From Candidatus Jettenia sp. (GTDB lineage: Bacteria > Planctomycetota > Brocadiia > Brocadiales > Brocadiaceae): DNA of 64,000 bases. The notes under the pieces are model-generated. The model was not told the DNA's origin. It searched no databases and saw only the letters and a list, made by a program, of their open reading frames with translations. Position numbers and translations under genes: made by a program. Below, piece after piece: positions 1 through 64,000 of the stretch (the first letter of the stretch is position 1; every line of letters starts with the position of its first letter). The DNA is taken from the NCBI GenBank assembly GCA_021650895.1, contig CP091278.1, positions 1,827,659 to 1,891,658 on the forward strand, written 5' to 3'.

Positions 1-1
1 T

Positions 2-142
2 ATTAAGGGAACCGGGTTAGGACTCTTTATTGCAAAACAGATCGTATTTGATCACGGAGGTGAAATTTGGGTAGAAAACAATGGAGAACAAAATGGCACT
101 ACGTTTCATTTCACACTGCCACTAAAATACAACTACGCTTAA
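2..142 (+). CDS. Sensor histidine kinase, C-terminal end (partial)
   Basis: The frame is open from the window edge and ends at the TAA at 140-142. It encodes the last part of a HATPase_c ATP-binding domain: a G2-box KGTGLGL, then [15 protein letters not shown] and FHFTLP. The same block closes the complete paralogous kinase at 8160-8322, so this is the kinase of the first kinase-lipoprotein-regulator module. It lies 45 bases before the lipoprotein gene and on the same strand, which suggests one operon. The sensor and dimerisation parts lie outside the window. Confidence 0.9.
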
Positions 143-187
143 ACAGTTAAGATAATTTAATAGAAAACTCATTGGAGAATAAACCCT

Positions 188-841
188 ATGAATATAGTAA
201 GAACGAAAAAATATTATTTTTTCTTACTCTTGTTTTTTCCAGTTCTTATGAACACCGGATGCGCCAGCCTGTCAGCTAAAAGAGAATTAAGCAAAAAAAA
301 TGAAGAAATTAAAGCAATCCAAACAGATCTTCAGGTTAAAGAAAAAACTATTAACGATCTTCTCAATCGTCTTTCCTGGAAAGATCAAGAGATTGGAAAA
401 CTTACCGATGAACTCCGTACGGCCTCAATGACAATTAAAACACTCCAGGATGATATTGAAAAGCTCAAAAAGGTAGACCTCTTAGACCGTCTTTCTTCGA
501 AAGATCAGGAAATTGGGAAACTTACCGATACACTGAAAACATCAGATCATTTGATTAAAACACTCAGAGATGAGATTGAAAAGTTCAAAAAAACAGATCT
601 GTTAGAGCGTCTTTCCGTGAAAGATCAGGAGATTGGAAAACTTTCTGATGAACTCTACAGCGCTGATTCTAAAATTGAACTCCTCAAAAAAGATATTGAA
701 AAACTCAGGGAAGTAGACGTGCAAATGGAAGAGAAAAAGAATCAAGTCGATACGAGTATTAAAGACACAATACCAGTAAATCCGTTAGAAGTAAAACAGG
801 GAAACGGTACCATAACTGAAAAAAAACAGGAGGCAGAATAG
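188..841 (+). CDS. Coiled-coil lipoprotein of the first GlrK-QseG-GlrR-like module
   Basis: 217 residues. The N-terminus is a short basic stretch, a hydrophobic core and a lipobox-like NTGC at about 22-25, so it is probably a lipid-anchored envelope protein. The mature part is almost all predicted coiled coil. Three units of about 45 residues each contain KDQEIGKL followed by I-x-x-L and D/E-IEKL. The last 40 residues are non-repetitive. It sits between a kinase and a sigma54 response regulator with gaps of 45 and 18 bases, so the three are probably co-transcribed. E. coli has the same order, GlrK-QseG-GlrR, where QseG is a lipoprotein that works with the kinase. A similar role here is inferred from position and architecture, not sequence identity. 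A diverged paralogue lies at 8352-9023. Confidence 0.85.
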   Translation: MNIVRTKKYYFFLLLFFPVLMNTGCASLSAKRELSKKNEEIKAIQTDLQVKEKTINDLLNRLSWKDQEIGKLTDELRTASMTIKTLQDDIEKLKKVDLLDRLSSKDQEIGKLTDTLKTSDHLIKTLRDEIEKFKKTDLLERLSVKDQEIGKLSDELYSADSKIELLKKDIEKLREVDVQMEEKKNQVDTSIKDTIPVNPLEVKQGNGTITEKKQEAE

Positions 842-859
842 TTTCTACAAAATAACATT

Positions 860-2230
860 ATGCTAAATGAGAAAATATTAGTTATTGATGACGACACAAA
901 TATTCTGGAAGTTATCCAGATGCGTTTAAGAGCGTTGGGTTATCATGTTACAACGGCAAAGGATAGCAAAGAAGCCAAAAAAGCATTATCTACTACTGCT
1001 TTTAACCTCGTTATCCTTGATTTGCGATTAGCTGAAGAAAACGGCATCCAACTGATGGAAGAGATCATGGGTTGCAATCCAATACTTCCCATTATTATCC
1101 TGACGGCACATGGAAGCATTGAAAGCGCAGTTGAAGCCATGAGCAAAGGAGCGTATAGCTATATAACAAAACCTTTTAATAATGAAGAACTCTCCATCCT
1201 TATCAAGAATGCCCTTGAAAAGCAAAGGCTTACCCGGGAAATCGAACAGCTCAGAAGTAAGCTCAATGAACAACACAACTTCAAGAACATTATCACCCAG
1301 AATAAAAAAATGCAGGAAATCTTTGAACGGGTCATAAAAATATCACAAACTGATTGTACTGTTTCCATTTATGGAGAGAGTGGCACAGGTAAGGAGATGA
1401 TTGCAAGGGCTATCCACCACAACAGTAATCGATCGAAGGGTCCTTTTGTCGCAACGAACTGCGGTGCCATACCAGAAGGCTTATTGGAAAATGAACTCTT
1501 TGGGCACATACGCGGCGCATATACAGACGCCCATGAATCAAAGGATGGTCTTTTCACACGGGCTGAAGGAGGAACTGTTTTTTTAGATGAAATTAGCAAT
1601 ACTTCGGCAACATTACAAATCAAGCTTTTAAGGGTATTGCAGGAAAGGGAAATTAAACCTGTTGGCGGCTCAAAAAATATCAAGGTCAATGTAAGGGTTG
1701 TTGCCGCCTCAAATACAGATCTGCAAAAAGCCGTACAGGAAGGAATATTTCGTGAAGATTTATTCTATCGTATACATGTTGTGCCTATTTATCTTCCCCC
1801 TTTAAGAGAAAGGAAGGATGATATCCCTTTATTGGCGAATTATTTTATGACAGAATTTTGCAAAGCACTGAAGAAAGATACTCTTGAATTTACACCGGCT
1901 ACACTCCAAAGGATGGCCCTCTATGATTGGCCTGGCAATATACGTGAATTAAAAAACAAAGTCGAACATGCCACTATCATGAGTAATAAAAATATCATAA
2001 CTCCGGAAGACATGTTTAGCAACATAGAAATAATACCAAAGAGTACCTTCAACTCGTTTAAAGACGCCAAGGAGAGATTTGAACATGAGTATGTGGAAAA
2101 TCTCTTGAAAATAAGCAAGGGGAATATCTCAAAAGCTTCAAAAATGGCAAATCGTAATAGGGCTGAAATTTATAAATTAATTAAAAAATACAATATCAAT
2201 ATTGAACATTATAAACATATTTCCCCGTAA
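860..2230 (+). CDS. Sigma54-dependent response regulator, GlrR/QseF-like (copy 1)
   Basis: 456 residues in three domains. A receiver covers 1-120, with the acidic triad at 10-12, phospho-acceptor Asp54 and Lys104. An AAA+ sigma54-interaction domain covers about 142-370, with Walker A GESGTGKE at 172-179 and Walker B VFLDE near 240. A Fis-type helix-turn-helix lies at about 405-450. The end, NRAEIYKLIKKYNI, resembles the end of E. coli GlrR. The sigma54-contacting loop reads GAYTDA (219-224) instead of GAFTGA, and the paralogue at 9044-10420 has the same variant. It is the last gene of the module and is followed by a hairpin terminator. It probably activates -24/-12 promoters nearby, such as those at 4770, 6012 and 11031, but this is inference. 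Confidence 0.92.
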   Translation: MLNEKILVIDDDTNILEVIQMRLRALGYHVTTAKDSKEAKKALSTTAFNLVILDLRLAEENGIQLMEEIMGCNPILPIIILTAHGSIESAVEAMSKGAYSYITKPFNNEELSILIKNALEKQRLTREIEQLRSKLNEQHNFKNIITQNKKMQEIFERVIKISQTDCTVSIYGESGTGKEMIARAIHHNSNRSKGPFVATNCGAIPEGLLENELFGHIRGAYTDAHESKDGLFTRAEGGTVFLDEISNTSATLQIKLLRVLQEREIKPVGGSKNIKVNVRVVAASNTDLQKAVQEGIFREDLFYRIHVVPIYLPPLRERKDDIPLLANYFMTEFCKALKKDTLEFTPATLQRMALYDWPGNIRELKNKVEHATIMSNKNIITPEDMFSNIEIIPKSTFNSFKDAKERFEHEYVENLLKISKGNISKASKMANRNRAEIYKLIKKYNINIEHYKHISP

Positions 2231-2438
2231 ATAGCCGCGGAAAAACCTCCGTACCTCTCTTCAGTTCTTTTAAATCTAAATTCCAGGACAACAAAAGTCC
2301 CGTAGTCAACAAGAGCGGAATGAATAATAAAATCAAAGTGATTAAAACGAAAGGCTTATGGATTTCATGATGTCCGGTGTTCCTCTCTGGTCGTGAAAAA
2401 TGCCTTTGCTTTTAGCAACTAATTAGGAAAAGAACCAC

Positions 2439-2471
2439 AAAAAAGGGCAACTCAGCGAGTTGCCCTTTTTT
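2439..2471. terminator. Bidirectional intrinsic terminator
   Basis: A stem AAAAAGGGCAACTC / GAGTTGCCCTTTTT with the 3-base loop AGC, and T-runs on both strands. It lies between the convergent response regulator gene (+) and the Glu/Lys-repeat gene (-) and can end both transcripts. Confidence 0.9.
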
Positions 2472-2514
2472 ATCTATCCTCGAGAATACTACTGACAGAT
2501 TACGGAGTCTTTAC

Positions 2515-2877
2515 TTATTGTACTAAGTGTCCGCCTTCTTTCTTTTCTTCCTTCTTCTCTTCTGTTGTTAATTGTATAAGGTGACCCTCTTTCTTTTGTT
2601 CTTCCTTCTTTTCTTCCGTTGCTACCTGTATGAGATGTCCACCTTCCTTCTTCTCTTCCTTTTTCTCCTCGGTTATCAACCGGATAAGATGGCCCTCTTT
2701 CTTTTTTTCTTCCTTCTTTTCTTCTGTTACGAGCTGGATTAAGTGCCCGCCTTCCTTCTTCTTTTCTTCTTCCTTTTTTTCCTCCGCTGTAACAGAATTT
2801 ACAAATACAGTATTTAATACACCACTATAAACCAATGCACCAGCAAAAGCAACACTAAGACCTAACTTCTTCAACAT
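2515..2877 (-). CDS. Secreted Glu/Lys-rich five-repeat protein (copy 1)
   Basis: 120 residues. A signal peptide (MLKKLGLSVAF...NSVTA, predicted cleavage after the VTA near residue 31) is followed only by five tandem units of 15-20 residues. Each unit is a charged EEKKEE-(x)-KKEG part plus a short GHLIQL-T part, so charged helix-like segments alternate with small hydrophobic strands, and every unit keeps one His. No known family is recognised. The start is supported by a strong ribosome site (AAGGAGGAGAAGG) just upstream. Copy 2 at 5408-5770 differs by only two residues. The signal peptide resembles that of the Cys-rich peptide at 11130-11306, so these look like one exported family with different mature parts. 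It is likely exported to the periplasm or the anammoxosome; its function is unknown. Confidence 0.8.
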   Translation of the reverse strand: MLKKLGLSVAFAGALVYSGVLNTVFVNSVTAEEKKEEEKKKEGGHLIQLVTEEKKEEKKKEGHLIRLITEEKKEEKKEGGHLIQVATEEKKEEQKKEGHLIQLTTEEKKEEKKEGGHLVQ

Positions 2878-2900
2878 TTCCTTCTCCTCCTTCGATTAGG

Positions 2901-2949
2901 AAAAAATATCCCACGCTCCTGAGAACACTCTCAGCATAGCTACTGGGAT
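2901..2949 (-). promoter_or_regulatory. Structured 5' leader, possible attenuator (copy 1)
   Basis: On the minus strand, ATCCCA pairs with TGGGAT and encloses GCT/AGC and a perfect inner hairpin CTGAGA-GTGT-TCTCAG. Right after the outer stem comes AT then six T, about 25 bases before the start codon of the Glu/Lys-repeat gene. A stacked hairpin plus U-run inside a leader looks like an attenuator or regulated terminator. The same structure precedes copy 2. It matches no riboswitch class that I recognise. Confidence 0.5.
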
Positions 2950-3117
2950 TTACGCCTTAATCACAACAATATAATCGCTTAAAGGTCAAATCTGGCATAT
3001 CATAGTATCCCACGGATGAAACTAAATATGTATGTATGAAAAAATACAAATCATAATAAAATAAATATGAGTTTAGAAATTCAGGCATAGAAATGTTGGC
3101 TGCTTACCAATAGCCTT

Positions 3118-4536
3118 TTATCCTAAATTTGATACTAAATCATAAGCGACTTTCCCTACATCACCTGCACCCATTGTTATTACCACATCGCCGGGTTTTA
3201 CCTGGGAAGAAAGCTCTTTTGTGATATCACATAAGTGTGGAATATAACATACGTCGACACCCATAGTACGGGTCTCCTCACATAATTTCATCGAGTTCAT
3301 CGCCGTCCTCTCATATTCACTATCACGGGCTGCATAAATATCCGCAAAAATTACCTTGTCTGCATTCTGAAAGGATCTTGAGAATCCCTTCAGTAAATGA
3401 CGGGTTCGGCTATATTGATGCGGTTGGAATACACACCATATCCTTCTCCCAGGATACAGCCCTCTTGCCGCTCGTAAGGTAACACTTATCTCCGTCGGAT
3501 GATGGGCATAATCATCAATTATCGTAACATCATTCTTCACCCCAACTATTTGAAACCTCCTATTCGCCCCGTTAAACGATGCCAATGCAGCTCTCATAGC
3601 ATCTTTCTCCACTCCAATATAGGTACATACAGCAGTTGCCGCCAATGCATTCAATACGTTATGCGCACCGGGTATTTTCAGCAAAAATTCATCAAAAAAG
3701 GTTTCTTTCCGAAAGACTTTAAACCTCGTTACGCCGTCATTTACCGAATGGATCTCGCCACGCCAGTCAGAGGCATTATCCAATGAATAGGTCTCCACCT
3801 TACAATGGGCTCTTTGTATCGCAAGCGCTACGTTGGCATCGTTATTGTTTACTACCAAGAGGCCTTCTTTTGAAATTAACGATGCAAAATCACCAAACGC
3901 ATGGATTATCTTTTCTATGTTCTCATAATAGTCCAGGTGGTCCTCTTCTATATTCGTAATCACCCCTATCTGCGGGGCAAGGTTTAAAAATGACCGGTCA
4001 TATTCACAGGCCTCTGCCACAAATAAGTTCCCCTTTCCCAAATGTGAATTTCCACCAATATCGGGTACTTCTCCTCCTATGACAAATGTCGGGTCTAACC
4101 CTGATGTCTTTAATATGGTAGAAATCATTGCGCTTGTGGTTGTCTTTCCATGCGTACCACTAATTGCGATACCCCGTTTCTCTTTCATCAGGCAACCGAG
4201 TATTTGTGAATACTTCACTACCTTTATCCCTAATTTTCTGGCAGTCTTCAGATCCGGATTATCTTCAGAAATTGCTGAAGAGACTACCACCACATCGGTC
4301 TTGGATGTCATGAAACTCCCATCCTGCTTGATATTAATCCTGGCACCCATTTTCTCTAAGGTTGAAGTTAATGAAGAGCTCCTTACATCCGAACCGGTTA
4401 CGACACAACCTTCATTGATAAGAATACGTGCAATAGCACTCATCCCTATACCACCAATTCCAATAAAGTATACACAATGCCCACTTGAAGGACGATAATT
4501 AAACTGATTCTCTAACGGCGACATATATGCTTGCAT
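3118..4536 (-). CDS. murC: UDP-N-acetylmuramate--L-alanine ligase
   Basis: 472 residues, the usual MurC length. It adds L-alanine to UDP-MurNAc in the cytoplasm, the first amino-acid step of peptidoglycan precursor synthesis. Visible are the N-terminal Rossmann motif GIGGIGMSAIA (about 26-36), the P-loop SGTHGKTTT (about 124-132) of the Mur ligase central domain, the EEDHLDYY segment, and the C-terminal FQPHQYSRT and MGAGDVG motifs. An AGGGGA ribosome site supports the start at 4536. No other mur or fts gene flanks it, so it is out of the usual cell-wall cluster. It lies between copy 1 of the Glu/Lys-repeat gene and a sigma54-type promoter (4770) that in the paralogous copy directly precedes the repeat gene. 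Confidence 0.95.
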   Translation of the reverse strand: MQAYMSPLENQFNYRPSSGHCVYFIGIGGIGMSAIARILINEGCVVTGSDVRSSSLTSTLEKMGARINIKQDGSFMTSKTDVVVVSSAISEDNPDLKTARKLGIKVVKYSQILGCLMKEKRGIAISGTHGKTTTSAMISTILKTSGLDPTFVIGGEVPDIGGNSHLGKGNLFVAEACEYDRSFLNLAPQIGVITNIEEDHLDYYENIEKIIHAFGDFASLISKEGLLVVNNNDANVALAIQRAHCKVETYSLDNASDWRGEIHSVNDGVTRFKVFRKETFFDEFLLKIPGAHNVLNALAATAVCTYIGVEKDAMRAALASFNGANRRFQIVGVKNDVTIIDDYAHHPTEISVTLRAARGLYPGRRIWCVFQPHQYSRTRHLLKGFSRSFQNADKVIFADIYAARDSEYERTAMNSMKLCEETRTMGVDVCYIPHLCDITKELSSQVKPGDVVITMGAGDVGKVAYDLVSNLG

Positions 4537-4769
4537 GCCCGCTTCCCCTTTGATAAATTTGCTGGATTATCCCCTCTTTGGTCCAAACATATCGTAAAAA
4601 AAATCTGTTGTTTGAAAAATTTTCTTATAATCATTGGGTTCATTTTTAAAAATCTGATTTATTTCACTATAATATAAAAGTTCTATTTTCTGAAAAACTT
4701 CCCTGGTTAGTACAAAACATCCACACAATATCGCTATTACTTTTAAAAATCCAGGCCATTGCTTTGTTT

Positions 4770-4786
4770 AGCAAGGCACTTGCCAA
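4770..4786 (-). promoter_or_regulatory. Sigma54 (-24/-12) promoter candidate upstream of murC
   Basis: The minus strand reads TTGGCAAGTGCCTTGCTA. GG and GC are separated by exactly 10 bases and the flanks fit the TGGCAC-N5-TTGCW consensus. The aligned site in the diverged duplicate (6012-6026) keeps the GG-N10-GC and flanking bases although the spacer has changed, which suggests selection. It would start a transcript about 220 bases before murC. Confidence 0.65.
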
Positions 4787-4916
4787 GAAATTCTTTTTGT
4801 GAAGGCCTTTGATAAGGATAATGCATAACTATTGAAAACATAAATCATTAAAGTAAATGCGTTTAATTTATTTCGTTGTTCTTCCGGATATAAAGAAATT
4901 TTTTTATGCATAGCAA

Positions 4917-5032
4917 TTGTATGTTATTCATACAATTTTAATTGCTAATAATCATAAACGCTTTTGTTACAATGTATTATACTTAACCTTACTTACCTAT
5001 AAATCCATACGATATTGCATGTATAACATACA
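4917..5032. promoter_or_regulatory. Candidate upstream activator sites (CATAC/GTATG), copy 1
   Basis: A perfect inverted repeat TTGTATG-TTATT-CATACAA lies at 4917-4935, about 135 bases upstream of the -24 element. A second cluster at 5006-5032 holds CATAC, GTAT and CATAC. Both occur at matching spacing in the duplicate (6152-6166 and 6240-6265). This is the position expected for binding sites of an NtrC-type activator. The rest of 4537-5181 is AT-rich without a gene. Confidence 0.5.
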
Positions 5033-5231
5033 CTATTGTTTATCTGGCAGGTAATAACATACAGTATTTTATGTAACTACGAGCATGTTGACCGGTCTGG
5101 AATCCTGGCATGGGGAGGAAACGGGAAAGGTACTGGATTCCCGATAAAGAAGTTCGGGAATGACAAATGTGAAGCAGGAGAATGACAGAAAACACAGGGA
5201 TAACAGAAAAATTAGATGGTGATAATGTAAC

Positions 5232-5263
5232 AAAAAAGGCAACTCATAAGAGTTGCCTTTTTT
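5232..5263. terminator. Bidirectional intrinsic terminator
   Basis: A stem AAAAAAGGCAACTC / GAGTTGCCTTTTTT with loop ATAA. The stem resembles the terminator at 2439-2471, which ends the other copy of the Glu/Lys-repeat gene. Confidence 0.8.
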
Positions 5264-5268
5264 ATATA

Positions 5269-5375
5269 TTAACAGGCTGTCCGAAAATTAACTTTTTCGT
5301 GAATTTTATATCGTTAAGTTTTTATAAATCAGTATTTAAACTTTTGCGATTTTGTATTCTCGGACAACCTGTTAA
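5269..5375. repeat. 107-bp MITE-like element with terminal inverted repeats
   Basis: The left end TTAACAGGCTGTCCGA and the right end TCGGACAACCTGTTAA are inverted repeats with one mismatch, around an AT-rich centre with no coding frame. It looks like a non-autonomous transposon remnant between the terminator and the 3' end of the second Glu/Lys-repeat gene. No partner transposase is in the window. Confidence 0.7.
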
Positions 5376-5407
5376 AGAACACTACCCATAAATTAAGTAG
5401 TCTTTAC

Positions 5408-5770
5408 TTATTGTACTAAGTGTCCGCCTTCTTTCTTTTCTTCCTTCTTCTCTTCTGTTGTTAATTGTATAAGGTGACCCTCTTTCTTTTGTTCTTCTTT
5501 CTTTTCTTCCGTTGCTACCTGTATGAGATGTCCACCTTCCTTCTTCTCTTCCTTTTTCTCCTCGGTTATCAACTGGATAAGATGGCCCTCTTTCTTTTGT
5601 TCTTCCTTCTTTTCTTCTGTTACGAGCTGGATTAAGTGCCCGCCTTCCTTCTTCTTTTCTTCTTCCTTTTTTTCCTCCGCTGTAACAGAATTTACAAATA
5701 CGGTATTTAATACACCACTATAAACCAATGCACCAGCAAAAGCAACACTAAGACCTAACTTCTTCAACAT
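5408..5770 (-). CDS. Secreted Glu/Lys-rich five-repeat protein (copy 2)
   Basis: 120 residues with the same signal peptide and the same five EEKKEE-KKEG-HLIQ units as the gene at 2515-2877. Only two positions differ, in the second unit (K to Q and R to Q). The near identity extends about 110 bases upstream through the ribosome site and hairpin leader, so the duplication is recent or kept uniform by gene conversion. By contrast the flanking kinase and regulator copies are clearly diverged. In this copy the leader continues directly to a sigma54-type promoter at 6012, about 240 bases upstream. Function unknown; export is predicted from the signal peptide. Confidence 0.8.
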   Translation of the reverse strand: MLKKLGLSVAFAGALVYSGVLNTVFVNSVTAEEKKEEEKKKEGGHLIQLVTEEKKEEQKKEGHLIQLITEEKKEEKKEGGHLIQVATEEKKEEQKKEGHLIQLTTEEKKEEKKEGGHLVQ

Positions 5771-5793
5771 TTCCTTCTCCTCCTTCGATTAGG

Positions 5794-5842
5794 AAAAAAT
5801 ATCCCACGCTCCTGAGAACACTCTCAGCATAGCTACTGGGGT
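5794..5842 (-). promoter_or_regulatory. Structured 5' leader, possible attenuator (copy 2)
   Basis: Same stacked hairpin and six-T run as 2901-2949. The inner hairpin (5812-5827) is unchanged. One base of the outer stem differs (ATCCCA became ACCCCA), leaving a four-pair outer stem. Confidence 0.45.
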
Positions 5843-6011
5843 TTACGCCTTAACCACAACAATATAATTGATGAAAGATCCTTAATTGCTTAAAGGCCAA
5901 ACTTAACATACATATCATTGAAGACCAAGCTAATACAATAATTCTATTTTCTGAAAACTTTCCTGATTATCATAAAAAACCTGTTAAGAATCAATGATAT
6001 TGCTTTATTCA

Positions 6012-6026
6012 GCAAGATGCTTGCCA
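6012..6026 (-). promoter_or_regulatory. Sigma54 (-24/-12) promoter candidate for the Glu/Lys-repeat gene
   Basis: The minus strand reads TTGGCAAGCATCTTGCTG, with GG-N10-GC spacing. It is the counterpart of the site at 4770. A transcript would start near 6000 and run through the structured leader into the gene starting at 5770. Confidence 0.7.
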
Positions 6027-6151
6027 AGAAACTTTTTCTGTGTAAACCTTTGATAAGGATAATACATAACTATTGAAAATATGGTTCATTAAGATGAATG
6101 CAGATAATTTATTTAGTTATTTCTTTTTGTATAATCTTATGCATACTTTCC

Positions 6152-6265
6152 GTATGCTATTCATACAATTTTAGTTATTAATTATCATAACCATTCGAAA
6201 AATCAAATCTTATATTTTGCTTTTATCTGTTATTAAAATCATACAATACTGCATGGATAACATAC
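6152..6265. promoter_or_regulatory. Candidate upstream activator sites (CATAC/GTATG), copy 2
   Basis: The inverted repeat GTATG-CTATT-CATAC at 6152-6166 and a CATAC...CATAC cluster at 6240-6265 lie 127 and about 215 bases upstream of the -24 element. These distances nearly match copy 1. They are likely sites for a neighbouring NtrC-type regulator. Confidence 0.5.
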
Positions 6266-6790
6266 ACTATTACTGGTTTATAGAATAATGATAAGAAGAG
6301 ATATAGCGTAATGTGTCACGTCACATTTGTACAATGTCACAATTTTGTGCCATTTCACACCTGATATATAAAAATGAAATTAATTTACTCTATATCTCCA
6401 TTAATTTTAAATTTAATTATAGATAATAATCTTTTATAGATTTATCATTTTTTGTATATATTTTTATGGAATATTTTTTTATATTTTTTTTTAATTCTCT
6501 CTTCTAATTTTTTATTTTATTCATAAATACTTATAATATAATAGCTTATATTTATCACACCTTAGCTACAATAGAGAAAACTGAATTCCCATATATTTTT
6601 TATCAGAGGTACATGAAGATACAGTACCGAAGTAAAATTTAATTATTTTTTCAGTTCTTTATCTCTATTGGCACATCTTTTTCTCCATCAAGTTCTTAGG
6701 ATTTAATCTTTCTACCTTTACAACTGTTATTATCCATTTAGTTATTCAAATTCCTATGTTCATTCGTTATCAATAAATTAAGACAATACC
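6266..6790. other. AT-rich gap before the second kinase gene
   Basis: No credible gene. The stretch is strongly AT-rich, with long T and A runs. A TTGGCAC at 6667 has TTTC where a sigma54 site needs TTGC, so it is only a weak promoter candidate for the operon starting at 6791. Confidence 0.5.
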
Positions 6791-8322
6791 ATGATTAGAA
6801 ACAGCCTTTGGAAACGAATGGTCTTCGGATATGTCATCATTGCATTATTTATGTCTGCAATGAGTTTTTATTTATTTCTCCGTCTGAACCATATTAATAA
6901 GGTTGTTGACTCAATTGTGAATATCGATATTCCTTCCATTAAAAATGGAGAGAAATTAGTAGATAACCTTCTTGAACAGATTCGAAACGAGAAAAAATAC
7001 CTTATTACTAAAGACCGGGCTTTTTTAAACCTCTTTGATAAGAAAAAAATAGATTTCTTTGATCGGCTTCAATCTTTAAAAAAATCTACGCCTAATAACA
7101 AAGAAAAGAAGGTAGTGATAAACCAAATAAAAGAATTTTATAATAAATATATCGCCATGGCTTCTAAAGAGTTCATATTGTTAGGTTACGATAAGATTAT
7201 TCCACCTGATATCCATTATGAAGACAAAAAGAAGAGAACCCTCGACCGGCTCACACAATCTATCAACAAGCTAATCCTTACACAACGAGCCACCTTAATT
7301 CAAAAGATTGAATTATTTCAAAAGACTACCCATAAATCTACCAGAATATTCTTTGCCATTATCTCATTTGCTATCCTATGTGGAGTAATTTTTTCTTGTT
7401 TCTTCACCTACAGCATATGCTCTCCAATAAAAATTCTAAAAAATGCTACAGAACATATTGCTCATGGAGATTTAGATTATCGTGTTGTTGTTAAATCTCA
7501 TGATGAAATTGGCACCCTGGGAACGGCGTTCAATCAAATGTGCAACAAATTAAAAGAAATTGATCAAATGAAATCAGAATTTATATCTAATATCTCACAT
7601 AATTTGAAAACCCCTTTAACAGCGATACGAGAGGCTAATGAACTTATGCTCGACAAAATCGCCGGCCAAATTTCAAAACCTCAAATGAAACTCCTTAATA
7701 TTATTAAGGAAAATACTCTTCGGCTTATTATGATGATTAATGATCTGCTGGATATTTCACGATTTGAAGCAGGATTGATGAGATACAATTTTCAATATGC
7801 CAATATTCAGGATGTTATCCATAAGAGCATTGATGAAATACGCTTTTTGGCAGAAAGTAAAAACATTTATATTCAATGGAGAAACGGAGTATCTATTCCG
7901 AAATTTTGTTAGATCGTGACAAGATTTCCCAGGTACTCGACAATATCTTTAGCAATGCTATCAAATTCACTCCATCGGGAGGAACCATCATGGTAAAAGC
8001 GCATGAGATTGAAACCGTGAACATTTCCCGTGTTTTTAAAGAACAGAATCGACTGCAAAATGTACGTTCTTTCATTCAGATCAGCATATCTGATACTGGG
8101 GTTGGAATACCGGTTGAATATCACAAAAAGATCTTCGATAAATTTCAACAGGTTGTTAACAAGGGAAAAGGAGGCATAAAAGGAACAGGGTTAGGCCTCT
8201 TCATCGCAAAGCATGTTATCCTTGATCATGGAGGTGATATTTGGGTAGAAAATAACGAGGGAAATGGCTGTACTTTCCATTTTACACTTCCTTCCAGATA
8301 TGACTATATTTTACATTCTTAA
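6791..8322 (+). CDS. Membrane sensor histidine kinase, GlrK-like, with a frameshift (copy 2)
   Basis: The gene is read in two overlapping frames: 6791-7912 ends shortly after the HisKA domain, and 7876-8322 carries the HATPase_c domain. Restoring one base near 7905 (for example CCGG for CCG) gives a continuous protein of about 510 residues. Order: membrane segment at about 10-33, a periplasmic helical region of about 150 residues, a second membrane segment near 193-215, HAMP, a HisKA box with the His in NISHNLKTPLTA, the N-box NIFSNAIKF, DTGVGIP, and GTGLGL. There is no PAS domain. Architecture and gene order match GlrK/QseE. The break may be a sequencing error, since both halves are well conserved. 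It heads the second three-gene module; the lipoprotein gene follows after 29 bases. Confidence 0.85.
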
Positions 8323-8351
8323 CCATTTTTTCAATTTAACATGAGAAACCT

Positions 8352-9023
8352 ATGAGAGATAAAATAGTGAATTTCTTAATCATGAAAAAAATTAACTTTT
8401 TTTTATTCTTCTTTCTTCCGTTACTTCTTTCACACATGAGTTGTATCAGCATGAACCATAAAAAGGATTTAATTAAAAAGAATGAAGAAATTAAGGATAT
8501 TGCAATGGAGCTTCAACTTAAGGAAAAAACTATCACCGACATCTTAGATCGTCTTTCCTGGAAAGATCAGGAAATTGGAAGGCTTACCGATGAACTTCGT
8601 AACTCTAAAACGATAATTGCAAGCCTCAGCAAAGATATTGAAAAACTAAGAGAGACAGATCTTTTAGAGCACCTTTCCGTAAAAGATCAAGAGATTGGAA
8701 AGCTTTCTGACGATCTCCATACTGCCACAACGACAATTGAAAGTCTCAAAAATAACATTGAAAAGCTCCAAAAAACTGATCTTTTAGAGCGCCTTTCCGT
8801 AAAGGACCAGGAAATTGGAAAACTTACTGATGAACTTCATACGACACAATCGACTATTACAAACCTGAAAACCGATATCGGTAAACTTTGCGAGATCGAT
8901 GTACAGGTGGAAGAAAAAAAGGAAGAAGTCAACGACAAAATTGAAGAGGGAATTTCAGTAGATCCGTTACATGCAACTTCAAAAGCTTCTCTAGAGATAA
9001 TAGAAAATAAAAAATTGGAATAA
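8352..9023 (+). CDS. Coiled-coil lipoprotein of the second GlrK-QseG-GlrR-like module
   Basis: 223 residues, paralogous to 188-841. The signal sequence ends in a lipobox-like HMSC near residue 31 and is followed by three KDQEIG(K/R)L coiled-coil units of about 45 residues and a short acidic tail. The chosen start is the ATG aligned with that of copy 1; an ATG ten codons downstream (8382) gives a more typical signal peptide and is equally possible. It lies between kinase and regulator genes in one probable operon. A role as an envelope partner of the kinase is inferred from the QseG analogy. Confidence 0.83.
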   Translation: MRDKIVNFLIMKKINFFLFFFLPLLLSHMSCISMNHKKDLIKKNEEIKDIAMELQLKEKTITDILDRLSWKDQEIGRLTDELRNSKTIIASLSKDIEKLRETDLLEHLSVKDQEIGKLSDDLHTATTTIESLKNNIEKLQKTDLLERLSVKDQEIGKLTDELHTTQSTITNLKTDIGKLCEIDVQVEEKKEEVNDKIEEGISVDPLHATSKASLEIIENKKLE

Positions 9024-9043
9024 TTTATACAAGGTAATTTATT

Positions 9044-10420
9044 ATGGCAAACGAAAATATTTTAGTAATTGATGATGATCCCAGTATCTTGGAAGTTATC
9101 CAGATGCGATTAAAATCGTTCGGTTATCGCATCACCATTGCTATGAATGGCAATGAAGCTAAAAGAGCTTTATCAACTATTTCATTCAACCTTGCCATTG
9201 TTGATTTACGATTGGCTGATGAAAATGGCATTGAGCTTATGGAAGAAATCCTGAGTTCTTATCAGAAGATTCCCGTTATTATCCTAACAGCGCACGGAAG
9301 CATTGAAACTGCTGTTGAAGCTATGAGAAAAGGAGCGTACAGTTATCTTACCAAACCTTTTAATAATGAAGAACTGTCACTCCACATCAAGAATGCGCTC
9401 GAAAAGCAAAAGCTCACGAAAGAGATTGAGCATCTTAAGAGCCAGCTTGGTGATCAGCATAGTTTTCGGCATATTATCGGTAATAATAAACGGATGCAGG
9501 AGATCTTTGAGCAGATATCAAAGATTGCGAAAACGAACTGTACCGTTTCTATTTACGGTGAGAGTGGCACGGGAAAGGAACTCATCGCCAAGGCTATCCA
9601 CCACAATAGTAATCGTTCAAAAAATCCATTTATAGCTACGAACTGTGGCGCCATCCCGGAAAGCTTATTAGAGAATGAACTCTTTGGACATATACGGGGA
9701 GCATACACAGACGCCCACGAATCAAAAGAAGGCCTCTTTACACAGGCAGACGGGGGTACCATCTTTCTCGATGAGATTAGTACCACATCGCCAGCTCTGC
9801 AAGTCAAACTTTTGAGAGTATTACAAGAAAGGGAAATTAAACCTGTTGGCAGCACAAAAAGTATCAAGGTCAATGTCCGTGTCATCGTAGCCTCAAATAT
9901 AGATCTGCAAAAGGCAGTAAACAACGGAACATTCCGTGAGGACTTATTCTACAGAATCCATGTGGTTCCCATTTATATTCCCCCTTTACGGGAAAGGAAG
10001 GATGACATTGCATTATTAGCCACGTATTTTATGACAGGGTTTTGCAAAATACTGAAAAAGGATATCAAAGGATTTACCCCGGCAGCCATCCAAAGGATGC
10101 TTCTCTATGATTGGCCAGGCAATATACGGGAATTGCAAAACAAGGTTGAACATGCTGTTATCATGACTAATAAAACTCTGATAACACCGGAAGATCTTTT
10201 TACCGATGTAAACTTAAAAAACACCTTCAACTCGTATAAAGATGCCAAAGAACGATTTGAGCGTGAATATGTAGAAAGCCTTCTGAAAATAAGCAAAGGA
10301 AACGTTACAAGTGCTTCAAAAATGGCAAAACGTTATCGGGCTGATATTTATAAATTGATTAAGAAATACAACATAAACACTGAAAACTACAAGAACAATC
10401 TTACGACGAGCATTTACTAA
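9044..10420 (+). CDS. Sigma54-dependent response regulator, GlrR/QseF-like (copy 2)
   Basis: 458 residues, colinear with the regulator at 860-2230: receiver with Asp54 and Lys104, AAA+ domain with GESGTGKE at 172-179, the variant loop GAYTDA at 219-224, Walker B IFLDE, and a Fis-type helix-turn-helix ending RYRADIYKLIKKYNI. The two copies differ throughout, including the recognition helix (NRNRAE against KRYRAD), so they may have different or only partly overlapping targets. It lies 20 bases after the lipoprotein gene. A sigma54-type promoter for a small secreted peptide lies 600 bases downstream. Confidence 0.92.
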   Translation: MANENILVIDDDPSILEVIQMRLKSFGYRITIAMNGNEAKRALSTISFNLAIVDLRLADENGIELMEEILSSYQKIPVIILTAHGSIETAVEAMRKGAYSYLTKPFNNEELSLHIKNALEKQKLTKEIEHLKSQLGDQHSFRHIIGNNKRMQEIFEQISKIAKTNCTVSIYGESGTGKELIAKAIHHNSNRSKNPFIATNCGAIPESLLENELFGHIRGAYTDAHESKEGLFTQADGGTIFLDEISTTSPALQVKLLRVLQEREIKPVGSTKSIKVNVRVIVASNIDLQKAVNNGTFREDLFYRIHVVPIYIPPLRERKDDIALLATYFMTGFCKILKKDIKGFTPAAIQRMLLYDWPGNIRELQNKVEHAVIMTNKTLITPEDLFTDVNLKNTFNSYKDAKERFEREYVESLLKISKGNVTSASKMAKRYRADIYKLIKKYNINTENYKNNLTTSIY

Positions 10421-10495
10421 AATTTATCCCTTATTACGATTATCTGAATTGTATGGGAAAAAATCCTCAGCGTATATTGTGGGAATACAAGACAC

Positions 10496-10725
10496 TATAG
10501 CATCCAATAGATGAAACCGAACAAAATGTGGTGCATGAGTCTTTGGTTGTATGCTGGTATAGGGAACGTTACGAAATCTCTCAAAGTGTCATTACGAGGG
10601 TCTTATCCGAAGCAATCCTTTACAAGTTTCAGAAGAGATTGCTTCGGAAAAAACCCTCGCAATGACTGGTGGGGCAGTCTTTTCTCTGTTGAGGATATGT
10701 TCGGTTTCATCATTGAAGTACTATA
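10496..10725 (+). repeat. 230-bp MITE with a nested REP-like palindrome (copy 1)
   Basis: It has imperfect terminal inverted repeats of about 28 bases. Left TATAG...GATGAAACCGAACA matches the reverse complement of the right end. A second copy of exactly the same length lies inverted at 12164-12393. The centre (10589-10665) is a long palindrome, cattacgagggt...ccgaagcaatc...gattgcttcgg...ccctcgcaatga, also found in another element family at 16228 and 25647. An open frame of 71 codons inside is not a gene. Confidence 0.8.
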
Positions 10726-10854
10726 AAATATACCCTGAAAAAATTGCATACTTGGAAATAATTTATTCCAATTTGGATTATGTGAGATCAGAAAAATATG
10801 GTATCATTACGATAACTAATACAAATGTCTTCTCATGAGAAAACAGGAGTTGAT

Positions 10855-10990
10855 GTAGGGTAAGACTTTAGCCTTGCTCTCCCCGTCTGACCATGTACAG
10901 GGGTAGCAAACCTGAAGGTTGCCCCACGGAAATGAAATTCCTAACCAGGAAACGAGGATATACCATAATTCTCATAAAGGCATCTGTAGG
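10855..10990 (+). repeat. Dispersed two-hairpin repeat (copy 1 of 3)
   Basis: It starts GTAGGGTAAGACTTTAGCC and continues through a GCAACC...GGTTGC-like hairpin and a tail containing AACGAGGATATACCATAA. Copies occur at 17459-17566 (same tail) and 22951-23027. This copy ends about 40 bases before the sigma54 promoter at 11031. Confidence 0.7.
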
Positions 10991-11030
10991 CCCTCATGAT
11001 AAATTACAGAAGAAGATTTTTGGCAGGAAT

Positions 11031-11046
11031 ATTGCTCTTTTACAAA
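11031..11046 (+). promoter_or_regulatory. Sigma54 (-24/-12) promoter candidate for the Cys-rich peptide
   Basis: TTGGCAGGAATATTGCTC has GG-N10-GC spacing and good flanks. It lies 84 bases before the start of the small secreted peptide at 11130. No CATAC palindrome was found upstream. Confidence 0.65.
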
Positions 11047-11129
11047 ACAGATGTATACTTCTCTTTACGGTATATTTTGTACTTTCGAAAATTTGGATTT
11101 AATTTTACTCATCTGAAAAGGAGTGAAAA

Positions 11130-11306
11130 ATGTTAAAGAAATTCAGTTGCGGTCTTGCTATTACAGGCGCATTACTATTGAGTACCGGTATGGTAAATAC
11201 CGTATTTGTTAGCTCCGCAATAGCCCAGGAACAGAGGTGCAAAAAGTGTGGACATTTGCCATCAAAGCCGGAAGGAGATTGTAAATGTCAATGTCACCGA
11301 AAATAA
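11130..11306 (+). CDS. Small secreted Cys-rich peptide (58 aa)
   Basis: 58 residues. The start is fixed by AAAAGGAG 6 bases upstream. The first 33 residues are a signal peptide (MLKKFSCGLAITGALLL...SSAIA) very similar to that of the Glu/Lys-repeat proteins, which share the pattern MLKK, GAL, NTVFV and A-x-E. The mature part is only about 25 residues, with two pairs of close cysteines (CKKC and CKCQC) and His. This suggests a metal-binding or disulfide-linked peptide. No family is recognised. It sits behind a sigma54-type promoter and 96 bases before a second Cys-rich secreted gene. Confidence 0.75.
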   Translation: MLKKFSCGLAITGALLLSTGMVNTVFVSSAIAQEQRCKKCGHLPSKPEGDCKCQCHRK

Positions 11307-11402
11307 TGGTATCTTTTTAAAGGGAAAATTATAAGAGAAGTAACGCATCTGTTTTGAAGAGCATTTTTTAATATTTTTTCTCAGTTGAAAGGAGAAATGA
11401 CT

Positions 11403-11663
11403 ATGTTTAGAAAGATTGGTATTACCATAACAGTTACAGGCATACTGATACTCAGTGCGGGAACTGGTAATATTTTTGCAGCAAAACCTGATTGCCCGGA
11501 TGACTACAAAGATAAGAGACAAGCCGCAGCCGCCAATACTAATGCAACTACTGAAGCAAAACCAGCGTGCCCGGATGATTGTAAATGTGGGCCTGATGTA
11601 AATTGTAAAGATGCAAAGTGTGAAAAGGAAACCACAAATACGTGTATTTGTAAACCTGATTAA
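11403..11663 (+). CDS. Secreted Cys-rich protein (86 aa)
   Basis: 86 residues from the ATG at 11403, chosen because AAAGGAG lies about 8 bases upstream. In-frame ATGs at 11385 and 11397 are badly placed relative to that site. A signal peptide (MFRKIGITITVTGILIL...FA) is followed by a repeated CPDD motif (CPDDYK and CPDDCKC), an Ala/Asn/Thr linker and a tail of closely spaced cysteines (CGPD, C-K-D-A-K-C, CICKPD). It may bind metal through the cysteines, but no family is recognised. It is probably in one transcript with 11130-11306; no terminator was seen between them. Confidence 0.7.
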   Translation: MFRKIGITITVTGILILSAGTGNIFAAKPDCPDDYKDKRQAAAANTNATTEAKPACPDDCKCGPDVNCKDAKCEKETTNTCICKPD

Positions 11664-12163
11664 TCGGAAGACTTATTTTTACAGCTTTACTATGCACAAT
11701 AAGGAACTATCATAGTTATTCAAAATACTGTTGGGTAATGTAAGAAATCCAAAAATACGAGTTTGAAGGCTGAAAATGTTGTAATACTCTTATTTTAGTA
11801 TCCTTTGATATCATATCCAATTTTCCGCAGATCTCAAAAAGCCAAGCCGTGAGAGAACTCTTTCTCTCATTCGTAAACGAAAAACTGTGATTTACCTTAT
11901 AACTACTGCAATATACAAATTTGAAAATTCGAACTACAGAAGGAAAAACAGAAGAGGCAGAAAGAGCAGGCTCAAAAGAAGAGAGGGAAAGAGGTGGAAC
12001 TTATGAGATGGGTGAAAGAGGACAAATTAAAGAAGAAGGAAAAATAAGAGAAGAAAAATCAGGAGAGAAAAAGGAAGAATCTAAAGCAAAAGAGAAAGAG
12101 GAGGTTATTAGTGAACGAAAGACTTCTATAATCATTCTCCCTCCGGGGTTGCTTACTCGCAGT
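11664..12163. other. Gap without a convincing gene
   Basis: It holds a purine-rich tract (about 11940-12110) that opens a long frame of Glu/Lys/Arg composition from a TTG at 11921. That frame has no ribosome site or signal peptide and runs into the inverted MITE, so I do not call it. Confidence 0.5.
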
Positions 12164-12393
12164 TATAGTACTTCAAGGATGAAACCGAACATATCCTCAA
12201 CAGAGGAAAGACTACCCCACCAGTCATTGCGAGGGTCTTATCCGAAGCAATCTCTTCTGAAACTTGTAAAGGATTGCTTCGGAAAAAACCCTCGCAATGA
12301 CACTTTGAGAGATTCCGTAACGTTCCCTATACCAGCATACAACCAAAGACTCATGCGCCACATTTTGTTCGGTTTCATCTCTTGGATGCTATA
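12164..12393 (-). repeat. 230-bp MITE with a nested REP-like palindrome (copy 2)
   Basis: Inverted copy of 10496-10725, same length and with the same TATAG...ATGAAACCGAACA ends. The nested palindrome is at 12224-12300. Together the two copies flank the Cys-rich peptide genes as a 1.9-kb inverted repeat pair. Confidence 0.8.
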
Positions 12394-12477
12394 TTTTATC
12401 TCTCTATCGCCTTTTTTCCCGTCTAATCCCGAAGGAATATCAAGGTTATAGTAAAAAACAGAAAAAACCCTTAAACT

Positions 12478-12526
12478 CCGAAGGGATGACACACAGCAAA
12501 CCTGTGTTGAGATGTCATCCCTTCGG
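12478..12526. repeat. Long hairpin
   Basis: CCGAAGGGATGACA pairs perfectly with TGTCATCCCTTCGG and encloses a second stem ACACAG/CTGTGT. It lies 97 bases beyond the stop codon of tsaE, on its downstream side. There is no T-run, so it is more likely a repeat element or RNA-stability hairpin than an intrinsic terminator. Confidence 0.6.
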
Positions 12527-12622
12527 GATTTAATGGTATGGTAATGTTTTATCTATAAGAGTTACGTACTATGCTCGAAGTATTCCGAAGGAATTTGACT
12601 TATATTTCTCAACACAAATCTT

Positions 12623-13099
12623 TCAAATTGTTTTTATCTTATGTAAAATTATACGGTAATGTTCTCCATAACCATAGATCTCTATATTCCTCTCATTTTC
12701 AGAAATAGCCGTTAAGGTTATTTTCAGATACTGTTTCGGTAAACAACCGAATACTTTGTCTGCCCATTCTATAATAGAGACGCCATTCCCGAAAATCATC
12801 TCGTCACTGCCTATGTCTATCATATCGTGAATTTCTTTCAATCTATACGCATCGAAATGATAAACCGGAATGCGTCCTTTATAGAGATGAACCAATGAGA
12901 ATGTAGGGCTTTTTATTGCACGCTTGTCTTCGACACCTAATCCCCGTGCAATTCCCTTTACGAGGGTCGTCTTTCCTGCACCCAGATCTCCAATGAGGGC
13001 AATAACATCTCCTGGTACTAATAACCTTCCGAGTTTCTCTCCAAACCTTACTGTCTCATCTACATTTATACTCTTAAACGTTATTTGTATTTCTTCCAC
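12623..13099 (-). CDS. tsaE: tRNA threonylcarbamoyladenosine biosynthesis ATPase TsaE
   Basis: 158 residues, usual length. It works with TsaB and TsaD to make the t6A modification at position 37 of ANN-decoding tRNAs. Visible are the P-loop GDLGAGKTTL at about 40-49, SPTFSLV, the YHFDAYRL motif with its Asp, and IIEWADKV, all typical of the family. It is the second gene of a minus-strand pair: thiL ends only 20 bases upstream. Confidence 0.95.
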   Translation of the reverse strand: MEEIQITFKSINVDETVRFGEKLGRLLVPGDVIALIGDLGAGKTTLVKGIARGLGVEDKRAIKSPTFSLVHLYKGRIPVYHFDAYRLKEIHDMIDIGSDEMIFGNGVSIIEWADKVFGCLPKQYLKITLTAISENERNIEIYGYGEHYRIILHKIKTI

Positions 13100-13119
13100 A
13101 ACTAACCATTATCTTCCAA

Positions 13120-14046
13120 TTATGATTTTAAATGCTCATAGCCTTGCGGCTTTATACACTTGATATGGCCATTCGTATACTTCATCCGTATACCACGACT
13201 ATCAGTAATTTTTCCAATGCAGCTAAATATATTCTTTGAAAATAAATCTGATTCCATAATCTTCTCTGCCTGGCCTTTTGATGCTATTACCACCAATTCA
13301 TAATCTTCACCGTCAGATAATGCATGATAAAGGGGCGTATTCCCTGTCGTCTTTGATATTCTTACTGCCGCTTCAGAAATGGGAATTTGATCCTCATGGA
13401 TAATAGCGCCTACATGGCTCTCTTCGAGAATATGATATAAATCTGCTGTTAATCCATCGCTTATATCTATCATAGCATGGATCGTAAAGTTTTTATTTAA
13501 CAGAAGCCCTTCTTTTAACCGTGGTTCGAAATGCATATGCTTGCCAAGGATTGATCCTCCCAATGAACCCGTTACGAGAATCAAATCACCGACCCTTGCG
13601 CCTGAACGTCTGATTGGTTTTAGCCCATTATCTCTTCCGAGCAAAGTAATGTTAATACAGAGAGGACTGCGGCCGCTGATCGTATCACCGCCTACGATCT
13701 CAATATGATATTTATCTGCAATATCCCATATGCCTTTGTATAATTCCCTTGCAAATTTTTCAGAAGTATGCTCAGGAAAACAGACAGAAATCACCGCAAC
13801 TGTTGCCTGACATCCCATAGCTGCCACATCGCTGATATTACTTGCAATAGCCTTTCTGCCAACATCGCGGATAGTGCATTTCTTAAGATCAAAATGTGTA
13901 CCCTCTACCATCATATCTGTCGTAATAAGGCATAATTTATCCGAAGAAACATTTATTACCGCACAGTCATCTCCAATACCTATAATAACATCTCTCCGTC
14001 TCTTCTGCTGTTTCCGGATCCATTGTATAAATGAGAACTCACCCAT
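13120..14046 (-). CDS. thiL: Thiamine-monophosphate kinase
   Basis: 308 residues. It phosphorylates thiamine monophosphate to thiamine diphosphate in the cytoplasm. It shows the PurM/ThiL fold signatures: GIGDDCAVI near the N-terminus (metal and ATP binding), TTDMMVEGTHF, SNISDVAAMG, GDTISG, LVTGSLGGS and DISDGL. It is followed after 20 bases by tsaE on the same strand, a likely operon. No TPP riboswitch was seen in the 350 bases upstream. Confidence 0.95.
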   Translation of the reverse strand: MGEFSFIQWIRKQQKRRRDVIIGIGDDCAVINVSSDKLCLITTDMMVEGTHFDLKKCTIRDVGRKAIASNISDVAAMGCQATVAVISVCFPEHTSEKFARELYKGIWDIADKYHIEIVGGDTISGRSPLCINITLLGRDNGLKPIRRSGARVGDLILVTGSLGGSILGKHMHFEPRLKEGLLLNKNFTIHAMIDISDGLTADLYHILEESHVGAIIHEDQIPISEAAVRISKTTGNTPLYHALSDGEDYELVVIASKGQAEKIMESDLFSKNIFSCIGKITDSRGIRMKYTNGHIKCIKPQGYEHLKS

Positions 14047-14402
14047 AAAAGACCTTTATGTGTTAACTGAAAAATAAACTTTGCCTGGAATATACTCCTT
14101 AGCACTTACCATAATAACTATAATAACCGATAATTCTCTTTTTGCATTCACGATAATCCTTAGTGTTCTCATGATAACATTTTTAATTTATCCGACTCAA
14201 CATTTTAAATTTATATCTCTCCATAATATTTTATTTTTCACACTCTATTTTAATTTGATTTACTACTTTTTTTGGCCGAAAAGAATCAGAATAACGCTCT
14301 TAAGAATTTGAATAAAAAAGTTTTTTAAATTGCAAAATAGGAGATTTGGTAATAAACTATAGAAAACAGACCCATAAATTTTTAAAGTGAGGAATGTAAT
14401 AA
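14047..14402. other. Divergent AT-rich gap
   Basis: It separates thiL (-) from the methionine synthase gene (+). The open frames here are low-complexity and lack ribosome sites. No riboswitch or operator was recognised. Confidence 0.5.
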
Positions 14403-15446
14403 ATGCCAAACACTTTCAAGGGTAATTTTGCAGCCACCGCGATTGGCAGCCTCCCCCATACAGATACTGAAACAGCCTGTAAACTTATGCTCAAGTCACT
14501 GCCGGAAATTCCCTGTTGGCCTCAATTACCAAGGCACAGCAAGAAAGAGGATATGTGTATTCAGTATACGGAAGGGCTACCCTGTGCTGTGATACATGAA
14601 GATGAAAAGACGGTAAGTATTGACCTTTCTCTGGATACTTCAAGTGCGTTAGAACGTTTTTATGAAGCATTTCTCAAAAATGATCCTGATATATTCCTAA
14701 TAAGCCCCGATTATGCGGTAGGGTTCTACGCAATGATTGACCAACTCAATAAATCTCCCCAAACATCTCCCCGTGCAATAAAAGGACAGGTTGCCGGCCC
14801 AATTACCCTGGCAGGATCTTTAAAATTATCGACTGGCATTACGGCTCTGTATGATGAGCAATTTTTCGATGTAATTATTAAATTAATATCAATGAAGGCC
14901 TACTGGCAATTTACGAAATTATCCCAATATGGCCTTCCGGTTATTATCTTCATAGACGAGCCTTATCTTACCAGTTTTGGTTCGGCATTTATGAATATAA
15001 GCCGGGAAAGGGCAATTCATGCCCTCAACGAAGCTTATGAAGTCGTTCAAACACAGGGAGGATTAACAGGAACCCATTGTTGTGGTAATACGGATTGGGC
15101 CATGCTTATGGACTCAAAAGTAGATATCGTCAGTTTTGACGCTTATGAGTTTATGGACAAGTACCTGATGTTTTGGCGTGAAATTAAGACATTCCTTGAC
15201 AGAGGCGGTTACTTAGCATGGGGCATTGTACCAACTTCTTCAAAGATCAATAGCATATCTTTACATGATCTGGTAAAAAAACTAAAGGAAGGTATCCAAT
15301 TTCTTGTTGAGAAAGGAATACCCAGAACATTGATCCAGGAAAGATCTATCATCACACCCAGTTGTGGAACAGGAACACTGACAATTGATGAGGCAGAAAA
15401 AGTAATGACATTAACACATGACTTATCCATGACAATGAAAGATTAG
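14403..15446 (+). CDS. Core methionine synthase (MetE C-terminal-like / UROD superfamily)
   Basis: 347 residues, the size of the catalytic domain of cobalamin-independent methionine synthase without the N-terminal domain of MetE. It probably makes methionine by methylating homocysteine. Visible are AIGSLPHTD at the N-terminus, the GQVAGPITL block, FIDEPYL, the zinc ligands of THCCGNTDW (about 222-230), and the distal cysteine in PSCGTGT near the C-terminus. Such core-MetE proteins in anaerobes are reported to take the methyl group from a corrinoid protein instead of methyl-folate; which donor applies here cannot be seen. It stands alone on the plus strand, after a weak GTGAGGAATG ribosome-site region. 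Confidence 0.8.
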   Translation: MPNTFKGNFAATAIGSLPHTDTETACKLMLKSLPEIPCWPQLPRHSKKEDMCIQYTEGLPCAVIHEDEKTVSIDLSLDTSSALERFYEAFLKNDPDIFLISPDYAVGFYAMIDQLNKSPQTSPRAIKGQVAGPITLAGSLKLSTGITALYDEQFFDVIIKLISMKAYWQFTKLSQYGLPVIIFIDEPYLTSFGSAFMNISRERAIHALNEAYEVVQTQGGLTGTHCCGNTDWAMLMDSKVDIVSFDAYEFMDKYLMFWREIKTFLDRGGYLAWGIVPTSSKINSISLHDLVKKLKEGIQFLVEKGIPRTLIQERSIITPSCGTGTLTIDEAEKVMTLTHDLSMTMKD

Positions 15447-15525
15447 CCTCTTAAAGAAATTTATGAATTCCGGCGTAAGGCTGAAAGGATCTAAAATCGT
15501 AAATCCAAATTTTTTAACTGAAATT

Positions 15526-16029
15526 CTACACAAATCTATGCATAATATAGATATCAACAAGACCCAGTTTCTGATGATTAAATGCTTTTGGTACAGTACC
15601 TGCGATCTTAAATCCAAGTTTTAACCACAACTGTACCGCAACAATATTTGTGCTAACAACAAAATTAAATTGTAGCGCAGAAAAGCCCAATTTTTTCGCT
15701 TGTTTTATGGAATGACTCCCCATAGCCCTGCCAATACCATGTCTACGGACTTCAGGATGTACCATATAAGCTGCATTTGCAACATGAGCGCCAAGCCCAG
15801 GTTGATTTTTCCTCAGGATGTATGTTCCCAGAATCTTATTCTGTAATTCTGCAACATATGTATGGACAGGAGGCAACATCCATAAGATTCTGCAATCTTC
15901 TTTCCTTGATTTTGGATCAAAAGCAAAGGTATCTCCCCTTTTCACCACTTGATGGAAAATATCCCATATATCTTCAAAATCCGCTTCTTTTGCTTTCCGA
16001 ATCTTAATCATATTTTGATTAAAAACCAA
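15526..16029 (-). CDS. GNAT-family N-acetyltransferase
   Basis: 167 residues. A single acetyl-CoA-dependent acetyltransferase domain: IRKAKEADFEDIWDIF at the start, the central strand with GTYILRKN, the acetyl-CoA loop motif RRHGIGRAM, and an NxxAVQLWLKLGF-like C-terminal block. The substrate is unknown; small amines or amino-acid-like antibiotics are common for the subfamily. An internal ATG at 16011 starts exactly at the domain (MIKIRKA) and may be the real start. No ribosome site decides it. Confidence 0.8.
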   Translation of the reverse strand: MVFNQNMIKIRKAKEADFEDIWDIFHQVVKRGDTFAFDPKSRKEDCRILWMLPPVHTYVAELQNKILGTYILRKNQPGLGAHVANAAYMVHPEVRRHGIGRAMGSHSIKQAKKLGFSALQFNFVVSTNIVAVQLWLKLGFKIAGTVPKAFNHQKLGLVDIYIMHRFV

Positions 16030-16166
16030 GCTTATAGAATCGAGCGCGTCGATACGCCTTATCTATACGCATATCGAGCCTTAAAGCTTCGTTGTGCAAC
16101 TTTCTTTCAAGGTTATTGAGGCCCCGTTCAGTTAATCTGAGTTTCTCATACTCTACTCGTAACTAG

Positions 16167-16351
16167 TACACTGTCAATATAATTCATGATAATACGGTTT
16201 GTATCGGTTCAACTGCATGGGGCTGTGTCATTGCGAGGGTAGTGTCCGAAGCAATCCCCCTGGACATTTCAAAAGAGATTGCTTCGGGAAAATACCCCTC
16301 GCAATGACACATACGAGAGAGTCTATTATAGGAAATCAAGTTGACAGTGTA
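16167..16351 (+). repeat. 185-bp MITE, intact copy
   Basis: Terminal inverted repeats TACACTGTCAA / TTGACAGTGTA are flanked by CTAG on both sides (16163-16166 and 16352-16355), a likely 4-bp target duplication. Most of the interior is the REP-like palindrome at 16228-16306. A second copy at 25596-27281 is split by an insertion sequence and is flanked by GTAG on both sides. The remaining parts of the gap 16030-16377 hold nothing recognisable. Confidence 0.85.
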
Positions 16352-16377
16352 CTAGTAACACGCTATGCTTGTTATAG

Positions 16378-17364
16378 CTATACCCATGAGGTAAATACCA
16401 CCGGATTTACACAATTTTCAGGCTTCCGCTTACTTAATACTGTAGTGATACTCTCAGCAGCCATGATAGACATCCTAGTACGTGTCTCTATGGTAGCGCT
16501 CCCAAGATGAGGCGCAAGTACAACATTGTCTAGCTCTGCTAAACCTGGCTTCAATTTTGGCTCATCCTCATAGACATCTAACCCTGCTCCTGCAATTTGC
16601 CTATTCCTTAACGCACTTACTAACGCTACTTCGTCAATGACTGCCCCACGCGCCGTATTAATAAGATACGCTGTTTTCTTCATCAGAGAAAATTCTTTTG
16701 CGCTCATGAGGTGTTTCGTTTTCTCAGAAAGAGGGGTGTGGATAGAAATGAAATCAGATTCCCGTAATAACGTCTCTAATTCTACTCTTTTAGCGCCAAA
16801 GTTTTCCTCCAAGAGAGCATTTCTGTTCCTTTGTGTCGTGTAAAGGATCTTCATATTCCATCCTCGCGACCTCATTGCCATAGCCGCCCCAATTCTGCCT
16901 GCTCCGATAATACCAAGGGTCTTTCCTGTAATATCACCACCCAGCAGAAACATAGGCGCCCAACCGGTAAATTTACCGGCACGGGTAAGTTTATCACCTT
17001 CGATAATCCTCCGGGTAACGGAAAAAAGCAATGCCCAGGCCATATCGGCCGTGCTATCTGTCAATACGCCCGGCGTATTCGTTACCACAATGCCCTTCTC
17101 AGTAGCAGCATTGATATCGATATTATCATATCCCACGGCATAATTGGCAATAACTTTCAGCCCTTTTGCCTCATGTATCAAATGTGCATCTATCTTATCT
17201 GAAAGCATTGTAAGTATTGCATCCCTGCCTTTTACCTGTTTTAGAAGCTCATAATAGGTTAACGGCCTGTCATAGGGATTCATTTCTACTGTTTGGCAAA
17301 ACTTCTTTAATAAGGTAATACCCTCTTCAGGAATTTGTCGGGTAATGAAAGCATTCAACGACAT
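16378..17364 (-). CDS. D-2-hydroxyacid dehydrogenase (glyoxylate/hydroxypyruvate reductase type)
   Basis: 328 residues from the ATG at 17364, chosen because AGGGGA lies just upstream; the open frame extends 17 codons further without support. A cytoplasmic NAD(P)H-dependent reductase of 2-oxoacids. Visible are the Rossmann motif GIIGAGRIGAAMA, ADMAWALLFS, GGDITGKTLG, the arginine motif NTARGAVID, the Glu in DVYEDEP, and the catalytic His in APHLGSAT. The MFLLGGDITGKTLG stretch is typical of glyoxylate reductases, but substrate prediction inside this family is uncertain. Confidence 0.88.
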   Translation of the reverse strand: MSLNAFITRQIPEEGITLLKKFCQTVEMNPYDRPLTYYELLKQVKGRDAILTMLSDKIDAHLIHEAKGLKVIANYAVGYDNIDINAATEKGIVVTNTPGVLTDSTADMAWALLFSVTRRIIEGDKLTRAGKFTGWAPMFLLGGDITGKTLGIIGAGRIGAAMAMRSRGWNMKILYTTQRNRNALLEENFGAKRVELETLLRESDFISIHTPLSEKTKHLMSAKEFSLMKKTAYLINTARGAVIDEVALVSALRNRQIAGAGLDVYEDEPKLKPGLAELDNVVLAPHLGSATIETRTRMSIMAAESITTVLSKRKPENCVNPVVFTSWV

Positions 17365-17458
17365 CGTTTTTCCCCTTTTGCCTGTTTTTTCTATAGATAC
17401 CTTAAAGAGAAACACTCCTGGTTGTTGTTCTCTTACTCTGTAGTTATATAGATCATAA

Positions 17459-17566
17459 TGTAGGGCGAGGCTTTAGCCTTGCCAGGCAACCCTGAAGGGT
17501 TTGCCCTACGGAATTGAAATTCCTCAACGTTAAACGAGGATATACCATAAATTCTGATAAAGTTAT
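17459..17566 (+). repeat. Dispersed two-hairpin repeat (copy 2 of 3)
   Basis: GTAGGGCGAGGCTTTAGCC...GCAACCCTGAAGGGTTTGCCCTACG, then a tail with AACGAGGATATACCATAA as in copy 1. The outer ends GTAGGGC/GCCCTAC are inverted repeats. It lies in the upstream region of the hydroxyacid dehydrogenase. Confidence 0.75.
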
Positions 17567-17648
17567 CTATGTGGATTATATTTAGCTTGAACTATCTCAA
17601 TTATTTTTTATCCAGTTTTCTCGTCGCATGCATAGCATTTGGCATGAA

Positions 17649-18284
17649 TTATTTACAATACTCTTTATATAAAATCATATAGTTTAGAATTAATTTCGTT
17701 GCCTCAGGGCGTAAATCCTGTTTAAGATTCTTATTCCTTAAGACCCTTTCTGTAAGTTTCCACACTTCGCACCAATCTTTATCAAGCATCGTTTGTGCTT
17801 TTGCAAGGGCCAAAATAATCGAAACAGTAAAACTATCCTTCTTCATCTCGTACGCCTCCTCAAGTAACGGTATGGCAATTTCCGGATGAAAATAGTTATC
17901 TATTACCATAAGATAACCAAGGCAAAATATTTCGTCTGCGCTGAGGAAATCAGTGTCCAGTTCTGTAAACGGTACATGGTATAATAATGACAGATAATAC
18001 ATATAAAACTCCGCATTGTTCTTTCCTTCAAACTTCCACGAGAGGGCATTAATTACCGCAGCCTTAACATCTATAGGATTCTCCGGGGACGATAGAAATT
18101 CCGCAATTTCTATACCCATCACACCTTCTAAATGCGCCCTTTGAACCATTTTGACATCCAGATAAGGTTCATAAAAACTGGTAGATGTAATTGGTGAATC
18201 TGCATGGCTGGTTGACGAAAATATACTTGAAAAGATAAACGACAATTTTAACAAGAGAACGAGCAATAATTTCTTTTTCATCAT
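17649..18284 (-). CDS. Exported hypothetical protein
   Basis: 211 residues. A clear signal peptide (MMKKKLLLVLLLKLSF...SHA, cleavage expected near residue 28) and a helical mature part with LPLL-like and ALAKAQ segments resembling irregular TPR-type helices. No catalytic motif or family recognised. It has a single-gene setting between the hydroxyacid dehydrogenase and the fatty-acid hydroxylase. Confidence 0.7.
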   Translation of the reverse strand: MMKKKLLLVLLLKLSFIFSSIFSSTSHADSPITSTSFYEPYLDVKMVQRAHLEGVMGIEIAEFLSSPENPIDVKAAVINALSWKFEGKNNAEFYMYYLSLLYHVPFTELDTDFLSADEIFCLGYLMVIDNYFHPEIAIPLLEEAYEMKKDSFTVSIILALAKAQTMLDKDWCEVWKLTERVLRNKNLKQDLRPEATKLILNYMILYKEYCK

Positions 18285-18416
18285 TAAAATCCTTTTCTTC
18301 TGAGATGATACCCTATATCTGGATTATCCAAAAATTTCAAACAACTATTTTAACCTTTCTGTTTTACGCAATAAAGAGATATCTGTTTTTTTGCTAGGCT
18401 GATGCAGATTGAATCT

Positions 18417-19175
18417 TCAACCTTTTTTATAACGGAAAGGTTCAATAAACGGTGTCTTAAGCATGCCCCAAGTTGTTTGCCATTCATCTGCATCATAGGC
18501 ATTAAGCCCGTAGCGAAGGGTGTGGAAATCCTCCCGTAACCGGAAACTCCCAAAAATACGATCCCAAAAAGAAAAAACACTTGCATAGTCTGAATCAGTC
18601 TCTGGCCTCCACCGCGAATGGTGTACCCTATGCATATTTGGCATGACAATAATAGTTCGGAGATATCGATCCCATCGTTCCGAGATATTGACATTACTAT
18701 GATGGAGTTGGATTATAGGTAATAAGATAATTTCATACAGGATTAATTGCCACAGGCTCATACCAATCAAAGGAACAACGGCAAACCTCAAAAGAGACGA
18801 GAATATCATTTCTCCTGTATGGAACCGCAAGGCAGTAGTTACATCCATTTCGTTGTCGCTATGATGCATGCGGTGAAAGCGCCATAAAAAAGGAATGCGA
18901 TGATTGCCAAGATGCCATAGGTACATCCACCCATCCATGAGGACAATAGCCAGTATAGTGCTGAACCAGATGTTCATATCCAAAGAGCGAGTAATTCCCA
19001 GAGAAAGGGATTCTCCCCAATCAAGCACCATAGCGGTCGGTTTCAAAAATAGCAAGCCGAGCACCAACGTATTAATGAATGCAATACTCAGATTACGCCC
19101 CGCATGTTTGATTCTTCCTTTTCTGCCCTTAAAAAAGGGAATCCATATTTCAAGACTCCAGATGAGTAATAACAC
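18417..19175 (-). CDS. Fatty-acid hydroxylase / sterol desaturase superfamily membrane protein
   Basis: 252 residues starting with GTG (19175); a CTG 11 codons upstream is possible. Several membrane segments surround the di-iron histidine motifs HLGNH, HRMHH, LHHSN and HRVHH, the spacing expected for the superfamily. It should hydroxylate or desaturate a lipid using O2 or another oxidant. In an anaerobe with ladderane and hopanoid lipids the substrate is an open question. Confidence 0.85.
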   Translation of the reverse strand: MLLLIWSLEIWIPFFKGRKGRIKHAGRNLSIAFINTLVLGLLFLKPTAMVLDWGESLSLGITRSLDMNIWFSTILAIVLMDGWMYLWHLGNHRIPFLWRFHRMHHSDNEMDVTTALRFHTGEMIFSSLLRFAVVPLIGMSLWQLILYEIILLPIIQLHHSNVNISERWDRYLRTIIVMPNMHRVHHSRWRPETDSDYASVFSFWDRIFGSFRLREDFHTLRYGLNAYDADEWQTTWGMLKTPFIEPFRYKKG

Positions 19176-19237
19176 TCCTATAGTAGCAATTGCCTTTACA
19201 CTATTCAGAATAGCTAACTCCCTCTATTGAGTTTGGA

Positions 19238-19888
19238 TTATTTCGGATATTCCTTTCCTTCAGGAGCAGGCTGCTTCTCCCAGACATCTTCCATCCTGTT
19301 ATATCCCCAGGTATACCTCTCCCTATCGTTTATCTTGTGGATAGAAATGTTGTCTTCATCAACCTCCAGTTCATATCTCGTTCCATTATGCACAAAGAAA
19401 TCCAGATCATACCTGTTATCATCCATCCCTCTAAACTCAGCACAAACAAAATATTTATTATCTTTTGTTTGCGCAAGTCTGTCTTGATGTATCTTTACAA
19501 GATTTAACTCTAACCAGGTATCTGTCTTCTCATCGTAAAATTTAAAGACATCATTCTCGGAACTATCCTGAATATATTTCTCAACAACATTTGCCAAATC
19601 CTCCAGAGTTACTTCTTCGTTAATGCCTGCGACATATTCCGGATGTTGGGGTTCTCTTTCTGCCAGGCGCTCCGTTTTTTCCTCTGCCGTATATTCATTT
19701 TCTTCTCCAGATTCCTCCTCTGGTTCCTCTATAGCCGCCGGACGTTCACTCTCTTCCTCAACACTCTCTTCTTCAAATTCCCTCATACCGGTTGGATGCT
19801 CATGAGCACAGGAAACAATCCCTCCCAGGATAAACAACGAAACGATAACCGTCGCAAGGGTTTTACTTCGCATCATAGGTAAAAGCAT
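19238..19888 (-). CDS. Acidic lipoprotein
   Basis: 216 residues. AAAGGAGG 7 bases upstream supports the start. A hydrophobic signal ends in a lipobox-like GIVSC (about 24-28). Next comes a very acidic low-complexity stretch rich in Glu (about 36-80), then a folded C-terminal part of about 130 residues with alternating strands (FVCAEFRG, YDLDFFV, YELEVDE). It is unlike any family I recognise. It lies 32 bases after the stop of the GlpX-TPR gene on the same strand and may be co-transcribed. Confidence 0.75.
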   Translation of the reverse strand: MLLPMMRSKTLATVIVSLFILGGIVSCAHEHPTGMREFEEESVEEESERPAAIEEPEEESGEENEYTAEEKTERLAEREPQHPEYVAGINEEVTLEDLANVVEKYIQDSSENDVFKFYDEKTDTWLELNLVKIHQDRLAQTKDNKYFVCAEFRGMDDNRYDLDFFVHNGTRYELEVDEDNISIHKINDRERYTWGYNRMEDVWEKQPAPEGKEYPK

Positions 19889-19920
19889 TGTTGTACCTCC
19901 TTTTTGAAAAGTAAATGAAT

Positions 19921-22560
19921 TTATACTGATAATTGAATTTTTTTTAAATATTCAATCCTCTCTGTAGCCTGTTTTATTCTAATGGAAATCAATCCCCGTA
20001 TAGAACCAAATAATTCCTTTGATTGCTGTTCATCTACAATGCACGTATAAGCATCGATCGCCTTGTTATAGTAATCCTCCTGTTCTTTCTCATACAGTAA
20101 GGCTAATTCTTCATAAAGATTCCCGATACGGTACTGCGCATTCACAGGCGTTATCCCTTCGAACTTCTCTATTATCTCGCCAAACTTTACTATTGCTTTT
20201 TTATAATATATTTTTGCACCTTCATCATCGCCAATATCATAGAGTGCAAGACCTACGTAGTGATATGCTTCTGCCAGTGCATATGAGTGTTCCTGCGCTT
20301 CTTTTATATGCCCTTCTTTCAGTTCATCCATCATATTCTCATATCTTCTTTCCATCGCTTCGACAAGACTAATACTCAGAGGAATATGAGCATCTTCCAG
20401 TTCATTTTGGCTTTCTATTCTTATCCGTGGAAGAAGTAATTTTGTGAGGCTTTCCAGACCCAATTCTTGAACATGGTAGAGGTCACTTACGGAATAAAAT
20501 ACCTTCTTTTCCCTTTTATAATTAAGAATACTGTCTATCTCGTCTTGTATCATTCCGAATTCTTTCTTCAGGAATAGAGAAAGTTCATCATCGTTTGCCC
20601 GATTCAACTTCTTCTGTAATCCAAGTAATTTGGTAAGAATGGCTAGTTTATACGAAGGTTTTTCCCCATGTAATACCGTCCTCCTAAGGAAAATAAGCCA
20701 GGGTGCTCTACAAAAGGGCTTTACATATCCTTCATTCCCATAAAAAACTTCCAGTGCAATTCCCAGCTTATATCGTTCCCAACCTTCTGGTTCTTTATAT
20801 TCATGTTCCTCATATACTCTGTCAATCAGATGAAAATATTCTTCCATCATCCCTTTCATATGGATAGAGTCCACCTTCCGATAAAGTTTCAATTCATGTG
20901 TGCTATATTTCAAAGCCTCTTTATAGTAATTGATAGCTTCCCCATATTGGCGGTAATGGCAATACTTATCACCGAGATATTCATAGAATCTTTTTATCAT
21001 TCTTGCAGATCTGATTCCTACATCATCTTCCTTGCCTAAGCGGTATATCTTTTCAAAATGACTTATTACTGCCTTCGCATCTTGAACAGGCTTATTCGTA
21101 AGATCATCCAGTCCTTCTATATATTCATACAAAAAATCACATTTTTGGGCTAAATCCTTACTTATCCCTCCACACATCCTGGCATTTTGTATACAATCTT
21201 TTGCCCTTTGAAACATGCCAAACTCTGCGTACGCCTCTCCTAACCGGACAAGAATATCTCCAACCGCCTTATCATGTACTTCAGCAAAATGTCTATATTG
21301 TTTCATGTATTTGCTGATTGCTGTTGTATAAATAACGGGTACAATCTCGATCTTTCCAGCATCAATGCGAATCACGTGTACGGTAATTTTTCCTGTTTCA
21401 GGTTCTACCTCCACACCTGGCACCTCTCTTCCATCCGGGAACCTTATCCATGGGGTTTTTTTTATAATACTTGCCGTAAAGACCTTATCCTTACCTCTGG
21501 CTAATACCCTTGAGGATAAGACGGTATCCCACGACATCTCATCTCCTTTTTCCGTGCCGGGTCTGACAATTTTAAAATTCTTTAAAACGTCCACCTCATT
21601 CTTTCTGAAGTGATTCCAGTTATCGATCCTTCCCAATAATTTTCCATCTTGTGCCACATCAGCGGGCAATATTCTCAGGGTCATCTCACCACCTAATTCT
21701 TCAACAATAATGGCACTTAAAATCGCCTCAGGAACTCCGCCCACACCTATGATCAGATCAATTTCATCTCTCGCAGCTGCCAGAGTAGGGGTAAGGTCAT
21801 CATCCTTGACAAGGCTTAATTGAGCGCCATGCTCTTTAATTGTTCTGATAAGCTTCTCATGCCTTAATCTGTCCAGAACAACAATCTCCATTTGCTTGAT
21901 TTCACTACGGATGTTGTGCTCAATAATTTCTTTGCCTTCCCTTTTCAGAATATGTTCAGCCATGAGGTATAAATTTCTTGTAATGCCGTTGATTACACTA
22001 ACACCAGCACCTTTATATTTACTTCCAACGATTGTTTTGACCCCATACATATCGGGAGAGTTGAATAATCCTCCCCTTTCGCTGTATCCAACAGCAAAGA
22101 TTGCCCCTCCTTCGAATTCCTGACTGACCAAACACCGGTCATTTTCAAAGGCACTGAGCACAATATCCGCTTCGTTATCCCCCCACCCGGTAACAGCACC
22201 GAATTCTTCCCCGATATATAACATAGGCATATCCTTTCGCTCACCCTCTGCATTCACCACATAAGCCTTCCACCAGTTGAAACTGTTATAGATATGCCTG
22301 AGCCACCAAATAGCCATGTTGCGCAAACGAAAAATATTAAAACCTTCTCCATTGGTACTGAAATACCGCAGAGACCTTGCAGCAACGATCCCAACAGCAT
22401 GCCGCAACTCGTTTCTGTTTACCAGTTGAAGCCCCTCACCAGATGTCCTTAAGTTATTCCCTTCAGGAATACAGGCATCAAGGATGCACGGATCGCCTAT
22501 CCGCTCTGAATTAAAACTCTCATCCTTTATGAATGGAATACCATTTCTTATTATCTTCAT
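19921..22560 (-). CDS. GlpX-like (class II FBPase) domain fused to TPR repeats; probable pseudoenzyme
   Basis: 879 residues, far longer than GlpX (about 330). The N-terminal 330 residues align with class II fructose-1,6-bisphosphatase: PMLYIGEE, LFNSPDMYGVKTIVG, LDRLRHEKLI, IGVGGVPEA and LGGEM. The family's metal motif DPIEGT is replaced by SAFEND, and the early DKxxAD motif is not present, so sugar-phosphatase activity is doubtful. Residues 330-430 form a linker. About 430-879 are helical TPR-type repeats (EAYAEFGMFQRAKDC, YREAINYYKEALKY-like, EAYHYVGLALYDIGDDEGA). This suggests a scaffold or regulator derived from a metabolic enzyme. No ribosome site is obvious at the ATG. Confidence 0.75.
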   Translation of the reverse strand: MKIIRNGIPFIKDESFNSERIGDPCILDACIPEGNNLRTSGEGLQLVNRNELRHAVGIVAARSLRYFSTNGEGFNIFRLRNMAIWWLRHIYNSFNWWKAYVVNAEGERKDMPMLYIGEEFGAVTGWGDNEADIVLSAFENDRCLVSQEFEGGAIFAVGYSERGGLFNSPDMYGVKTIVGSKYKGAGVSVINGITRNLYLMAEHILKREGKEIIEHNIRSEIKQMEIVVLDRLRHEKLIRTIKEHGAQLSLVKDDDLTPTLAAARDEIDLIIGVGGVPEAILSAIIVEELGGEMTLRILPADVAQDGKLLGRIDNWNHFRKNEVDVLKNFKIVRPGTEKGDEMSWDTVLSSRVLARGKDKVFTASIIKKTPWIRFPDGREVPGVEVEPETGKITVHVIRIDAGKIEIVPVIYTTAISKYMKQYRHFAEVHDKAVGDILVRLGEAYAEFGMFQRAKDCIQNARMCGGISKDLAQKCDFLYEYIEGLDDLTNKPVQDAKAVISHFEKIYRLGKEDDVGIRSARMIKRFYEYLGDKYCHYRQYGEAINYYKEALKYSTHELKLYRKVDSIHMKGMMEEYFHLIDRVYEEHEYKEPEGWERYKLGIALEVFYGNEGYVKPFCRAPWLIFLRRTVLHGEKPSYKLAILTKLLGLQKKLNRANDDELSLFLKKEFGMIQDEIDSILNYKREKKVFYSVSDLYHVQELGLESLTKLLLPRIRIESQNELEDAHIPLSISLVEAMERRYENMMDELKEGHIKEAQEHSYALAEAYHYVGLALYDIGDDEGAKIYYKKAIVKFGEIIEKFEGITPVNAQYRIGNLYEELALLYEKEQEDYYNKAIDAYTCIVDEQQSKELFGSIRGLISIRIKQATERIEYLKKIQLSV

Positions 22561-22950
22561 GTTAATTTATGATATCTGTAATGGCATTGCTTTTACATTA
22601 GCATACGATAAAAATGATCCTTTTTCTGATCCAACCAATATATATTTTGTACAAAATACTATAAATTGTACCAGCTTTATAATTTTGTTTCCAGATTCGT
22701 CACTTCTAAAGCTGCTCTCACTACCTTGCTTCTTTTCCTCTGATAATAAGAAAAGCCAAAAATATCAAAGACCTTTATAATATACCCTCTTATTCTCGTT
22801 TTGCATAATTTTTTTACATTTACATTATCTTTATTATATATTCTTTCCCTTTGTTTATTTTACTATTATAATTGTATTGTCTCACATTTTTCACCATAAT
22901 GTATAAACCATAATAATTAGGCCTCGGCTACTTTTGTTTTTTATGAAACT

Positions 22951-23027
22951 GTAGGGCAAGGCTTTAGCCTTGCTTCCCCGCATGCACATGCATGTGGGAG
23001 AAAGCAACCCTAAAGGGTTGCCCTACG
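22951..23027 (+). repeat. Dispersed two-hairpin repeat (copy 3 of 3)
   Basis: GTAGGGCAAGGCTTTAGCC, a first hairpin GCAAGGC/GCCTTGC, and a second hairpin GCAACCCT-AA-AGGGTTGC ending GCCCTACG. The rest of the gap 22561-23116 shows nothing else. Confidence 0.75.
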
Positions 23028-23116
23028 TAACTTTTATAGCAGTAGCAAGGCGCGCCTTGCCACTACAGAATTGCTTTAAAATTCCTATACATGAAATTAA
23101 TCTTAGAATACCTATT

Positions 23117-24340
23117 ATGATATATGAGAATTTAAAAAAAATTGATGTAAAACAAAGTAACAGTACCTTAGACGTGCCTATGAAAATTGTGCGATTCAAC
23201 CCTATGCACAGTAAGCTTACCATCCTATACTGGACTGCAGTCTTATTTCCCTTATTTTTGATTACTACCCGTATAACTATCTTTGCATCGACAATCTTAC
23301 AAATCTCAGGTGGAAGTTTTCACAGCATCGCCCTGAAATCCGATGGCACTGTTTTGACCTGGGGACAAAATATGCATGGGCAATTGGGAGATGGGACAAA
23401 CACAGACAGGAAAATACCCGTACAAGTAAAAGGTCTGAAAAATGTAACCGCTATTGCCGGAGGGGCATGGCACAGCGTTGCTTTAACATCAGATGGCACT
23501 GTATGGACTTGGGGAAGCAACTGGGCTGGACAACTGGGAGATGGTACAACAAAAAGCAGGAACGAGCCTGTTCAGGTAAACAATCTTAAGAATATTACTG
23601 CAATTGCCAGTAAAGGACTGCATAATCTTGCTCTGAAATCAGATGGTACAGTCTGGACATGGGGGCGGAATATCTACGGTCAATTAGGTGATGGAACTAC
23701 AACAGATAGAAACACACCTGTACAGACAAGAAGTCTGAACAATATAATCTCCATTGCCGGAGGGGGATATCACAGCCTTGCACAAAAGGCGGATGGCACA
23801 ATCTGGACCTGGGGATTGAATCAATATGGACAACTGGGAGACGGAACTATTACCAACAGGACAATTCCCGTTTTGGTGAATGGAATTAAAGACGTCAGCA
23901 TGATCCATTGCGGGGGAGATCATAGCATTGTTCTGAAGAATAACGGTACCATTTGGATATGGGGATTTAATCAACACGGCCAGCTGGGGGATAGGTCAAC
24001 TGATAACAGAAGTACCCCGGTTCCTATAGGCGATCTTAAAAACATCATGGCAATTGACGGTGGAGGAGACCACAGCCTTATCCTTAAATCAGATGGTACG
24101 GTCTGGGCGTGGGGGAATAACGAGAATGGCCAATTGGGAGATGGTACTACCATGAGCAGAGCTACCCCCGTCCAGGTAAGCACATTGAACAATATTACTG
24201 CTATTGCCAGTGGGGAACAGCACAGTATTGCCCTGAAGTCAGATGGTGCCATATGGGCATGGGGATCAAATAGAAATGGTCAATTGGGGGACGGATCTAT
24301 CTCAAATAGAAGTACTCCGGTTTCTGTAAAAATTAAGTAA
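23117..24340 (+). CDS. Secreted or membrane-anchored RCC1-type seven-bladed propeller
   Basis: About 407 residues from the ATG at 23117; ATGs at 23180 and 23204 are alternatives. The frame is open back to 22970, but that part lies in a dispersed repeat and is unlikely to be coding. A hydrophobic segment (LYWTAVLFPLFLI) near the N-terminus is a signal or anchor. Then come seven repeats of about 50 residues, each with HS-(I/L)-AL-K-SDGT-V-TWG-x-N-xxGQLGD, which together make one full RCC1/BLIP-II-type propeller. The role is probably protein binding in the envelope, with no catalytic motif. No ribosome site was seen for any of the starts. Confidence 0.82.
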   Translation: MIYENLKKIDVKQSNSTLDVPMKIVRFNPMHSKLTILYWTAVLFPLFLITTRITIFASTILQISGGSFHSIALKSDGTVLTWGQNMHGQLGDGTNTDRKIPVQVKGLKNVTAIAGGAWHSVALTSDGTVWTWGSNWAGQLGDGTTKSRNEPVQVNNLKNITAIASKGLHNLALKSDGTVWTWGRNIYGQLGDGTTTDRNTPVQTRSLNNIISIAGGGYHSLAQKADGTIWTWGLNQYGQLGDGTITNRTIPVLVNGIKDVSMIHCGGDHSIVLKNNGTIWIWGFNQHGQLGDRSTDNRSTPVPIGDLKNIMAIDGGGDHSLILKSDGTVWAWGNNENGQLGDGTTMSRATPVQVSTLNNITAIASGEQHSIALKSDGAIWAWGSNRNGQLGDGSISNRSTPVSVKIK

Positions 24341-25725
24341 AGAAAAGCAGCAACACAATTTACCATTTACCATACACGTGCTTATCTTTATCCTGAATTT
24401 CCTAAAACATACCTTATTTTATGCTCCGTACGGATCAATTTTCAAAACGGAAAAATAATATCATTGGGTAAAGAAATGGACTGCATAGCCTTTACCTCTA
24501 CACGATAACTATCCATGTCAATCGTTTCGAGAATCCCCTTCGAGGGGTCTTCTCCTATCGGCGCTGGCAACTTGGAAATTAAAAAATTTAGGAATATGGA
24601 TAGCTTTTCCCATTCGGCATTCGTGTAAGGTAAAATGGAAGCGAGAAAACCATAGGTACGGACAAATGCCTTTGCCTTCCCTTTGAAATCGACCTGTCCG
24701 TCTTCATCAAGATCGGACTTATAAGTAACTACACATGTATCGAGTATTGGGTCTATCTGATCACGATCAGCGCCATTGAGATACCGTGAAACCAATTCCT
24801 CGATCTGACCATTTCCATATACTTGATAACCGTCCAGATCTGCTTTTAAATCGTGAAGTTTATTGGGATCTATCTCTTCACTGAGTATCGTAGTACGATA
24901 GTAATCGGCAAAGGCAGCCTGTATCGTGCTGACATCGTTCATAAAATCGAGTACAAAGGTATCATATTTTTTGGGGTGTGCACGGTTTAACCGTGAAAGT
25001 GTCTGTACTGCCTTTATTTCTGAAAGTTGTTTATCCACATACATTGTGTGTAACAAGGGCTCATCATAACCCGTCTGAAATTTATCTGCTACTATGAGAA
25101 AGCGATAAGGGTCTTCCTGTTTTTGACGAATTGCATGGTCGTGTGATTCTACATATCGGCGAAGTTTCTTTTTGGCCCTCTTTGTATCAAATTCCGGGTC
25201 ATCTTCAACGGTCTTCATCAGACGGTAATAGCTGTCCACCGAGGTATAACTTTTCAGTACATCGAGAATAAAGCCTTCCTGAATCGCCTGTTTCATGGTG
25301 TAGCAATGGAAAGGGTGGTGTTTGACTTTATCGCCTTCGCGATACGGTTCGCCAAAAATTTCCAGGGTTTTATTTTTAGGAGTTGCGGTAAAGGCGAAAT
25401 AACTCGCATTGGAGAGCATCTTTCTCGATTCAATAATAATGAGTTCTTCAAAAATGGTACCCATCGAATGGTTATCAAGGGCTGGTAACTTGACATTCCC
25501 GTCCGAATCACAAACAGGATTTGAACTAAGATTGATAGTGGTATCAAGAAACTTTTCAATAACATGCCCAAGAATATCTACTTCGACCATAGTAGTATAC
25601 TGTCAATATAATTCATGATAATACGGTTCAACTGCATGGGGCTGTGTCATTGCGAGGGTATTGTCCGAAGCAATCCCCCTGGACATTTCAAAAGAGATTG
25701 CTTCGGGAAAATACCCCTCGCAATG

Positions 25726-27233
25726 GTAATATGAAAAAGCAGCGTCCTTCCAAGGAGGTTAAAAAGCCTTGAACAGGCAATAACCTTTTGTGATATTAAA
25801 TATCATAAAGGCTTTAGACCACCAATGAAGGTAGAGTAAGACTTTAAACCTTGGAAAGGAGGCTGTATGATAAAGTATAGAGGATTGGATGCACATTCGT
25901 CAACATGTACATTCAATGTAACGGATGAAAGAGGGAGGGAAGTAGACAACACGACGATTGAGAGCAACGGTCGGCTTTTGGTGAAGTATTTGAGGGGCAT
26001 AGAGGGTGTTAAGAAACTGACCTTTGAAGAGTGTGAATTAAGCAACTGGCTCTACGAGATATTAAGACCAGAAGTAGATGAGTTGATCGTATGCAATCCA
26101 GTAGCAAATGGTGACTACAAGAAGAAAAAGACGGACAAGATGGATGCCCGGAAGCTGTCGAATCTTTTACGAGGAGGCTTTCTCGTAGCCGTATATCATG
26201 ATGGTTCAAAGCGGGAACGGTTGAGGAGTTTAATGTCAGGGTATCAGGATTTCATTGAAGAAGGTGTGAGGCTAAAGAACCGATACAAATCCTTATTTCG
26301 GAAAAGTGGGAAGAAAGTCAAAGGTGAAGCGTTATATAACGATGAGAGTTTCCTTGAAGGATTAGAGCGAGCAGACTTTAAATTTATTGGTACGCAGATC
26401 TATCAGCTTTTAGAGAAGATGGAAGAAAGCAAGCAGGAATATGGAAAAGAGATCGTTCGATGCAGCAAGGGATTTCAAGAGATAAAATATCTCAAGAGCA
26501 TTCCCGGTATTGGGAGTATCCAGGCGGCGAAGACCGTCTCCCAGGTAATAGACCCGGAAGAGATTTAGCAGTAAGTACAAATATTACAGCTACTGTGGGC
26601 TGGTGAGGCATAAGAGGATAAGTGGCGGCAGGGGATATGGGAGTGAAAAGATTTGGGGAAATCGGATATTAAAATGCGTATACAAGATGGCAGGACATTC
26701 GGTTTTAAAGGGTAAGAGCGGTTTACGGAATTATTACGATACCTTGCGATTGAAAGGTATCAGTCATGACAATGCCTATAATGCAGTATGTCGTAAGATA
26801 GCGGCAATATCTTTAAGCGTATGGAGGAAGAGTGAGAAATATAATGACAGACTGATCACCAGCAATCTCATCAAGTAAAACAGGGTAAGAAGGCATGAAA
26901 GGCTGGTTCGCACTTGTTTTCTTGAGAGAGGGATGAGATCCAAATGTCATTGACCCAAAGAGGTCCAACGCAATGGTTGATCCGCCCTCGTTTAAATCTA
27001 AAATTACCATGCTCAGCAAAGAGCACCGATAGATGACTGAAAACCGATTGCCAAAGGTATTTCAGAGAAGGTAAGAGAAAGAGAACGATAATAACCCGTT
27101 TGTCATTCATGCACTCGATACTTTAATAGCTTGATTGGCCCCAGTTAAGCGGGAAGGACGCATGGCAAGAAAACAGTTCCCTTGTTTTTTTGTCAACAGG
27201 GACATTATTTTTTCTTGACATGCTTTTTCATAG
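25726..27233 (+). mobile_element. IS110-family (IS1111-like) insertion sequence
   Basis: About 1.5 kb inserted into the MITE right at the edge of the REP-like palindrome (CTCGCAATG). Near its ends TATGAAAAAGCA (about 25730) and TGCTTTTTCATA (27221-27232) are inverted repeats. The transposase occupies 25867-26878, leaving 140 bases on the left and 355 bases of non-coding DNA on the right. Subterminal inverted repeats and a long 3' non-coding end fit the IS1111 group, where the guide (bridge) RNA is expected downstream of the transposase. No such RNA was resolved by eye. Confidence 0.8.
25867..26878 (+). pseudogene. IS110/IS1111 transposase with a frameshift
   Basis: The first frame (25867-26568) holds the N-terminal DEDD RuvC-like domain: GLDAHSSTCTF with its Asp, FEECELSNWL, and CNPVANGDYKKKKTDKMDA with Asp residues. 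It also holds SIPGIGSIQAAK of the Tnp_20 domain. A stop follows at 26566. The next frame, open from about 26566, continues the domain with SYCGLVRHKRISGG and ends with IAAISLSVWRKSEKY. Skipping one base near 26563-26566 (GAGATTTAGC) restores about 337 residues. It is inactive as read, unless the shift is a base-calling error. Confidence 0.85.
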
Positions 27234-28229
27234 ATGACAAATACGAGAGAGTCTATTATGGTAAATTAAGTTGACAGTGTAGTAGGTATCTGGTTCCTGA
27301 ATTTAAATTTATCGAGAATCTCTTGTACGTTTGGCGAAAAACCGTCAAGATACACCTCAAAATCTGCCCTCAATTGCTGCTGTTTAGCCCGGTTTCGTAA
27401 ATCGCGAAGGGTAAACGCTGAAGTATTATAGAAAGCCTGACCGGATGCCTTGCAAAGAGCCGCATGTTGATGAGAAATACCTGCATCATCAAGCTGCTTC
27501 TTCATCTTGAGAATAGATTCCTTTGTTGGTTCAAGAACAGCGTCAAGCCGGCGAATAACGGTCATTGGGAGAATCACATCCCGATATTTCCCCCGAACGT
27601 AAACATCCCGAAGCACATCATCCGCAATACCCCAAATAAAGTTAGCGATTGCAGTATGCTGGTTATGATTCATATTTTACCCTCGTCTATAAGACTTACT
27701 CTGTAATATTTATTTGCTTAACATTCACCACGGATGACAGTTGCATGAATACATTATTTCCGCATACATTCAACGTGAAAGAAGTGTAACAGCATTTGAA
27801 TATTAATCCTTTATGAAATATTCATATACCTTGCCTACCTTGCCCAATACATCTTTTGCTTTGCCCTGAAGCAATTTCTATCGCGCAAAAGGTAGCGCAT
27901 AAAATACCTTTAAGGTATCATAGGGGGCAAAAACTTAAACCGGACACTTTATATATGAAACGATTTTTGTTGTCAAGGTATTTAATGGTTCATAGAATTG
28001 AGCTTGGTAAAATGAGCCAAGAATGTGCATGGATGTACATAAAATTTATAAAATATTAACCACAGATGGACTCGGATATACACAAATAAGATAGCAGACT
28101 AAATATCCTCTTTATTAATTTTTGTACAATTGTGTACAAGTATGTACGTAATCGCCTATTAAAACTCAAAATAATTATCCTCACAACAATTAACCTTTCA
28201 TACATTAAAAAACTGATAAAATTATCATG

Positions 28230-28243
28230 CATACATAAGTATG
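28230..28243. promoter_or_regulatory. Inverted repeat upstream of a sigma54 promoter
   Basis: CATAC-ATAA-GTATG, preceded by the perfect palindrome TGATAAAATTATCA (28214-28227). It is about 100 bases upstream of the -24 element at 28344. The CATAC/GTATG half-sites resemble those at 4919 and 6152, so the same type of activator may bind. The rest of 27674-28340 is AT-rich and shows no gene. Confidence 0.45.
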
Positions 28244-28343
28244 TAAGCACAATGCCATTTGCAGGTTATATATATGCATATGAGTATTTGCCCTACACTA
28301 AATGCAGATTGGATAATTCCAATAAAAAGCAATCTTGATTCAT

Positions 28344-28359
28344 TGGCATTTTTCTTGCT
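28344..28359 (+). promoter_or_regulatory. Sigma54 (-24/-12) promoter candidate before the c-di-GMP riboswitch
   Basis: TTGGCATTTTTCTTGCTA, with GG at 28345 and GC at 28357 exactly 10 bases apart. A transcript starting near 28371 would include the riboswitch (from about 28455) and then the regulator gene at 28693. Confidence 0.65.
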
Positions 28360-28454
28360 AAATACTTTTATTTAAAACGTTTATAAAGATCATAGCAAGT
28401 ACTGTTGATATTAAATCGGCTCTTTTGAAATAAAGGCTTTTGATAAAAGCCCGA

Positions 28455-28535
28455 AAATGGCAAAACATTCGAAAGGATGTGGCGCAAAGCTACTGGCCTA
28501 AGTCCTCTTACAGGATATGGTCGCAGGGTTGCCGG
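28455..28535 (+). promoter_or_regulatory. Cyclic di-GMP-I (GEMM-I) riboswitch
   Basis: The family core is read in order: TGGCAAAAC, the GAAA-tetraloop hairpin ACATTCGAAAGGATGT, GGCGCAAAGC, TACTGGCCTAAG, the second hairpin GTCC...GGAT with its ATGGTCGC receptor part, and AGGGTTGCC closing the P1 stem with GGCAA. It can be laid base for base on the Vc2 aptamer. It sits 160 bases before the start of a receiver-GGDEF-methyltransferase gene. The expression platform is unclear: I see no strong terminator hairpin between it and the gene, so control may be at translation. Confidence 0.93.
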
Positions 28536-28692
28536 AAAAGATTATCTCATTATATGATTGTTTTAGTACAATTATATTTTTGTATAAACGAGATACTACG
28601 ATCATAATATTTTCATATTTATAACCCACCAGTAGTTACATCTCTATTTGCGTCATTCCTGTTGCTACAGTATATTTCCTTAAGAAAATAAA

Positions 28693-30402
28693 ATGGCTTT
28701 AGAAACTGTAAAAAATCGCCTTGTTAAACAACCGCCCCATCTTCGCATTCTTGTGGCTGAGGACGAGGAATCAGTTCAGCAGGTTTTAAAGATTACGCTG
28801 GAGTATGAGGGACATTATGTTATCATAGTGGAAAAAGGCGAGGAAGTCTTTTATACCTTAGAATCAGAAACTATAGATCTTCTCATTTTGGACAGTGATC
28901 TTCCCAATATCTCCAGTATTGATATCTGTTATTATTTACTGAATGACCTTTTGTGGCAATCACTACCCATTATCATGCTTACAGAGGATCAGACTATTGA
29001 AGATAAGTTGAAAGGTCTGCATGAGGGTTTGGACTATTACATTGCAAAACCATTTACAACTGATGAGTTACTCACATGTCTGCATAAGGTTTATGAGTAT
29101 TATCGATGTACCAGAGAAGTTAGTCCTCTGGCCCGACTACCCGGCAATATCGCAGTGGAAAGGGAAATTAGCCGCAGAATAGTACAACAGCATAAGTTTT
29201 CAGTATTGTATTGTGATATTAATCATTTTAAATCATACGATGATACTTATGGCTTTATCCATGGGGACGCCGTCATACGCTCTACAGCAAGAATTCTTTT
29301 GTCATGTACAGACCATCATAAAGACTTCGCAGGATATATAGGTGAGGATAACTTCGTCATTGTAACTTCTCCGGATAGAGCCACTTCTATTTGTGAATCT
29401 GTTATTGAAAAGTTCGATACCCTGATTCCAAAGCTTTATGATGAGTCTCATCGAATAGCAGGATTTGTTGTAACCCAGGACCGTGAAGGAGTTCTGCATA
29501 AATTTCCCTTAATTTCAATTGCTATCGGCGGTGTAAGCAATGAATGGAAAGAGTTAACTTCGGTGAGAGAAGTTAGTACTATTGGCATAGAGATGAAGCG
29601 TTTTGCCAAGCAAAAGGGTAAGGGGAAGTCTGCCTATGCTTTTGATCGCCGCAGGAATCTGATCAGAGAGGATATTACTTCTTATCTCAATAAAATTGCC
29701 TTTGAGGACGCTGGGGGGACATCGTATATTTTTAAAAAAAGCCATCAAAGACGGATTGCAAAAGTCCTCCAAATGATTAAAAGTGAACTATCGGTACTTC
29801 AGAACAAAGGCAATATAGAATTATTGAGTATTGGTTGTGGAAATGGGATAATTGAAAAGCAGATCATGGACCTGGGAATCAAGGTTTGGGGAGTAGATTC
29901 TTCCAGCAAGGCTCTTATCGAGGCTCAAAAGAAGGGTATAGAGGTTTCTGTTGCTGATGTTACTGAAGGCTTACCGTATGATACTAATCGATTTGATATG
30001 ATATTTGCAGGAGAAATCATCGAACATATTATTGATACTCAAAAATTTCTGCTTGAAGTTAAAAGGGTTTTAAAACCAGGAGGAACTCTTATTCTTACAA
30101 CCCCAAATATGGGCAGATTGATTGATCGCATTCGGTTTCTCTTTGGAAAAGCACCAAAACACGCTTCTCCTCTGAATATTTTACATGTCCGGCCTTTTAC
30201 TTTTGATTCTCTCAAAACAGCTCTGGAAGATGCCGGATTTACCGTAACCAAGATAGCATCGAACGTAATGGCTTACGATTTCACGTTGATATTCAATTTT
30301 AAGTCCACCTGGTTGTCTAATCTTTTTCCAACACTTGGGAAAAATCTTATAGTTAAGGCTTTTTCGTCCCATGACCATTTCCGAAAACTCAAAACAGTAT
30401 GA
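28693..30402 (+). CDS. Response regulator: receiver, degenerate GGDEF, SAM methyltransferase
   Basis: 569 residues. The receiver covers about 17-135, with Asp67 in LLILDSDLP and the Lys of AKPF. A GGDEF-type domain covers about 150-310: LYCDINHFKSYDDTYGF keeps the first metal Asp, but the signature reads YIGEDNF instead of GGDEF, so diguanylate cyclase activity is doubtful. A class I SAM-dependent methyltransferase covers about 365-490, with SIGCGNG (SAM loop), GVDSSSKAL and FDMIFAGEIIEHI, then VLKPGGTLILTTPN. A c-di-GMP-I riboswitch and a sigma54-type promoter precede it. This suggests output controlled by both phosphorylation and c-di-GMP. The methyl acceptor is unknown. An HD hydrolase gene follows after 39 bases and may be co-transcribed. 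Confidence 0.88.
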   Translation: MALETVKNRLVKQPPHLRILVAEDEESVQQVLKITLEYEGHYVIIVEKGEEVFYTLESETIDLLILDSDLPNISSIDICYYLLNDLLWQSLPIIMLTEDQTIEDKLKGLHEGLDYYIAKPFTTDELLTCLHKVYEYYRCTREVSPLARLPGNIAVEREISRRIVQQHKFSVLYCDINHFKSYDDTYGFIHGDAVIRSTARILLSCTDHHKDFAGYIGEDNFVIVTSPDRATSICESVIEKFDTLIPKLYDESHRIAGFVVTQDREGVLHKFPLISIAIGGVSNEWKELTSVREVSTIGIEMKRFAKQKGKGKSAYAFDRRRNLIREDITSYLNKIAFEDAGGTSYIFKKSHQRRIAKVLQMIKSELSVLQNKGNIELLSIGCGNGIIEKQIMDLGIKVWGVDSSSKALIEAQKKGIEVSVADVTEGLPYDTNRFDMIFAGEIIEHIIDTQKFLLEVKRVLKPGGTLILTTPNMGRLIDRIRFLFGKAPKHASPLNILHVRPFTFDSLKTALEDAGFTVTKIASNVMAYDFTLIFNFKSTWLSNLFPTLGKNLIVKAFSSHDHFRKLKTV

Positions 30403-30441
30403 TGCTTTACATCTCTGCAATTTTTATTATAAGGAGTTCAC

Positions 30442-31065
30442 ATGAAGTTTAAAAATAATCCTCCAATCGACTATATAAAGGAAAAAAAGGTCAATGAGGT
30501 TATAAAGATATATTTTGAGTTTAATCACTTAAAACAACTCTATAGGCAAGGTTGGCTATTGAAAAACATTCCGGAAGAGAAATGTGAGAGTGTGGCTGAT
30601 CATATCTATGGAGTAACCATGCTTTCTTTTGTTGTCGCCCATGAGTTTTTTCCTGAATTGGATATAACCAAGATTATCAAAATTGCTCTCATACACGATT
30701 TGGGTGAAGCGCATGTAGGAGATTTGACACCTCACGATCAAATACATCCTCATAAGAAGGAAAAAGATGAATACGAGGCGATTGCTCAAATCCTTTCAAA
30801 ACTTTCTACGGGAAAGATGTATTTGAACTTATGGAATGAATTCCGGAACCAGAGTTCTTTAGAGAGTAAATTTGTCAAACAAATGGACCGTCTGGAGATG
30901 GCTTTGCAGGCAAGCGTTTATGAGAATTTAGGTTACGGGAATATGCAGAATTTTTTTGATCATGTACAAAAAAAACTATCAGATGAGGAACTTAAGAATA
31001 TATTTAAAGACATAGGCTATATCAGACGAAGGTCTTCTGGTATTGATTTTAAAATGCCGGAATGA
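30442..31065 (+). CDS. HD-domain hydrolase (HDDC2/YfbR-like, putative 5'-deoxynucleotidase)
   Basis: 207 residues, one HD domain. The metal ligands are visible as the His of ESVADHIYG, the HD pair in ALIHDLGEAHVGDLTP and the Asp in VKQMDRLEMALQA, the pattern of the HDDC2/YfbR deoxynucleoside-monophosphatase group. AAGGAG lies about 7 bases before the ATG. It lies 39 bases downstream of the receiver-GGDEF-methyltransferase gene on the same strand, so it may be under the same riboswitch-controlled transcript. Confidence 0.82.
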   Translation: MKFKNNPPIDYIKEKKVNEVIKIYFEFNHLKQLYRQGWLLKNIPEEKCESVADHIYGVTMLSFVVAHEFFPELDITKIIKIALIHDLGEAHVGDLTPHDQIHPHKKEKDEYEAIAQILSKLSTGKMYLNLWNEFRNQSSLESKFVKQMDRLEMALQASVYENLGYGNMQNFFDHVQKKLSDEELKNIFKDIGYIRRRSSGIDFKMPE

Positions 31066-31123
31066 AGAACAATTGTATTGCTAAAGAATTTTAATAGTTT
31101 ATAAAATCGGCCGAACTTCTTAT

Positions 31124-31996
31124 TTACAAAGACTTGATTGATCCCTCAAAATAGCTCTCAAAAATATTAAGGAGTTCTTTCTGATTCATACTCTTATGCT
31201 TATCTGTAAGATGGGAGCATACCTGCTTTTTTATATTTCTTAAAATAATCCTGTTGTCATAAATTAGCCGGGCTACATTCTGAATTTCCAAATATAATTC
31301 AAAAAAATCCTTACATGGGCTACTTATAGAACAACGCTCGTCCCACCCTAACCATTCCCAACTGCATACCAAATTTAGCTTCTTTTTAATAAATTTATTA
31401 ACTATTGCCTGAAACCATATTCGGTTATATTTTCTGTCAAAAACCAGGTATGCAGGCTCACCCCAATGCCCCTCGCACGATGACCATGTTGATATCCCAA
31501 TGGAAGAAACAGATATCACAAGACGAGCTATAAAGGGTTCCAAATCATATACCCGTATTTTAGGGAGATACTCGCATTTCCTAAACTGATCAAATTTACC
31601 ATACCGGTCTCGTTCCCAATTTAAACGAAAAAGGTCAACGGGTATCTCATGCGTAAATATTTCAGTTAAATACTGGTTATTATGTATATCAAATAGTTTT
31701 GTATCGATATGGTTAAAATACCTATGGCTATCTCTGGCAATATCCTCATTTTCCTGTTCGTTAATAGTGTCTTGATGTGGTTTGTGATACACCTTTTTAT
31801 AATGAATATTCTGCAGCATTTCCAGAAATTCGCCATCTTCTCTATGTGAGTCATCGCTTAATCGTACTTTTCCTGAGTTCCTATCCAGTTCCAGTAAAAA
31901 CCCCCGTGCCGAAAAGATCTTATAAAAACGTTCAAAATGTTCTCTTTTGCCCTGTGTTATATTTTCAATAAATTTTTCTATAATAGATGCTTTCAT
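31124..31996 (-). CDS. Hypothetical protein with an SCEGH motif
   Basis: 290 residues, no signal peptide or membrane segment. The only striking motif is ISTWSSCEGHWGEPAYLVF at about 168-186, where Cys, Glu and His lie together and could form a metal or active site. The N-terminal part is charged and helical (FIENITQGKREHFERF). The C-terminus ends in helices. I do not recognise the family. It is convergent with the HD hydrolase gene and stands alone, with unusual AT content like the gap upstream. Confidence 0.65.
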   Translation of the reverse strand: MKASIIEKFIENITQGKREHFERFYKIFSARGFLLELDRNSGKVRLSDDSHREDGEFLEMLQNIHYKKVYHKPHQDTINEQENEDIARDSHRYFNHIDTKLFDIHNNQYLTEIFTHEIPVDLFRLNWERDRYGKFDQFRKCEYLPKIRVYDLEPFIARLVISVSSIGISTWSSCEGHWGEPAYLVFDRKYNRIWFQAIVNKFIKKKLNLVCSWEWLGWDERCSISSPCKDFFELYLEIQNVARLIYDNRIILRNIKKQVCSHLTDKHKSMNQKELLNIFESYFEGSIKSL

Positions 31997-32395
31997 TCTT
32001 TCACGGAAAATGGTCTTATGTGAATCCCTATTTTTCCCTCCAGTTTCAGATTTGTAACCTGAACCATAATTTCATTATATTGCTATTGTATAGTAAAATC
32101 TTTATTTTCCAATCTATTTTCAATTATAGATTTTACTCATCCTCTATACAGAAAATACTATATTCGGTTGAGGTTATGTAGTACTTATGTACATAAACCC
32201 GTTTAGCCTCTTACTAAAATAGAGCTTGGAAAGACCTTGGGTCTAGAAAAAAGTTGTATTTTTATGGATGTTATACTATTATTTTGGAATTTCCAGAATA
32301 GGATAATTTCACTAGTATCTTTTTCATTATTTTTTCAGTAAAGATGCAATAAAAATATGTTTAATGCGTATTTTTGAAAGGAGAGTTTCAGGTTT
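31997..32395. other. Divergent gap before folD
   Basis: No gene. It holds only an AGACC-TTG-GGTCT hairpin at 32232-32244 with no T-run. It contains the promoters of folD (+) and the hypothetical gene (-), but none could be assigned. Confidence 0.45.
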
Positions 32396-33307
32396 ATGAC
32401 TGCAAAATTAATCAAAGGAACTGAAATTGGAGAGCAAATTTTAAAGGAAATTACTGCTGAAGTAGCAGAAATAAAAGGGAAATACGGTATCGTACCAGGA
32501 CTTGTAACTATTCTGGTGGGTAGTAATCCCGCTTCCATATCGTACGTCACTTTAAAAATTAAAACTGCTCACAGATTAGGTTTTAAAGAGATTCAGGATA
32601 ATCAACCAGTCGATATTTCAGAAAAGAACCTTCTTGCTCTGATTGATACCTATAACAAAGATAATTCAATCCATGGTATTCTTGTCCAGCTTCCCTTGCC
32701 GAAGCATATTGATGAGAAAAAGGTTTTAAATGCCATTGATCCCGATAAGGATGTTGATGGTTTTCATCCGGTAAACGTTGGACGTCTTATGATAGGAGGT
32801 GAAGAGGTAAAGTTCCCGCCCTGTACGCCAGCCGGCATTCAGGAATTGATTGTACGTTCCGGCATTGAAACGAGTGGTGCAGAAGCCGTTGTAGTAGGGC
32901 GTTCAAACATTGTGGGAAAACCAATTGCTAATATGCTATTTCAAAAAGGAAGAGGGGCGGATGCAACAGTAACCGTTGTTCATACCCGCACAAAAAATAT
33001 GGCTGAGCATTGTAAACGCGCAGATATCTTAGTTGTTGCTGCGGGTGTTCCAGGTCTGGTAAAACCAGAGTGGATCAAACCGGGCGCATGCGTAATTGAT
33101 GTAGGTGTTAACAGGATAGGAGAAAAACCAAGCAAAGATGATCCAAAAAAGATGGTTCCTATTTTAAAAGGTGATGTTGATTTTGAAGCGGCCAAGGAAA
33201 TTGCAGGCTCCATTACCCCTGTCCCTGGAGGCGTTGGCCCTATGACCATTACCATGCTTATGAAAAATACCTTAAAATCTCTTAAATTTAAATTAGGAAT
33301 TCAATAA
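32396..33307 (+). CDS. folD: Bifunctional methylene-THF dehydrogenase / methenyl-THF cyclohydrolase
   Basis: 303 residues. It interconverts methylene-, methenyl- and formyl-tetrahydrofolate in the cytoplasm, part of C1 metabolism and, in anammox bacteria, of the methyl branch of the acetyl-CoA pathway. Visible are the catalytic lysine region ISYVTLKIKTAHRLG, VQLPLPKHI, DVDGFHPVNVG, PCTPAGI, VVGRSNIVGKP, and the C-terminal PVPGGVGPMTITMLM. A GAAAGGAG site lies upstream. A strong terminator follows. Confidence 0.96.
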   Translation: MTAKLIKGTEIGEQILKEITAEVAEIKGKYGIVPGLVTILVGSNPASISYVTLKIKTAHRLGFKEIQDNQPVDISEKNLLALIDTYNKDNSIHGILVQLPLPKHIDEKKVLNAIDPDKDVDGFHPVNVGRLMIGGEEVKFPPCTPAGIQELIVRSGIETSGAEAVVVGRSNIVGKPIANMLFQKGRGADATVTVVHTRTKNMAEHCKRADILVVAAGVPGLVKPEWIKPGACVIDVGVNRIGEKPSKDDPKKMVPILKGDVDFEAAKEIAGSITPVPGGVGPMTITMLMKNTLKSLKFKLGIQ

Positions 33308-33314
33308 ACAGAAG

Positions 33315-33365
33315 AAAGGTTGAGATTATGAAGTTACCGGTTACTCTAATTCTCAACCTTTTTTT
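33315..33365 (+). terminator. Intrinsic terminator of folD
   Basis: AAAGGTTGAGA pairs with TCTCAACCTTT across a 25-base loop and runs straight into a T-tract. Confidence 0.85.
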
Positions 33366-33431
33366 CTTACTTTTGCTTTTTCACTCACACAAAAATGAAT
33401 TCTGATAGTTAATGCCTGCGGTTATTTTATA

Positions 33432-35360
33432 TTAAGCGCTGCTTTGAGCCTGATAGTTTAATAAGCCGCCAGCACAGAGGATGTCGATTTCACGGGGGGT
33501 GAATGTATGCATTACTTTTATCTCCTTATTTTTTGTTACATTCTTTACCATAAGCTTGCCTTTAGATTTTAATTTATTTTTTATATCAGGCAGATCGAGA
33601 ATATCTCCCTGATCAAAGAGATCATAGTCATTTTCATTCTCAAAGGTTAATGGCAAGATGCCAAAATTTATAAGGTTTGCACGATGAATACGGGCAAAGG
33701 ATTTGGCAATAACAGCCTTTACCCCTAAATACATGGGTGCTAGTGCAGCATGCTCTCTGCTTGAACCCTGTCCGTAATTTGCTCCACCGATTAGGAACCC
33801 ACCTCCTTTCTCCTTAGCGCGCTTCACAAACTCCTTATCTACCTTTTCAAATACAAACTCAGAGATAGCAGGAATATTTGATCTGAGCGGCAAAACCTTT
33901 GCTCCTGCAGGCATGATATGGTCAGTAGTAATATTATTCCCTACCTTTAAGAGCACATCACCTTTTAATGTATCCGGTATAGGCTCTTTTTTTGGCAAAG
34001 GTTTTATGTTTTGCCCTCTGATGATCGTTACCTCTTCTGTTTTTTCAGAAGGAGGGATAATCATACTATCATCGATAATAAAGCATTTTGGATATGTAAT
34101 AACAATAGGAGTACCAAATTCTCTGGGGTCACTAATAACACCGTTGATTGCCGTTGCTATAGCTGTTTCTGGACTAACCAGATACACTTGTGCATCTGAT
34201 GTTCCACTTCTCCCTTCAAAGTTTCTGTTAAATGATCTTACCGAAACACCTCCGGAAGCAGGAGCTTGGCCCATTCCAATGCAAGGGCCACAAGCTGCCT
34301 CAATAACACGTGCACCTGCCGCAATCATATCCGTCAAGGCGCCATTTTTAGCTATCATTTCCAGTACCTGCCGGGAGCCTGGAGAAATAGTAAGACTTAC
34401 ATCCGGATGTACCTTTCTACCCTTTAACATCGCAGCCGATACCATAAGATCATGGTATGATGAGTTTGTACAACTTCCAATACAAACCTGCTGAACTTTT
34501 ATACCTTTAATCTCACCCACCTTGCAAACATTATCAGGACTGTGAGGTCTGGCTATTAACGGTTCTAAAACAGAGAGATCAATCTCTATAACCTCATCGT
34601 ACTTCGCACTAGCATCTGCTTTTAAAGGTTTCCATACATTTTCTCTTCCCTGCATCTTAAGATATCTCTTTGTTTGTGTATCACTGGGGAAAATAGATGT
34701 AAGCGCCCCCAATTCTGCACCCATATTCGTAATCGTAGCGCGTTCTGTTACCGTAAGCGTCTTTGAGCCTTCACCCCCATATTCAAATACTTTACCTACA
34801 CCACCCTTAACTGTTAATCTCCTCAACAATTCCAATATTACATCTTTTGCTGTCACCCAGGGTTGAAGTCCTCCTGTGAGTTTTACCAATACTACCTTTG
34901 GCATTGTAATATAAAATGGTCCGCCAGCCATAGCAATAGCCACATCAAGCCCGCCAACCCCGATTGCCAACATACCTAATCCACCGCAGGTAGGTGTATG
35001 GCTATCAGATCCCAGTAAGGTTTCCCCTGGTACACCAAACCGCTCTAGATGTACCTGATGGCAAATACCATTTCCTGGTTTTGAAAAATAAATACCATAC
35101 TTTTTGGCAATACTCTGAAGAAACAGGTGATCATCAAAGTTCTCAAAGCCTGTTTGAAGCATATTATGATCAACGTAACTTACTGAAAGTTTTGTCTTTA
35201 CCCTGGGTATACTCATAGCCTCAAACTGTAAATAAGCCATAGTACCCGTAGCATCTTGTGTAAGGGTTTGATCAATTGAAATAGCAATCTCCTCATCGGC
35301 TTTTAGCTTGCCGGATACAAGATGTGAGCTTAAAATTTTTTGTACTACATTTTTTCCCAT
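33432..35360 (-). CDS. Aconitate hydratase
   Basis: 642 residues, the short aconitase form. It isomerises citrate and isocitrate using a 4Fe-4S cluster. Visible are GSDSHTPTCGGLG with the first cluster Cys, QVCIGSCTNSSYHDL, EAACGPCIGMG with two cluster Cys, RSFNRNFEGRSG, and the swivel domain with NYGQGSSREHAA and ITDHIMPAGAKVLP-like segments. All cluster ligands are present. It is convergent with folD, and no other citric-acid-cycle gene is adjacent. Confidence 0.95.
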   Translation of the reverse strand: MGKNVVQKILSSHLVSGKLKADEEIAISIDQTLTQDATGTMAYLQFEAMSIPRVKTKLSVSYVDHNMLQTGFENFDDHLFLQSIAKKYGIYFSKPGNGICHQVHLERFGVPGETLLGSDSHTPTCGGLGMLAIGVGGLDVAIAMAGGPFYITMPKVVLVKLTGGLQPWVTAKDVILELLRRLTVKGGVGKVFEYGGEGSKTLTVTERATITNMGAELGALTSIFPSDTQTKRYLKMQGRENVWKPLKADASAKYDEVIEIDLSVLEPLIARPHSPDNVCKVGEIKGIKVQQVCIGSCTNSSYHDLMVSAAMLKGRKVHPDVSLTISPGSRQVLEMIAKNGALTDMIAAGARVIEAACGPCIGMGQAPASGGVSVRSFNRNFEGRSGTSDAQVYLVSPETAIATAINGVISDPREFGTPIVITYPKCFIIDDSMIIPPSEKTEEVTIIRGQNIKPLPKKEPIPDTLKGDVLLKVGNNITTDHIMPAGAKVLPLRSNIPAISEFVFEKVDKEFVKRAKEKGGGFLIGGANYGQGSSREHAALAPMYLGVKAVIAKSFARIHRANLINFGILPLTFENENDYDLFDQGDILDLPDIKNKLKSKGKLMVKNVTKNKEIKVMHTFTPREIDILCAGGLLNYQAQSSA

Positions 35361-35497
35361 CTTAATCTTTCCTTTGAGAATAAAAACAGATAAAGGTTTA
35401 CATGGAAGCCTATGATCTTCGTTTTTACTTTGAAATAAAATTCCTAGAAATATTCAAAACAACTCTTTTAATTATAACAATGTGAAGATAAAAAAAA

Positions 35498-35522
35498 ATC
35501 CCACCGTATGAAACGGTGGGAT
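35498..35522 (-). terminator. Intrinsic terminator of the multiheme cytochrome gene
   Basis: ATCCCACCGT / ACGGTGGGAT with a 5-base loop, followed on the minus strand by eight T. Confidence 0.9.
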
Positions 35523-35568
35523 ATGTTAAATCAATTTCACATGTATTTCAAACTTAATTTTGGCTTTA

Positions 35569-36783
35569 TTAATGCCCCGCGGGAGCCTTTACGAATCCAT
35601 AACCACCAAAGAGCAGCACATTAATATCCTGTGGTATAGCTATTTTACTGAAATTATGTGATTTGTTAGGACCATGGCAAGATTGACAGGTAACTAAATC
35701 TTTCGTAATCAAACCCTGGCTACGCATCTTTTGAACCTTGCCAAAGATTGAGCCTTCAGCGGTGTTTAACTGAGCATGTTCTGGACCTCCAACATGGCAT
35801 TTTTCACAGGCATCATACGCTTTTGCTTTTGCAACCGAAAATTCATGGCTGGGATGGCAGGCATCGCAGCTGCCTCCAATCCTGTCAAATTCATAGGTCA
35901 AACTTAATTTATGGCAATCTTTACATCCTTCAATATTCAGCAATCTAGTGCTTATCACATCAAATGCGCTAGGAGTTGCTACAGGATGCCCTTTATGATG
36001 CGCACTCTCACGAAATTCCAGGTATTGATTCTGATGGCATTCACCGCAAGTGCTTGCAGCGACATGCCCTTGTTTCTTTGCAATGAAGCGGTGATCGTTT
36101 CCATGACAACTAATACACGTTACACCTTTCATGGCATGTACACCTCTTGTCCATTCCTTCACCACATCAGGAGTTGCCATCTTATGGCAAGCAAGACAAT
36201 CCGTCTCCTCATAGGTACCAAAAGGCTTAATCTTTCTTGCTGCATAAGCCTTAAATAAATCACCAGGCATATGAGGATGAACTATCCCCAAATGGCAATC
36301 AGTACACAACAATTTTTCAGGAGTTGTGCCCTCTACGGCATGTTTGTTACTTTTTGCTACAAATTCAATGTGAGACTTATCCTTTGTAAAACCTTCTGAA
36401 TGGCATCGGACGCAATTACCATTGAGAATCTGAAGGCTATCTTCAGCTATCTCAATGAAAGCGCCATCTGTAAAGGCTTGTAATGCATGCATTTTAGAAT
36501 CATGCGTTCCATCACTGAGTTTCGCATGGGCATAACCTTTGAGGCCTGGACCTACGTGACATGCATGGCAATTCTCAACATGTTCATTATGATGTTTTGA
36601 TGCCTTAAATGAATCATAGTGAATCTTCATTTCATGGCAGCTAGCACAAAACTCGCTTTGTTCTGAGTAATGGTAAACTTTCCTTATTGTAACAAAAAAA
36701 ACAACCAATACAATTATGGTGAAGAAGCCTACCAGCTTTTTTCTTCTCTGTATAAATTCCAACAACTGCTTCAACCGCGCCAT
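35569..36783 (-). CDS. Membrane-anchored 11-heme c-type cytochrome (NapC/NirT-like N-terminus)
   Basis: 404 residues. One N-terminal membrane helix (about 18-35) is followed directly by CASCHEM, as in NapC/NirT quinol dehydrogenases. I count eleven CxxCH heme sites: CASCH, CHACH, CVRCH, CTDCH, CLACH, CISCH, CGECH, CKDCH, CDACH, CEKCH and CQSCH. The last seven resemble a soluble multiheme domain joined to a NapC-type tetraheme head. It probably moves electrons between the quinone pool and periplasmic or anammoxosomal redox proteins; the partner is unknown. Its own terminator follows, and it seems monocistronic. It lies about 5.7 kb from hdh. Confidence 0.88.
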   Translation of the reverse strand: MARLKQLLEFIQRRKKLVGFFTIIVLVVFFVTIRKVYHYSEQSEFCASCHEMKIHYDSFKASKHHNEHVENCHACHVGPGLKGYAHAKLSDGTHDSKMHALQAFTDGAFIEIAEDSLQILNGNCVRCHSEGFTKDKSHIEFVAKSNKHAVEGTTPEKLLCTDCHLGIVHPHMPGDLFKAYAARKIKPFGTYEETDCLACHKMATPDVVKEWTRGVHAMKGVTCISCHGNDHRFIAKKQGHVAASTCGECHQNQYLEFRESAHHKGHPVATPSAFDVISTRLLNIEGCKDCHKLSLTYEFDRIGGSCDACHPSHEFSVAKAKAYDACEKCHVGGPEHAQLNTAEGSIFGKVQKMRSQGLITKDLVTCQSCHGPNKSHNFSKIAIPQDINVLLFGGYGFVKAPAGH

Positions 36784-37233
36784 AAAATCCTCCTACTATT
36801 CTTTATTTATAATAAAGGCCTTTGCCGTTTGTTACAAATCAGTTACCTAATTCAAATAGAATAAAAAACAATGCAAAATAACTCATAAATTATTCTTAAA
36901 TACACGAATAAGATTGAAAAATAGAAAAGTTCGCAGATATTACCATAAATCTCATAGATGTTCAAGTCATTTTTTTATGAGCTTGTTGTGTATGTATATA
37001 ATACACAAGTAGAATACCGTCATAATAGTTAGCTTTTTTCTTTACAAGCTATTAAGGTTACATATTATAGAAATACTTCTCACCTCCTTATGAAAACTGA
37101 ATGTAAAAATAAACTATTTCAACAAATTCTCAAGATCTTTCATATTTTAAACTACGGAAAGACGCGTAGCTTATCATAAGTATCTCATAAAATAACCAAA
37201 AGTGGTCTTGGAAGCAAATACTTCTATGAATAA
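36784..37233. other. Divergent regulatory gap
   Basis: No gene. An inverted repeat TTGTGTA-N9-TACACAA (36986-37008) lies about 200 bases upstream of the cytochrome start and could be an operator. An AAGGAGGTGAG sequence (minus strand, 37081-37091) recalls the purine-rich leader element of hzs, hox and hdh, but without the following GTYK. Confidence 0.35.
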
Positions 37234-37262
37234 TTGACAAATATACTATTTTCATGTAAAAT
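37234..37262 (+). promoter_or_regulatory. Sigma70-type promoter
   Basis: TTGACA-N17-TAAAAT, ending 58 bases before the ATG at 37321. Confidence 0.65.
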
Positions 37263-37320
37263 TTTTTTCACTAAATTCATTTAGAATTTTTCATTTAAAA
37301 TCTATGGAAGGGATTTAACA

Positions 37321-37875
37321 ATGTATATTTATCATACCAAGCATTTTACTCTGGGTGCTACATTTTTCATCGGTATATCTTTGGTTTTTGGTGTACTCTC
37401 TTTGAGAGAAAAACCAGCTCAGGCACAACATATCGATATTTTTGGTAAACTCGGTAAAGAGTCACCTAACAGTTACCACCAATCTTTCGCTCCTTACGGG
37501 GGAACTGTACCCATACCCTGGATAGATGAAAAGCCAACCCCTATCACTATCAAAGTAACAGAAACAATTACGTATGAAATCCCTGTGGATGAAAAAAAAT
37601 TTAATGAAAAAAAATTGACAATAGAAGATCTTGAATTAAAAGAAGTAACAAACAATTCAGAGATCAATTTTCATCAGGTAGATTGCCACTTTTTCAAAGT
37701 AATAAAGCAAACTCAAACTCGTACCGTTGAAAACCTTTCCTATAAAAGAGAAAGAGAAGGAACTCAATATTGGTTGTCAGATGGTAAAAAATATATTGAA
37801 TGGGGAAAATGGTCAACCTGGAGCCCCGAAAAAGAGGAGCAAGGTGTCATTGATGTAGTTGAAAAAAAGCCTTAA
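37321..37875 (+). CDS. Exported hypothetical protein
   Basis: 184 residues. A signal peptide (FTLGATFFIGISLVFGVL, cleavage near AQAQ at about 33-36) and a mature part with a VTETITYEIPVDEKKF strand-rich segment, two Trp-rich stretches (QYWLSDG and WGKWSTW) and one Cys. No family recognised. A good promoter precedes it and an intrinsic terminator follows, so it is expressed alone. AAGGGAT before the ATG is a plausible ribosome site. Confidence 0.72.
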   Translation: MYIYHTKHFTLGATFFIGISLVFGVLSLREKPAQAQHIDIFGKLGKESPNSYHQSFAPYGGTVPIPWIDEKPTPITIKVTETITYEIPVDEKKFNEKKLTIEDLELKEVTNNSEINFHQVDCHFFKVIKQTQTRTVENLSYKREREGTQYWLSDGKKYIEWGKWSTWSPEKEEQGVIDVVEKKP

Positions 37876-37902
37876 ATATCTCATACTAACAACTTGTTAT
37901 AT

Positions 37903-37932
37903 AAAGAGATACATAAATGTATCTCTTTTTTT
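37903..37932 (+). terminator. Intrinsic terminator
   Basis: AAAGAGATACAT / ATGTATCTCTTT with a 2-base loop and a T-run. Confidence 0.9.
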
Positions 37933-37986
37933 CTTTATAGAGATTTATTTAATTTGTATTACGTAACGTAAAGGAGGTTTTTTCTT

Positions 37987-39549
37987 TTGAAGCTTGCATA
38001 TCTCATAATTCTGCTTGTCTTTTCTCTCATATATCCATCGAATATCCTGTTAGCAAAAGACACAAAAAAAGAAGCAAAAAATTTACATCAGGAGAAAAAT
38101 GCTTTGCCAAAGCCAGGAAAAAATATCGCCAAAAATAAACTTTGTCCAGAGTGTAACAGAATATATCCGGGCGATGTTGATTTCTGCAGTATTGATGGTA
38201 AACAACTCATTGAATTTGTTGAAGAAGACCTCATATGCCCCACTTGTAAGGAGAAGGCAAACCCTGGTGAAAAATTCTGCAAACGGGATGGAACACCACT
38301 CACTCATCAACCTTCTCCAGAAAAAAGACCAGAATTTAAAATACCCTCAAATGCTACCCCAGAAGAATTAGCAAATGAGATACAACTGCACCTTACCGAA
38401 GGTAATAAACTTCGTGAAGCGGGAGACTTTGAAAAAGCCTTGGAGGAATATAAAAAAGTTGAGATATTAAATCCAGAAATGCCTTCTCTCCATTTTCACA
38501 TGGGAGGTATCTATTGGAAACTCGGGAAAGCAAAAGAAGCATTAAGCCATCTTGATAAATGTAGAAAATTATTAGAAGCACAACCTCCAGAAATAAGATC
38601 AGATGAGAATTATCAAAAGACATTGCAAGATGTAAATGTTTACATCAGTAAATTAGAAAAGGGATTGAATCATTCTGAAAAGGAACAACGAAAGGAATTA
38701 ACGCTATCGGAAAGAGCTGAAAAGATGAAAAAATCCTTAGCCGAGAATAGGGAAAAGTGGAATAAAATGGCGCTTGTACCTGCTGGCAAATTTATTATGG
38801 GTTCCGGAGATGATGAATTTATTCCCGAGGAAAGTCCCCGACATGAAGTATACCTGGACGCTTTTTATATTGATAAATACGAAGTCACAAACGCTCAATA
38901 TTGGGAGTTTCTCCAATATATTAAAAATACAGGAGACCATAGTAAGTGCTATCCGGGAGAGCCAAAAGGAAAAGACCATACGCCTGGAACACCTCACACT
39001 GGTTGGGACTATCCTTACTATGATTATCCGGATTACCCTGTAAACCGGATAGATTGGTACGATGCTTATGCATATGCAGCATGGGCTGGTAAACGATTAC
39101 CCACTGAGGCCGAATGGGAAAAAACAGCCAGAGGAATGGACGGAAGAAGATTTCCATGGGGAAACGTTTGGGATGCTAAATTATGTAATGCCGGTGCAGG
39201 GGCCTCTTTATCGGTTGGCAGTTTTGAATCTGGAAAAAGTATTTATGGATGCTTTGATATGTCAGGTAGCCTCTCAGAATGGTGTAATGATTGGTATCAT
39301 CCTGAATATTATCATAACTCACCAAGTGTAAATCCGAAAGGACCAGAAACAAGCACAGGCGTTCGTATAATAAAAGGTGGCTCCTTATTTGCTCCGTATG
39401 TATATAAAATGAGATGTGCTGTAAGGATGTTTGGAAAGCCAGAAGAAAGAAACAAAAGCATCGGCTTTCGGTGTGTTAAGGATTATGAGTCAAGCACAGA
39501 GGAGAGTACAAAAGACACAAATAAACAAGAAGTTATAAAGGTGCAATAA
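37987..39549 (+). CDS. Exported FGE-sulfatase (SUMF1-like) protein with zinc-ribbon and TPR regions
   Basis: 520 residues from TTG (37987), supported by AAAGGAGG 7 bases upstream. A signal peptide spans 1-23. Two zinc-ribbon-like pairs follow (CPECNRIYPGDVDFC and CPTCKEKANPGEKFC), then one to two TPR units (about 130-200), a charged linker, and a C-terminal FGE-sulfatase domain (about 258-510). That domain shows VPAGKFIMGS, YIDKYEVTNAQYWEF, WAGKRLPTEAEWEKTARG, FPWGN, DMSGSLSEWCNDW and KGGS. Proteins of this group range from formylglycine-generating enzymes to iron- or copper-dependent oxidases and pure binding proteins. The catalytic cysteines of true FGE are not clearly placed, so the activity is open. 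Confidence 0.82.
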   Translation: MKLAYLIILLVFSLIYPSNILLAKDTKKEAKNLHQEKNALPKPGKNIAKNKLCPECNRIYPGDVDFCSIDGKQLIEFVEEDLICPTCKEKANPGEKFCKRDGTPLTHQPSPEKRPEFKIPSNATPEELANEIQLHLTEGNKLREAGDFEKALEEYKKVEILNPEMPSLHFHMGGIYWKLGKAKEALSHLDKCRKLLEAQPPEIRSDENYQKTLQDVNVYISKLEKGLNHSEKEQRKELTLSERAEKMKKSLAENREKWNKMALVPAGKFIMGSGDDEFIPEESPRHEVYLDAFYIDKYEVTNAQYWEFLQYIKNTGDHSKCYPGEPKGKDHTPGTPHTGWDYPYYDYPDYPVNRIDWYDAYAYAAWAGKRLPTEAEWEKTARGMDGRRFPWGNVWDAKLCNAGAGASLSVGSFESGKSIYGCFDMSGSLSEWCNDWYHPEYYHNSPSVNPKGPETSTGVRIIKGGSLFAPYVYKMRCAVRMFGKPEERNKSIGFRCVKDYESSTEESTKDTNKQEVIKVQ

Positions 39550-39567
39550 TCGTCTCACCTTACCATG

Positions 39568-39619
39568 AGAGAGTTATTTATAACACATTCATGATGGAAT
39601 AATAAATAGCTCTCTTCTT
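39568..39619 (+). terminator. Probable terminator
   Basis: AGAGAGTTATTTAT pairs with ATAAATAGCTCTCT (one mismatch) across a long loop, followed by a TTCTTTTT run. Confidence 0.6.
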
Positions 39620-39940
39620 TTTAAAATGGTACAAAACAAATGGGAGCAAAACTTATATTGCAATCTTAATTGATAAGATAGATGATACATTAGGTATAAT
39701 AAGCTTTCACCAAAAAGGAAAACTAACACAGGAATTTATCAAGAGGCACAAGGTGTTTTGGAACCCTTTGGTTTTCCCAGCTCCCAAAGGCATCTTGGTA
39801 GACGTAGAGGCTGGGTCTCATCTATCCAAGCCCAGTAGTAGTATACAACAACAATAACCAGAAAGCAAAGCGATTGATGCTTCTGCACAGAAAAAAGATG
39901 TTATTTCTTGAATCGGGTATACTTCTATGCAATATTCTGC
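39620..39940. other. Convergent gap
   Basis: Nothing recognised between the FGE-type gene and the convergent TPR gene. Confidence 0.5.
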
Positions 39941-41086
39941 TTATTCAAGAGGGCTTGAGCCTTCATAAAAGCTGGAGATGGGATCTTCTTTGTATATCCT
40001 TGCAAAAGCAGATTTGGCATGTTGATAGGAATTATAATCATTTTGCGCATTCTTATGGTCACCTTTCAGCTCATAAGCCTTACCACGGCTAAGATAGGCG
40101 TTGGCATAATCATGATCTAAGGTAATTACCGTTGTAAGTTCTGCAATAGCTCGATCGGCCATTTTTTTCTTCAAATAAATAATTCCTAAATTATAATGCG
40201 GTGCAATTAATTTGGAATTGATTTTTACCGCTTGTTCATATTCTAACACTGCTTTATCCAATTTTCCTAAATTATTATAAATATTCCCGAGGTAATAATG
40301 AATTTTAGCAGTGTTTGAACCTAATGTTAATGCTTTTTTCAAAGCTTTAAGAGCATCATCATACGCCCCTTTAACAAAATAAACGATCCCTAAATTAACA
40401 TGTGCATCAACATAATTTGGATTTATCTTAATAACTCTTTCATATTCTGAAATAGCATCTTTGAGATGCCCTGTTTTATAATAAGCAACTCCCAGATTGA
40501 AATGTGATGTATCATAGTTTGGCGCTATTTCAATTGCTTTTTTATACATCTCAATTGCTTTATCTTGTGAGTCAAAATCCTGGTACAGGACTCCTAGATT
40601 AAAATATGCCTCTGCTTTATTAGAATCGAGTCCAATCGCCGTTTCGTATTCTCTTTTTGCATCTTCCAGATTATTCTGCTTGTAGTAGGATAATCCTAAC
40701 CGGAAGTGAGCATCAGCATTATTAGGATTCTTCCGTACTTCCTTCAGATACATATCTATCTCACTCTCGGGAGCGGCAATCTGCATACTGGCTTCAGATA
40801 ACCGCTGGTATGCTTCAAGGTAATCAGGTTTAAGCTCAGTAACTATGGTAAATGCTTCTACAGCCTTCTCAAAATTACCCTTTTTATAATAAGCTTTTCC
40901 AAGTTTAAAATACACCTCAGGCTGTTTTTTGTCTTTCAAAAGATACTTCTCATATTCGCAAATAGCATCGTCCCATCGGCCTTCATCAAAATAGGTATCA
41001 CCAGCAAGTGGGAACTCTTTTGCATATCCAATTTGATAGAAAAATACTACCAGTATCGTTCCTATGATAGATATTTGTTTTAACAT
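39941..41086 (-). CDS. Exported TPR protein
   Basis: 381 residues. A signal peptide (ISIIGTILVVFFYQIGYA) is followed by about nine consecutive TPR units of 34 residues (repeated A-Y-x-LG-x-x-Y and A-x-x-x-Y-E-x-A patterns, for example YKKAIEIAPNYDTSHFNLG). It is a protein-binding scaffold with no catalytic part. The start codon abuts the stop of the upstream TPR lipoprotein gene (TAAATG), so the two are translationally coupled. It lies in the minus-strand block downstream of hdh, and a role in assembling the heme enzymes is possible but unproven. Confidence 0.88.
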   Translation of the reverse strand: MLKQISIIGTILVVFFYQIGYAKEFPLAGDTYFDEGRWDDAICEYEKYLLKDKKQPEVYFKLGKAYYKKGNFEKAVEAFTIVTELKPDYLEAYQRLSEASMQIAAPESEIDMYLKEVRKNPNNADAHFRLGLSYYKQNNLEDAKREYETAIGLDSNKAEAYFNLGVLYQDFDSQDKAIEMYKKAIEIAPNYDTSHFNLGVAYYKTGHLKDAISEYERVIKINPNYVDAHVNLGIVYFVKGAYDDALKALKKALTLGSNTAKIHYYLGNIYNNLGKLDKAVLEYEQAVKINSKLIAPHYNLGIIYLKKKMADRAIAELTTVITLDHDYANAYLSRGKAYELKGDHKNAQNDYNSYQHAKSAFARIYKEDPISSFYEGSSPLE

Positions 41087-42304
41087 TTAATTTGTTTTTA
41101 ATTCAAGTTCCTGATCTTTTGCTTGATCTTTTAATGCAGGAACTGAATGTAAAAACATTTCCTTGATTTCATCCGGATTGTAAACAACTGCTGGGTCTTT
41201 GCCCGTTCTCCACTTCGTAATCATAGCATAGGTAAGATAATCACTATAGGCCTTACTGTGGTCACCTTTCATAGAATATAATTGACCTCTGGTATAATAG
41301 GCATCTTCGTATAAGGGATCAATCTTCTTAGCAACTTTATCATACCATTCCATAGCCTTATCAAGCCGGTCAGTCCTATGATAGATTACCCCAATGTTGT
41401 ATGCAGCGCTTGCATGCTTCGGATTCTTTTCCAATATCTTCATATTTTCTGCTAATGCATCATCGTATCTTTCTTGTAAAGCGAAAACAATAGCTCTTTG
41501 ATAACGAGCTTCCAAATTGTCCGGATCTATCTCCATAGCCTTGTTATATTGGGCAATCGCTTCATCAAACTTCTTCTCCCTCAGTTTTATTAAGCCAAAA
41601 ATAACGTAGGAATTCGAATACTTGGGATTAACTTCAAGGGTCTTATTCAGCTCTTTTATACACTCATCAATTTTTCCTCGCTTATGCAAAGCTACAGCAA
41701 GGTTATAATGGGCATTATCATGCGTAGGATTAATCTCGATAGCCTGTTTAAAAATAGTTTCTGCATCTTCATATAACCCCATATCCAAATATCCTACACC
41801 AAGATTATACATAATAAACGAGTTGTTTGGGTCGAGTTCTAATGCTTGCTTATATTGTTCTATCGCATCTATATCCTTTTCCAATTTATGATAAAAAACA
41901 CCTAGATCAACATAACCCATTGCATTATCCGGATCATTTTGTATGGCTTTAAAGCGTTTTTGAAATTCATCATCAGGCGCACCAATTTTCATAAAAGTTT
42001 CTGCTAATTTCTTATGTGCATCAATATAATTCGACTTTACATCGATGGCTTTCCTGAAATCTGCTGCTGCGTCTTCAAGTCTCTCCAACTCGAAATAAAC
42101 TTTACCCCTTCCGTAATAGGCTTCAGCAAGGTTCGGATCAGCCTCTATAACTTTTGTATATTCAACTAATGCCTCATCTAGCTTTTTTTCCTTAACAAAA
42201 CCTTCAGCAACATCAATATGTTTTTCCGCTTTATCACAGGAAACAAACATACAAAAAGCAACCATTAACACAAATACTAATGAAAAGTACTTATACATAC
42301 CCAT
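41087..42304 (-). CDS. TPR lipoprotein
   Basis: 405 residues from the ATG at 42304, placed 6 bases after GTGGAG; an upstream GTG/ATG overlaps that ribosome site and is not used. The lipobox-like FVSC near residue 22 ends a short signal. The rest is about ten TPR units (for example YYGRGKVYFELERLEDAAADF and YNLGVGYLDMGLYEDAE). It is coupled to the second TPR gene at 41086. It lies 190 bases beyond the hdh stop codon with an intrinsic terminator between, so it is probably a separate transcript. Confidence 0.88.
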   Translation of the reverse strand: MGMYKYFSLVFVLMVAFCMFVSCDKAEKHIDVAEGFVKEKKLDEALVEYTKVIEADPNLAEAYYGRGKVYFELERLEDAAADFRKAIDVKSNYIDAHKKLAETFMKIGAPDDEFQKRFKAIQNDPDNAMGYVDLGVFYHKLEKDIDAIEQYKQALELDPNNSFIMYNLGVGYLDMGLYEDAETIFKQAIEINPTHDNAHYNLAVALHKRGKIDECIKELNKTLEVNPKYSNSYVIFGLIKLREKKFDEAIAQYNKAMEIDPDNLEARYQRAIVFALQERYDDALAENMKILEKNPKHASAAYNIGVIYHRTDRLDKAMEWYDKVAKKIDPLYEDAYYTRGQLYSMKGDHSKAYSDYLTYAMITKWRTGKDPAVVYNPDEIKEMFLHSVPALKDQAKDQELELKTN

Positions 42305-42395
42305 AAACATCTCCACTTAATATTAAGACACATCCTGACTAGAAAACTTCGGCCTACTAAGTATATTTAAAAATTCTACAATTTCAATATATAAA

Positions 42396-42432
42396 AAAAA
42401 GAAGCTGTGCAAACTTCGCACAGCTTCTTTTT
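42396..42432 (-). terminator. Intrinsic terminator of hdh
   Basis: AAAGAAGCTGTGC / GCACAGCTTCTTT with a 7-base loop, and T-runs on both sides. Confidence 0.92.
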
Positions 42433-42495
42433 ATTTATTACACACTCATACAGCATCAAGAGAACAAATGAACAATCTTTTTCTCTCGTTACCTC

Positions 42496-44202
42496 TTAGT
42501 GATGAGCGCCGCCATGTGATTCATGTTTCATGCCGAGTTCATCGAGCTTCCTGTTGATGTACTCAACCTCTTCAGCAGGTGCATGATGAGTATCTAACCA
42601 ACCTGGATCAGGACACAGATCGAAGATGGTCTTCCCCGGATGATTCTTCACGATGTACGGACCCGTTAACTGATCAAGCCATTCACCTGTCTTCCAGAAA
42701 CTCTCCGGAACCCAACTGATGCCAACCTTCTTCTCCAATGCTGCAAGTCTCCTTGCCTGAGAAGCATTCTGCTTTACGTTCACTAACCAACGATCCATAC
42801 CGAATGAACCATCTGAGTACGTCGCATCGTTCCATGAACCATGTGCCATACCCTTATAGATATACGTCTGGAAATACCCTACGCTCTCAAAGCAGAGCCT
42901 TTCTATATCTGAACAGTTCGACATCCTGAACTCTCCAGACTCACCCGTCTTGCCACCATATTCTGGACCATCATGATAGGCACCGATCTTCAAACTCCAG
43001 ATATGCTGACCTGACCAGTCAGGTGCAAGATCTTTTGGCATCGGATCAGCTACTCCATCCTTCAGGAGGTCTTCTGCAACTTTAAAGGTCTCACGATACT
43101 TCAGACCAGCATCCTTAACCGATTCATCCAACGCTTGCAAGTTTTCTTTCGCAAACCTTGGTGAATGACAATCGTCACACACCGATGCCCAACGGTCTCT
43201 CTTCTCTTTCCATATCGGTGCTCCACGATCAGCCATCGACATACCCATACTGGTATATACGGTACTGAACCTCTGTACGTTGTGATGACCACCCCTCATA
43301 TGGCAATACTGACATGTCGGACCAACATAATCTGCATCGGCCAACTTCTTATCCCAATCGAACTGCTTTGGATCCCATTTGTTTACCTGATAGACTACCC
43401 CATGCAAACCGATATCATATGCCTCCCAGTCTCTGTGATCCTTACCCCAATGGCATGTCTTGCACTGCTCTGCACGTCTTGCAACCTTTGGATCAAACTG
43501 ATGTCTCTGATGGCATGTGCTGCATCTTTCTTCTGAACTGGTATGGCAGAAAGTGCAACCGGCAGTGTCACCTGGTGGTCTTTCAATTGACCATGCACAT
43601 TCAATCTGAGCAAAGCTTGAACACGATGCATGTGAACCGATACCGCCCTGACCCTGTTCGCTATATTGGGTTTCATGGCATTCACTGGTACCACAAGCCT
43701 TTGATGATGGCATGGTAAGCTTCTGATGGTTATTACCATGACAGGTATCACAGCCTGTTGGGTTTGGTTCAGCCCTGGAGTGAGCACTCTTCTTATAATC
43801 CCTTACGATACCGGGAGTCATAACTGAGTGACACGCAATACACTGCTCGAGTTGGAAGGTACCCTTTATCGGGTTTGAAGGTCTTACTTCATCCCTGTTG
43901 TACATAAAGTCAGGGATATAGTAACGGTATGCTGGCAAGGTTCTCCAGAATTTGCTGTATTTGCCAGGATAGGGTGGTGGATTCTCATGTTTTGGATATC
44001 CCATATATTTTGCACCTAAACCAGAGAAGAACACCTTACCGTTGTTATCCGGTTCACCGATCTGTCCATATACTTCATGAGGTACCCAGTGGGTAATAAT
44101 TTCTACTGCCTTTGCTTCTTTCAGCATGAGACTGGATGCGGCTCCCATCGCCCCGCAACCTATTAATGCTGACATTAATGTTACTTTTAGAAAATTACGC
44201 AT
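42496..44202 (-). CDS. hdh: Hydrazine dehydrogenase (octaheme HAO family)
   Basis: 568 residues from the ATG at 44202 (GGAGGAGAG upstream; 20 further codons are open but unsupported). It oxidises hydrazine to N2 and four electrons in the anammoxosome, the last step of anammox. The signal peptide ends near EAKA. Eight heme sites are read: CIACH, CDTCH, an unusual CX4CH (CGTSECH), CTFCH, CSTCH, CKTCH, CQYCH and CDDCH. The AHGSWNDATYSDG segment carries the Tyr expected to crosslink the P460 active-site heme. From memory the sequence is very close to Kuenenia kustc0694, for example WVPHEVYG, SGKVFFSGL and AHGSWNDATYSDG. It has its own promoter (44391) and terminator. Confidence 0.94.
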   Translation of the reverse strand: MRNFLKVTLMSALIGCGAMGAASSLMLKEAKAVEIITHWVPHEVYGQIGEPDNNGKVFFSGLGAKYMGYPKHENPPPYPGKYSKFWRTLPAYRYYIPDFMYNRDEVRPSNPIKGTFQLEQCIACHSVMTPGIVRDYKKSAHSRAEPNPTGCDTCHGNNHQKLTMPSSKACGTSECHETQYSEQGQGGIGSHASCSSFAQIECAWSIERPPGDTAGCTFCHTSSEERCSTCHQRHQFDPKVARRAEQCKTCHWGKDHRDWEAYDIGLHGVVYQVNKWDPKQFDWDKKLADADYVGPTCQYCHMRGGHHNVQRFSTVYTSMGMSMADRGAPIWKEKRDRWASVCDDCHSPRFAKENLQALDESVKDAGLKYRETFKVAEDLLKDGVADPMPKDLAPDWSGQHIWSLKIGAYHDGPEYGGKTGESGEFRMSNCSDIERLCFESVGYFQTYIYKGMAHGSWNDATYSDGSFGMDRWLVNVKQNASQARRLAALEKKVGISWVPESFWKTGEWLDQLTGPYIVKNHPGKTIFDLCPDPGWLDTHHAPAEEVEYINRKLDELGMKHESHGGAHH

Positions 44203-44293
44203 GATACTAAAACTCTCCTCCTTTCTCATAATTTGTACTCCACAATCGCCATTCGATTGCATTATAATATAAACAACCTCATCGCTGACTCTT

Positions 44294-44313
44294 GTAGACC
44301 ACCCCCTTTCAAA
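44294..44313 (-). promoter_or_regulatory. Shared purine-rich leader element (hdh)
   Basis: The minus strand reads TTTGAAAGGGGGTGGTCTAC, about 70-90 bases after the predicted start point and 92 bases before the ATG. Counterparts lie in the hox (48494) and hzs (53668) leaders. It is too far from any good start codon to be an ordinary ribosome site. Confidence 0.6.
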
Positions 44314-44390
44314 TTCTCAACTTATTACAAGACAAAATACGTTATACCCTATTCATTTCTCAAAACTGATTCTATAATGGCAGAAAGGCC

Positions 44391-44418
44391 ATTATACTTA
44401 TTCTACTACTTAAGTCAA
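44391..44418 (-). promoter_or_regulatory. Sigma70-type promoter of hdh
   Basis: The minus strand reads TTGACT-N16-TATAAT followed by GG. Spacing and TATAATGG match the hox promoter at 48579. The predicted leader is about 180 bases. Confidence 0.75.
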
Positions 44419-44527
44419 TATAAAAAGTTAATTATTTTGTAATTTCTTACTGTCGAGGATGAGCTACTTATTTTGATACAAAACCGAATTGGATACAGGT
44501 CTTAATATTCCTAATTTATTATAAAAT

Positions 44528-45331
44528 TTACCCTTTTGCTCCCAAAACAAGTTCTCCTACAAATTCTCCAACCTTCTTCACTAATTTTTCAAGAGGTTCG
44601 TTTGTGTATTTTTCAACTTCTCTTATAATGGCGCTCCCTACAATAACTCCATCTGCCGCTTTCCCAATCATTTTTGCGTGATCCGGTGTAGATACACCAA
44701 AACCAACACTAATTGGGGTATCAGTAATTTGCTTTAAGCTCTTGATATTTTGAAGAACATCATCCGGTATTTTATCTCTTACACCCGTTATACCTACTAC
44801 AGAGATATAATATAAAAAGCCTTGCGATTTCTGGGTAATTAAAATTTTACGCTGATCTGTCGTTGTCGGGGCAATAAAGCAAACAATTTTAAAATCCTTT
44901 TCTTTTGCAACCTGAAAAATTTCATTATTTTCTTCTACAGGTAAATCAGGAATAGTTAAACCATCTAATCCTGCCTTACACGCCTTTTCAATAAAAGCCT
45001 GACACCCTCCCTTAAAAACGGTACTATAAGACACCATCGAGACAATGGGTATTTCAGACTCATTTCGAAGTTCTGAAACCATATCCAGTATTTGTGCAAC
45101 TTTCATCCCTTTAACTAATGCCCGATAGTAAGAAGCTTGAATAATAGGGCCATCCGCAATAGGGTCAGAAAATGGAATGCCGAGTTCAATGATATCTGCA
45201 CCCCTCTTTTCAAATTCAAGGATCAAGGCCTTTGTAGTTTGCAAGTCTGGATCTCCTGCTGTAATAAATGGTATAAAAGCAGGCTTTTTTTTGTTCTTTA
45301 ATTCCTGAAATTTTTTATCAATTCTATTCAT
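44528..45331 (-). CDS. trpA: Tryptophan synthase alpha subunit
   Basis: 267 residues from the ATG at 45331 (MNRIDKKF); eight more codons are open upstream. It cleaves indole-3-glycerol phosphate to indole, which is channelled to TrpB. Visible are FIPFITAGDPD, the catalytic Glu in IIELGIPFSDPIADGP, the catalytic Asp in GLDGLTIPDLPVEE, YYISVVGITG, and VGFGVSTPDHA with VIVGSAI. It follows trpB after 75 bases. Other trp genes are not in the window, and the pair is placed between hox and hdh. Confidence 0.96.
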   Translation of the reverse strand: MNRIDKKFQELKNKKKPAFIPFITAGDPDLQTTKALILEFEKRGADIIELGIPFSDPIADGPIIQASYYRALVKGMKVAQILDMVSELRNESEIPIVSMVSYSTVFKGGCQAFIEKACKAGLDGLTIPDLPVEENNEIFQVAKEKDFKIVCFIAPTTTDQRKILITQKSQGFLYYISVVGITGVRDKIPDDVLQNIKSLKQITDTPISVGFGVSTPDHAKMIGKAADGVIVGSAIIREVEKYTNEPLEKLVKKVGEFVGELVLGAKG

Positions 45332-45406
45332 GAAAATCCGTTCAGAAAATGTCAAAATACTATCCCTTGAAAATATTTCTCAATAACATTATTTATCGAT
45401 ACCAAA

Positions 45407-46654
45407 TCAAATGGTATATCCTAATTTTTTTGCAACCTCAAAGGAATCTTTATCACCACTACCTGACAAACATATAACAATCAGCTTATCACTACTTAAC
45501 TTTGGAGCAAATTTCATTGCATATGCAATTGCATGTGATGCTTCAAGAGCAGGAATAATCCCTTCTAATCGCGCACACTCCTGGAAGGCATTTACCGCTT
45601 CAACATCGGTAATGGAAACATATTCCGCTCTTCCAACATCTTTTAAATAACTATGTTCCGGGCCAACACCGGGATAATCTAAACCAGCGGAAATTGAGTG
45701 GACTGGCAATGTTTGACCATCATCATCTTGCAATACATAGCTTGCACTTCCGTGCAGAATACCTATTTTACCACTGGTAAGTGTTGATGCGTGCTGACCA
45801 ATTTCAGGTCCAAGCCCTCCAGCTTCAACACCGATCATCTTTACTTCTCTATCTTCAATAAAGGGGTGGAACAACCCCATGGAATTACTACCACCTCCAA
45901 CACAGGCAATAAGATAATCAGGTAATCTATTTTCCTTTTCCATTATCTGGCTTTTTACTTCCTTACCAATAACTGTTTGAAAATTTCTTACCATCATAGG
46001 GTAGGGATGTGGGCCAACAACCGATCCTAAGATATAATGGGTATATCTTACCGAAGCCATCCAATCTCTAAATGCTTCATTTGTAGCATCTTTCAAAGTC
46101 TTCGAACCACTAGTTACCGGTATCACACGCGTCCCTAACAACTTCATGCGAAAGACGTTCAGCGCTTGGCGTCTCATATCTTCTTCACCCATATATACAT
46201 CACACTCTATCCCAAACATTGCAGCAGCCGTAGCTGTTGCAACCCCATGCTGTCCAGCACCTGTTTCAGCAATGATCCTTTTCTTGCCCATTCTTTTTGC
46301 AAGCAGTATTTGTCCAATGGTGTTGTTTATTTTATGTGCACCGGTATGGTTCAGATCTTCTCTTTTTAAGTATATCTTCGCACCCCCCAATTTTTTTGTC
46401 AATCTTTCAGCATAATAAAGCACTGATGGTCGTCCGACATACTCTTTCAAATAGTAATCCAACTCAGCCTGAAAAGCTGGATCGTTTTTTGCTTCTAAAT
46501 AAGCTTTTTCTAGTTCTTCTAGAGCAGGCATTATAGTCTCAGGAACGAATTTTCCACCAAAACGACCAAAATGCCCCATATTATCAGGTAAGTTTATTTC
46601 TTCGGGTATTATTAAATTTTGCAATAGTTTAGATTTTACTACCGTTGATCCCAT
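45407..46654 (-). CDS. trpB: Tryptophan synthase beta subunit
   Basis: 415 residues from the ATG at 46654 (GGGAG 6-9 bases upstream). It joins indole and serine to tryptophan using PLP. Visible are [11 protein letters not shown], the PLP lysine in [19 protein letters not shown], the phosphate-binding [10 protein letters not shown], and the C-terminal CLSGSGDKD. This is the canonical TrpB1 type that partners TrpA. The gene starts 120 bases after the hox stop codon with a strong hairpin between, so readthrough from hox is possible. Confidence 0.96.
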
Positions 46655-46697
46655 AATTAACACTCCCATATCTTTTATTAGATAAAGTAGAAACACA

Positions 46698-46731
46698 ATG
46701 AGGGTAGCAAATAGTGCTCTGCTACCCTCAT
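46698..46731 (-). terminator. Hairpin between hox and trpB
   Basis: ATGAGGGTAGCA / TGCTACCCTCAT, a perfect 12-bp stem with a 10-base loop. On the minus strand it is followed by TGTGTTT, not a long T-run. It could be a partial terminator or a 3'-end stabiliser that allows some readthrough into trpBA. Confidence 0.55.
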
Positions 46732-46776
46732 CGCAATTTACAACTAAATCTTAAATCTTACAACAATTTTTACAGC

Positions 46777-48390
46777 TTAGTGGTGTACTTCAACACCAGC
46801 ATCTGCGTTTGCACGGTGAGGAATATCAGTCCTCTTAAACCATTCAACATCTACATCGCCTGGTTTTCTCTTCCAACCTGGGAGTAAATCCAAATATTCA
46901 CCATGCTGCCAGAATGCTTCTGATTTGTGTTCCAAACCAATCTTCTTTTCGATAGCAGCGAACCTTCTCAACTTAGCTGCTTCTGTTTTAATCTCAATCA
47001 ACTTCCTATCCTGCTCAAAGGCGCTACCGTTTCCATATGTCTGGTTGTACATTGACATATGGGCATAGGCCTTATAAACGTTGCCTGTCAAATAGCAAAT
47101 CATTTCTAATCCCAAACGCTCCAAGTTTGATGTAGCATAGAACCTTGGATCTCCACCTGGCAACAAGCTAAAGGTATAGTGACCATACCAGTCTGGTGGT
47201 GAGCCTTCTGGCATAGGATCTACAACGCCATCCAAGAAGCAACCCACTATAACTGCAGCGGCTTCTCTCCATTTAGTAAAGCTCAAATTGACACCAGCAT
47301 CCATCTCTTTCAACTTATCTGCTGCAAAGCGGGGAGAATGGCAATCCTGGCATTTCTTTATCCAAGCATCTCTCTTAGCCTTATGTCTTGGAGCTCCTCT
47401 GTCAACCTGGAACATACCCATATCGCTATAGATGGTACCAAACTGTTGTGGGTTATGGTTTCCATCCTGCATGTGGCAGTAAGCGCATGTCGGAACCCTG
47501 TAGTTCCCTTTCTTTGATGGTTTGCTCCAGTCCATAGTTGCTGATTCAGCTTCATACAAGCAACCATGAATCGAGGTGTTGTACATTGCCCATTCATCAT
47601 GGTCGATACCCATATGACAAAATCTGCAGGCAGTTGGTTTTCTTGCTTCTGCAGGGCTAAATACGTGCCTTGTATGACATCCGTCGCATCTGTTTTCAGC
47701 AATGGCATGGCATTCTGCACATCCTGCAACTTCTTCAGCAGGCTTTCCAACATGCCATGAGAATTCCAATACGTTTACCGTAAACGCATGGGTATGAGAA
47801 CCTAAGCCACCTGATCTATGCTCTGAAGTTTCCTTCGGATGACACTCACCACAGTGCTTGTAGGTAGGCATGAAAAGCTTTTGGTGGTCGTTACCATGAC
47901 ATACGTCACAGCCAACTGTACCGTCAACAGGCTTTCCATCTTTCCCTTTTATACCAAGGCCCCTTCTCATCTCCAGGTTTCCATGAGCACTCTTCTTCCA
48001 ATCTTTCACGATAGTAGGAGTCTGAACAGTATGACAAAGAACACATTCTTCATTCTTAAAAACACCTTCATTTTGACTGCCTGGTGTCCAATAATGCTCT
48101 GGATCGTACCAACGAATTGATGGTAAGAATTTCAAGAATGATTTATATGGACCTCTTCCTTCAACATATTCTGGTTGTGTATATTTTGCCGTCAACCCGA
48201 ATATATACAGTGTTCCGTCATTATCAGGACCTACGGGTTGGCCAAATACCTGTGATGCTACGTCCTGGAATGTAGGCCCTTCAGCCCTAGCTATACCATT
48301 TCCCACGGTACACGTAAGGAATGTTACCCCTGCTACGGCAAGAGCTAATCCCACAACCCTGGACAATGGTTTCTTTAATGTTTCAAGCAT
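46777..48390 (-). CDS. hox: Hydroxylamine oxidoreductase (octaheme, kustc1061-like)
   Basis: 537 residues from the ATG at 48390, with AGGAG 8 bases upstream. The signal peptide ends near ARA. It oxidises hydroxylamine to NO in the anammoxosome, recycling leaked hydroxylamine and supplying NO to hydrazine synthase. Eight CxxCH sites are read: CVLCH, CDVCH, CGECH, CAECH, CDGCH, CRFCH, CAYCH and CQDCH. AHMSMYNQTYGNGSAF holds the Tyr expected to crosslink the P460 heme, marking it as an oxidising, not a reducing, HAO. From memory it is close to Kuenenia kustc1061. It has its own near-consensus sigma70 promoter (48579) and a long leader with the shared element. Confidence 0.92.
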   Translation of the reverse strand: MLETLKKPLSRVVGLALAVAGVTFLTCTVGNGIARAEGPTFQDVASQVFGQPVGPDNDGTLYIFGLTAKYTQPEYVEGRGPYKSFLKFLPSIRWYDPEHYWTPGSQNEGVFKNEECVLCHTVQTPTIVKDWKKSAHGNLEMRRGLGIKGKDGKPVDGTVGCDVCHGNDHQKLFMPTYKHCGECHPKETSEHRSGGLGSHTHAFTVNVLEFSWHVGKPAEEVAGCAECHAIAENRCDGCHTRHVFSPAEARKPTACRFCHMGIDHDEWAMYNTSIHGCLYEAESATMDWSKPSKKGNYRVPTCAYCHMQDGNHNPQQFGTIYSDMGMFQVDRGAPRHKAKRDAWIKKCQDCHSPRFAADKLKEMDAGVNLSFTKWREAAAVIVGCFLDGVVDPMPEGSPPDWYGHYTFSLLPGGDPRFYATSNLERLGLEMICYLTGNVYKAYAHMSMYNQTYGNGSAFEQDRKLIEIKTEAAKLRRFAAIEKKIGLEHKSEAFWQHGEYLDLLPGWKRKPGDVDVEWFKRTDIPHRANADAGVEVHH

Positions 48391-48493
48391 TACACCTTCT
48401 CCTTTCTTCATAACAAGCTTTTAAACCACAATTTATCGCTATAACTTCTGTAATAATTACCGTTAACCATAGGCACAACAAGTTTTTATGCTA

Positions 48494-48511
48494 CCAAACC
48501 ACCCCCCTTCC
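48494..48511 (-). promoter_or_regulatory. Shared purine-rich leader element (hox)
   Basis: The minus strand reads GGAAGGGGGGTGGTTTGG, about 60-78 bases after the predicted start point and 104 bases before the ATG. Counterparts lie in the hdh and hzs leaders. Confidence 0.6.
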
Positions 48512-48578
48512 AAACTTTCTACCACTAATGATTGCTGAAGGTTAATTACTAAACCATAAGATAATAAAAAGCTTTCCC

Positions 48579-48606
48579 ATTATACATTTATAGTAGATCT
48601 TGTCAA
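48579..48606 (-). promoter_or_regulatory. Consensus sigma70-type promoter of hox
   Basis: The minus strand reads TTGACA-N16-TATAAT followed by GGG, a perfect match to both hexamers. The leader to 48390 is about 180 bases. Confidence 0.85.
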
Positions 48607-48681
48607 GGGATTTTTCCTGAAGTTTACTTACTTTTCAAATCATTTTTATTGTCTTCAATCATTAATAAATTCCTGAAACAG

Positions 48682-48723
48682 CAAGAGCTGGGTAGTGGGA
48701 GAGCCCACAGAACCCAGCTCTTG
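48682..48723 (-). terminator. Large hairpin after hzsA
   Basis: CAAGAGCTGGGT / ACCCAGCTCTTG encloses a second stem GTGGG/CCCAC, about 85 bases beyond the hzsA stop codon. It has no T-run, so it may be a processing or protection hairpin rather than a classic terminator. Confidence 0.6.
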
Positions 48724-48806
48724 TAGTGTTGACTACTTCTCTCTGCGTCCTCACGGATAAGCTAAGGACATATCGGTCTTAAGGTAGAGAGTTACCTCAA
48801 GTCTTT

Positions 48807-51240
48807 TTATCTGCCATTATAGCCTGGGTAGAAATCTGGTCCCTGGATATTGTCCCATTGTGCTCCAATATCTATCCACTCGACAAACAGGTATCTCTCA
48901 TCCTGGGTCAGGAATTTGTCATGCATTACTCGTCCTTCCACTGGGAATACCTTCTCCTTCGGCTCAAACTGGCTTAACTTCTCTTCATACAACCTCCATA
49001 TCAACAAGCTGTTAATCGCTGCTGACGGATTGACATACTTACCACCAAGATTCACATCCTTACCCCTCTGTGGCTCTAACAAACTATTGTATGCACGGCT
49101 AAAGGCCGCTACCCCATCAACACTCGCTAACTCTGCCCCTCCACTTAAATCCGGAGGATTGCTTGCATTGTGACAGTTTGCACACTTTGCATCAAGTATC
49201 GGCTGTATATCCCTTCGGAAATCCACAGTCCTTCTCTTCTCATCCGTTAACCCTTCTACCGGCTGAGATGTTGTTCCTGATGGGCCTCCATAGTATACAT
49301 CCGATGGTACCACAACGTCCTCACCATGCTTTACACCCTGATAAATCCCCTGCTTATCAAACCTTAAATGCCCAAAGGCAAACGGTGAATCATAATGGCT
49401 TCTGTCATCATACCACCAATTGTATAATGCCTTCGTATGCTGATTCTGGAATGCCCTTCCCCGATATGATCCATCATGGCATCCACTGCAAATCCTACCA
49501 TGATATGGCCTCAAATATGCCCACATCAGTGCTGTCTGCACTGCCATACCCCTCTCATCCAAATTCTGAATGTAGTACGGAGTATCTGCCGTCTGAGAAG
49601 TTACCACTGAACCATCATCCTCTACATACTGATACCCAATGATCCGCCTCTGCTGGAATGCGGTTCCTGAGTTGCTGCTTGACCTGTCTCCACCCAACAG
49701 ATGCTTTCCGGCTCCTACCTTGAACCTCCCTGCCTCCGGCTCAACGCATGGTACACCTTCTACGATTCTCACTGCCTTTACATCACCCGGCTTCGTTGCC
49801 TTTGCCCTCTGACTTGGATACGGACCTACTGGCACATCGGTCAGGGTTGTATCAAAACAAATCCATGTACCCCATGAGTGGGGATAACCTTCTACCTTCA
49901 CCTGGTCAAATGGCTGATAGGTAACGGTTGTTACACCAAAGTTCTTACCTGCCGTAAAGGTGTTGATCCACCTCGGCTTGTACTTTATATACACAGGCGC
50001 TGGCTGATGATCGTTCCACTCAGGATCATTGTGGACTACCTCGCCGGCTCTCCCGTTCTTACAATCAAACCAGTAGATGCCAAAGTCACCTCTCTGGGCA
50101 TAGGATACTAACATCCTATCATCAGGAAGTGGATACGGACTCCGGTACAATCCACCTTCATCCTTGCTCAACCTCTCATAGGTCTTGTTGAATGGAGCAT
50201 CCCAGCTTACCGCTGCCAACTGACCTACACCCCAATTCATATAAGGCGACTCTACAAACACCAGCTTCCTGTCTCCGAACGTTACCTTCGACTGTGACCT
50301 GCCGCTTGATCCACCAATCTCCCCATCACAGTTCCCGTAAATCGGCCTCGGATATGCACCATCCCAGTTATCCACGCAGAGCATTACCCTACCTTTTTCC
50401 CTCTGCCCTTGTACCATTCGCCTGCACGCTTGAGAAAAGGATGTTTCCATCCGGCGTTAACCATGGATCAAAGTTCGAACTCAGGTTGTAGGTTATCTGA
50501 TCTATCGTTGTGTTTAAACTCGGAAACTCTATACCGGAAAGAACGTGTCCCGTAATTCTTTCGGTTACATGACCGCCCTGCGTATCCAACCTGAACAGGT
50601 TGTATACATAGGGATTATGAAGCTCATCCCTTACACCATCCGGAGAACCTGCAAATATAATAAACCCGGTCTTCTCTACCGTACCCCTTTCTTTCCAGTC
50701 TCCTTCAAAATACCTGTCACGCCATATAACACGACCCTTTCCTTCCTCTATACTGCCAGCAGCATAGTAGATAGGAGCACGGCAGGTACCTTTATAATCC
50801 GTCATCTGCCTGAGACCGCTTCCATCAATGTTCATCTCCCATATCTGACATCCACCACCCTTCTTGTGGATACCAGCAAAGGTAAATTTCTTCCCATCCC
50901 AATAGGTGCAGGGATCAAAGGCTGTCGCAAAATCATTCGTCAGCACCTTTAATTCCTTCGAATTTAAATCAAATAGTACGATCCGGCTTCCCTCGGGAAC
51001 ATAATGAGGATAGTTCTGATACGGGTCGCCCTTCTCCGTCCTCGGTGACTGGGTAAATAATATCGTATTCACCGGACCTTGTACTTCCTTTGACATACCA
51101 CTGTAATCTGTCCATAAGGCCTTTCCTTGCTTCGAACCGCCAACCATTACCTGGTTGCCCGTCGCAAAGATGTCCCCACAGACCAACGCACCAGCCACCA
51201 TTGCCGATGCCATCGCTATTCCTATTCTCTTCTTACTCAT
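48807..51240 (-). CDS. hzsA: Hydrazine synthase alpha subunit (reading frame broken by one base)
   Basis: The catalytic subunit that condenses NO and ammonium to hydrazine in the anammoxosome. The frame from 51240 (AAAGGAG upstream) stops at 50389. A second frame, open from 50450, continues to 48807. Dropping one base from the five-T run at 50394-50398 joins them as EGKGRVMLCVDNWD and gives about 810 residues, the known HzsA length. On the joined protein the active-site heme motif is CSGCHDGSY at about 584-592. Its His and Tyr lie within one residue of Kuenenia His587 and Tyr591, and the second heme site CANCH is at about 686-690. The N-terminal half is a six-bladed propeller. Because the enzyme is essential, a base-calling error is the simplest reading. 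Confidence 0.92.
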
Positions 51241-51316
51241 CTGTTGGCCTTCTCCTTTCACTCTTTTTGAAATTATTTCCCTGTAAATCTATTCGCATCC
51301 CTTTCACTTCAGGTCC

Positions 51317-52342
51317 TTATAAAGCCTTCATGAATTCGACTAAATCTTCCAACTCCTGTTGACTCAGATGCGATGTCCTGCCGTGCATATCTTTCTCTGT
51401 CACGCTATTGTTGATCGTATCCATCAACGTCCTTGCACTTCCATCATGGAAATAAGTCCCTGATGCATAAATGTCCCTCAAGGTCGGCGTATCAAACTCT
51501 TTTACCAGGTCTAACCCTATGATCGGGGTATCACTCTCTTCCCCATATGGATCCTCGCCAGCCTCCAATGCCTTCATGTTATAGACCTTACCCGGTGTTG
51601 ACCTGAACCCCTTTACTCCTACCCTGCCGGTTCCTACATCATGCGTCTGTGCATCACTATAGAGTGCCTTCGGATCGCTTGACTCACCAGGATGACATTC
51701 TACACATCCTATCTTCGGATCATTAAACAGCTTCTCACCCCTCTTCTGTGCCTCGGTCAAACTACCATCCGCATTCCTGAATGGACTTCCCGTAAACTCC
51801 AGTGACCGAATGTAACAGATGATTGACTCTAATCGCTCCGGTGAAAAGTTCTCACTCCTGAACACAAACCCAGGGTCTCTACCACATACCCTATCGAGTG
51901 AACTTGTTGCCCCTACGATCTCATCCGGATGTCCCGTAAATCCCTCATGTCTGAAGGGTGGCAAATACCTACCACCACGGATATACTTCGTATTCTTCCA
52001 GCTTCCCCAACCTTCGTCTCCCAAATCCCAGATGAGTCCGGTTGTCTGACCTCTCTCATAATGACAACTCGCACATGCATACTCGCCCTGTAACCCCCAT
52101 GAGGCATCGTTAAACAGGAACTGGCCGTACCTGACCAATTCACTCTTATAGGGTGAGTGCTTTACCCGATAATGCACCTCAGGCACCGTTAATGGCTCAC
52201 CTCTGGGAAGTGGCTCCCACTCCGGCCCCGTCTGTATCGTCGCTATTACCTGTGGCGTCCCCGCCATTACCTCACCGGCTGTTACTACCCCCACTATCCC
52301 AAGGGCTGCAACTAATCCGATCTTTATCATTCCTTTTCTCAT
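51317..52342 (-). CDS. hzsC: Hydrazine synthase gamma subunit (diheme, CCP/MauG-like)
   Basis: 341 residues, with AAGGAGG upstream. The signal peptide ends near VMAG. Two heme sites, CASCH at 90-94 and CVECH at 213-217, lie in a cytochrome c peroxidase/MauG fold. In the known structure this subunit reduces NO to hydroxylamine before the alpha subunit forms hydrazine. It is the middle gene of hzsB-hzsC-hzsA, with gaps of 63 and 76 bases. Gene letters differ between authors; the structural name gamma (Kuenenia kuste2860) is unambiguous. Confidence 0.94.
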   Translation of the reverse strand: MRKGMIKIGLVAALGIVGVVTAGEVMAGTPQVIATIQTGPEWEPLPRGEPLTVPEVHYRVKHSPYKSELVRYGQFLFNDASWGLQGEYACASCHYERGQTTGLIWDLGDEGWGSWKNTKYIRGGRYLPPFRHEGFTGHPDEIVGATSSLDRVCGRDPGFVFRSENFSPERLESIICYIRSLEFTGSPFRNADGSLTEAQKRGEKLFNDPKIGCVECHPGESSDPKALYSDAQTHDVGTGRVGVKGFRSTPGKVYNMKALEAGEDPYGEESDTPIIGLDLVKEFDTPTLRDIYASGTYFHDGSARTLMDTINNSVTEKDMHGRTSHLSQQELEDLVEFMKAL

Positions 52343-52405
52343 CTTATCACTTCCTCCTTAATATTCTGTCCTGAATTCCTCTTACCTTATCACACTCTAC
52401 AACCA

Positions 52406-53539
52406 TTAATCCACCGGCGTCTTGATTACCGATATGTTATTGGAAAAATAGTTGGCTGCATAGCAAAACTTCCCATCAGGAGACAAACATACGGAACTAG
52501 GCCCAAGACCTACAGGCACTCTGGCCACTAAATAATCCCTTACTAATCCAAGATCATCCCTGAGATAATCAAGCTCTGCCTGGGAATTTCCCCGAACAAT
52601 GCTTAGCGCCTTGTTCATATCCAATATCGTTACCCTATGCATCCCTCTTACCCCAACATACACATATCTTCCCTGAGGATCCATCGCCAGCCCATACGGA
52701 TTCCCATCGTAGTTATTGAGCTCATCAAGGGGCAACCGTGCTACCTTACCACCTGGCTTGGTCTCTAACACCGCTATGTTGTTCGTAAATACCTGTCCAT
52801 TCTCTGCCTCGCATACCGGCAACCAGTTCTTCGGTGTTTCATACGTCACCACAATATACTGACCATCAGGAGTATAGACAACATCCCTTAAATTGGAACT
52901 CTCACGGATAACCCTCTTCTCGGTTACCTTCCCGCTTGCCACATCAATAAAATTCACGCTCCTGTTAATGGAACCAACCGAATCATTGATTACTGCCAGT
53001 GTCTTTCCATCGGGCGATATATCTAATGTCCTTGGACCATAATCACTCGTATAGATAGACCGAATCTTCTCCATCCTTCCCGTATCGATCACGTCAACCG
53101 TGTTCCACATGTTTCCGGAACATGCAACGTAAGCCGTCTTGCCGTCCTTCGAAATCTTTATACCGCTTGGCCAGTCGCCAACCTTGATCTCTTTGACAAC
53201 CTGCTTCCTCGCTATATCGATCACCGATACGCTGTCGCTCTCTGCATTACATACATACAAAAACGAACCATCAGGAGTCGGCGCAGCTGCCTCAGGCTGT
53301 ACCTGAACCGCAACCTCTCCAACAACCTTCCGGCTCTTGGTATCAACAAATGTAACGCTATGCCCTGACTGGTTCACCACAAATAACGTATTCCCATCCG
53401 GTGACGTCGTGACAAAAAAAGGCGATGGCAAATCTGTCTTCACATGCGTCCCCTGTATGTACCCCGCACTGGCTACTCCTCCACCTACCATCACCGATAC
53501 CCCTATCACCAACGCACCTATCAAACCTCTTCCTTTCAT
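52406..53539 (-). CDS. hzsB: Hydrazine synthase beta subunit (seven-bladed propeller)
   Basis: 377 residues, with AGGAGG 6 bases before the ATG. The signal peptide ends near ASA. Seven propeller blades carry repeated PDG-x-x-(L/Y)-V-x-N/A units (SPDGNTLFVVNQ, TPDGSFLYVCNAES, SPDGKTLAVIN, SPDGKFCYAANY). No heme site is present, as expected for the beta subunit (Kuenenia kuste2859), which supports the heterotrimer. It is the first gene of the operon, 215 bases downstream of a sigma54-type promoter. Some authors call this gene hzsC. Confidence 0.93.
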   Translation of the reverse strand: MKGRGLIGALVIGVSVMVGGGVASAGYIQGTHVKTDLPSPFFVTTSPDGNTLFVVNQSGHSVTFVDTKSRKVVGEVAVQVQPEAAAPTPDGSFLYVCNAESDSVSVIDIARKQVVKEIKVGDWPSGIKISKDGKTAYVACSGNMWNTVDVIDTGRMEKIRSIYTSDYGPRTLDISPDGKTLAVINDSVGSINRSVNFIDVASGKVTEKRVIRESSNLRDVVYTPDGQYIVVTYETPKNWLPVCEAENGQVFTNNIAVLETKPGGKVARLPLDELNNYDGNPYGLAMDPQGRYVYVGVRGMHRVTILDMNKALSIVRGNSQAELDYLRDDLGLVRDYLVARVPVGLGPSSVCLSPDGKFCYAANYFSNNISVIKTPVD

Positions 53540-53667
53540 CCGCTACCTCCTATATCTATCTTTGAACTAAACGTTGGAATAATAGACTAGAGCCAATCTC
53601 ATACGGCTCTACACCTACATCACTTTTGCTACTATGTTTTAATCATCTACAACTCAAACAATCTTGG

Positions 53668-53685
53668 CCAACCACCTCCTTTCAC
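53668..53685 (-). promoter_or_regulatory. Shared purine-rich leader element (hzs)
   Basis: The minus strand reads GTGAAAGGAGGTGGTTGG, about 56-73 bases after the predicted start point and 129 bases before the hzsB ATG. It nearly equals the complement of the 16S rRNA 3' end, but no good start codon follows at the right distance. Confidence 0.6.
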
Positions 53686-53752
53686 AAAGACAAATTGAAT
53701 ACCTTAATTAGAACTATGCAAGCATATACAATTAAAGATTGTTAGAGAATTC

Positions 53753-53767
53753 GCAATAACAGTGCCA
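53753..53767 (-). promoter_or_regulatory. Sigma54 (-24/-12) promoter of the hzs operon
   Basis: The minus strand reads TGTGGCACTGTTATTGCG. TGGCAC and TTGC are in consensus, with GG-N10-GC spacing. It lies between the hzs genes and a sigma54 activator gene, and palindromes lie 90-180 bases upstream. Confidence 0.8.
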
Positions 53768-53856
53768 CATACCAATTTTTATACAATACATATCTTAAGT
53801 GTTTGTATTAATTACTATTAAGTAAATACCATAAAAATAGCTATTCTGAAACAAAA

Positions 53857-53948
53857 GACCATAAATGGTCAACACAAAACAGTTTATTTTTAGGTAATTG
53901 TTCTATATTAATGAATATAGGGAAGATACAACATGACTATTTATGGTC
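53857..53948. promoter_or_regulatory. Upstream activator palindromes for hzs
   Basis: GACCATAAATGGTC (53857-53870) is a perfect palindrome and GACTATTTATGGTC (53935-53948) is a near copy, 78 bases apart. A further half-site TATAGTC is at 53964. Their distance from the -24 element (about 90 and 170 bases) fits enhancer sites for an NtrC-type activator, most simply the one encoded next to them. Confidence 0.65.
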
Positions 53949-53980
53949 ACACAACTTTATATTTATAGTCATAATTTACA

Positions 53981-55369
53981 TCATGGTATCACATTTTCGA
54001 ATAACTGCAATTTCATCAATCTGTTACGAAGTGTTGTTCGTGGAATACCCAATATCTCTGCCATTTTTACTTGATTACCGTTTGCTTTTTGGCGTGCCCA
54101 TTGTATAAGTTTTTTCTCAACTTCCGTAAGTGCATCTTGCAAATTTATTGTCTCTTTATTAGACAAATTCATTGATAATAGATCTGTTCGTACATCAAGT
54201 TTCCTTAAATACTCTGGAAGTGTTTCTAATGAAATACCTTTTAACTTAGAGAATGCGATAGCATGTTCAATAACATTTTCAAGTTCCCTGACATTTCCAG
54301 GCCAGTCATAAGCCAACAATACATCCAATGCCTCTTTTGAAACACTTGGTAAAGCATCCTCGTATTGAGATACAAACTTCTTCAAGAAATAATTGATTAA
54401 ATGCGGAATATCCTCTTTCCTTTGGCGAAGTGGTGGAATATTAACGGGCACCACATTCAATCTATAAAATAAATCTTCTCTGAAGTACCCTTCTTTTATG
54501 TGTTCCAAAAGATCTTTCTTTGTTGCACAGATTACCCTTACATCTACACAAAGGGTTTCCTCTCCTCCAACTCTTTCAAATGTTCTTTCTTGAAGTACCC
54601 GTAATAACTTGACCTGCATATCCAATGGAACATCATCAATATCATCCAAAAAAATTGAGCCGCTGTTTGCCAATTCAAATCTTCCTCGTCTTGTCTTAAC
54701 AGCGCCGGTAAAAGCACCCTTTTCATGTCCAAAAAGTTCACTTTCCAATATTTCTCTATTTAATGCGGCACAACTCACCCTGATAAACGGCCCCATTCTT
54801 CTATTACTATGGTAGTGGATAGCGCCTGCTATTTTTTCTTTTCCAGTTCCACTCTCTCCTTTTATAAGAACAGTGGTGTCTCTCTCTGAAACACTTTTGA
54901 CAGTCTCGATTACCTTTTTCATAGCTTCACTGTTACCAATAATATTAGAAAACTCAAATTCAGCTTGTATTTCCTTTCTTAAGCGATTGACTTCAGCAGT
55001 TGTATTCTTATAATGAAGTGCTCTTTGAAGTTTAATAATCAATTCGTCTGTAGAAAATGGTTTTGCGATATAATCATATGCTCCTTCTTTAATTGCAGAT
55101 ACAGCGCTTTCAAGAGTACCGTAAGCTGTCATAATAACAACAATAATTTCTTGATTATATTTTTTAATATCTTTTAAAAGTTCAATTCCACCCATACCTG
55201 ACAATCTTAGGTCAGTTACTACCACATCATATTCCTCAGATTTTACTATTTTTAACCCATCTAAAGCATTATCTACTGATTTTACATTATAACCCTCCTT
55301 CCTTAATTGACTTTCTAAAGATATCCTCATCAGTTTTTCATCGTCGATTATTAATACTTTACTGCCCAT
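53981..55369 (-). CDS. NtrC-family sigma54 response regulator next to hzs
   Basis: 462 residues. The receiver has Asp53 in VVTDLRLSG and the Lys of AKPF. The AAA+ domain has Walker A GESGTGKE, the canonical sigma54 loop GAFTGA, and Walker B IFLDD. A C-terminal Fis-type helix-turn-helix is NQVKMAEILGIPRTTLRNRLMKL. Unlike the two GlrR-like regulators at the left end, its GAFTGA loop is intact. The cognate kinase gene ends 144 bases upstream on the same strand. The regulator gene stops 440 bases before hzsB. The space between holds a sigma54 promoter and two palindromes, so the hzs operon is the likely target. Confidence 0.94.
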   Translation of the reverse strand: MGSKVLIIDDEKLMRISLESQLRKEGYNVKSVDNALDGLKIVKSEEYDVVVTDLRLSGMGGIELLKDIKKYNQEIIVVIMTAYGTLESAVSAIKEGAYDYIAKPFSTDELIIKLQRALHYKNTTAEVNRLRKEIQAEFEFSNIIGNSEAMKKVIETVKSVSERDTTVLIKGESGTGKEKIAGAIHYHSNRRMGPFIRVSCAALNREILESELFGHEKGAFTGAVKTRRGRFELANSGSIFLDDIDDVPLDMQVKLLRVLQERTFERVGGEETLCVDVRVICATKKDLLEHIKEGYFREDLFYRLNVVPVNIPPLRQRKEDIPHLINYFLKKFVSQYEDALPSVSKEALDVLLAYDWPGNVRELENVIEHAIAFSKLKGISLETLPEYLRKLDVRTDLLSMNLSNKETINLQDALTEVEKKLIQWARQKANGNQVKMAEILGIPRTTLRNRLMKLQLFENVIP

Positions 55370-55513
55370 AATTTACCCCTAAATTTACCTTTGATACAAA
55401 AACATCTCCTATAAAGCCTACTGCAGAGAAGAGACTGGAAAAGAATTACCTAATTCGTATGTTATAAAAACCATAAGGATGCAGCTTCAGTTCTATGCAT
55501 ACTTTATCATAAG

Positions 55514-57841
55514 TCATGTTATGATTGTTGCTTTTCTCACCGGTAAACACACATAAAACGTTGTTCCTTCGCTTACCTTACTTTTAACCATTATATTCCC
55601 GTTATGATCATCAACAATTCTCTTACTAATGGCAAGTCCCAATCCGCTTCCCATCTCCTTCGTAGTAAAAAACGGATTAAATATTTTATTTATTATTTCT
55701 TCCCGAATTCCCGATCCTGTATCAGTAATCTTAACTTGTATACTCAATGGCTGATTATCACAATAACCAGTCTCTAGTACGAGATTGCCGCCGTCTGACA
55801 TACTATCCAATGCATTCACAATAATATTGATAATAACCTGTGAAATATTATCTGCATCTCCATAGATTTCAGGAAGGCCGGGAGATAAAATCTTATCCAA
55901 ACGTATATTTTGCTCTTTTATCCTATGATCTACAAATCGTAAGGAATTTTCAACAATCTCATTTAAGCTATGATTAGACATGTGAGTAGCGTAAGGTCTA
56001 GAAAATGCCATCAGATGTTTTACAATAACCTCGATCCGCTTAAGTCCTTCTGACATCAAATCCAGAAATTCCAAATTTTGTGATATATTTTCGGGTTCTT
56101 TCTTCATCATTTTTACAAAATTCTGTAATCCTCCTAATGGATTATTTACCTCATGGGCAACGCCGGCAGCTAATTCTCCTACAGCAGCTAAACGTTCAGC
56201 TTGAATCAATTGCAATTCCATTCTTTTTCTTTCAGTAATATCCCTGCAAATCCATTGAATGGTCTTTTTTTTACCATATTCTATAACACTGGCACTAATA
56301 CTGGTAGGAACAAGTCTTCCATCGATGTGTTGACAATCAACGTTATCAAGCATACCAGAGCCTCTTTTGTTTATCATCACCCACAATTGTTTTGTCTTTT
56401 CCCGGTCATACTCAGGGATAATTTCCCATATCTTCTTTTTGCTCAATTCATATTTTGAATATCCCAATAATTCCTCAGCCTTTTTATTTGAATCAATAAT
56501 CTGGGCTGAATCAATTTCCAAGGTAAAAATAGCATCATTTGCTAAATTGATAGATTCCCGGTATTTTTCTTCAGACTCTTTCAATTGCACGGTTCTTTCG
56601 TGGATCTTTTGTTCAAGCCCGGCATATGATTCTTCTAATTTTTCAGCCATTTTATTAAATTCCAATGCAAGCACACCTACTTCATCTTGCGAGTTAATGG
56701 AAATACGGTATCCAAGCTTTCCCTTCCCGATAGCATTAGCACCTTGAACTAACTGAAGAATGGGCTGGGTAATCCCATATGCTAGGATAAAAACGATAAT
56801 CACAATAATTAATACACTGGTAACCGCAAGGGTAATTACTTGATTCTTTAATTCCATAATAGGTTTAAAGGCTTCAGAAGTATCTTGTTTTACCATTAAC
56901 CCCCACTTCACATGAGGTATGTACCGAAAGGCTAAAAGGACATCCTTCCCTCTGTAATCAAAAGCATCCATAATACCTTCTTCCCTGGGGTCTAAGATAA
57001 ATGATTCTGGCACAAATGATCTCACAGGAATGCTCATACTCAACGCAGTATTCTCATCAAGATGCCGCATATTATTAAGGAAGACTAATTGATTCCCTTC
57101 ACGACGAACTAGTAATGTCTCGCCCGTTTCTCCCATTCCGGGCCATTCTTCTATTAATGGCCCTATAGTATCGTTCATGTTCACACGGATAACAACAATA
57201 CCATTAATAACCTCTGTTTCCTCCAGTGTAATGGGATCTGTTCTTTTCATAATCCCAAAGAAGGTCATTCCTATACGTTTTGTATATTTCGAATAATGAA
57301 TATCTTTAAAAGGCATACTGTGATTTTCCAATACATTAAGATAATATTGGTAATCTCCGTCTGCTAATCCAACATTTGATTCATTAGTAGATATTACTAT
57401 TTCACCGTTTTCTACATCTATGATAGAAATTTCATCGCAATAAATAAACTTTCTCTTCAACTGATGGAGATATTCCGAAAGTCTATTACAATACACCTCA
57501 CCAATTTCTGATTCCTTCATCTTATCAATACTACGAAATGCCTTTCTTAAGTAAAGCAGATTGGAGAAAGATACTTCTAATGATTTGTTTGTTGAAAGAA
57601 CACCAATATCAACAATCCTCTCTTGCAGCCAGTTACTCAATTGCGTCTTTTTTAAATCAGAAATAGTAGTAAGTTTTTCAATAACTCCCTCATTTAAAGC
57701 CTTCTTCCCGCTATTATATGCCGTACTGCTTACAATCAGAATGGGAAGTGTTGTCATGAGGATAAAGTAGCAAATGAGCTTAACCTTAATACTTTTAAAA
57801 AAACTGATAAAATCTTTTAACCTGATACTATCCTTGACCAT
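55514..57841 (-). CDS. Cache-HAMP-PAS sensor histidine kinase next to hzs
   Basis: 775 residues. A membrane helix at about 22-44 and another at about 338-362 enclose a large extracytoplasmic domain of the Cache type (INGIVVIRVNMNDTIG, YIPHVKWGLMVKQDTSEAF), a class of small-molecule sensor. Then come HAMP, a short coiled coil, a PAS domain (EEKYRESINLANDAIFTLE), a HisKA box with GELAAGVAHEVNNPLGG of the NtrB type, and HATPase_c with DTGSGI and MGSGLGLAISK. It is the partner of the regulator at 53981-55369. A nitrogen compound of the anammox pathway is an attractive ligand, but that is inference. Confidence 0.92.
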   Translation of the reverse strand: MVKDSIRLKDFISFFKSIKVKLICYFILMTTLPILIVSSTAYNSGKKALNEGVIEKLTTISDLKKTQLSNWLQERIVDIGVLSTNKSLEVSFSNLLYLRKAFRSIDKMKESEIGEVYCNRLSEYLHQLKRKFIYCDEISIIDVENGEIVISTNESNVGLADGDYQYYLNVLENHSMPFKDIHYSKYTKRIGMTFFGIMKRTDPITLEETEVINGIVVIRVNMNDTIGPLIEEWPGMGETGETLLVRREGNQLVFLNNMRHLDENTALSMSIPVRSFVPESFILDPREEGIMDAFDYRGKDVLLAFRYIPHVKWGLMVKQDTSEAFKPIMELKNQVITLAVTSVLIIVIIVFILAYGITQPILQLVQGANAIGKGKLGYRISINSQDEVGVLALEFNKMAEKLEESYAGLEQKIHERTVQLKESEEKYRESINLANDAIFTLEIDSAQIIDSNKKAEELLGYSKYELSKKKIWEIIPEYDREKTKQLWVMINKRGSGMLDNVDCQHIDGRLVPTSISASVIEYGKKKTIQWICRDITERKRMELQLIQAERLAAVGELAAGVAHEVNNPLGGLQNFVKMMKKEPENISQNLEFLDLMSEGLKRIEVIVKHLMAFSRPYATHMSNHSLNEIVENSLRFVDHRIKEQNIRLDKILSPGLPEIYGDADNISQVIINIIVNALDSMSDGGNLVLETGYCDNQPLSIQVKITDTGSGIREEIINKIFNPFFTTKEMGSGLGLAISKRIVDDHNGNIMVKSKVSEGTTFYVCLPVRKATIIT

Positions 57842-57886
57842 GACTATATTATTAACACAATTCCAAGTTCTATTTTCTATTCCTGC

Positions 57887-57915
57887 ATTAAACTCTAATC
57901 TATGTTAATCCTCAA
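57887..57915 (-). promoter_or_regulatory. Possible sigma70-type promoter of the kinase-regulator operon
   Basis: The minus strand reads TTGAGG-N17-TTTAAT, about 45 bases before the ATG at 57841. Moderate match only. Confidence 0.4.
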
Positions 57916-57976
57916 TTAAAACATATTTTCCCATTATTATCTTCATATTAAATTTCTTTAATAAAATATTCTTTTA

Positions 57977-58005
57977 TTGACATACTGAGTTGTTTGCATT
58001 ATTAT
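57977..58005 (+). promoter_or_regulatory. Sigma70-type promoter of the PQQ-propeller gene
   Basis: TTGACA-N17-TATTAT, about 130 bases before the GTG at 58138. Confidence 0.55.
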
Positions 58006-58137
58006 CGGTTAATAATATATTCATACTCTCCTTAAATATATATCTAAGAATAATGAAATCGGCAAAAGTGCAAAGCTTACGGATAAGCAAGATCTGCTAC
58101 AAATAATGAATATTATCATGAATGAGGGGCTGTTTTA

Positions 58138-59343
58138 GTGATAGAACATATTCTAAAATTGCAAGACAAATTGGCGCGTATAAAATCCTCTATGTATTTA
58201 ATTGTATTTATCTACATTATAGTTTTAGCCTTTTTTAATTTCAAATCCCTATTGGCAGAAACTCCAAAAATTCCTTGGCAGATGTTTAGGGGCGATATAC
58301 AGCATACAGGACAAAGTAGTTATAAAGGAGCGCCAGCAAATACCCTAAAATGGTCATTCAAAATTGATACCCGTATTACATCTTCTCCAGCAATTGGGCT
58401 TGATGGCACTGCTTATTTTGGTTCTATTGATGGAAGATTATACGCCCTTAATAAGGATGGAACCACAAAATGGGCTTTTCAGGTGGGCAACGAAATAACA
58501 GCATCGCCTGCAATTGGTGATGACGGAACAATCTATATTGGTTCCAGAGATAAAAAAATGTATGCAATTACTCCTGATGGAAAGCTTAAATGGACATTCA
58601 CAACTAGTGGTATTATCCTTTCCTCTGCAACCGTTACATCTGATATTGTTTGTTTTGGATCAGACGATAACAACCTCTACGTCCTTACACTTGATGGTAA
58701 ACTAAAATGGAAATATACTGCACAAAGCAATATAACAGCCTCACCTGCAATATGGACAGACGGTACTATCTATCTCTTTGAAACAAGTGGTGCATTGCAT
58801 GCGCTGTCTTCAGACGGAGTAGAAAAATGGATGAAACGGATTGGCACAGGTGTATATTCATCCTATTCTTCGCCATCAATAGGAAACGATGGAACGGTAT
58901 ATGCGGGAACAGATAGTGGCAGATTAGTCGCTCTCAAGCCAAATGGCACTATAAAATGGTATGTAAACACCGGAAAAGCCATCCATTGTACGCCTGCAAT
59001 TGCAAACGATGGTACAATTATTTTTGGTTCTTATAACGGCTTTGTATACGCTGTCTATCCAGATTGTAAGCTCAGGTGGAGTTTTAAAACCAACAATTGG
59101 GTAGCATCCTCTCCTGCTATAGATGCAGAAGGAACGGTCTACATCGGCTCAAGTGACGGGAAACTTTATGCAATTAATGCTGATGGAACACTTAAATGGT
59201 CGTTTCAAACAAAAGATGCCATCGAATCATCTCCGGCTCTTGGATCAGATGGAACTGTCTATATCGGATCAAATGATAATCATCTGTATGCAATAGGAAG
59301 CAGCACTCCAGAAACCTTATCAACACCTCTATTTGAGAAATAG
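58138..59343 (+). CDS. Exported PQQ-type beta-propeller protein
   Basis: 401 residues from GTG (58138), with GAGGGG upstream. One hydrophobic N-terminal segment (YLIVFIYIIVLAFFNF) acts as signal or anchor. Then come about seven to eight blades of roughly 40 residues, each with (I/L)-x-SSPAIG-x-DGT-(V/I)-Y-(I/F)-GS and (L/M)-YA-(I/L)-x-x-DG-x-x-KW. This is the PQQ-like/BamB-type repeat. No cofactor-binding residues or metal site are evident, so a structural or binding role is more likely than an alcohol dehydrogenase. It is a single gene, divergent from the hzs regulators. Confidence 0.85.
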   Translation: MIEHILKLQDKLARIKSSMYLIVFIYIIVLAFFNFKSLLAETPKIPWQMFRGDIQHTGQSSYKGAPANTLKWSFKIDTRITSSPAIGLDGTAYFGSIDGRLYALNKDGTTKWAFQVGNEITASPAIGDDGTIYIGSRDKKMYAITPDGKLKWTFTTSGIILSSATVTSDIVCFGSDDNNLYVLTLDGKLKWKYTAQSNITASPAIWTDGTIYLFETSGALHALSSDGVEKWMKRIGTGVYSSYSSPSIGNDGTVYAGTDSGRLVALKPNGTIKWYVNTGKAIHCTPAIANDGTIIFGSYNGFVYAVYPDCKLRWSFKTNNWVASSPAIDAEGTVYIGSSDGKLYAINADGTLKWSFQTKDAIESSPALGSDGTVYIGSNDNHLYAIGSSTPETLSTPLFEK

Positions 59344-59407
59344 CATCTTATCTTAACTGCATCAATGTAAGTATTATTCAAATATATCAAATGTTTTTCA
59401 CGTGAAT

Positions 59408-60190
59408 TCATTTTTTTAAAAAATCTCGCACCTTCTTCATGTCATCCCAAACTTTTGCTTTATCATTCGGGTTTCTTAGGAGATAAGCCGGATGAAAGGT
59501 AACCATCATAGGAATACCCTTATAATCATGAAATCTGCCTCTTAAAGTACCAACAGGAGCCTTTGTATTCAGTAACGCTTGTGCTGCAAAAGCACCGAGA
59601 GCACATAATACCTTTGGTTGAATTATCTCTATCTGCTTAATGAGGTATGGTATACAAATAATAATTTCTTCTGGAAGGGGATTACGGTTTCCTGGCGGGC
59701 GACACTTCAGAACATTGGCAATATAAACATCACTGCGCTTCATATCAATAGCCTCAATAATCTTCGTAAGTAATTGACCTGCCCGACCAACAAACGGCTC
59801 ACCTTGAAGATCTTCATCGCGACCTGGCGCTTCACCTATAAACATAAGATCTGCCATAGAGTTGCCAACACCAAAAACAAGATTTGTTCGTGTCTTACTT
59901 AAAGGACATTTGTGGCAAACCAACATCTCATGCCGCAACTCTTCCAGTAATTTAATCTTTGTTTCTTTTGTATTCATAAAGGCTTGTATTCCAATAGATT
60001 TTGCTACTACAGGGGTTTCGGTAGACTCAATTTCTGTAAAAGAATTTGGCGAAGTTTGATGTATTGCATCATTCACTTTTGTATTTGTAAAGGTAACTGT
60101 ATCAATACCAAATCCCTTTTCAATCTCAATCTTGGCTTTCACCATGCCAATGATAGAAGCTAACTCTTTTTTTATCTCATCCAGATACAT
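59408..60190 (-). CDS. Uracil-DNA glycosylase, family 4 (Fe-S type)
   Basis: 260 residues. It removes uracil from DNA. The C-terminal 190 residues show the family 4 pattern: CHKCPLSKTRTNLVFG, MFIGEAPGRDEDLQGEPFVGRAG, NVLKCRPPGNRNPLPEE, and TFHPAYLLRN. The four cluster cysteines are present (CHKC, LKC and IIC). The N-terminal 75 residues are an extra, poorly conserved stretch also seen in phage-type and bacterial variants. The DHH phosphoesterase gene lies 61 bases upstream on the same strand, a likely operon. Confidence 0.93.
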   Translation of the reverse strand: MYLDEIKKELASIIGMVKAKIEIEKGFGIDTVTFTNTKVNDAIHQTSPNSFTEIESTETPVVAKSIGIQAFMNTKETKIKLLEELRHEMLVCHKCPLSKTRTNLVFGVGNSMADLMFIGEAPGRDEDLQGEPFVGRAGQLLTKIIEAIDMKRSDVYIANVLKCRPPGNRNPLPEEIIICIPYLIKQIEIIQPKVLCALGAFAAQALLNTKAPVGTLRGRFHDYKGIPMMVTFHPAYLLRNPNDKAKVWDDMKKVRDFLKK

Positions 60191-60251
60191 ACAGACACTA
60201 TTGTTTTTATATGCAGCAAAACTATGAAATACACTTTCTTAAGAATTCTTT

Positions 60252-61262
60252 TTATAATTTGTTTTCCGCTAACAATGTCTTCTCCAGCTCATGAAGAATG
60301 ATTTGCTGTACCTCCGCAATACTCCCTGGTATCTCACAACCTGCCGCATATTTGTGACCACCACCTCCAAACTTTTTAGCAATAGCATTCACATCAAATC
60401 CGTTTCGACTCCTCAAACTTACCTTAACCCAATTAGGTTGCATCATTTCACGAAACAACACACCAATAGAAACACCATCGATTGATATAGGAATATCGGC
60501 AAACTCCTGTGCATCAATAGCATTAACATGTGTTTTTTCCAGCATATCTTTGGTCAACCAGATGGTAGCAATTCGATTCTCTGCATGAAGTCTTACTGTA
60601 TTAAGCACCAAAGCATTCAATTGAATTAAATTAAAAGGGTTCGTATTGTAAACGTATTGCGAAATTTCTGTATGTCTCGCCCCATGTTCAATAAGAAAAG
60701 CAGCCATTCTTAATGCATCCGGTGTAGTATTAGCATGGGTAAATCGTCCGGTGTCCGTCACAACCGCAATATAGAGTGCAGTTGCAATATCCTGAGTAAT
60801 GTCAATAGCTATATTTTTCAGCAAGGTAAAGATAATCTCACCCGTAGAACACATATCTTCTGCTACCCAATTTACATCACCAAAATATTCATTGGATACA
60901 TGATGATCTATATTTATAATTATTGCATCTTTTGGGATAATCTCCCTTATTCTCCCAAGTCGATCAAGAGTGGGACAATCCAAAGTAAAGACAACTTCTG
61001 CCTGTTCTGGAGGAAGTTGGGGATAGATGTACATCCCTACATCAGGAGTAATAAATCTGAAAATTTGCGGGGTAGGAGAATCATTGGCAATACTTATTGA
61101 CTTTCCCATATTTTTCAATGCGTAATAGAGGGCCACTTCAGCTCCGATACCATCTCCATCTGACCGAACATGAGTAGTAAGAAGAAAGCGACCGTACCGT
61201 TTTATAATATCATGAATTTTGTCAGTATGCATCTTTATGGTAGTATCTTTAGTATCTTTCAA
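60252..61262 (-). CDS. DHH/DHHA1 phosphoesterase, NrnA type
   Basis: 336 residues. The start is a TTG at 61262 with AAGGAG 9 bases upstream; the ATG at 61232 is an alternative. Motifs: THVRSDGDGIGAE, VFTLDCP, the DHH signature INIDHHVSN, CSTGEI, VVTDTGRF, and the C-terminal GGGGHKYAAGCEI. This is the NrnA group, which degrades short oligonucleotides and 3'-phosphoadenosine 5'-phosphate. The exact substrate preference is not fixed by the sequence. Confidence 0.92.
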   Translation of the reverse strand: MKDTKDTTIKMHTDKIHDIIKRYGRFLLTTHVRSDGDGIGAEVALYYALKNMGKSISIANDSPTPQIFRFITPDVGMYIYPQLPPEQAEVVFTLDCPTLDRLGRIREIIPKDAIIINIDHHVSNEYFGDVNWVAEDMCSTGEIIFTLLKNIAIDITQDIATALYIAVVTDTGRFTHANTTPDALRMAAFLIEHGARHTEISQYVYNTNPFNLIQLNALVLNTVRLHAENRIATIWLTKDMLEKTHVNAIDAQEFADIPISIDGVSIGVLFREMMQPNWVKVSLRSRNGFDVNAIAKKFGGGGHKYAAGCEIPGSIAEVQQIILHELEKTLLAENKL

Positions 61263-61590
61263 CGGTAAATACTCCTTAGTACCCCTGCATATTTTCCTCT
61301 CCTTTGGTATCTTTTATACTTGAATGCACAAACTGCATATTTCTAGTAAGAGGCGGAATAGGGAAAGGACGTAATGAACTGCAACTTGATGGCAATGTCC
61401 TCTCAAAAAATTGTATCATTGAGGACTGCTCTTATAAAGAATTATATGCTGAATAAATCCCTTTGTCAAACCCTCTTTTCCCTTGCATTTTAATTGTAGA
61501 TAAGTTACCATCAAAATTTATAATTTAATTTTTTTCCATAGTACTGTATAAAAAATCCCAAAAATAATTCCAATAGTGTGAGGGAAAGAT
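61263..61590. other. Divergent gap
   Basis: No gene, hairpin or clear promoter recognised between the phosphoesterase gene (-) and the NfnAB-type gene (+). Confidence 0.5.
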
Positions 61591-63984
61591 ATGTTTAAAG
61601 TTATAGAAAAAGCAAAGATTGCAGAATCTACTTTTTTAATGAAAATTGATGCGCCTAAAATTGCTTTTAAAAGAAAAGCAGGACAATTCGTTATGCTTCG
61701 TATAGACGAATTGGGTGAAAGAATACCTTTAACGATAGCAGGCTCAGATACTATTCGTGGAACGATTACTATTATTTTTCAAGTCGTTGGTAATACAACA
61801 CGTCAGTTATCTAACTTAAATGCTGGTGATTATATTTTAGATGTTGTTGGCCCTTTAGGGCATCCCACACACATTGAAAATTATGGAACAGCCGTCTGTA
61901 TTGGAGGTGGTTTAGGAATTGCCCTCGTAATGCCAATTGCTCAGGCGCTCCACGAAGCAGGTAATCGGGTAATATCGATTATTAGTGCAAGGAATAAAGA
62001 CCTTTTGATTTGTGAAAAAGAGATGCAGGCATGCAGCAATGAATTTATGATTGCAACTGATGATGGTTCAAAAGGTTCAAAAGGATTTCCTACTCAAATA
62101 TTACAAGAATTAATTAATAAAGGAACAAAGATTGATATCGTATTTGCAGTAGGACCTGTACCTCTTATGGGTGCGGTTAGCAAACTTACAAAACCTTATA
62201 ATCTCAAAACAATTGTAAGTCTTAACCCGATTATGGTAGATGGAACAGGTATGTGCGGTGGTTGCAGGGTACTCATAGATAATAAGCCTCAGTTTGTTTG
62301 TGTAGATGGTCCAGAATTTGACGGACATCAGGTAAACTACGATAATTTAGTGCAGCGTTTAAAAACATATACCAGCAATGATGGAGATCCGCGGGTTCAA
62401 AATGTAAGTAAGGACAGCTCTTGTTGGAAGCCGCCTGAAGAGCGTTCGGGTACAGCACATAAAGTCCATGCCTCCATGCATGCTACGGAAGGGCATGATG
62501 TTATAGATCAATTGGCAGAAGGCCTTTCAGGTGCAGGAACAGGTGCTGAAAAAACTGGTGCAAAAAAAATGGGAGCTATCCCGCGACAAAAGATGCCCGA
62601 ACAAGATCCAGTAAACAGGATAAAAAATTTTGAGGAGGTACCCTATGGATATACACCAGAAATGGCACGCCAAGAGGCATTACGATGTTTGCAGTGCAAA
62701 AAACCTCTTTGCCGTGACGGATGTCCGGTAAGCATAGATATCCCCGGATTCATCAAACTCATTGCAGAAGGAGATTTTTTAGCTGCGGCACGCAAGATTA
62801 AAGAAACAAATGCACTGCCAGCAGTTTGCGGACGGGTATGTCCCCAGGAGGATCAATGCGAAAAGGTTTGTATTATAGGCAAAAAGTTTAAACCCGTGGC
62901 AATTGGAAATCTGGAACGTTTTGTTGCCGATTACGAAAGAAATCATAATGCAGTAACTATACCAGAATTACCTGCAAAAACAGGTTATAAAGTGGCGATT
63001 GTAGGCGGAGGTCCTGCTGGGCTTGCCTGTGCAGGTGAGCTCATAAAGATGGGACACGATGTAACCATATTTGAAGCATTACATAAAACCGGCGGAGTTT
63101 TAGTCTATGGTATACCTGAATTCAGATTACCAAAGGCTATCGTAGAATCAGAAGTTGAATACCTCAGGAAATTAGGAGTCAAAATTGAAGTGAATGCCGT
63201 TATTGGAAAGGTACAAACGGTAGATGAATTATTAGAGAATGGCTTTGATGCTATTTTCGTCGGTACCGGTGCTGGCTTGCCTATGTTCATGGGGATCCCG
63301 GGAGAAAACATGAATGGCGTATACTCAGCGAATGAATATCTCACCCGGGTTAATTTAATGAAGGCTTACAATTCTAAATACTCAACACCAATCGCCATGC
63401 GGAAAAACGTAGCTGTAATTGGCGCAGGAAACGTCGCCATGGATGCAGCCAGAACCGCACTTCGTCTTGGTGCTGAGAATGTATATGTCGTTTATAGAAG
63501 ATCGAGAGATGAAATGCCTGCGAGGGTAGATGAAATCCATCATGGTGAAGAAGAGGGATTGCAATTTAGATTCTTAACCAATCCGATAAAAATTCTCGGT
63601 GATGAAAAAGGATGGGTGAGTGGTCTTGAATGCGTGAAAATGGAACTAGGCGAACCCGATGATTCAGGCAGAAGGCGTCCTATTCCTGTAAAAGGGTCGG
63701 AATTTGTATTGAACGTTGAATGTGTAATTATGGCTATTGGTAATGGTCCAAATCCATTAGTTCCATCCACTACACCTGATTTACAAGTAAATAAATGGGG
63801 CAATATTGTAGCAGACTTAGAGACCTGTAAAACAAATAAAGAAGGTGTTTTTGCTGGTGGGGATATTGTAACAGGCGCTGCAACGGTTATTCTTGCTATG
63901 GGTGCGGGCAAGAAAGCTGCAAAGGCAATTGACGAATACATAAGGTCAAAAAAATCCAACACAGTAACAACCTGTTGTAAATAA
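61591..63984 (+). CDS. Fused NfnAB/SudAB-type NAD(P)H:ferredoxin flavoprotein
   Basis: 797 residues. Residues 1-275 are a PyrK/NfnA-like FAD and NAD(H) subunit with the 2Fe-2S ligands GMCGGCRVLI...FVC. Residues 275-345 are a variable Gly/Ala/Lys linker. The rest is an NfnB/glutamate-synthase-small-subunit module with two 4Fe-4S motifs (CLQCKKPLCRDGCP and CGRVCPQEDQCEKVC), FAD motif GGGPAGLACAGEL, NAD(P) motif GAGNVAMDAARTALRLGA, and GGDIVTGAATV. Two-subunit relatives act as electron-bifurcating transhydrogenases or sulfide dehydrogenases. In an anammox cell it could link ferredoxin and NAD(P)H pools. The fusion makes the assignment clear, but whether it bifurcates is unproven. GAGGGAAAG precedes the ATG. 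Confidence 0.93.
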   Translation: MFKVIEKAKIAESTFLMKIDAPKIAFKRKAGQFVMLRIDELGERIPLTIAGSDTIRGTITIIFQVVGNTTRQLSNLNAGDYILDVVGPLGHPTHIENYGTAVCIGGGLGIALVMPIAQALHEAGNRVISIISARNKDLLICEKEMQACSNEFMIATDDGSKGSKGFPTQILQELINKGTKIDIVFAVGPVPLMGAVSKLTKPYNLKTIVSLNPIMVDGTGMCGGCRVLIDNKPQFVCVDGPEFDGHQVNYDNLVQRLKTYTSNDGDPRVQNVSKDSSCWKPPEERSGTAHKVHASMHATEGHDVIDQLAEGLSGAGTGAEKTGAKKMGAIPRQKMPEQDPVNRIKNFEEVPYGYTPEMARQEALRCLQCKKPLCRDGCPVSIDIPGFIKLIAEGDFLAAARKIKETNALPAVCGRVCPQEDQCEKVCIIGKKFKPVAIGNLERFVADYERNHNAVTIPELPAKTGYKVAIVGGGPAGLACAGELIKMGHDVTIFEALHKTGGVLVYGIPEFRLPKAIVESEVEYLRKLGVKIEVNAVIGKVQTVDELLENGFDAIFVGTGAGLPMFMGIPGENMNGVYSANEYLTRVNLMKAYNSKYSTPIAMRKNVAVIGAGNVAMDAARTALRLGAENVYVVYRRSRDEMPARVDEIHHGEEEGLQFRFLTNPIKILGDEKGWVSGLECVKMELGEPDDSGRRRPIPVKGSEFVLNVECVIMAIGNGPNPLVPSTTPDLQVNKWGNIVADLETCKTNKEGVFAGGDIVTGAATVILAMGAGKKAAKAIDEYIRSKKSNTVTTCCK

Positions 63985-64000
63985 AAAATGAAAATTACTT

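What the first reader, a model, noticed from the sequence alone, without database searches (positions are those of the whole stretch)
28344..30402. c-di-GMP riboswitch plus sigma54 promoter drive a receiver / broken GGDEF / methyltransferase protein
A clear c-di-GMP-I aptamer at 28455-28535 precedes a gene whose GGDEF signature is IGEDNF, so the product probably does not make c-di-GMP. Receiver, degenerate GGDEF and class I methyltransferase in one chain, expressed in response to c-di-GMP, would couple phosphorylation and second-messenger state to methylation of an unknown target. I know of no described system of this form.
Basis: partly seen in the sequence, partly recalled or inferred. Interest (0 to 1): 0.87.

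Follow-up and report, generated by a model that had tools for sequence, protein, structure and literature searches.

The report
Riboswitch-controlled receiver–pseudo-GGDEF–methyltransferase protein
An ammonium-oxidising wastewater bacterium (Candidatus Jettenia) places an RNA switch for the biofilm signal c-di-GMP in front of a rare three-part protein that joins a phosphorylation receiver, a worn-out c-di-GMP-making domain and a methyl-transferring enzyme, which may tune the chemistry of its cell surface when it builds biofilm.

Summary
The window is from Candidatus Jettenia (anammox, Brocadiaceae). A c-di-GMP-I aptamer lies at 28449-28536 (81.5 bits, E 1.8e-14), behind a sigma54-type site (28344-28359), ahead of a 569-aa protein: receiver, GGDEF-like, class I methyltransferase. 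All are conserved in three Jettenia genomes. The GGDEF belongs to a widespread REC-GGDDF family; Jettenia has lost three residues invariant in the relatives aligned (N183D, G218E, D220N), while receiver and methyltransferase motifs are intact and all domains are under purifying selection. The methyltransferase fusion was seen in only four genomes, all Brocadiaceae. The fourth (63% identity) keeps GGDDF, lacks the riboswitch and has altered receiver and SAM-site residues. The riboswitch is one of 24 in this genome; it shares aptamer type and sigma54-like promoter with riboswitches ending an exopolysaccharide cluster. Methyltransferase relatives sit in polysaccharide loci, and an anammox S-layer glycan is heavily methylated (PMC5088730). 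Best reading: a c-di-GMP/sigma54-controlled, probably phosphorylation-gated methyltransferase with a non-catalytic GGDEF regulatory domain. The surface-glycan target is inference; the direction of the switch is unresolved. New combination of known parts, not a new kind.

The parts
28344..28359 (+). sigma54-type promoter (-24/-12) TGGCATTTTTCTTGCT
   Evidence: Exact GG-N10-GC spacing, shuffle p about 0.01; identical in three Jettenia genomes; similar sites before two other aptamers of the same type
28449..28536 (+). c-di-GMP-I riboswitch aptamer (RF01051), GAAA-tetraloop type
   Evidence: 81.5 bits, E 1.8e-14; conserved in G001 and G002 at 81.9 bits
28552..28582 (+). AU-rich hairpin followed by a U run, terminator-like, uncertain
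   Evidence: Folds in all three Jettenia leaders, z -2.1 to -2.9; one G-U to G-C change
28588..28668 (+). Leader strand complementary to the aptamer (includes CCAGUAGUUACAUC), candidate switching element
   Evidence: RNAduplex -40.9 kcal/mol against mean -27.9 in shuffled leaders, 1 of 500 as good; aptamer fold disfavoured by 9-11 kcal/mol once this stretch is transcribed
28693..30402 (+). 569-aa response regulator: receiver, degenerate GGDEF, class I SAM methyltransferase
   Evidence: Pfam; full-length homologues in 4 genomes; dN/dS 0.13-0.24 over the whole gene in Jettenia
28747..29079 (+). Receiver domain (aa 19-129); E23/D24, D67, T97, K119 retained
   Evidence: Pfam 4.9e-20; alignment; AF2 pLDDT mostly 66-91, one ten-residue block at 47
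29143..29697 (+). GGDEF-like domain (aa 151-335) with YIGEDNF at aa 215-221; N183D, G218E, D220N
   Evidence: Pfam 1.1e-14; alignment with 14 relatives; AF2 pLDDT mainly 75-94 over aa 151-320, low after 320
29779..30267 (+). Class I SAM methyltransferase domain (aa 363-525)
   Evidence: Pfam 5e-19; PDB 3cc8 3e-16; motif I LSIGCGNG and WGVD retained
30442..31065 (+). HD_3 (YfbR-like nucleotidase) gene 39 nt downstream, probably on the same transcript
   Evidence: Pfam HD_3 1.6e-37; similar spacing in G002, about 186 nt in ecosi

Best explanation
The gene encodes a response regulator whose output is a SAM-dependent methyltransferase. Its middle GGDEF domain has lost cyclase function and probably serves as a structural or nucleotide-sensing regulatory module. 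Transcription starts from a sigma54-type promoter, and a c-di-GMP-I riboswitch in the leader makes expression depend on c-di-GMP (direction not established; ON is more likely by analogy with other riboswitches of the genome). It belongs to a larger c-di-GMP-I riboswitch regulon of the anammox cell that includes exopolysaccharide and surface genes, so the enzyme most likely methylates a cell-surface glycan or its lipid-linked precursor. Shown by computation: aptamer, promoter-like site, domains, residue losses, selection, gene context. Inferred: c-di-GMP binding, direction, phosphorylation gating, substrate.
For: Aptamer E 1.8e-14, kept with the sigma54 site in three Jettenia genomes. Jettenia departs at N183, G218 and D220, which all 14 aligned relatives hold. 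Receiver and methyltransferase motifs intact; dN/dS GGDEF 0.09-0.19, MTase 0.06-0.15. Two other aptamers of the same GAAA type have sigma54-like sites; one is at the end of a cluster with a sugar transferase, a beta-barrel porin and beta-helix proteins (Pfam) and flippase-like and glycosyltransferase-like proteins (read from the sequence). Free-standing MTase relatives mostly flank glycosyltransferases, CDP-alcohol transferases, NDP-sugar enzymes or a polysaccharide-type ABC ATPase (read from the sequences). The Kuenenia S-layer glycan carries up to five methyl groups, one of them variable (PMC5088730). Several other riboswitches here end in a terminator whose 5' arm is the aptamer's 3' strand, an ON design.
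Against: The gene is not in a polysaccharide cluster, and class I methyltransferases are often found in such loci anyway, so the target inference is weak. The leader shows no clear terminator or sequestered ribosome site tied to the aptamer. No cognate kinase was identified. No binding or enzyme data exist. AF2 did not model the MTase with confidence.
Confidence: 0.55

Rival explanations
1. Same regulation, but the methyltransferase acts on a quinone, membrane lipid, protein or other small molecule rather than a surface glycan.
For: The MTase matches UbiG, UbiE and phosphoethanolamine methyltransferase profiles and structures as well; the gene stands alone next to an HD nucleotidase.
Against: The UbiG match is far below its curated cut-off (60.5 against 102.95 bits); nearest free-standing relatives sit in polysaccharide loci.
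Confidence: 0.3
2. The GGDEF domain still makes a cyclic dinucleotide, so that riboswitch and protein form a feedback loop.
For: D175, D219 and K180 at the metal and phosphate positions are retained; a GGDDF enzyme, GSU1937, is active (PMC8835794).
Against: G218E, D220N and N183D hit the motif and the base-recognition position; a GADDF mutant of a GSU1937 fusion was inactive, and GEDEF protein CC3396 has only phosphodiesterase activity (PMC8835794).
Confidence: 0.05
3. The gene is a decaying fusion with no current function.
For: Patchy presence: four genomes of the family, absent from the second genome of the genus that includes G005; the stretch upstream holds transposase and restriction-modification fragments.
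Against: dN/dS 0.13-0.24 and intact frames in three Jettenia genomes; aptamer and promoter preserved.
Confidence: 0.07

Closest known systems
REC-GGDDF response regulators (Chloroflexi, Actinomycetota, Planctomycetes; L036, L037, L025, L108-L113)
   Same: Receiver plus the same GGDEF subfamily with GH[IV]GGDDF and the DR insertion, about 30-41% identity over aa 15-320
   Different: No methyltransferase in those read; motif intact; no c-di-GMP-I aptamer in L036, L037 or L025
P. aeruginosa PA3258-type EAL-GGDDF proteins
   Same: Described as a GGDDF/EAL protein that did not change c-di-GMP levels (PMC8835794); gammaproteobacterial EAL-GGDDF proteins were retrieved here
   Different: EAL instead of receiver and MTase; the PA3258 sequence itself was not compared here
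Caulobacter CC3396 (GEDEF-EAL)
   Same: Second G of the motif replaced by E; non-cyclase GGDEF joined to another catalytic domain (PMC8835794)
   Different: EAL phosphodiesterase output, no riboswitch known to me; its regulation by GTP is from general knowledge
c-di-GMP-I (GEMM-I) riboswitches
   Same: Aptamer meets the RF01051 model in full
   Different: Controls an unusual enzyme; expression platform not recognised
PDB 3cc8 putative methyltransferase
   Same: Closest solved sequence relative of the MTase domain, E 3e-16, including the HxRxFT region
   Different: Free-standing, function unassigned

Membership tests
c-di-GMP-I riboswitch (RF01051) | Sequence and structure score above gathering | tested here: met
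   81.5 bits against 35, full model
c-di-GMP-I riboswitch (RF01051) | G at the ligand-recognition position (G20) rather than the A of the cGAMP type | tested here: inconclusive
   Sequence reads UGGCAAA, i.e. G at the expected place; mapping to G20 rests on my knowledge of Vc2 numbering, not on a tool
c-di-GMP-I riboswitch (RF01051) | Binds c-di-GMP and switches expression | not testable with these tools
   Needs binding and reporter assays
Active diguanylate cyclase | [G/A/S]G[D/E]E[F/Y] motif | tested here: not met
   GEDNF or SEDNF; motif definition from PMC8835794
Response regulator receiver | Acidic pair, phospho-Asp, Thr/Ser and Lys | tested here: met
   E23 D24, D67, T97, K119; Pfam 4.9e-20
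Class I SAM methyltransferase | Glycine motif I and acidic residue after strand 2 | tested here: met
   LSIGCGNG and WGVD; Pfam 5e-19
UbiG | NCBIfam TIGR01983 curated cut-off | tested here: not met
   60.5 against 102.95 bits
sigma54 promoter | -24 GG and -12 GC with correct spacing, above chance | tested here: met
   14.4 bits, p about 0.01
sigma54 promoter | Transcription start and enhancer-binding activator | not testable with these tools
   No transcript data; an NtrC-type regulator lies near another aptamer, link untested

The most novel reading that the evidence does not exclude
Anammox bacteria use c-di-GMP, through a riboswitch, together with a phosphorelay acting on the receiver and a nucleotide-sensing pseudo-GGDEF, to set how much their surface glycans are methylated; a response regulator whose output is glycan methylation would be a new output class.
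Probability: 0.25. Interest if true: 0.75.

Novelty: new variant of a known kind. Interest (0 to 1): 0.5.

Why it matters
It would tie the biofilm signal directly to a covalent modification in bacteria that work as granules in nitrogen removal, and give a concrete candidate for how surface-glycan methylation varies in anammox cells. It also shows a GGDEF domain apparently being turned from a catalytic-type into a regulatory one in the lineage that has the riboswitch.

Tried and rejected
Looked for an intrinsic terminator or hidden ribosome site under aptamer control: only an AU-rich hairpin that forms in both states and a strong anti-aptamer strand were found, so direction is left open. Looked for a relic aptamer in the G005 orthologue at relaxed threshold: none. 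Pseudogene reading rejected on dN/dS. Looked for the REC-GGDEF-MTase order in 392 genomes of the phylum and 251 of the phylum of L036: only the four Brocadiaceae genomes cover the MTase at the thresholds used. AF2 gave good receiver and GGDEF models but no usable MTase model, so no fold search was run. Paper searches for the combination found nothing.

Full report
Identity. The window is G000:C1:1827659-1891658 of a single-contig 3.82 Mb genome. The protein is 97% identical to one in Candidatus Jettenia ecosi J2, so this is an anammox planctomycete of the Brocadiaceae (family assignment is established knowledge).

Observation. The aptamer is certain: RF01051 at 28449-28536, 81.5 bits, E 1.8e-14, with the GAAA tetraloop and receptor. 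Upstream, TGGCATTTTTCTTGCT at 28344-28359 matches the sigma54 consensus with exact spacing (shuffle p about 0.01). The ORF at 28693-30402 encodes receiver (4.9e-20), GGDEF (1.1e-14) and methyltransferase (5e-19) domains. The start codon is supported by the orthologue in G005, which aligns from its own ATG. An HD_3 gene follows after 39 nt and is probably co-transcribed, although the gap is about 186 nt in ecosi.

Conservation. Full-length homologues occur in three Jettenia genomes and in G005, another genus of the family at 63% identity, out of 33 family genomes, and nowhere else among 392 genomes of the phylum at E 1e-32, where the other hits stop near residue 320. The second genome of G005's genus, G012, lacks it. 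The aptamer and sigma54 site are kept in the Jettenia genomes, while G005 has no aptamer even at relaxed threshold and different neighbours.

The GGDEF domain. It belongs to a subfamily with GH[IV]GGDDF and an insertion carrying a DR pair. The subfamily is found as REC-GGDDF in Chloroflexi (48 of 251 genomes at E 1e-45), Actinomycetota and Planctomycetes (L025, L098) and as EAL-GGDDF in Gammaproteobacteria. In the 14 relatives aligned, N183, G218 and D220 do not vary; Jettenia has D, E and N. G005 retains N, G and D but has K180T. GGDDF can be active, as in GSU1937, and a GADDF change abolished that; PA3258 with GGDDF appears inactive and CC3396 with GEDEF has only phosphodiesterase activity (PMC8835794). 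So cyclase activity of the Jettenia protein is very unlikely. The domain is still constrained, dN/dS 0.09-0.19, and AF2 models most of it well, so it probably has a regulatory role.

Reciprocal change. Jettenia keeps E23/D24, D67, T97, K119 and the SAM motif WGVD; G005 has D24N, T97V and CGIGL in place of WGVDS. With only one non-Jettenia sequence this is suggestive, not proof, that the output moved to the methyltransferase in Jettenia.

Regulon. This genome holds 24 c-di-GMP-I matches, and the 21 Brocadiaceae genomes searched hold 1 to 56. Two kinds are visible: a GAAA type (including the window) and a second type, several of which end in a terminator whose 5' arm is the aptamer's 3' strand, so that aptamer and terminator exclude each other, an ON design. 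Among the GAAA type, sites at 3092978 and 95908 also have sigma54-like promoters (p 0.003 and 0.007), present as pattern matches in G002 for both and in ecosi for one. The 3087-3093 kb aptamers close a polysaccharide cluster with sugar transferase, beta-barrel porin and beta-helix proteins (Pfam) and flippase-like, polymerase-like and glycosyltransferase-like proteins (my reading of the sequences).

Leader. 28588-28668 is strongly complementary to the aptamer (1 of 500 shuffles as good), and the aptamer fold is 9-11 kcal/mol worse than the competing fold once it is made. This suggests a switch, but I could not link it to a terminator or ribosome site, so the sign is open.

Methyltransferase target. 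Free-standing relatives at 28-38% identity mostly neighbour glycosyltransferases, CDP-alcohol transferases, NDP-sugar enzymes, radical SAM proteins and a polysaccharide-type ABC ATPase (functions read from the sequences). The Kuenenia S-layer O-glycan carries up to five methyl groups on six sugars, one variably (PMC5088730). A surface glycan is therefore my first guess, at perhaps 40%.

Verdict. A real and conserved three-domain protein under a c-di-GMP riboswitch. Each part is known; the combination was not found in the papers searched. New variant of a known kind.

Noticed in passing
G000, G009, G013, G017, G020 and other Brocadiaceae: Anammox genomes are very rich in c-di-GMP-I riboswitches: 24 here, 35 in G013, 56 in G020 at E <= 0.001. 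No paper found in the library describes this.
   Followed up: partly
G000:C1:3092636-3093066 (L059); also G016:C38:4619-5001, G039:C132:34241-34537: Tandem c-di-GMP-I aptamers 200-350 nt apart; in G000 the pair precedes a beta-helix gene.
   Followed up: no
L061 (G000:C1:2035800-2041300): A GAAA-type aptamer stands about 1.3 kb upstream of an NtrC-type sigma54 response regulator, a possible activator of the sigma54/aptamer genes.
   Followed up: no
window 24442-27673: Apparent remnants of a type I restriction-modification system and an IS110-like transposase lie upstream; judged from the sequences only.
   Followed up: no
L028 and L029: Brocadiaceae EAL-CBS-like-GGDDF proteins; the matches in G009 and G013 cross in-frame TGA codons.
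   Followed up: no
L071 (G000:C1:669500-684000): Two near-identical, divergently placed c-di-GMP-I aptamers with matching upstream regions each precede a large gene of over 1000 aa, apparently a recent duplication of the switch.
   Followed up: no
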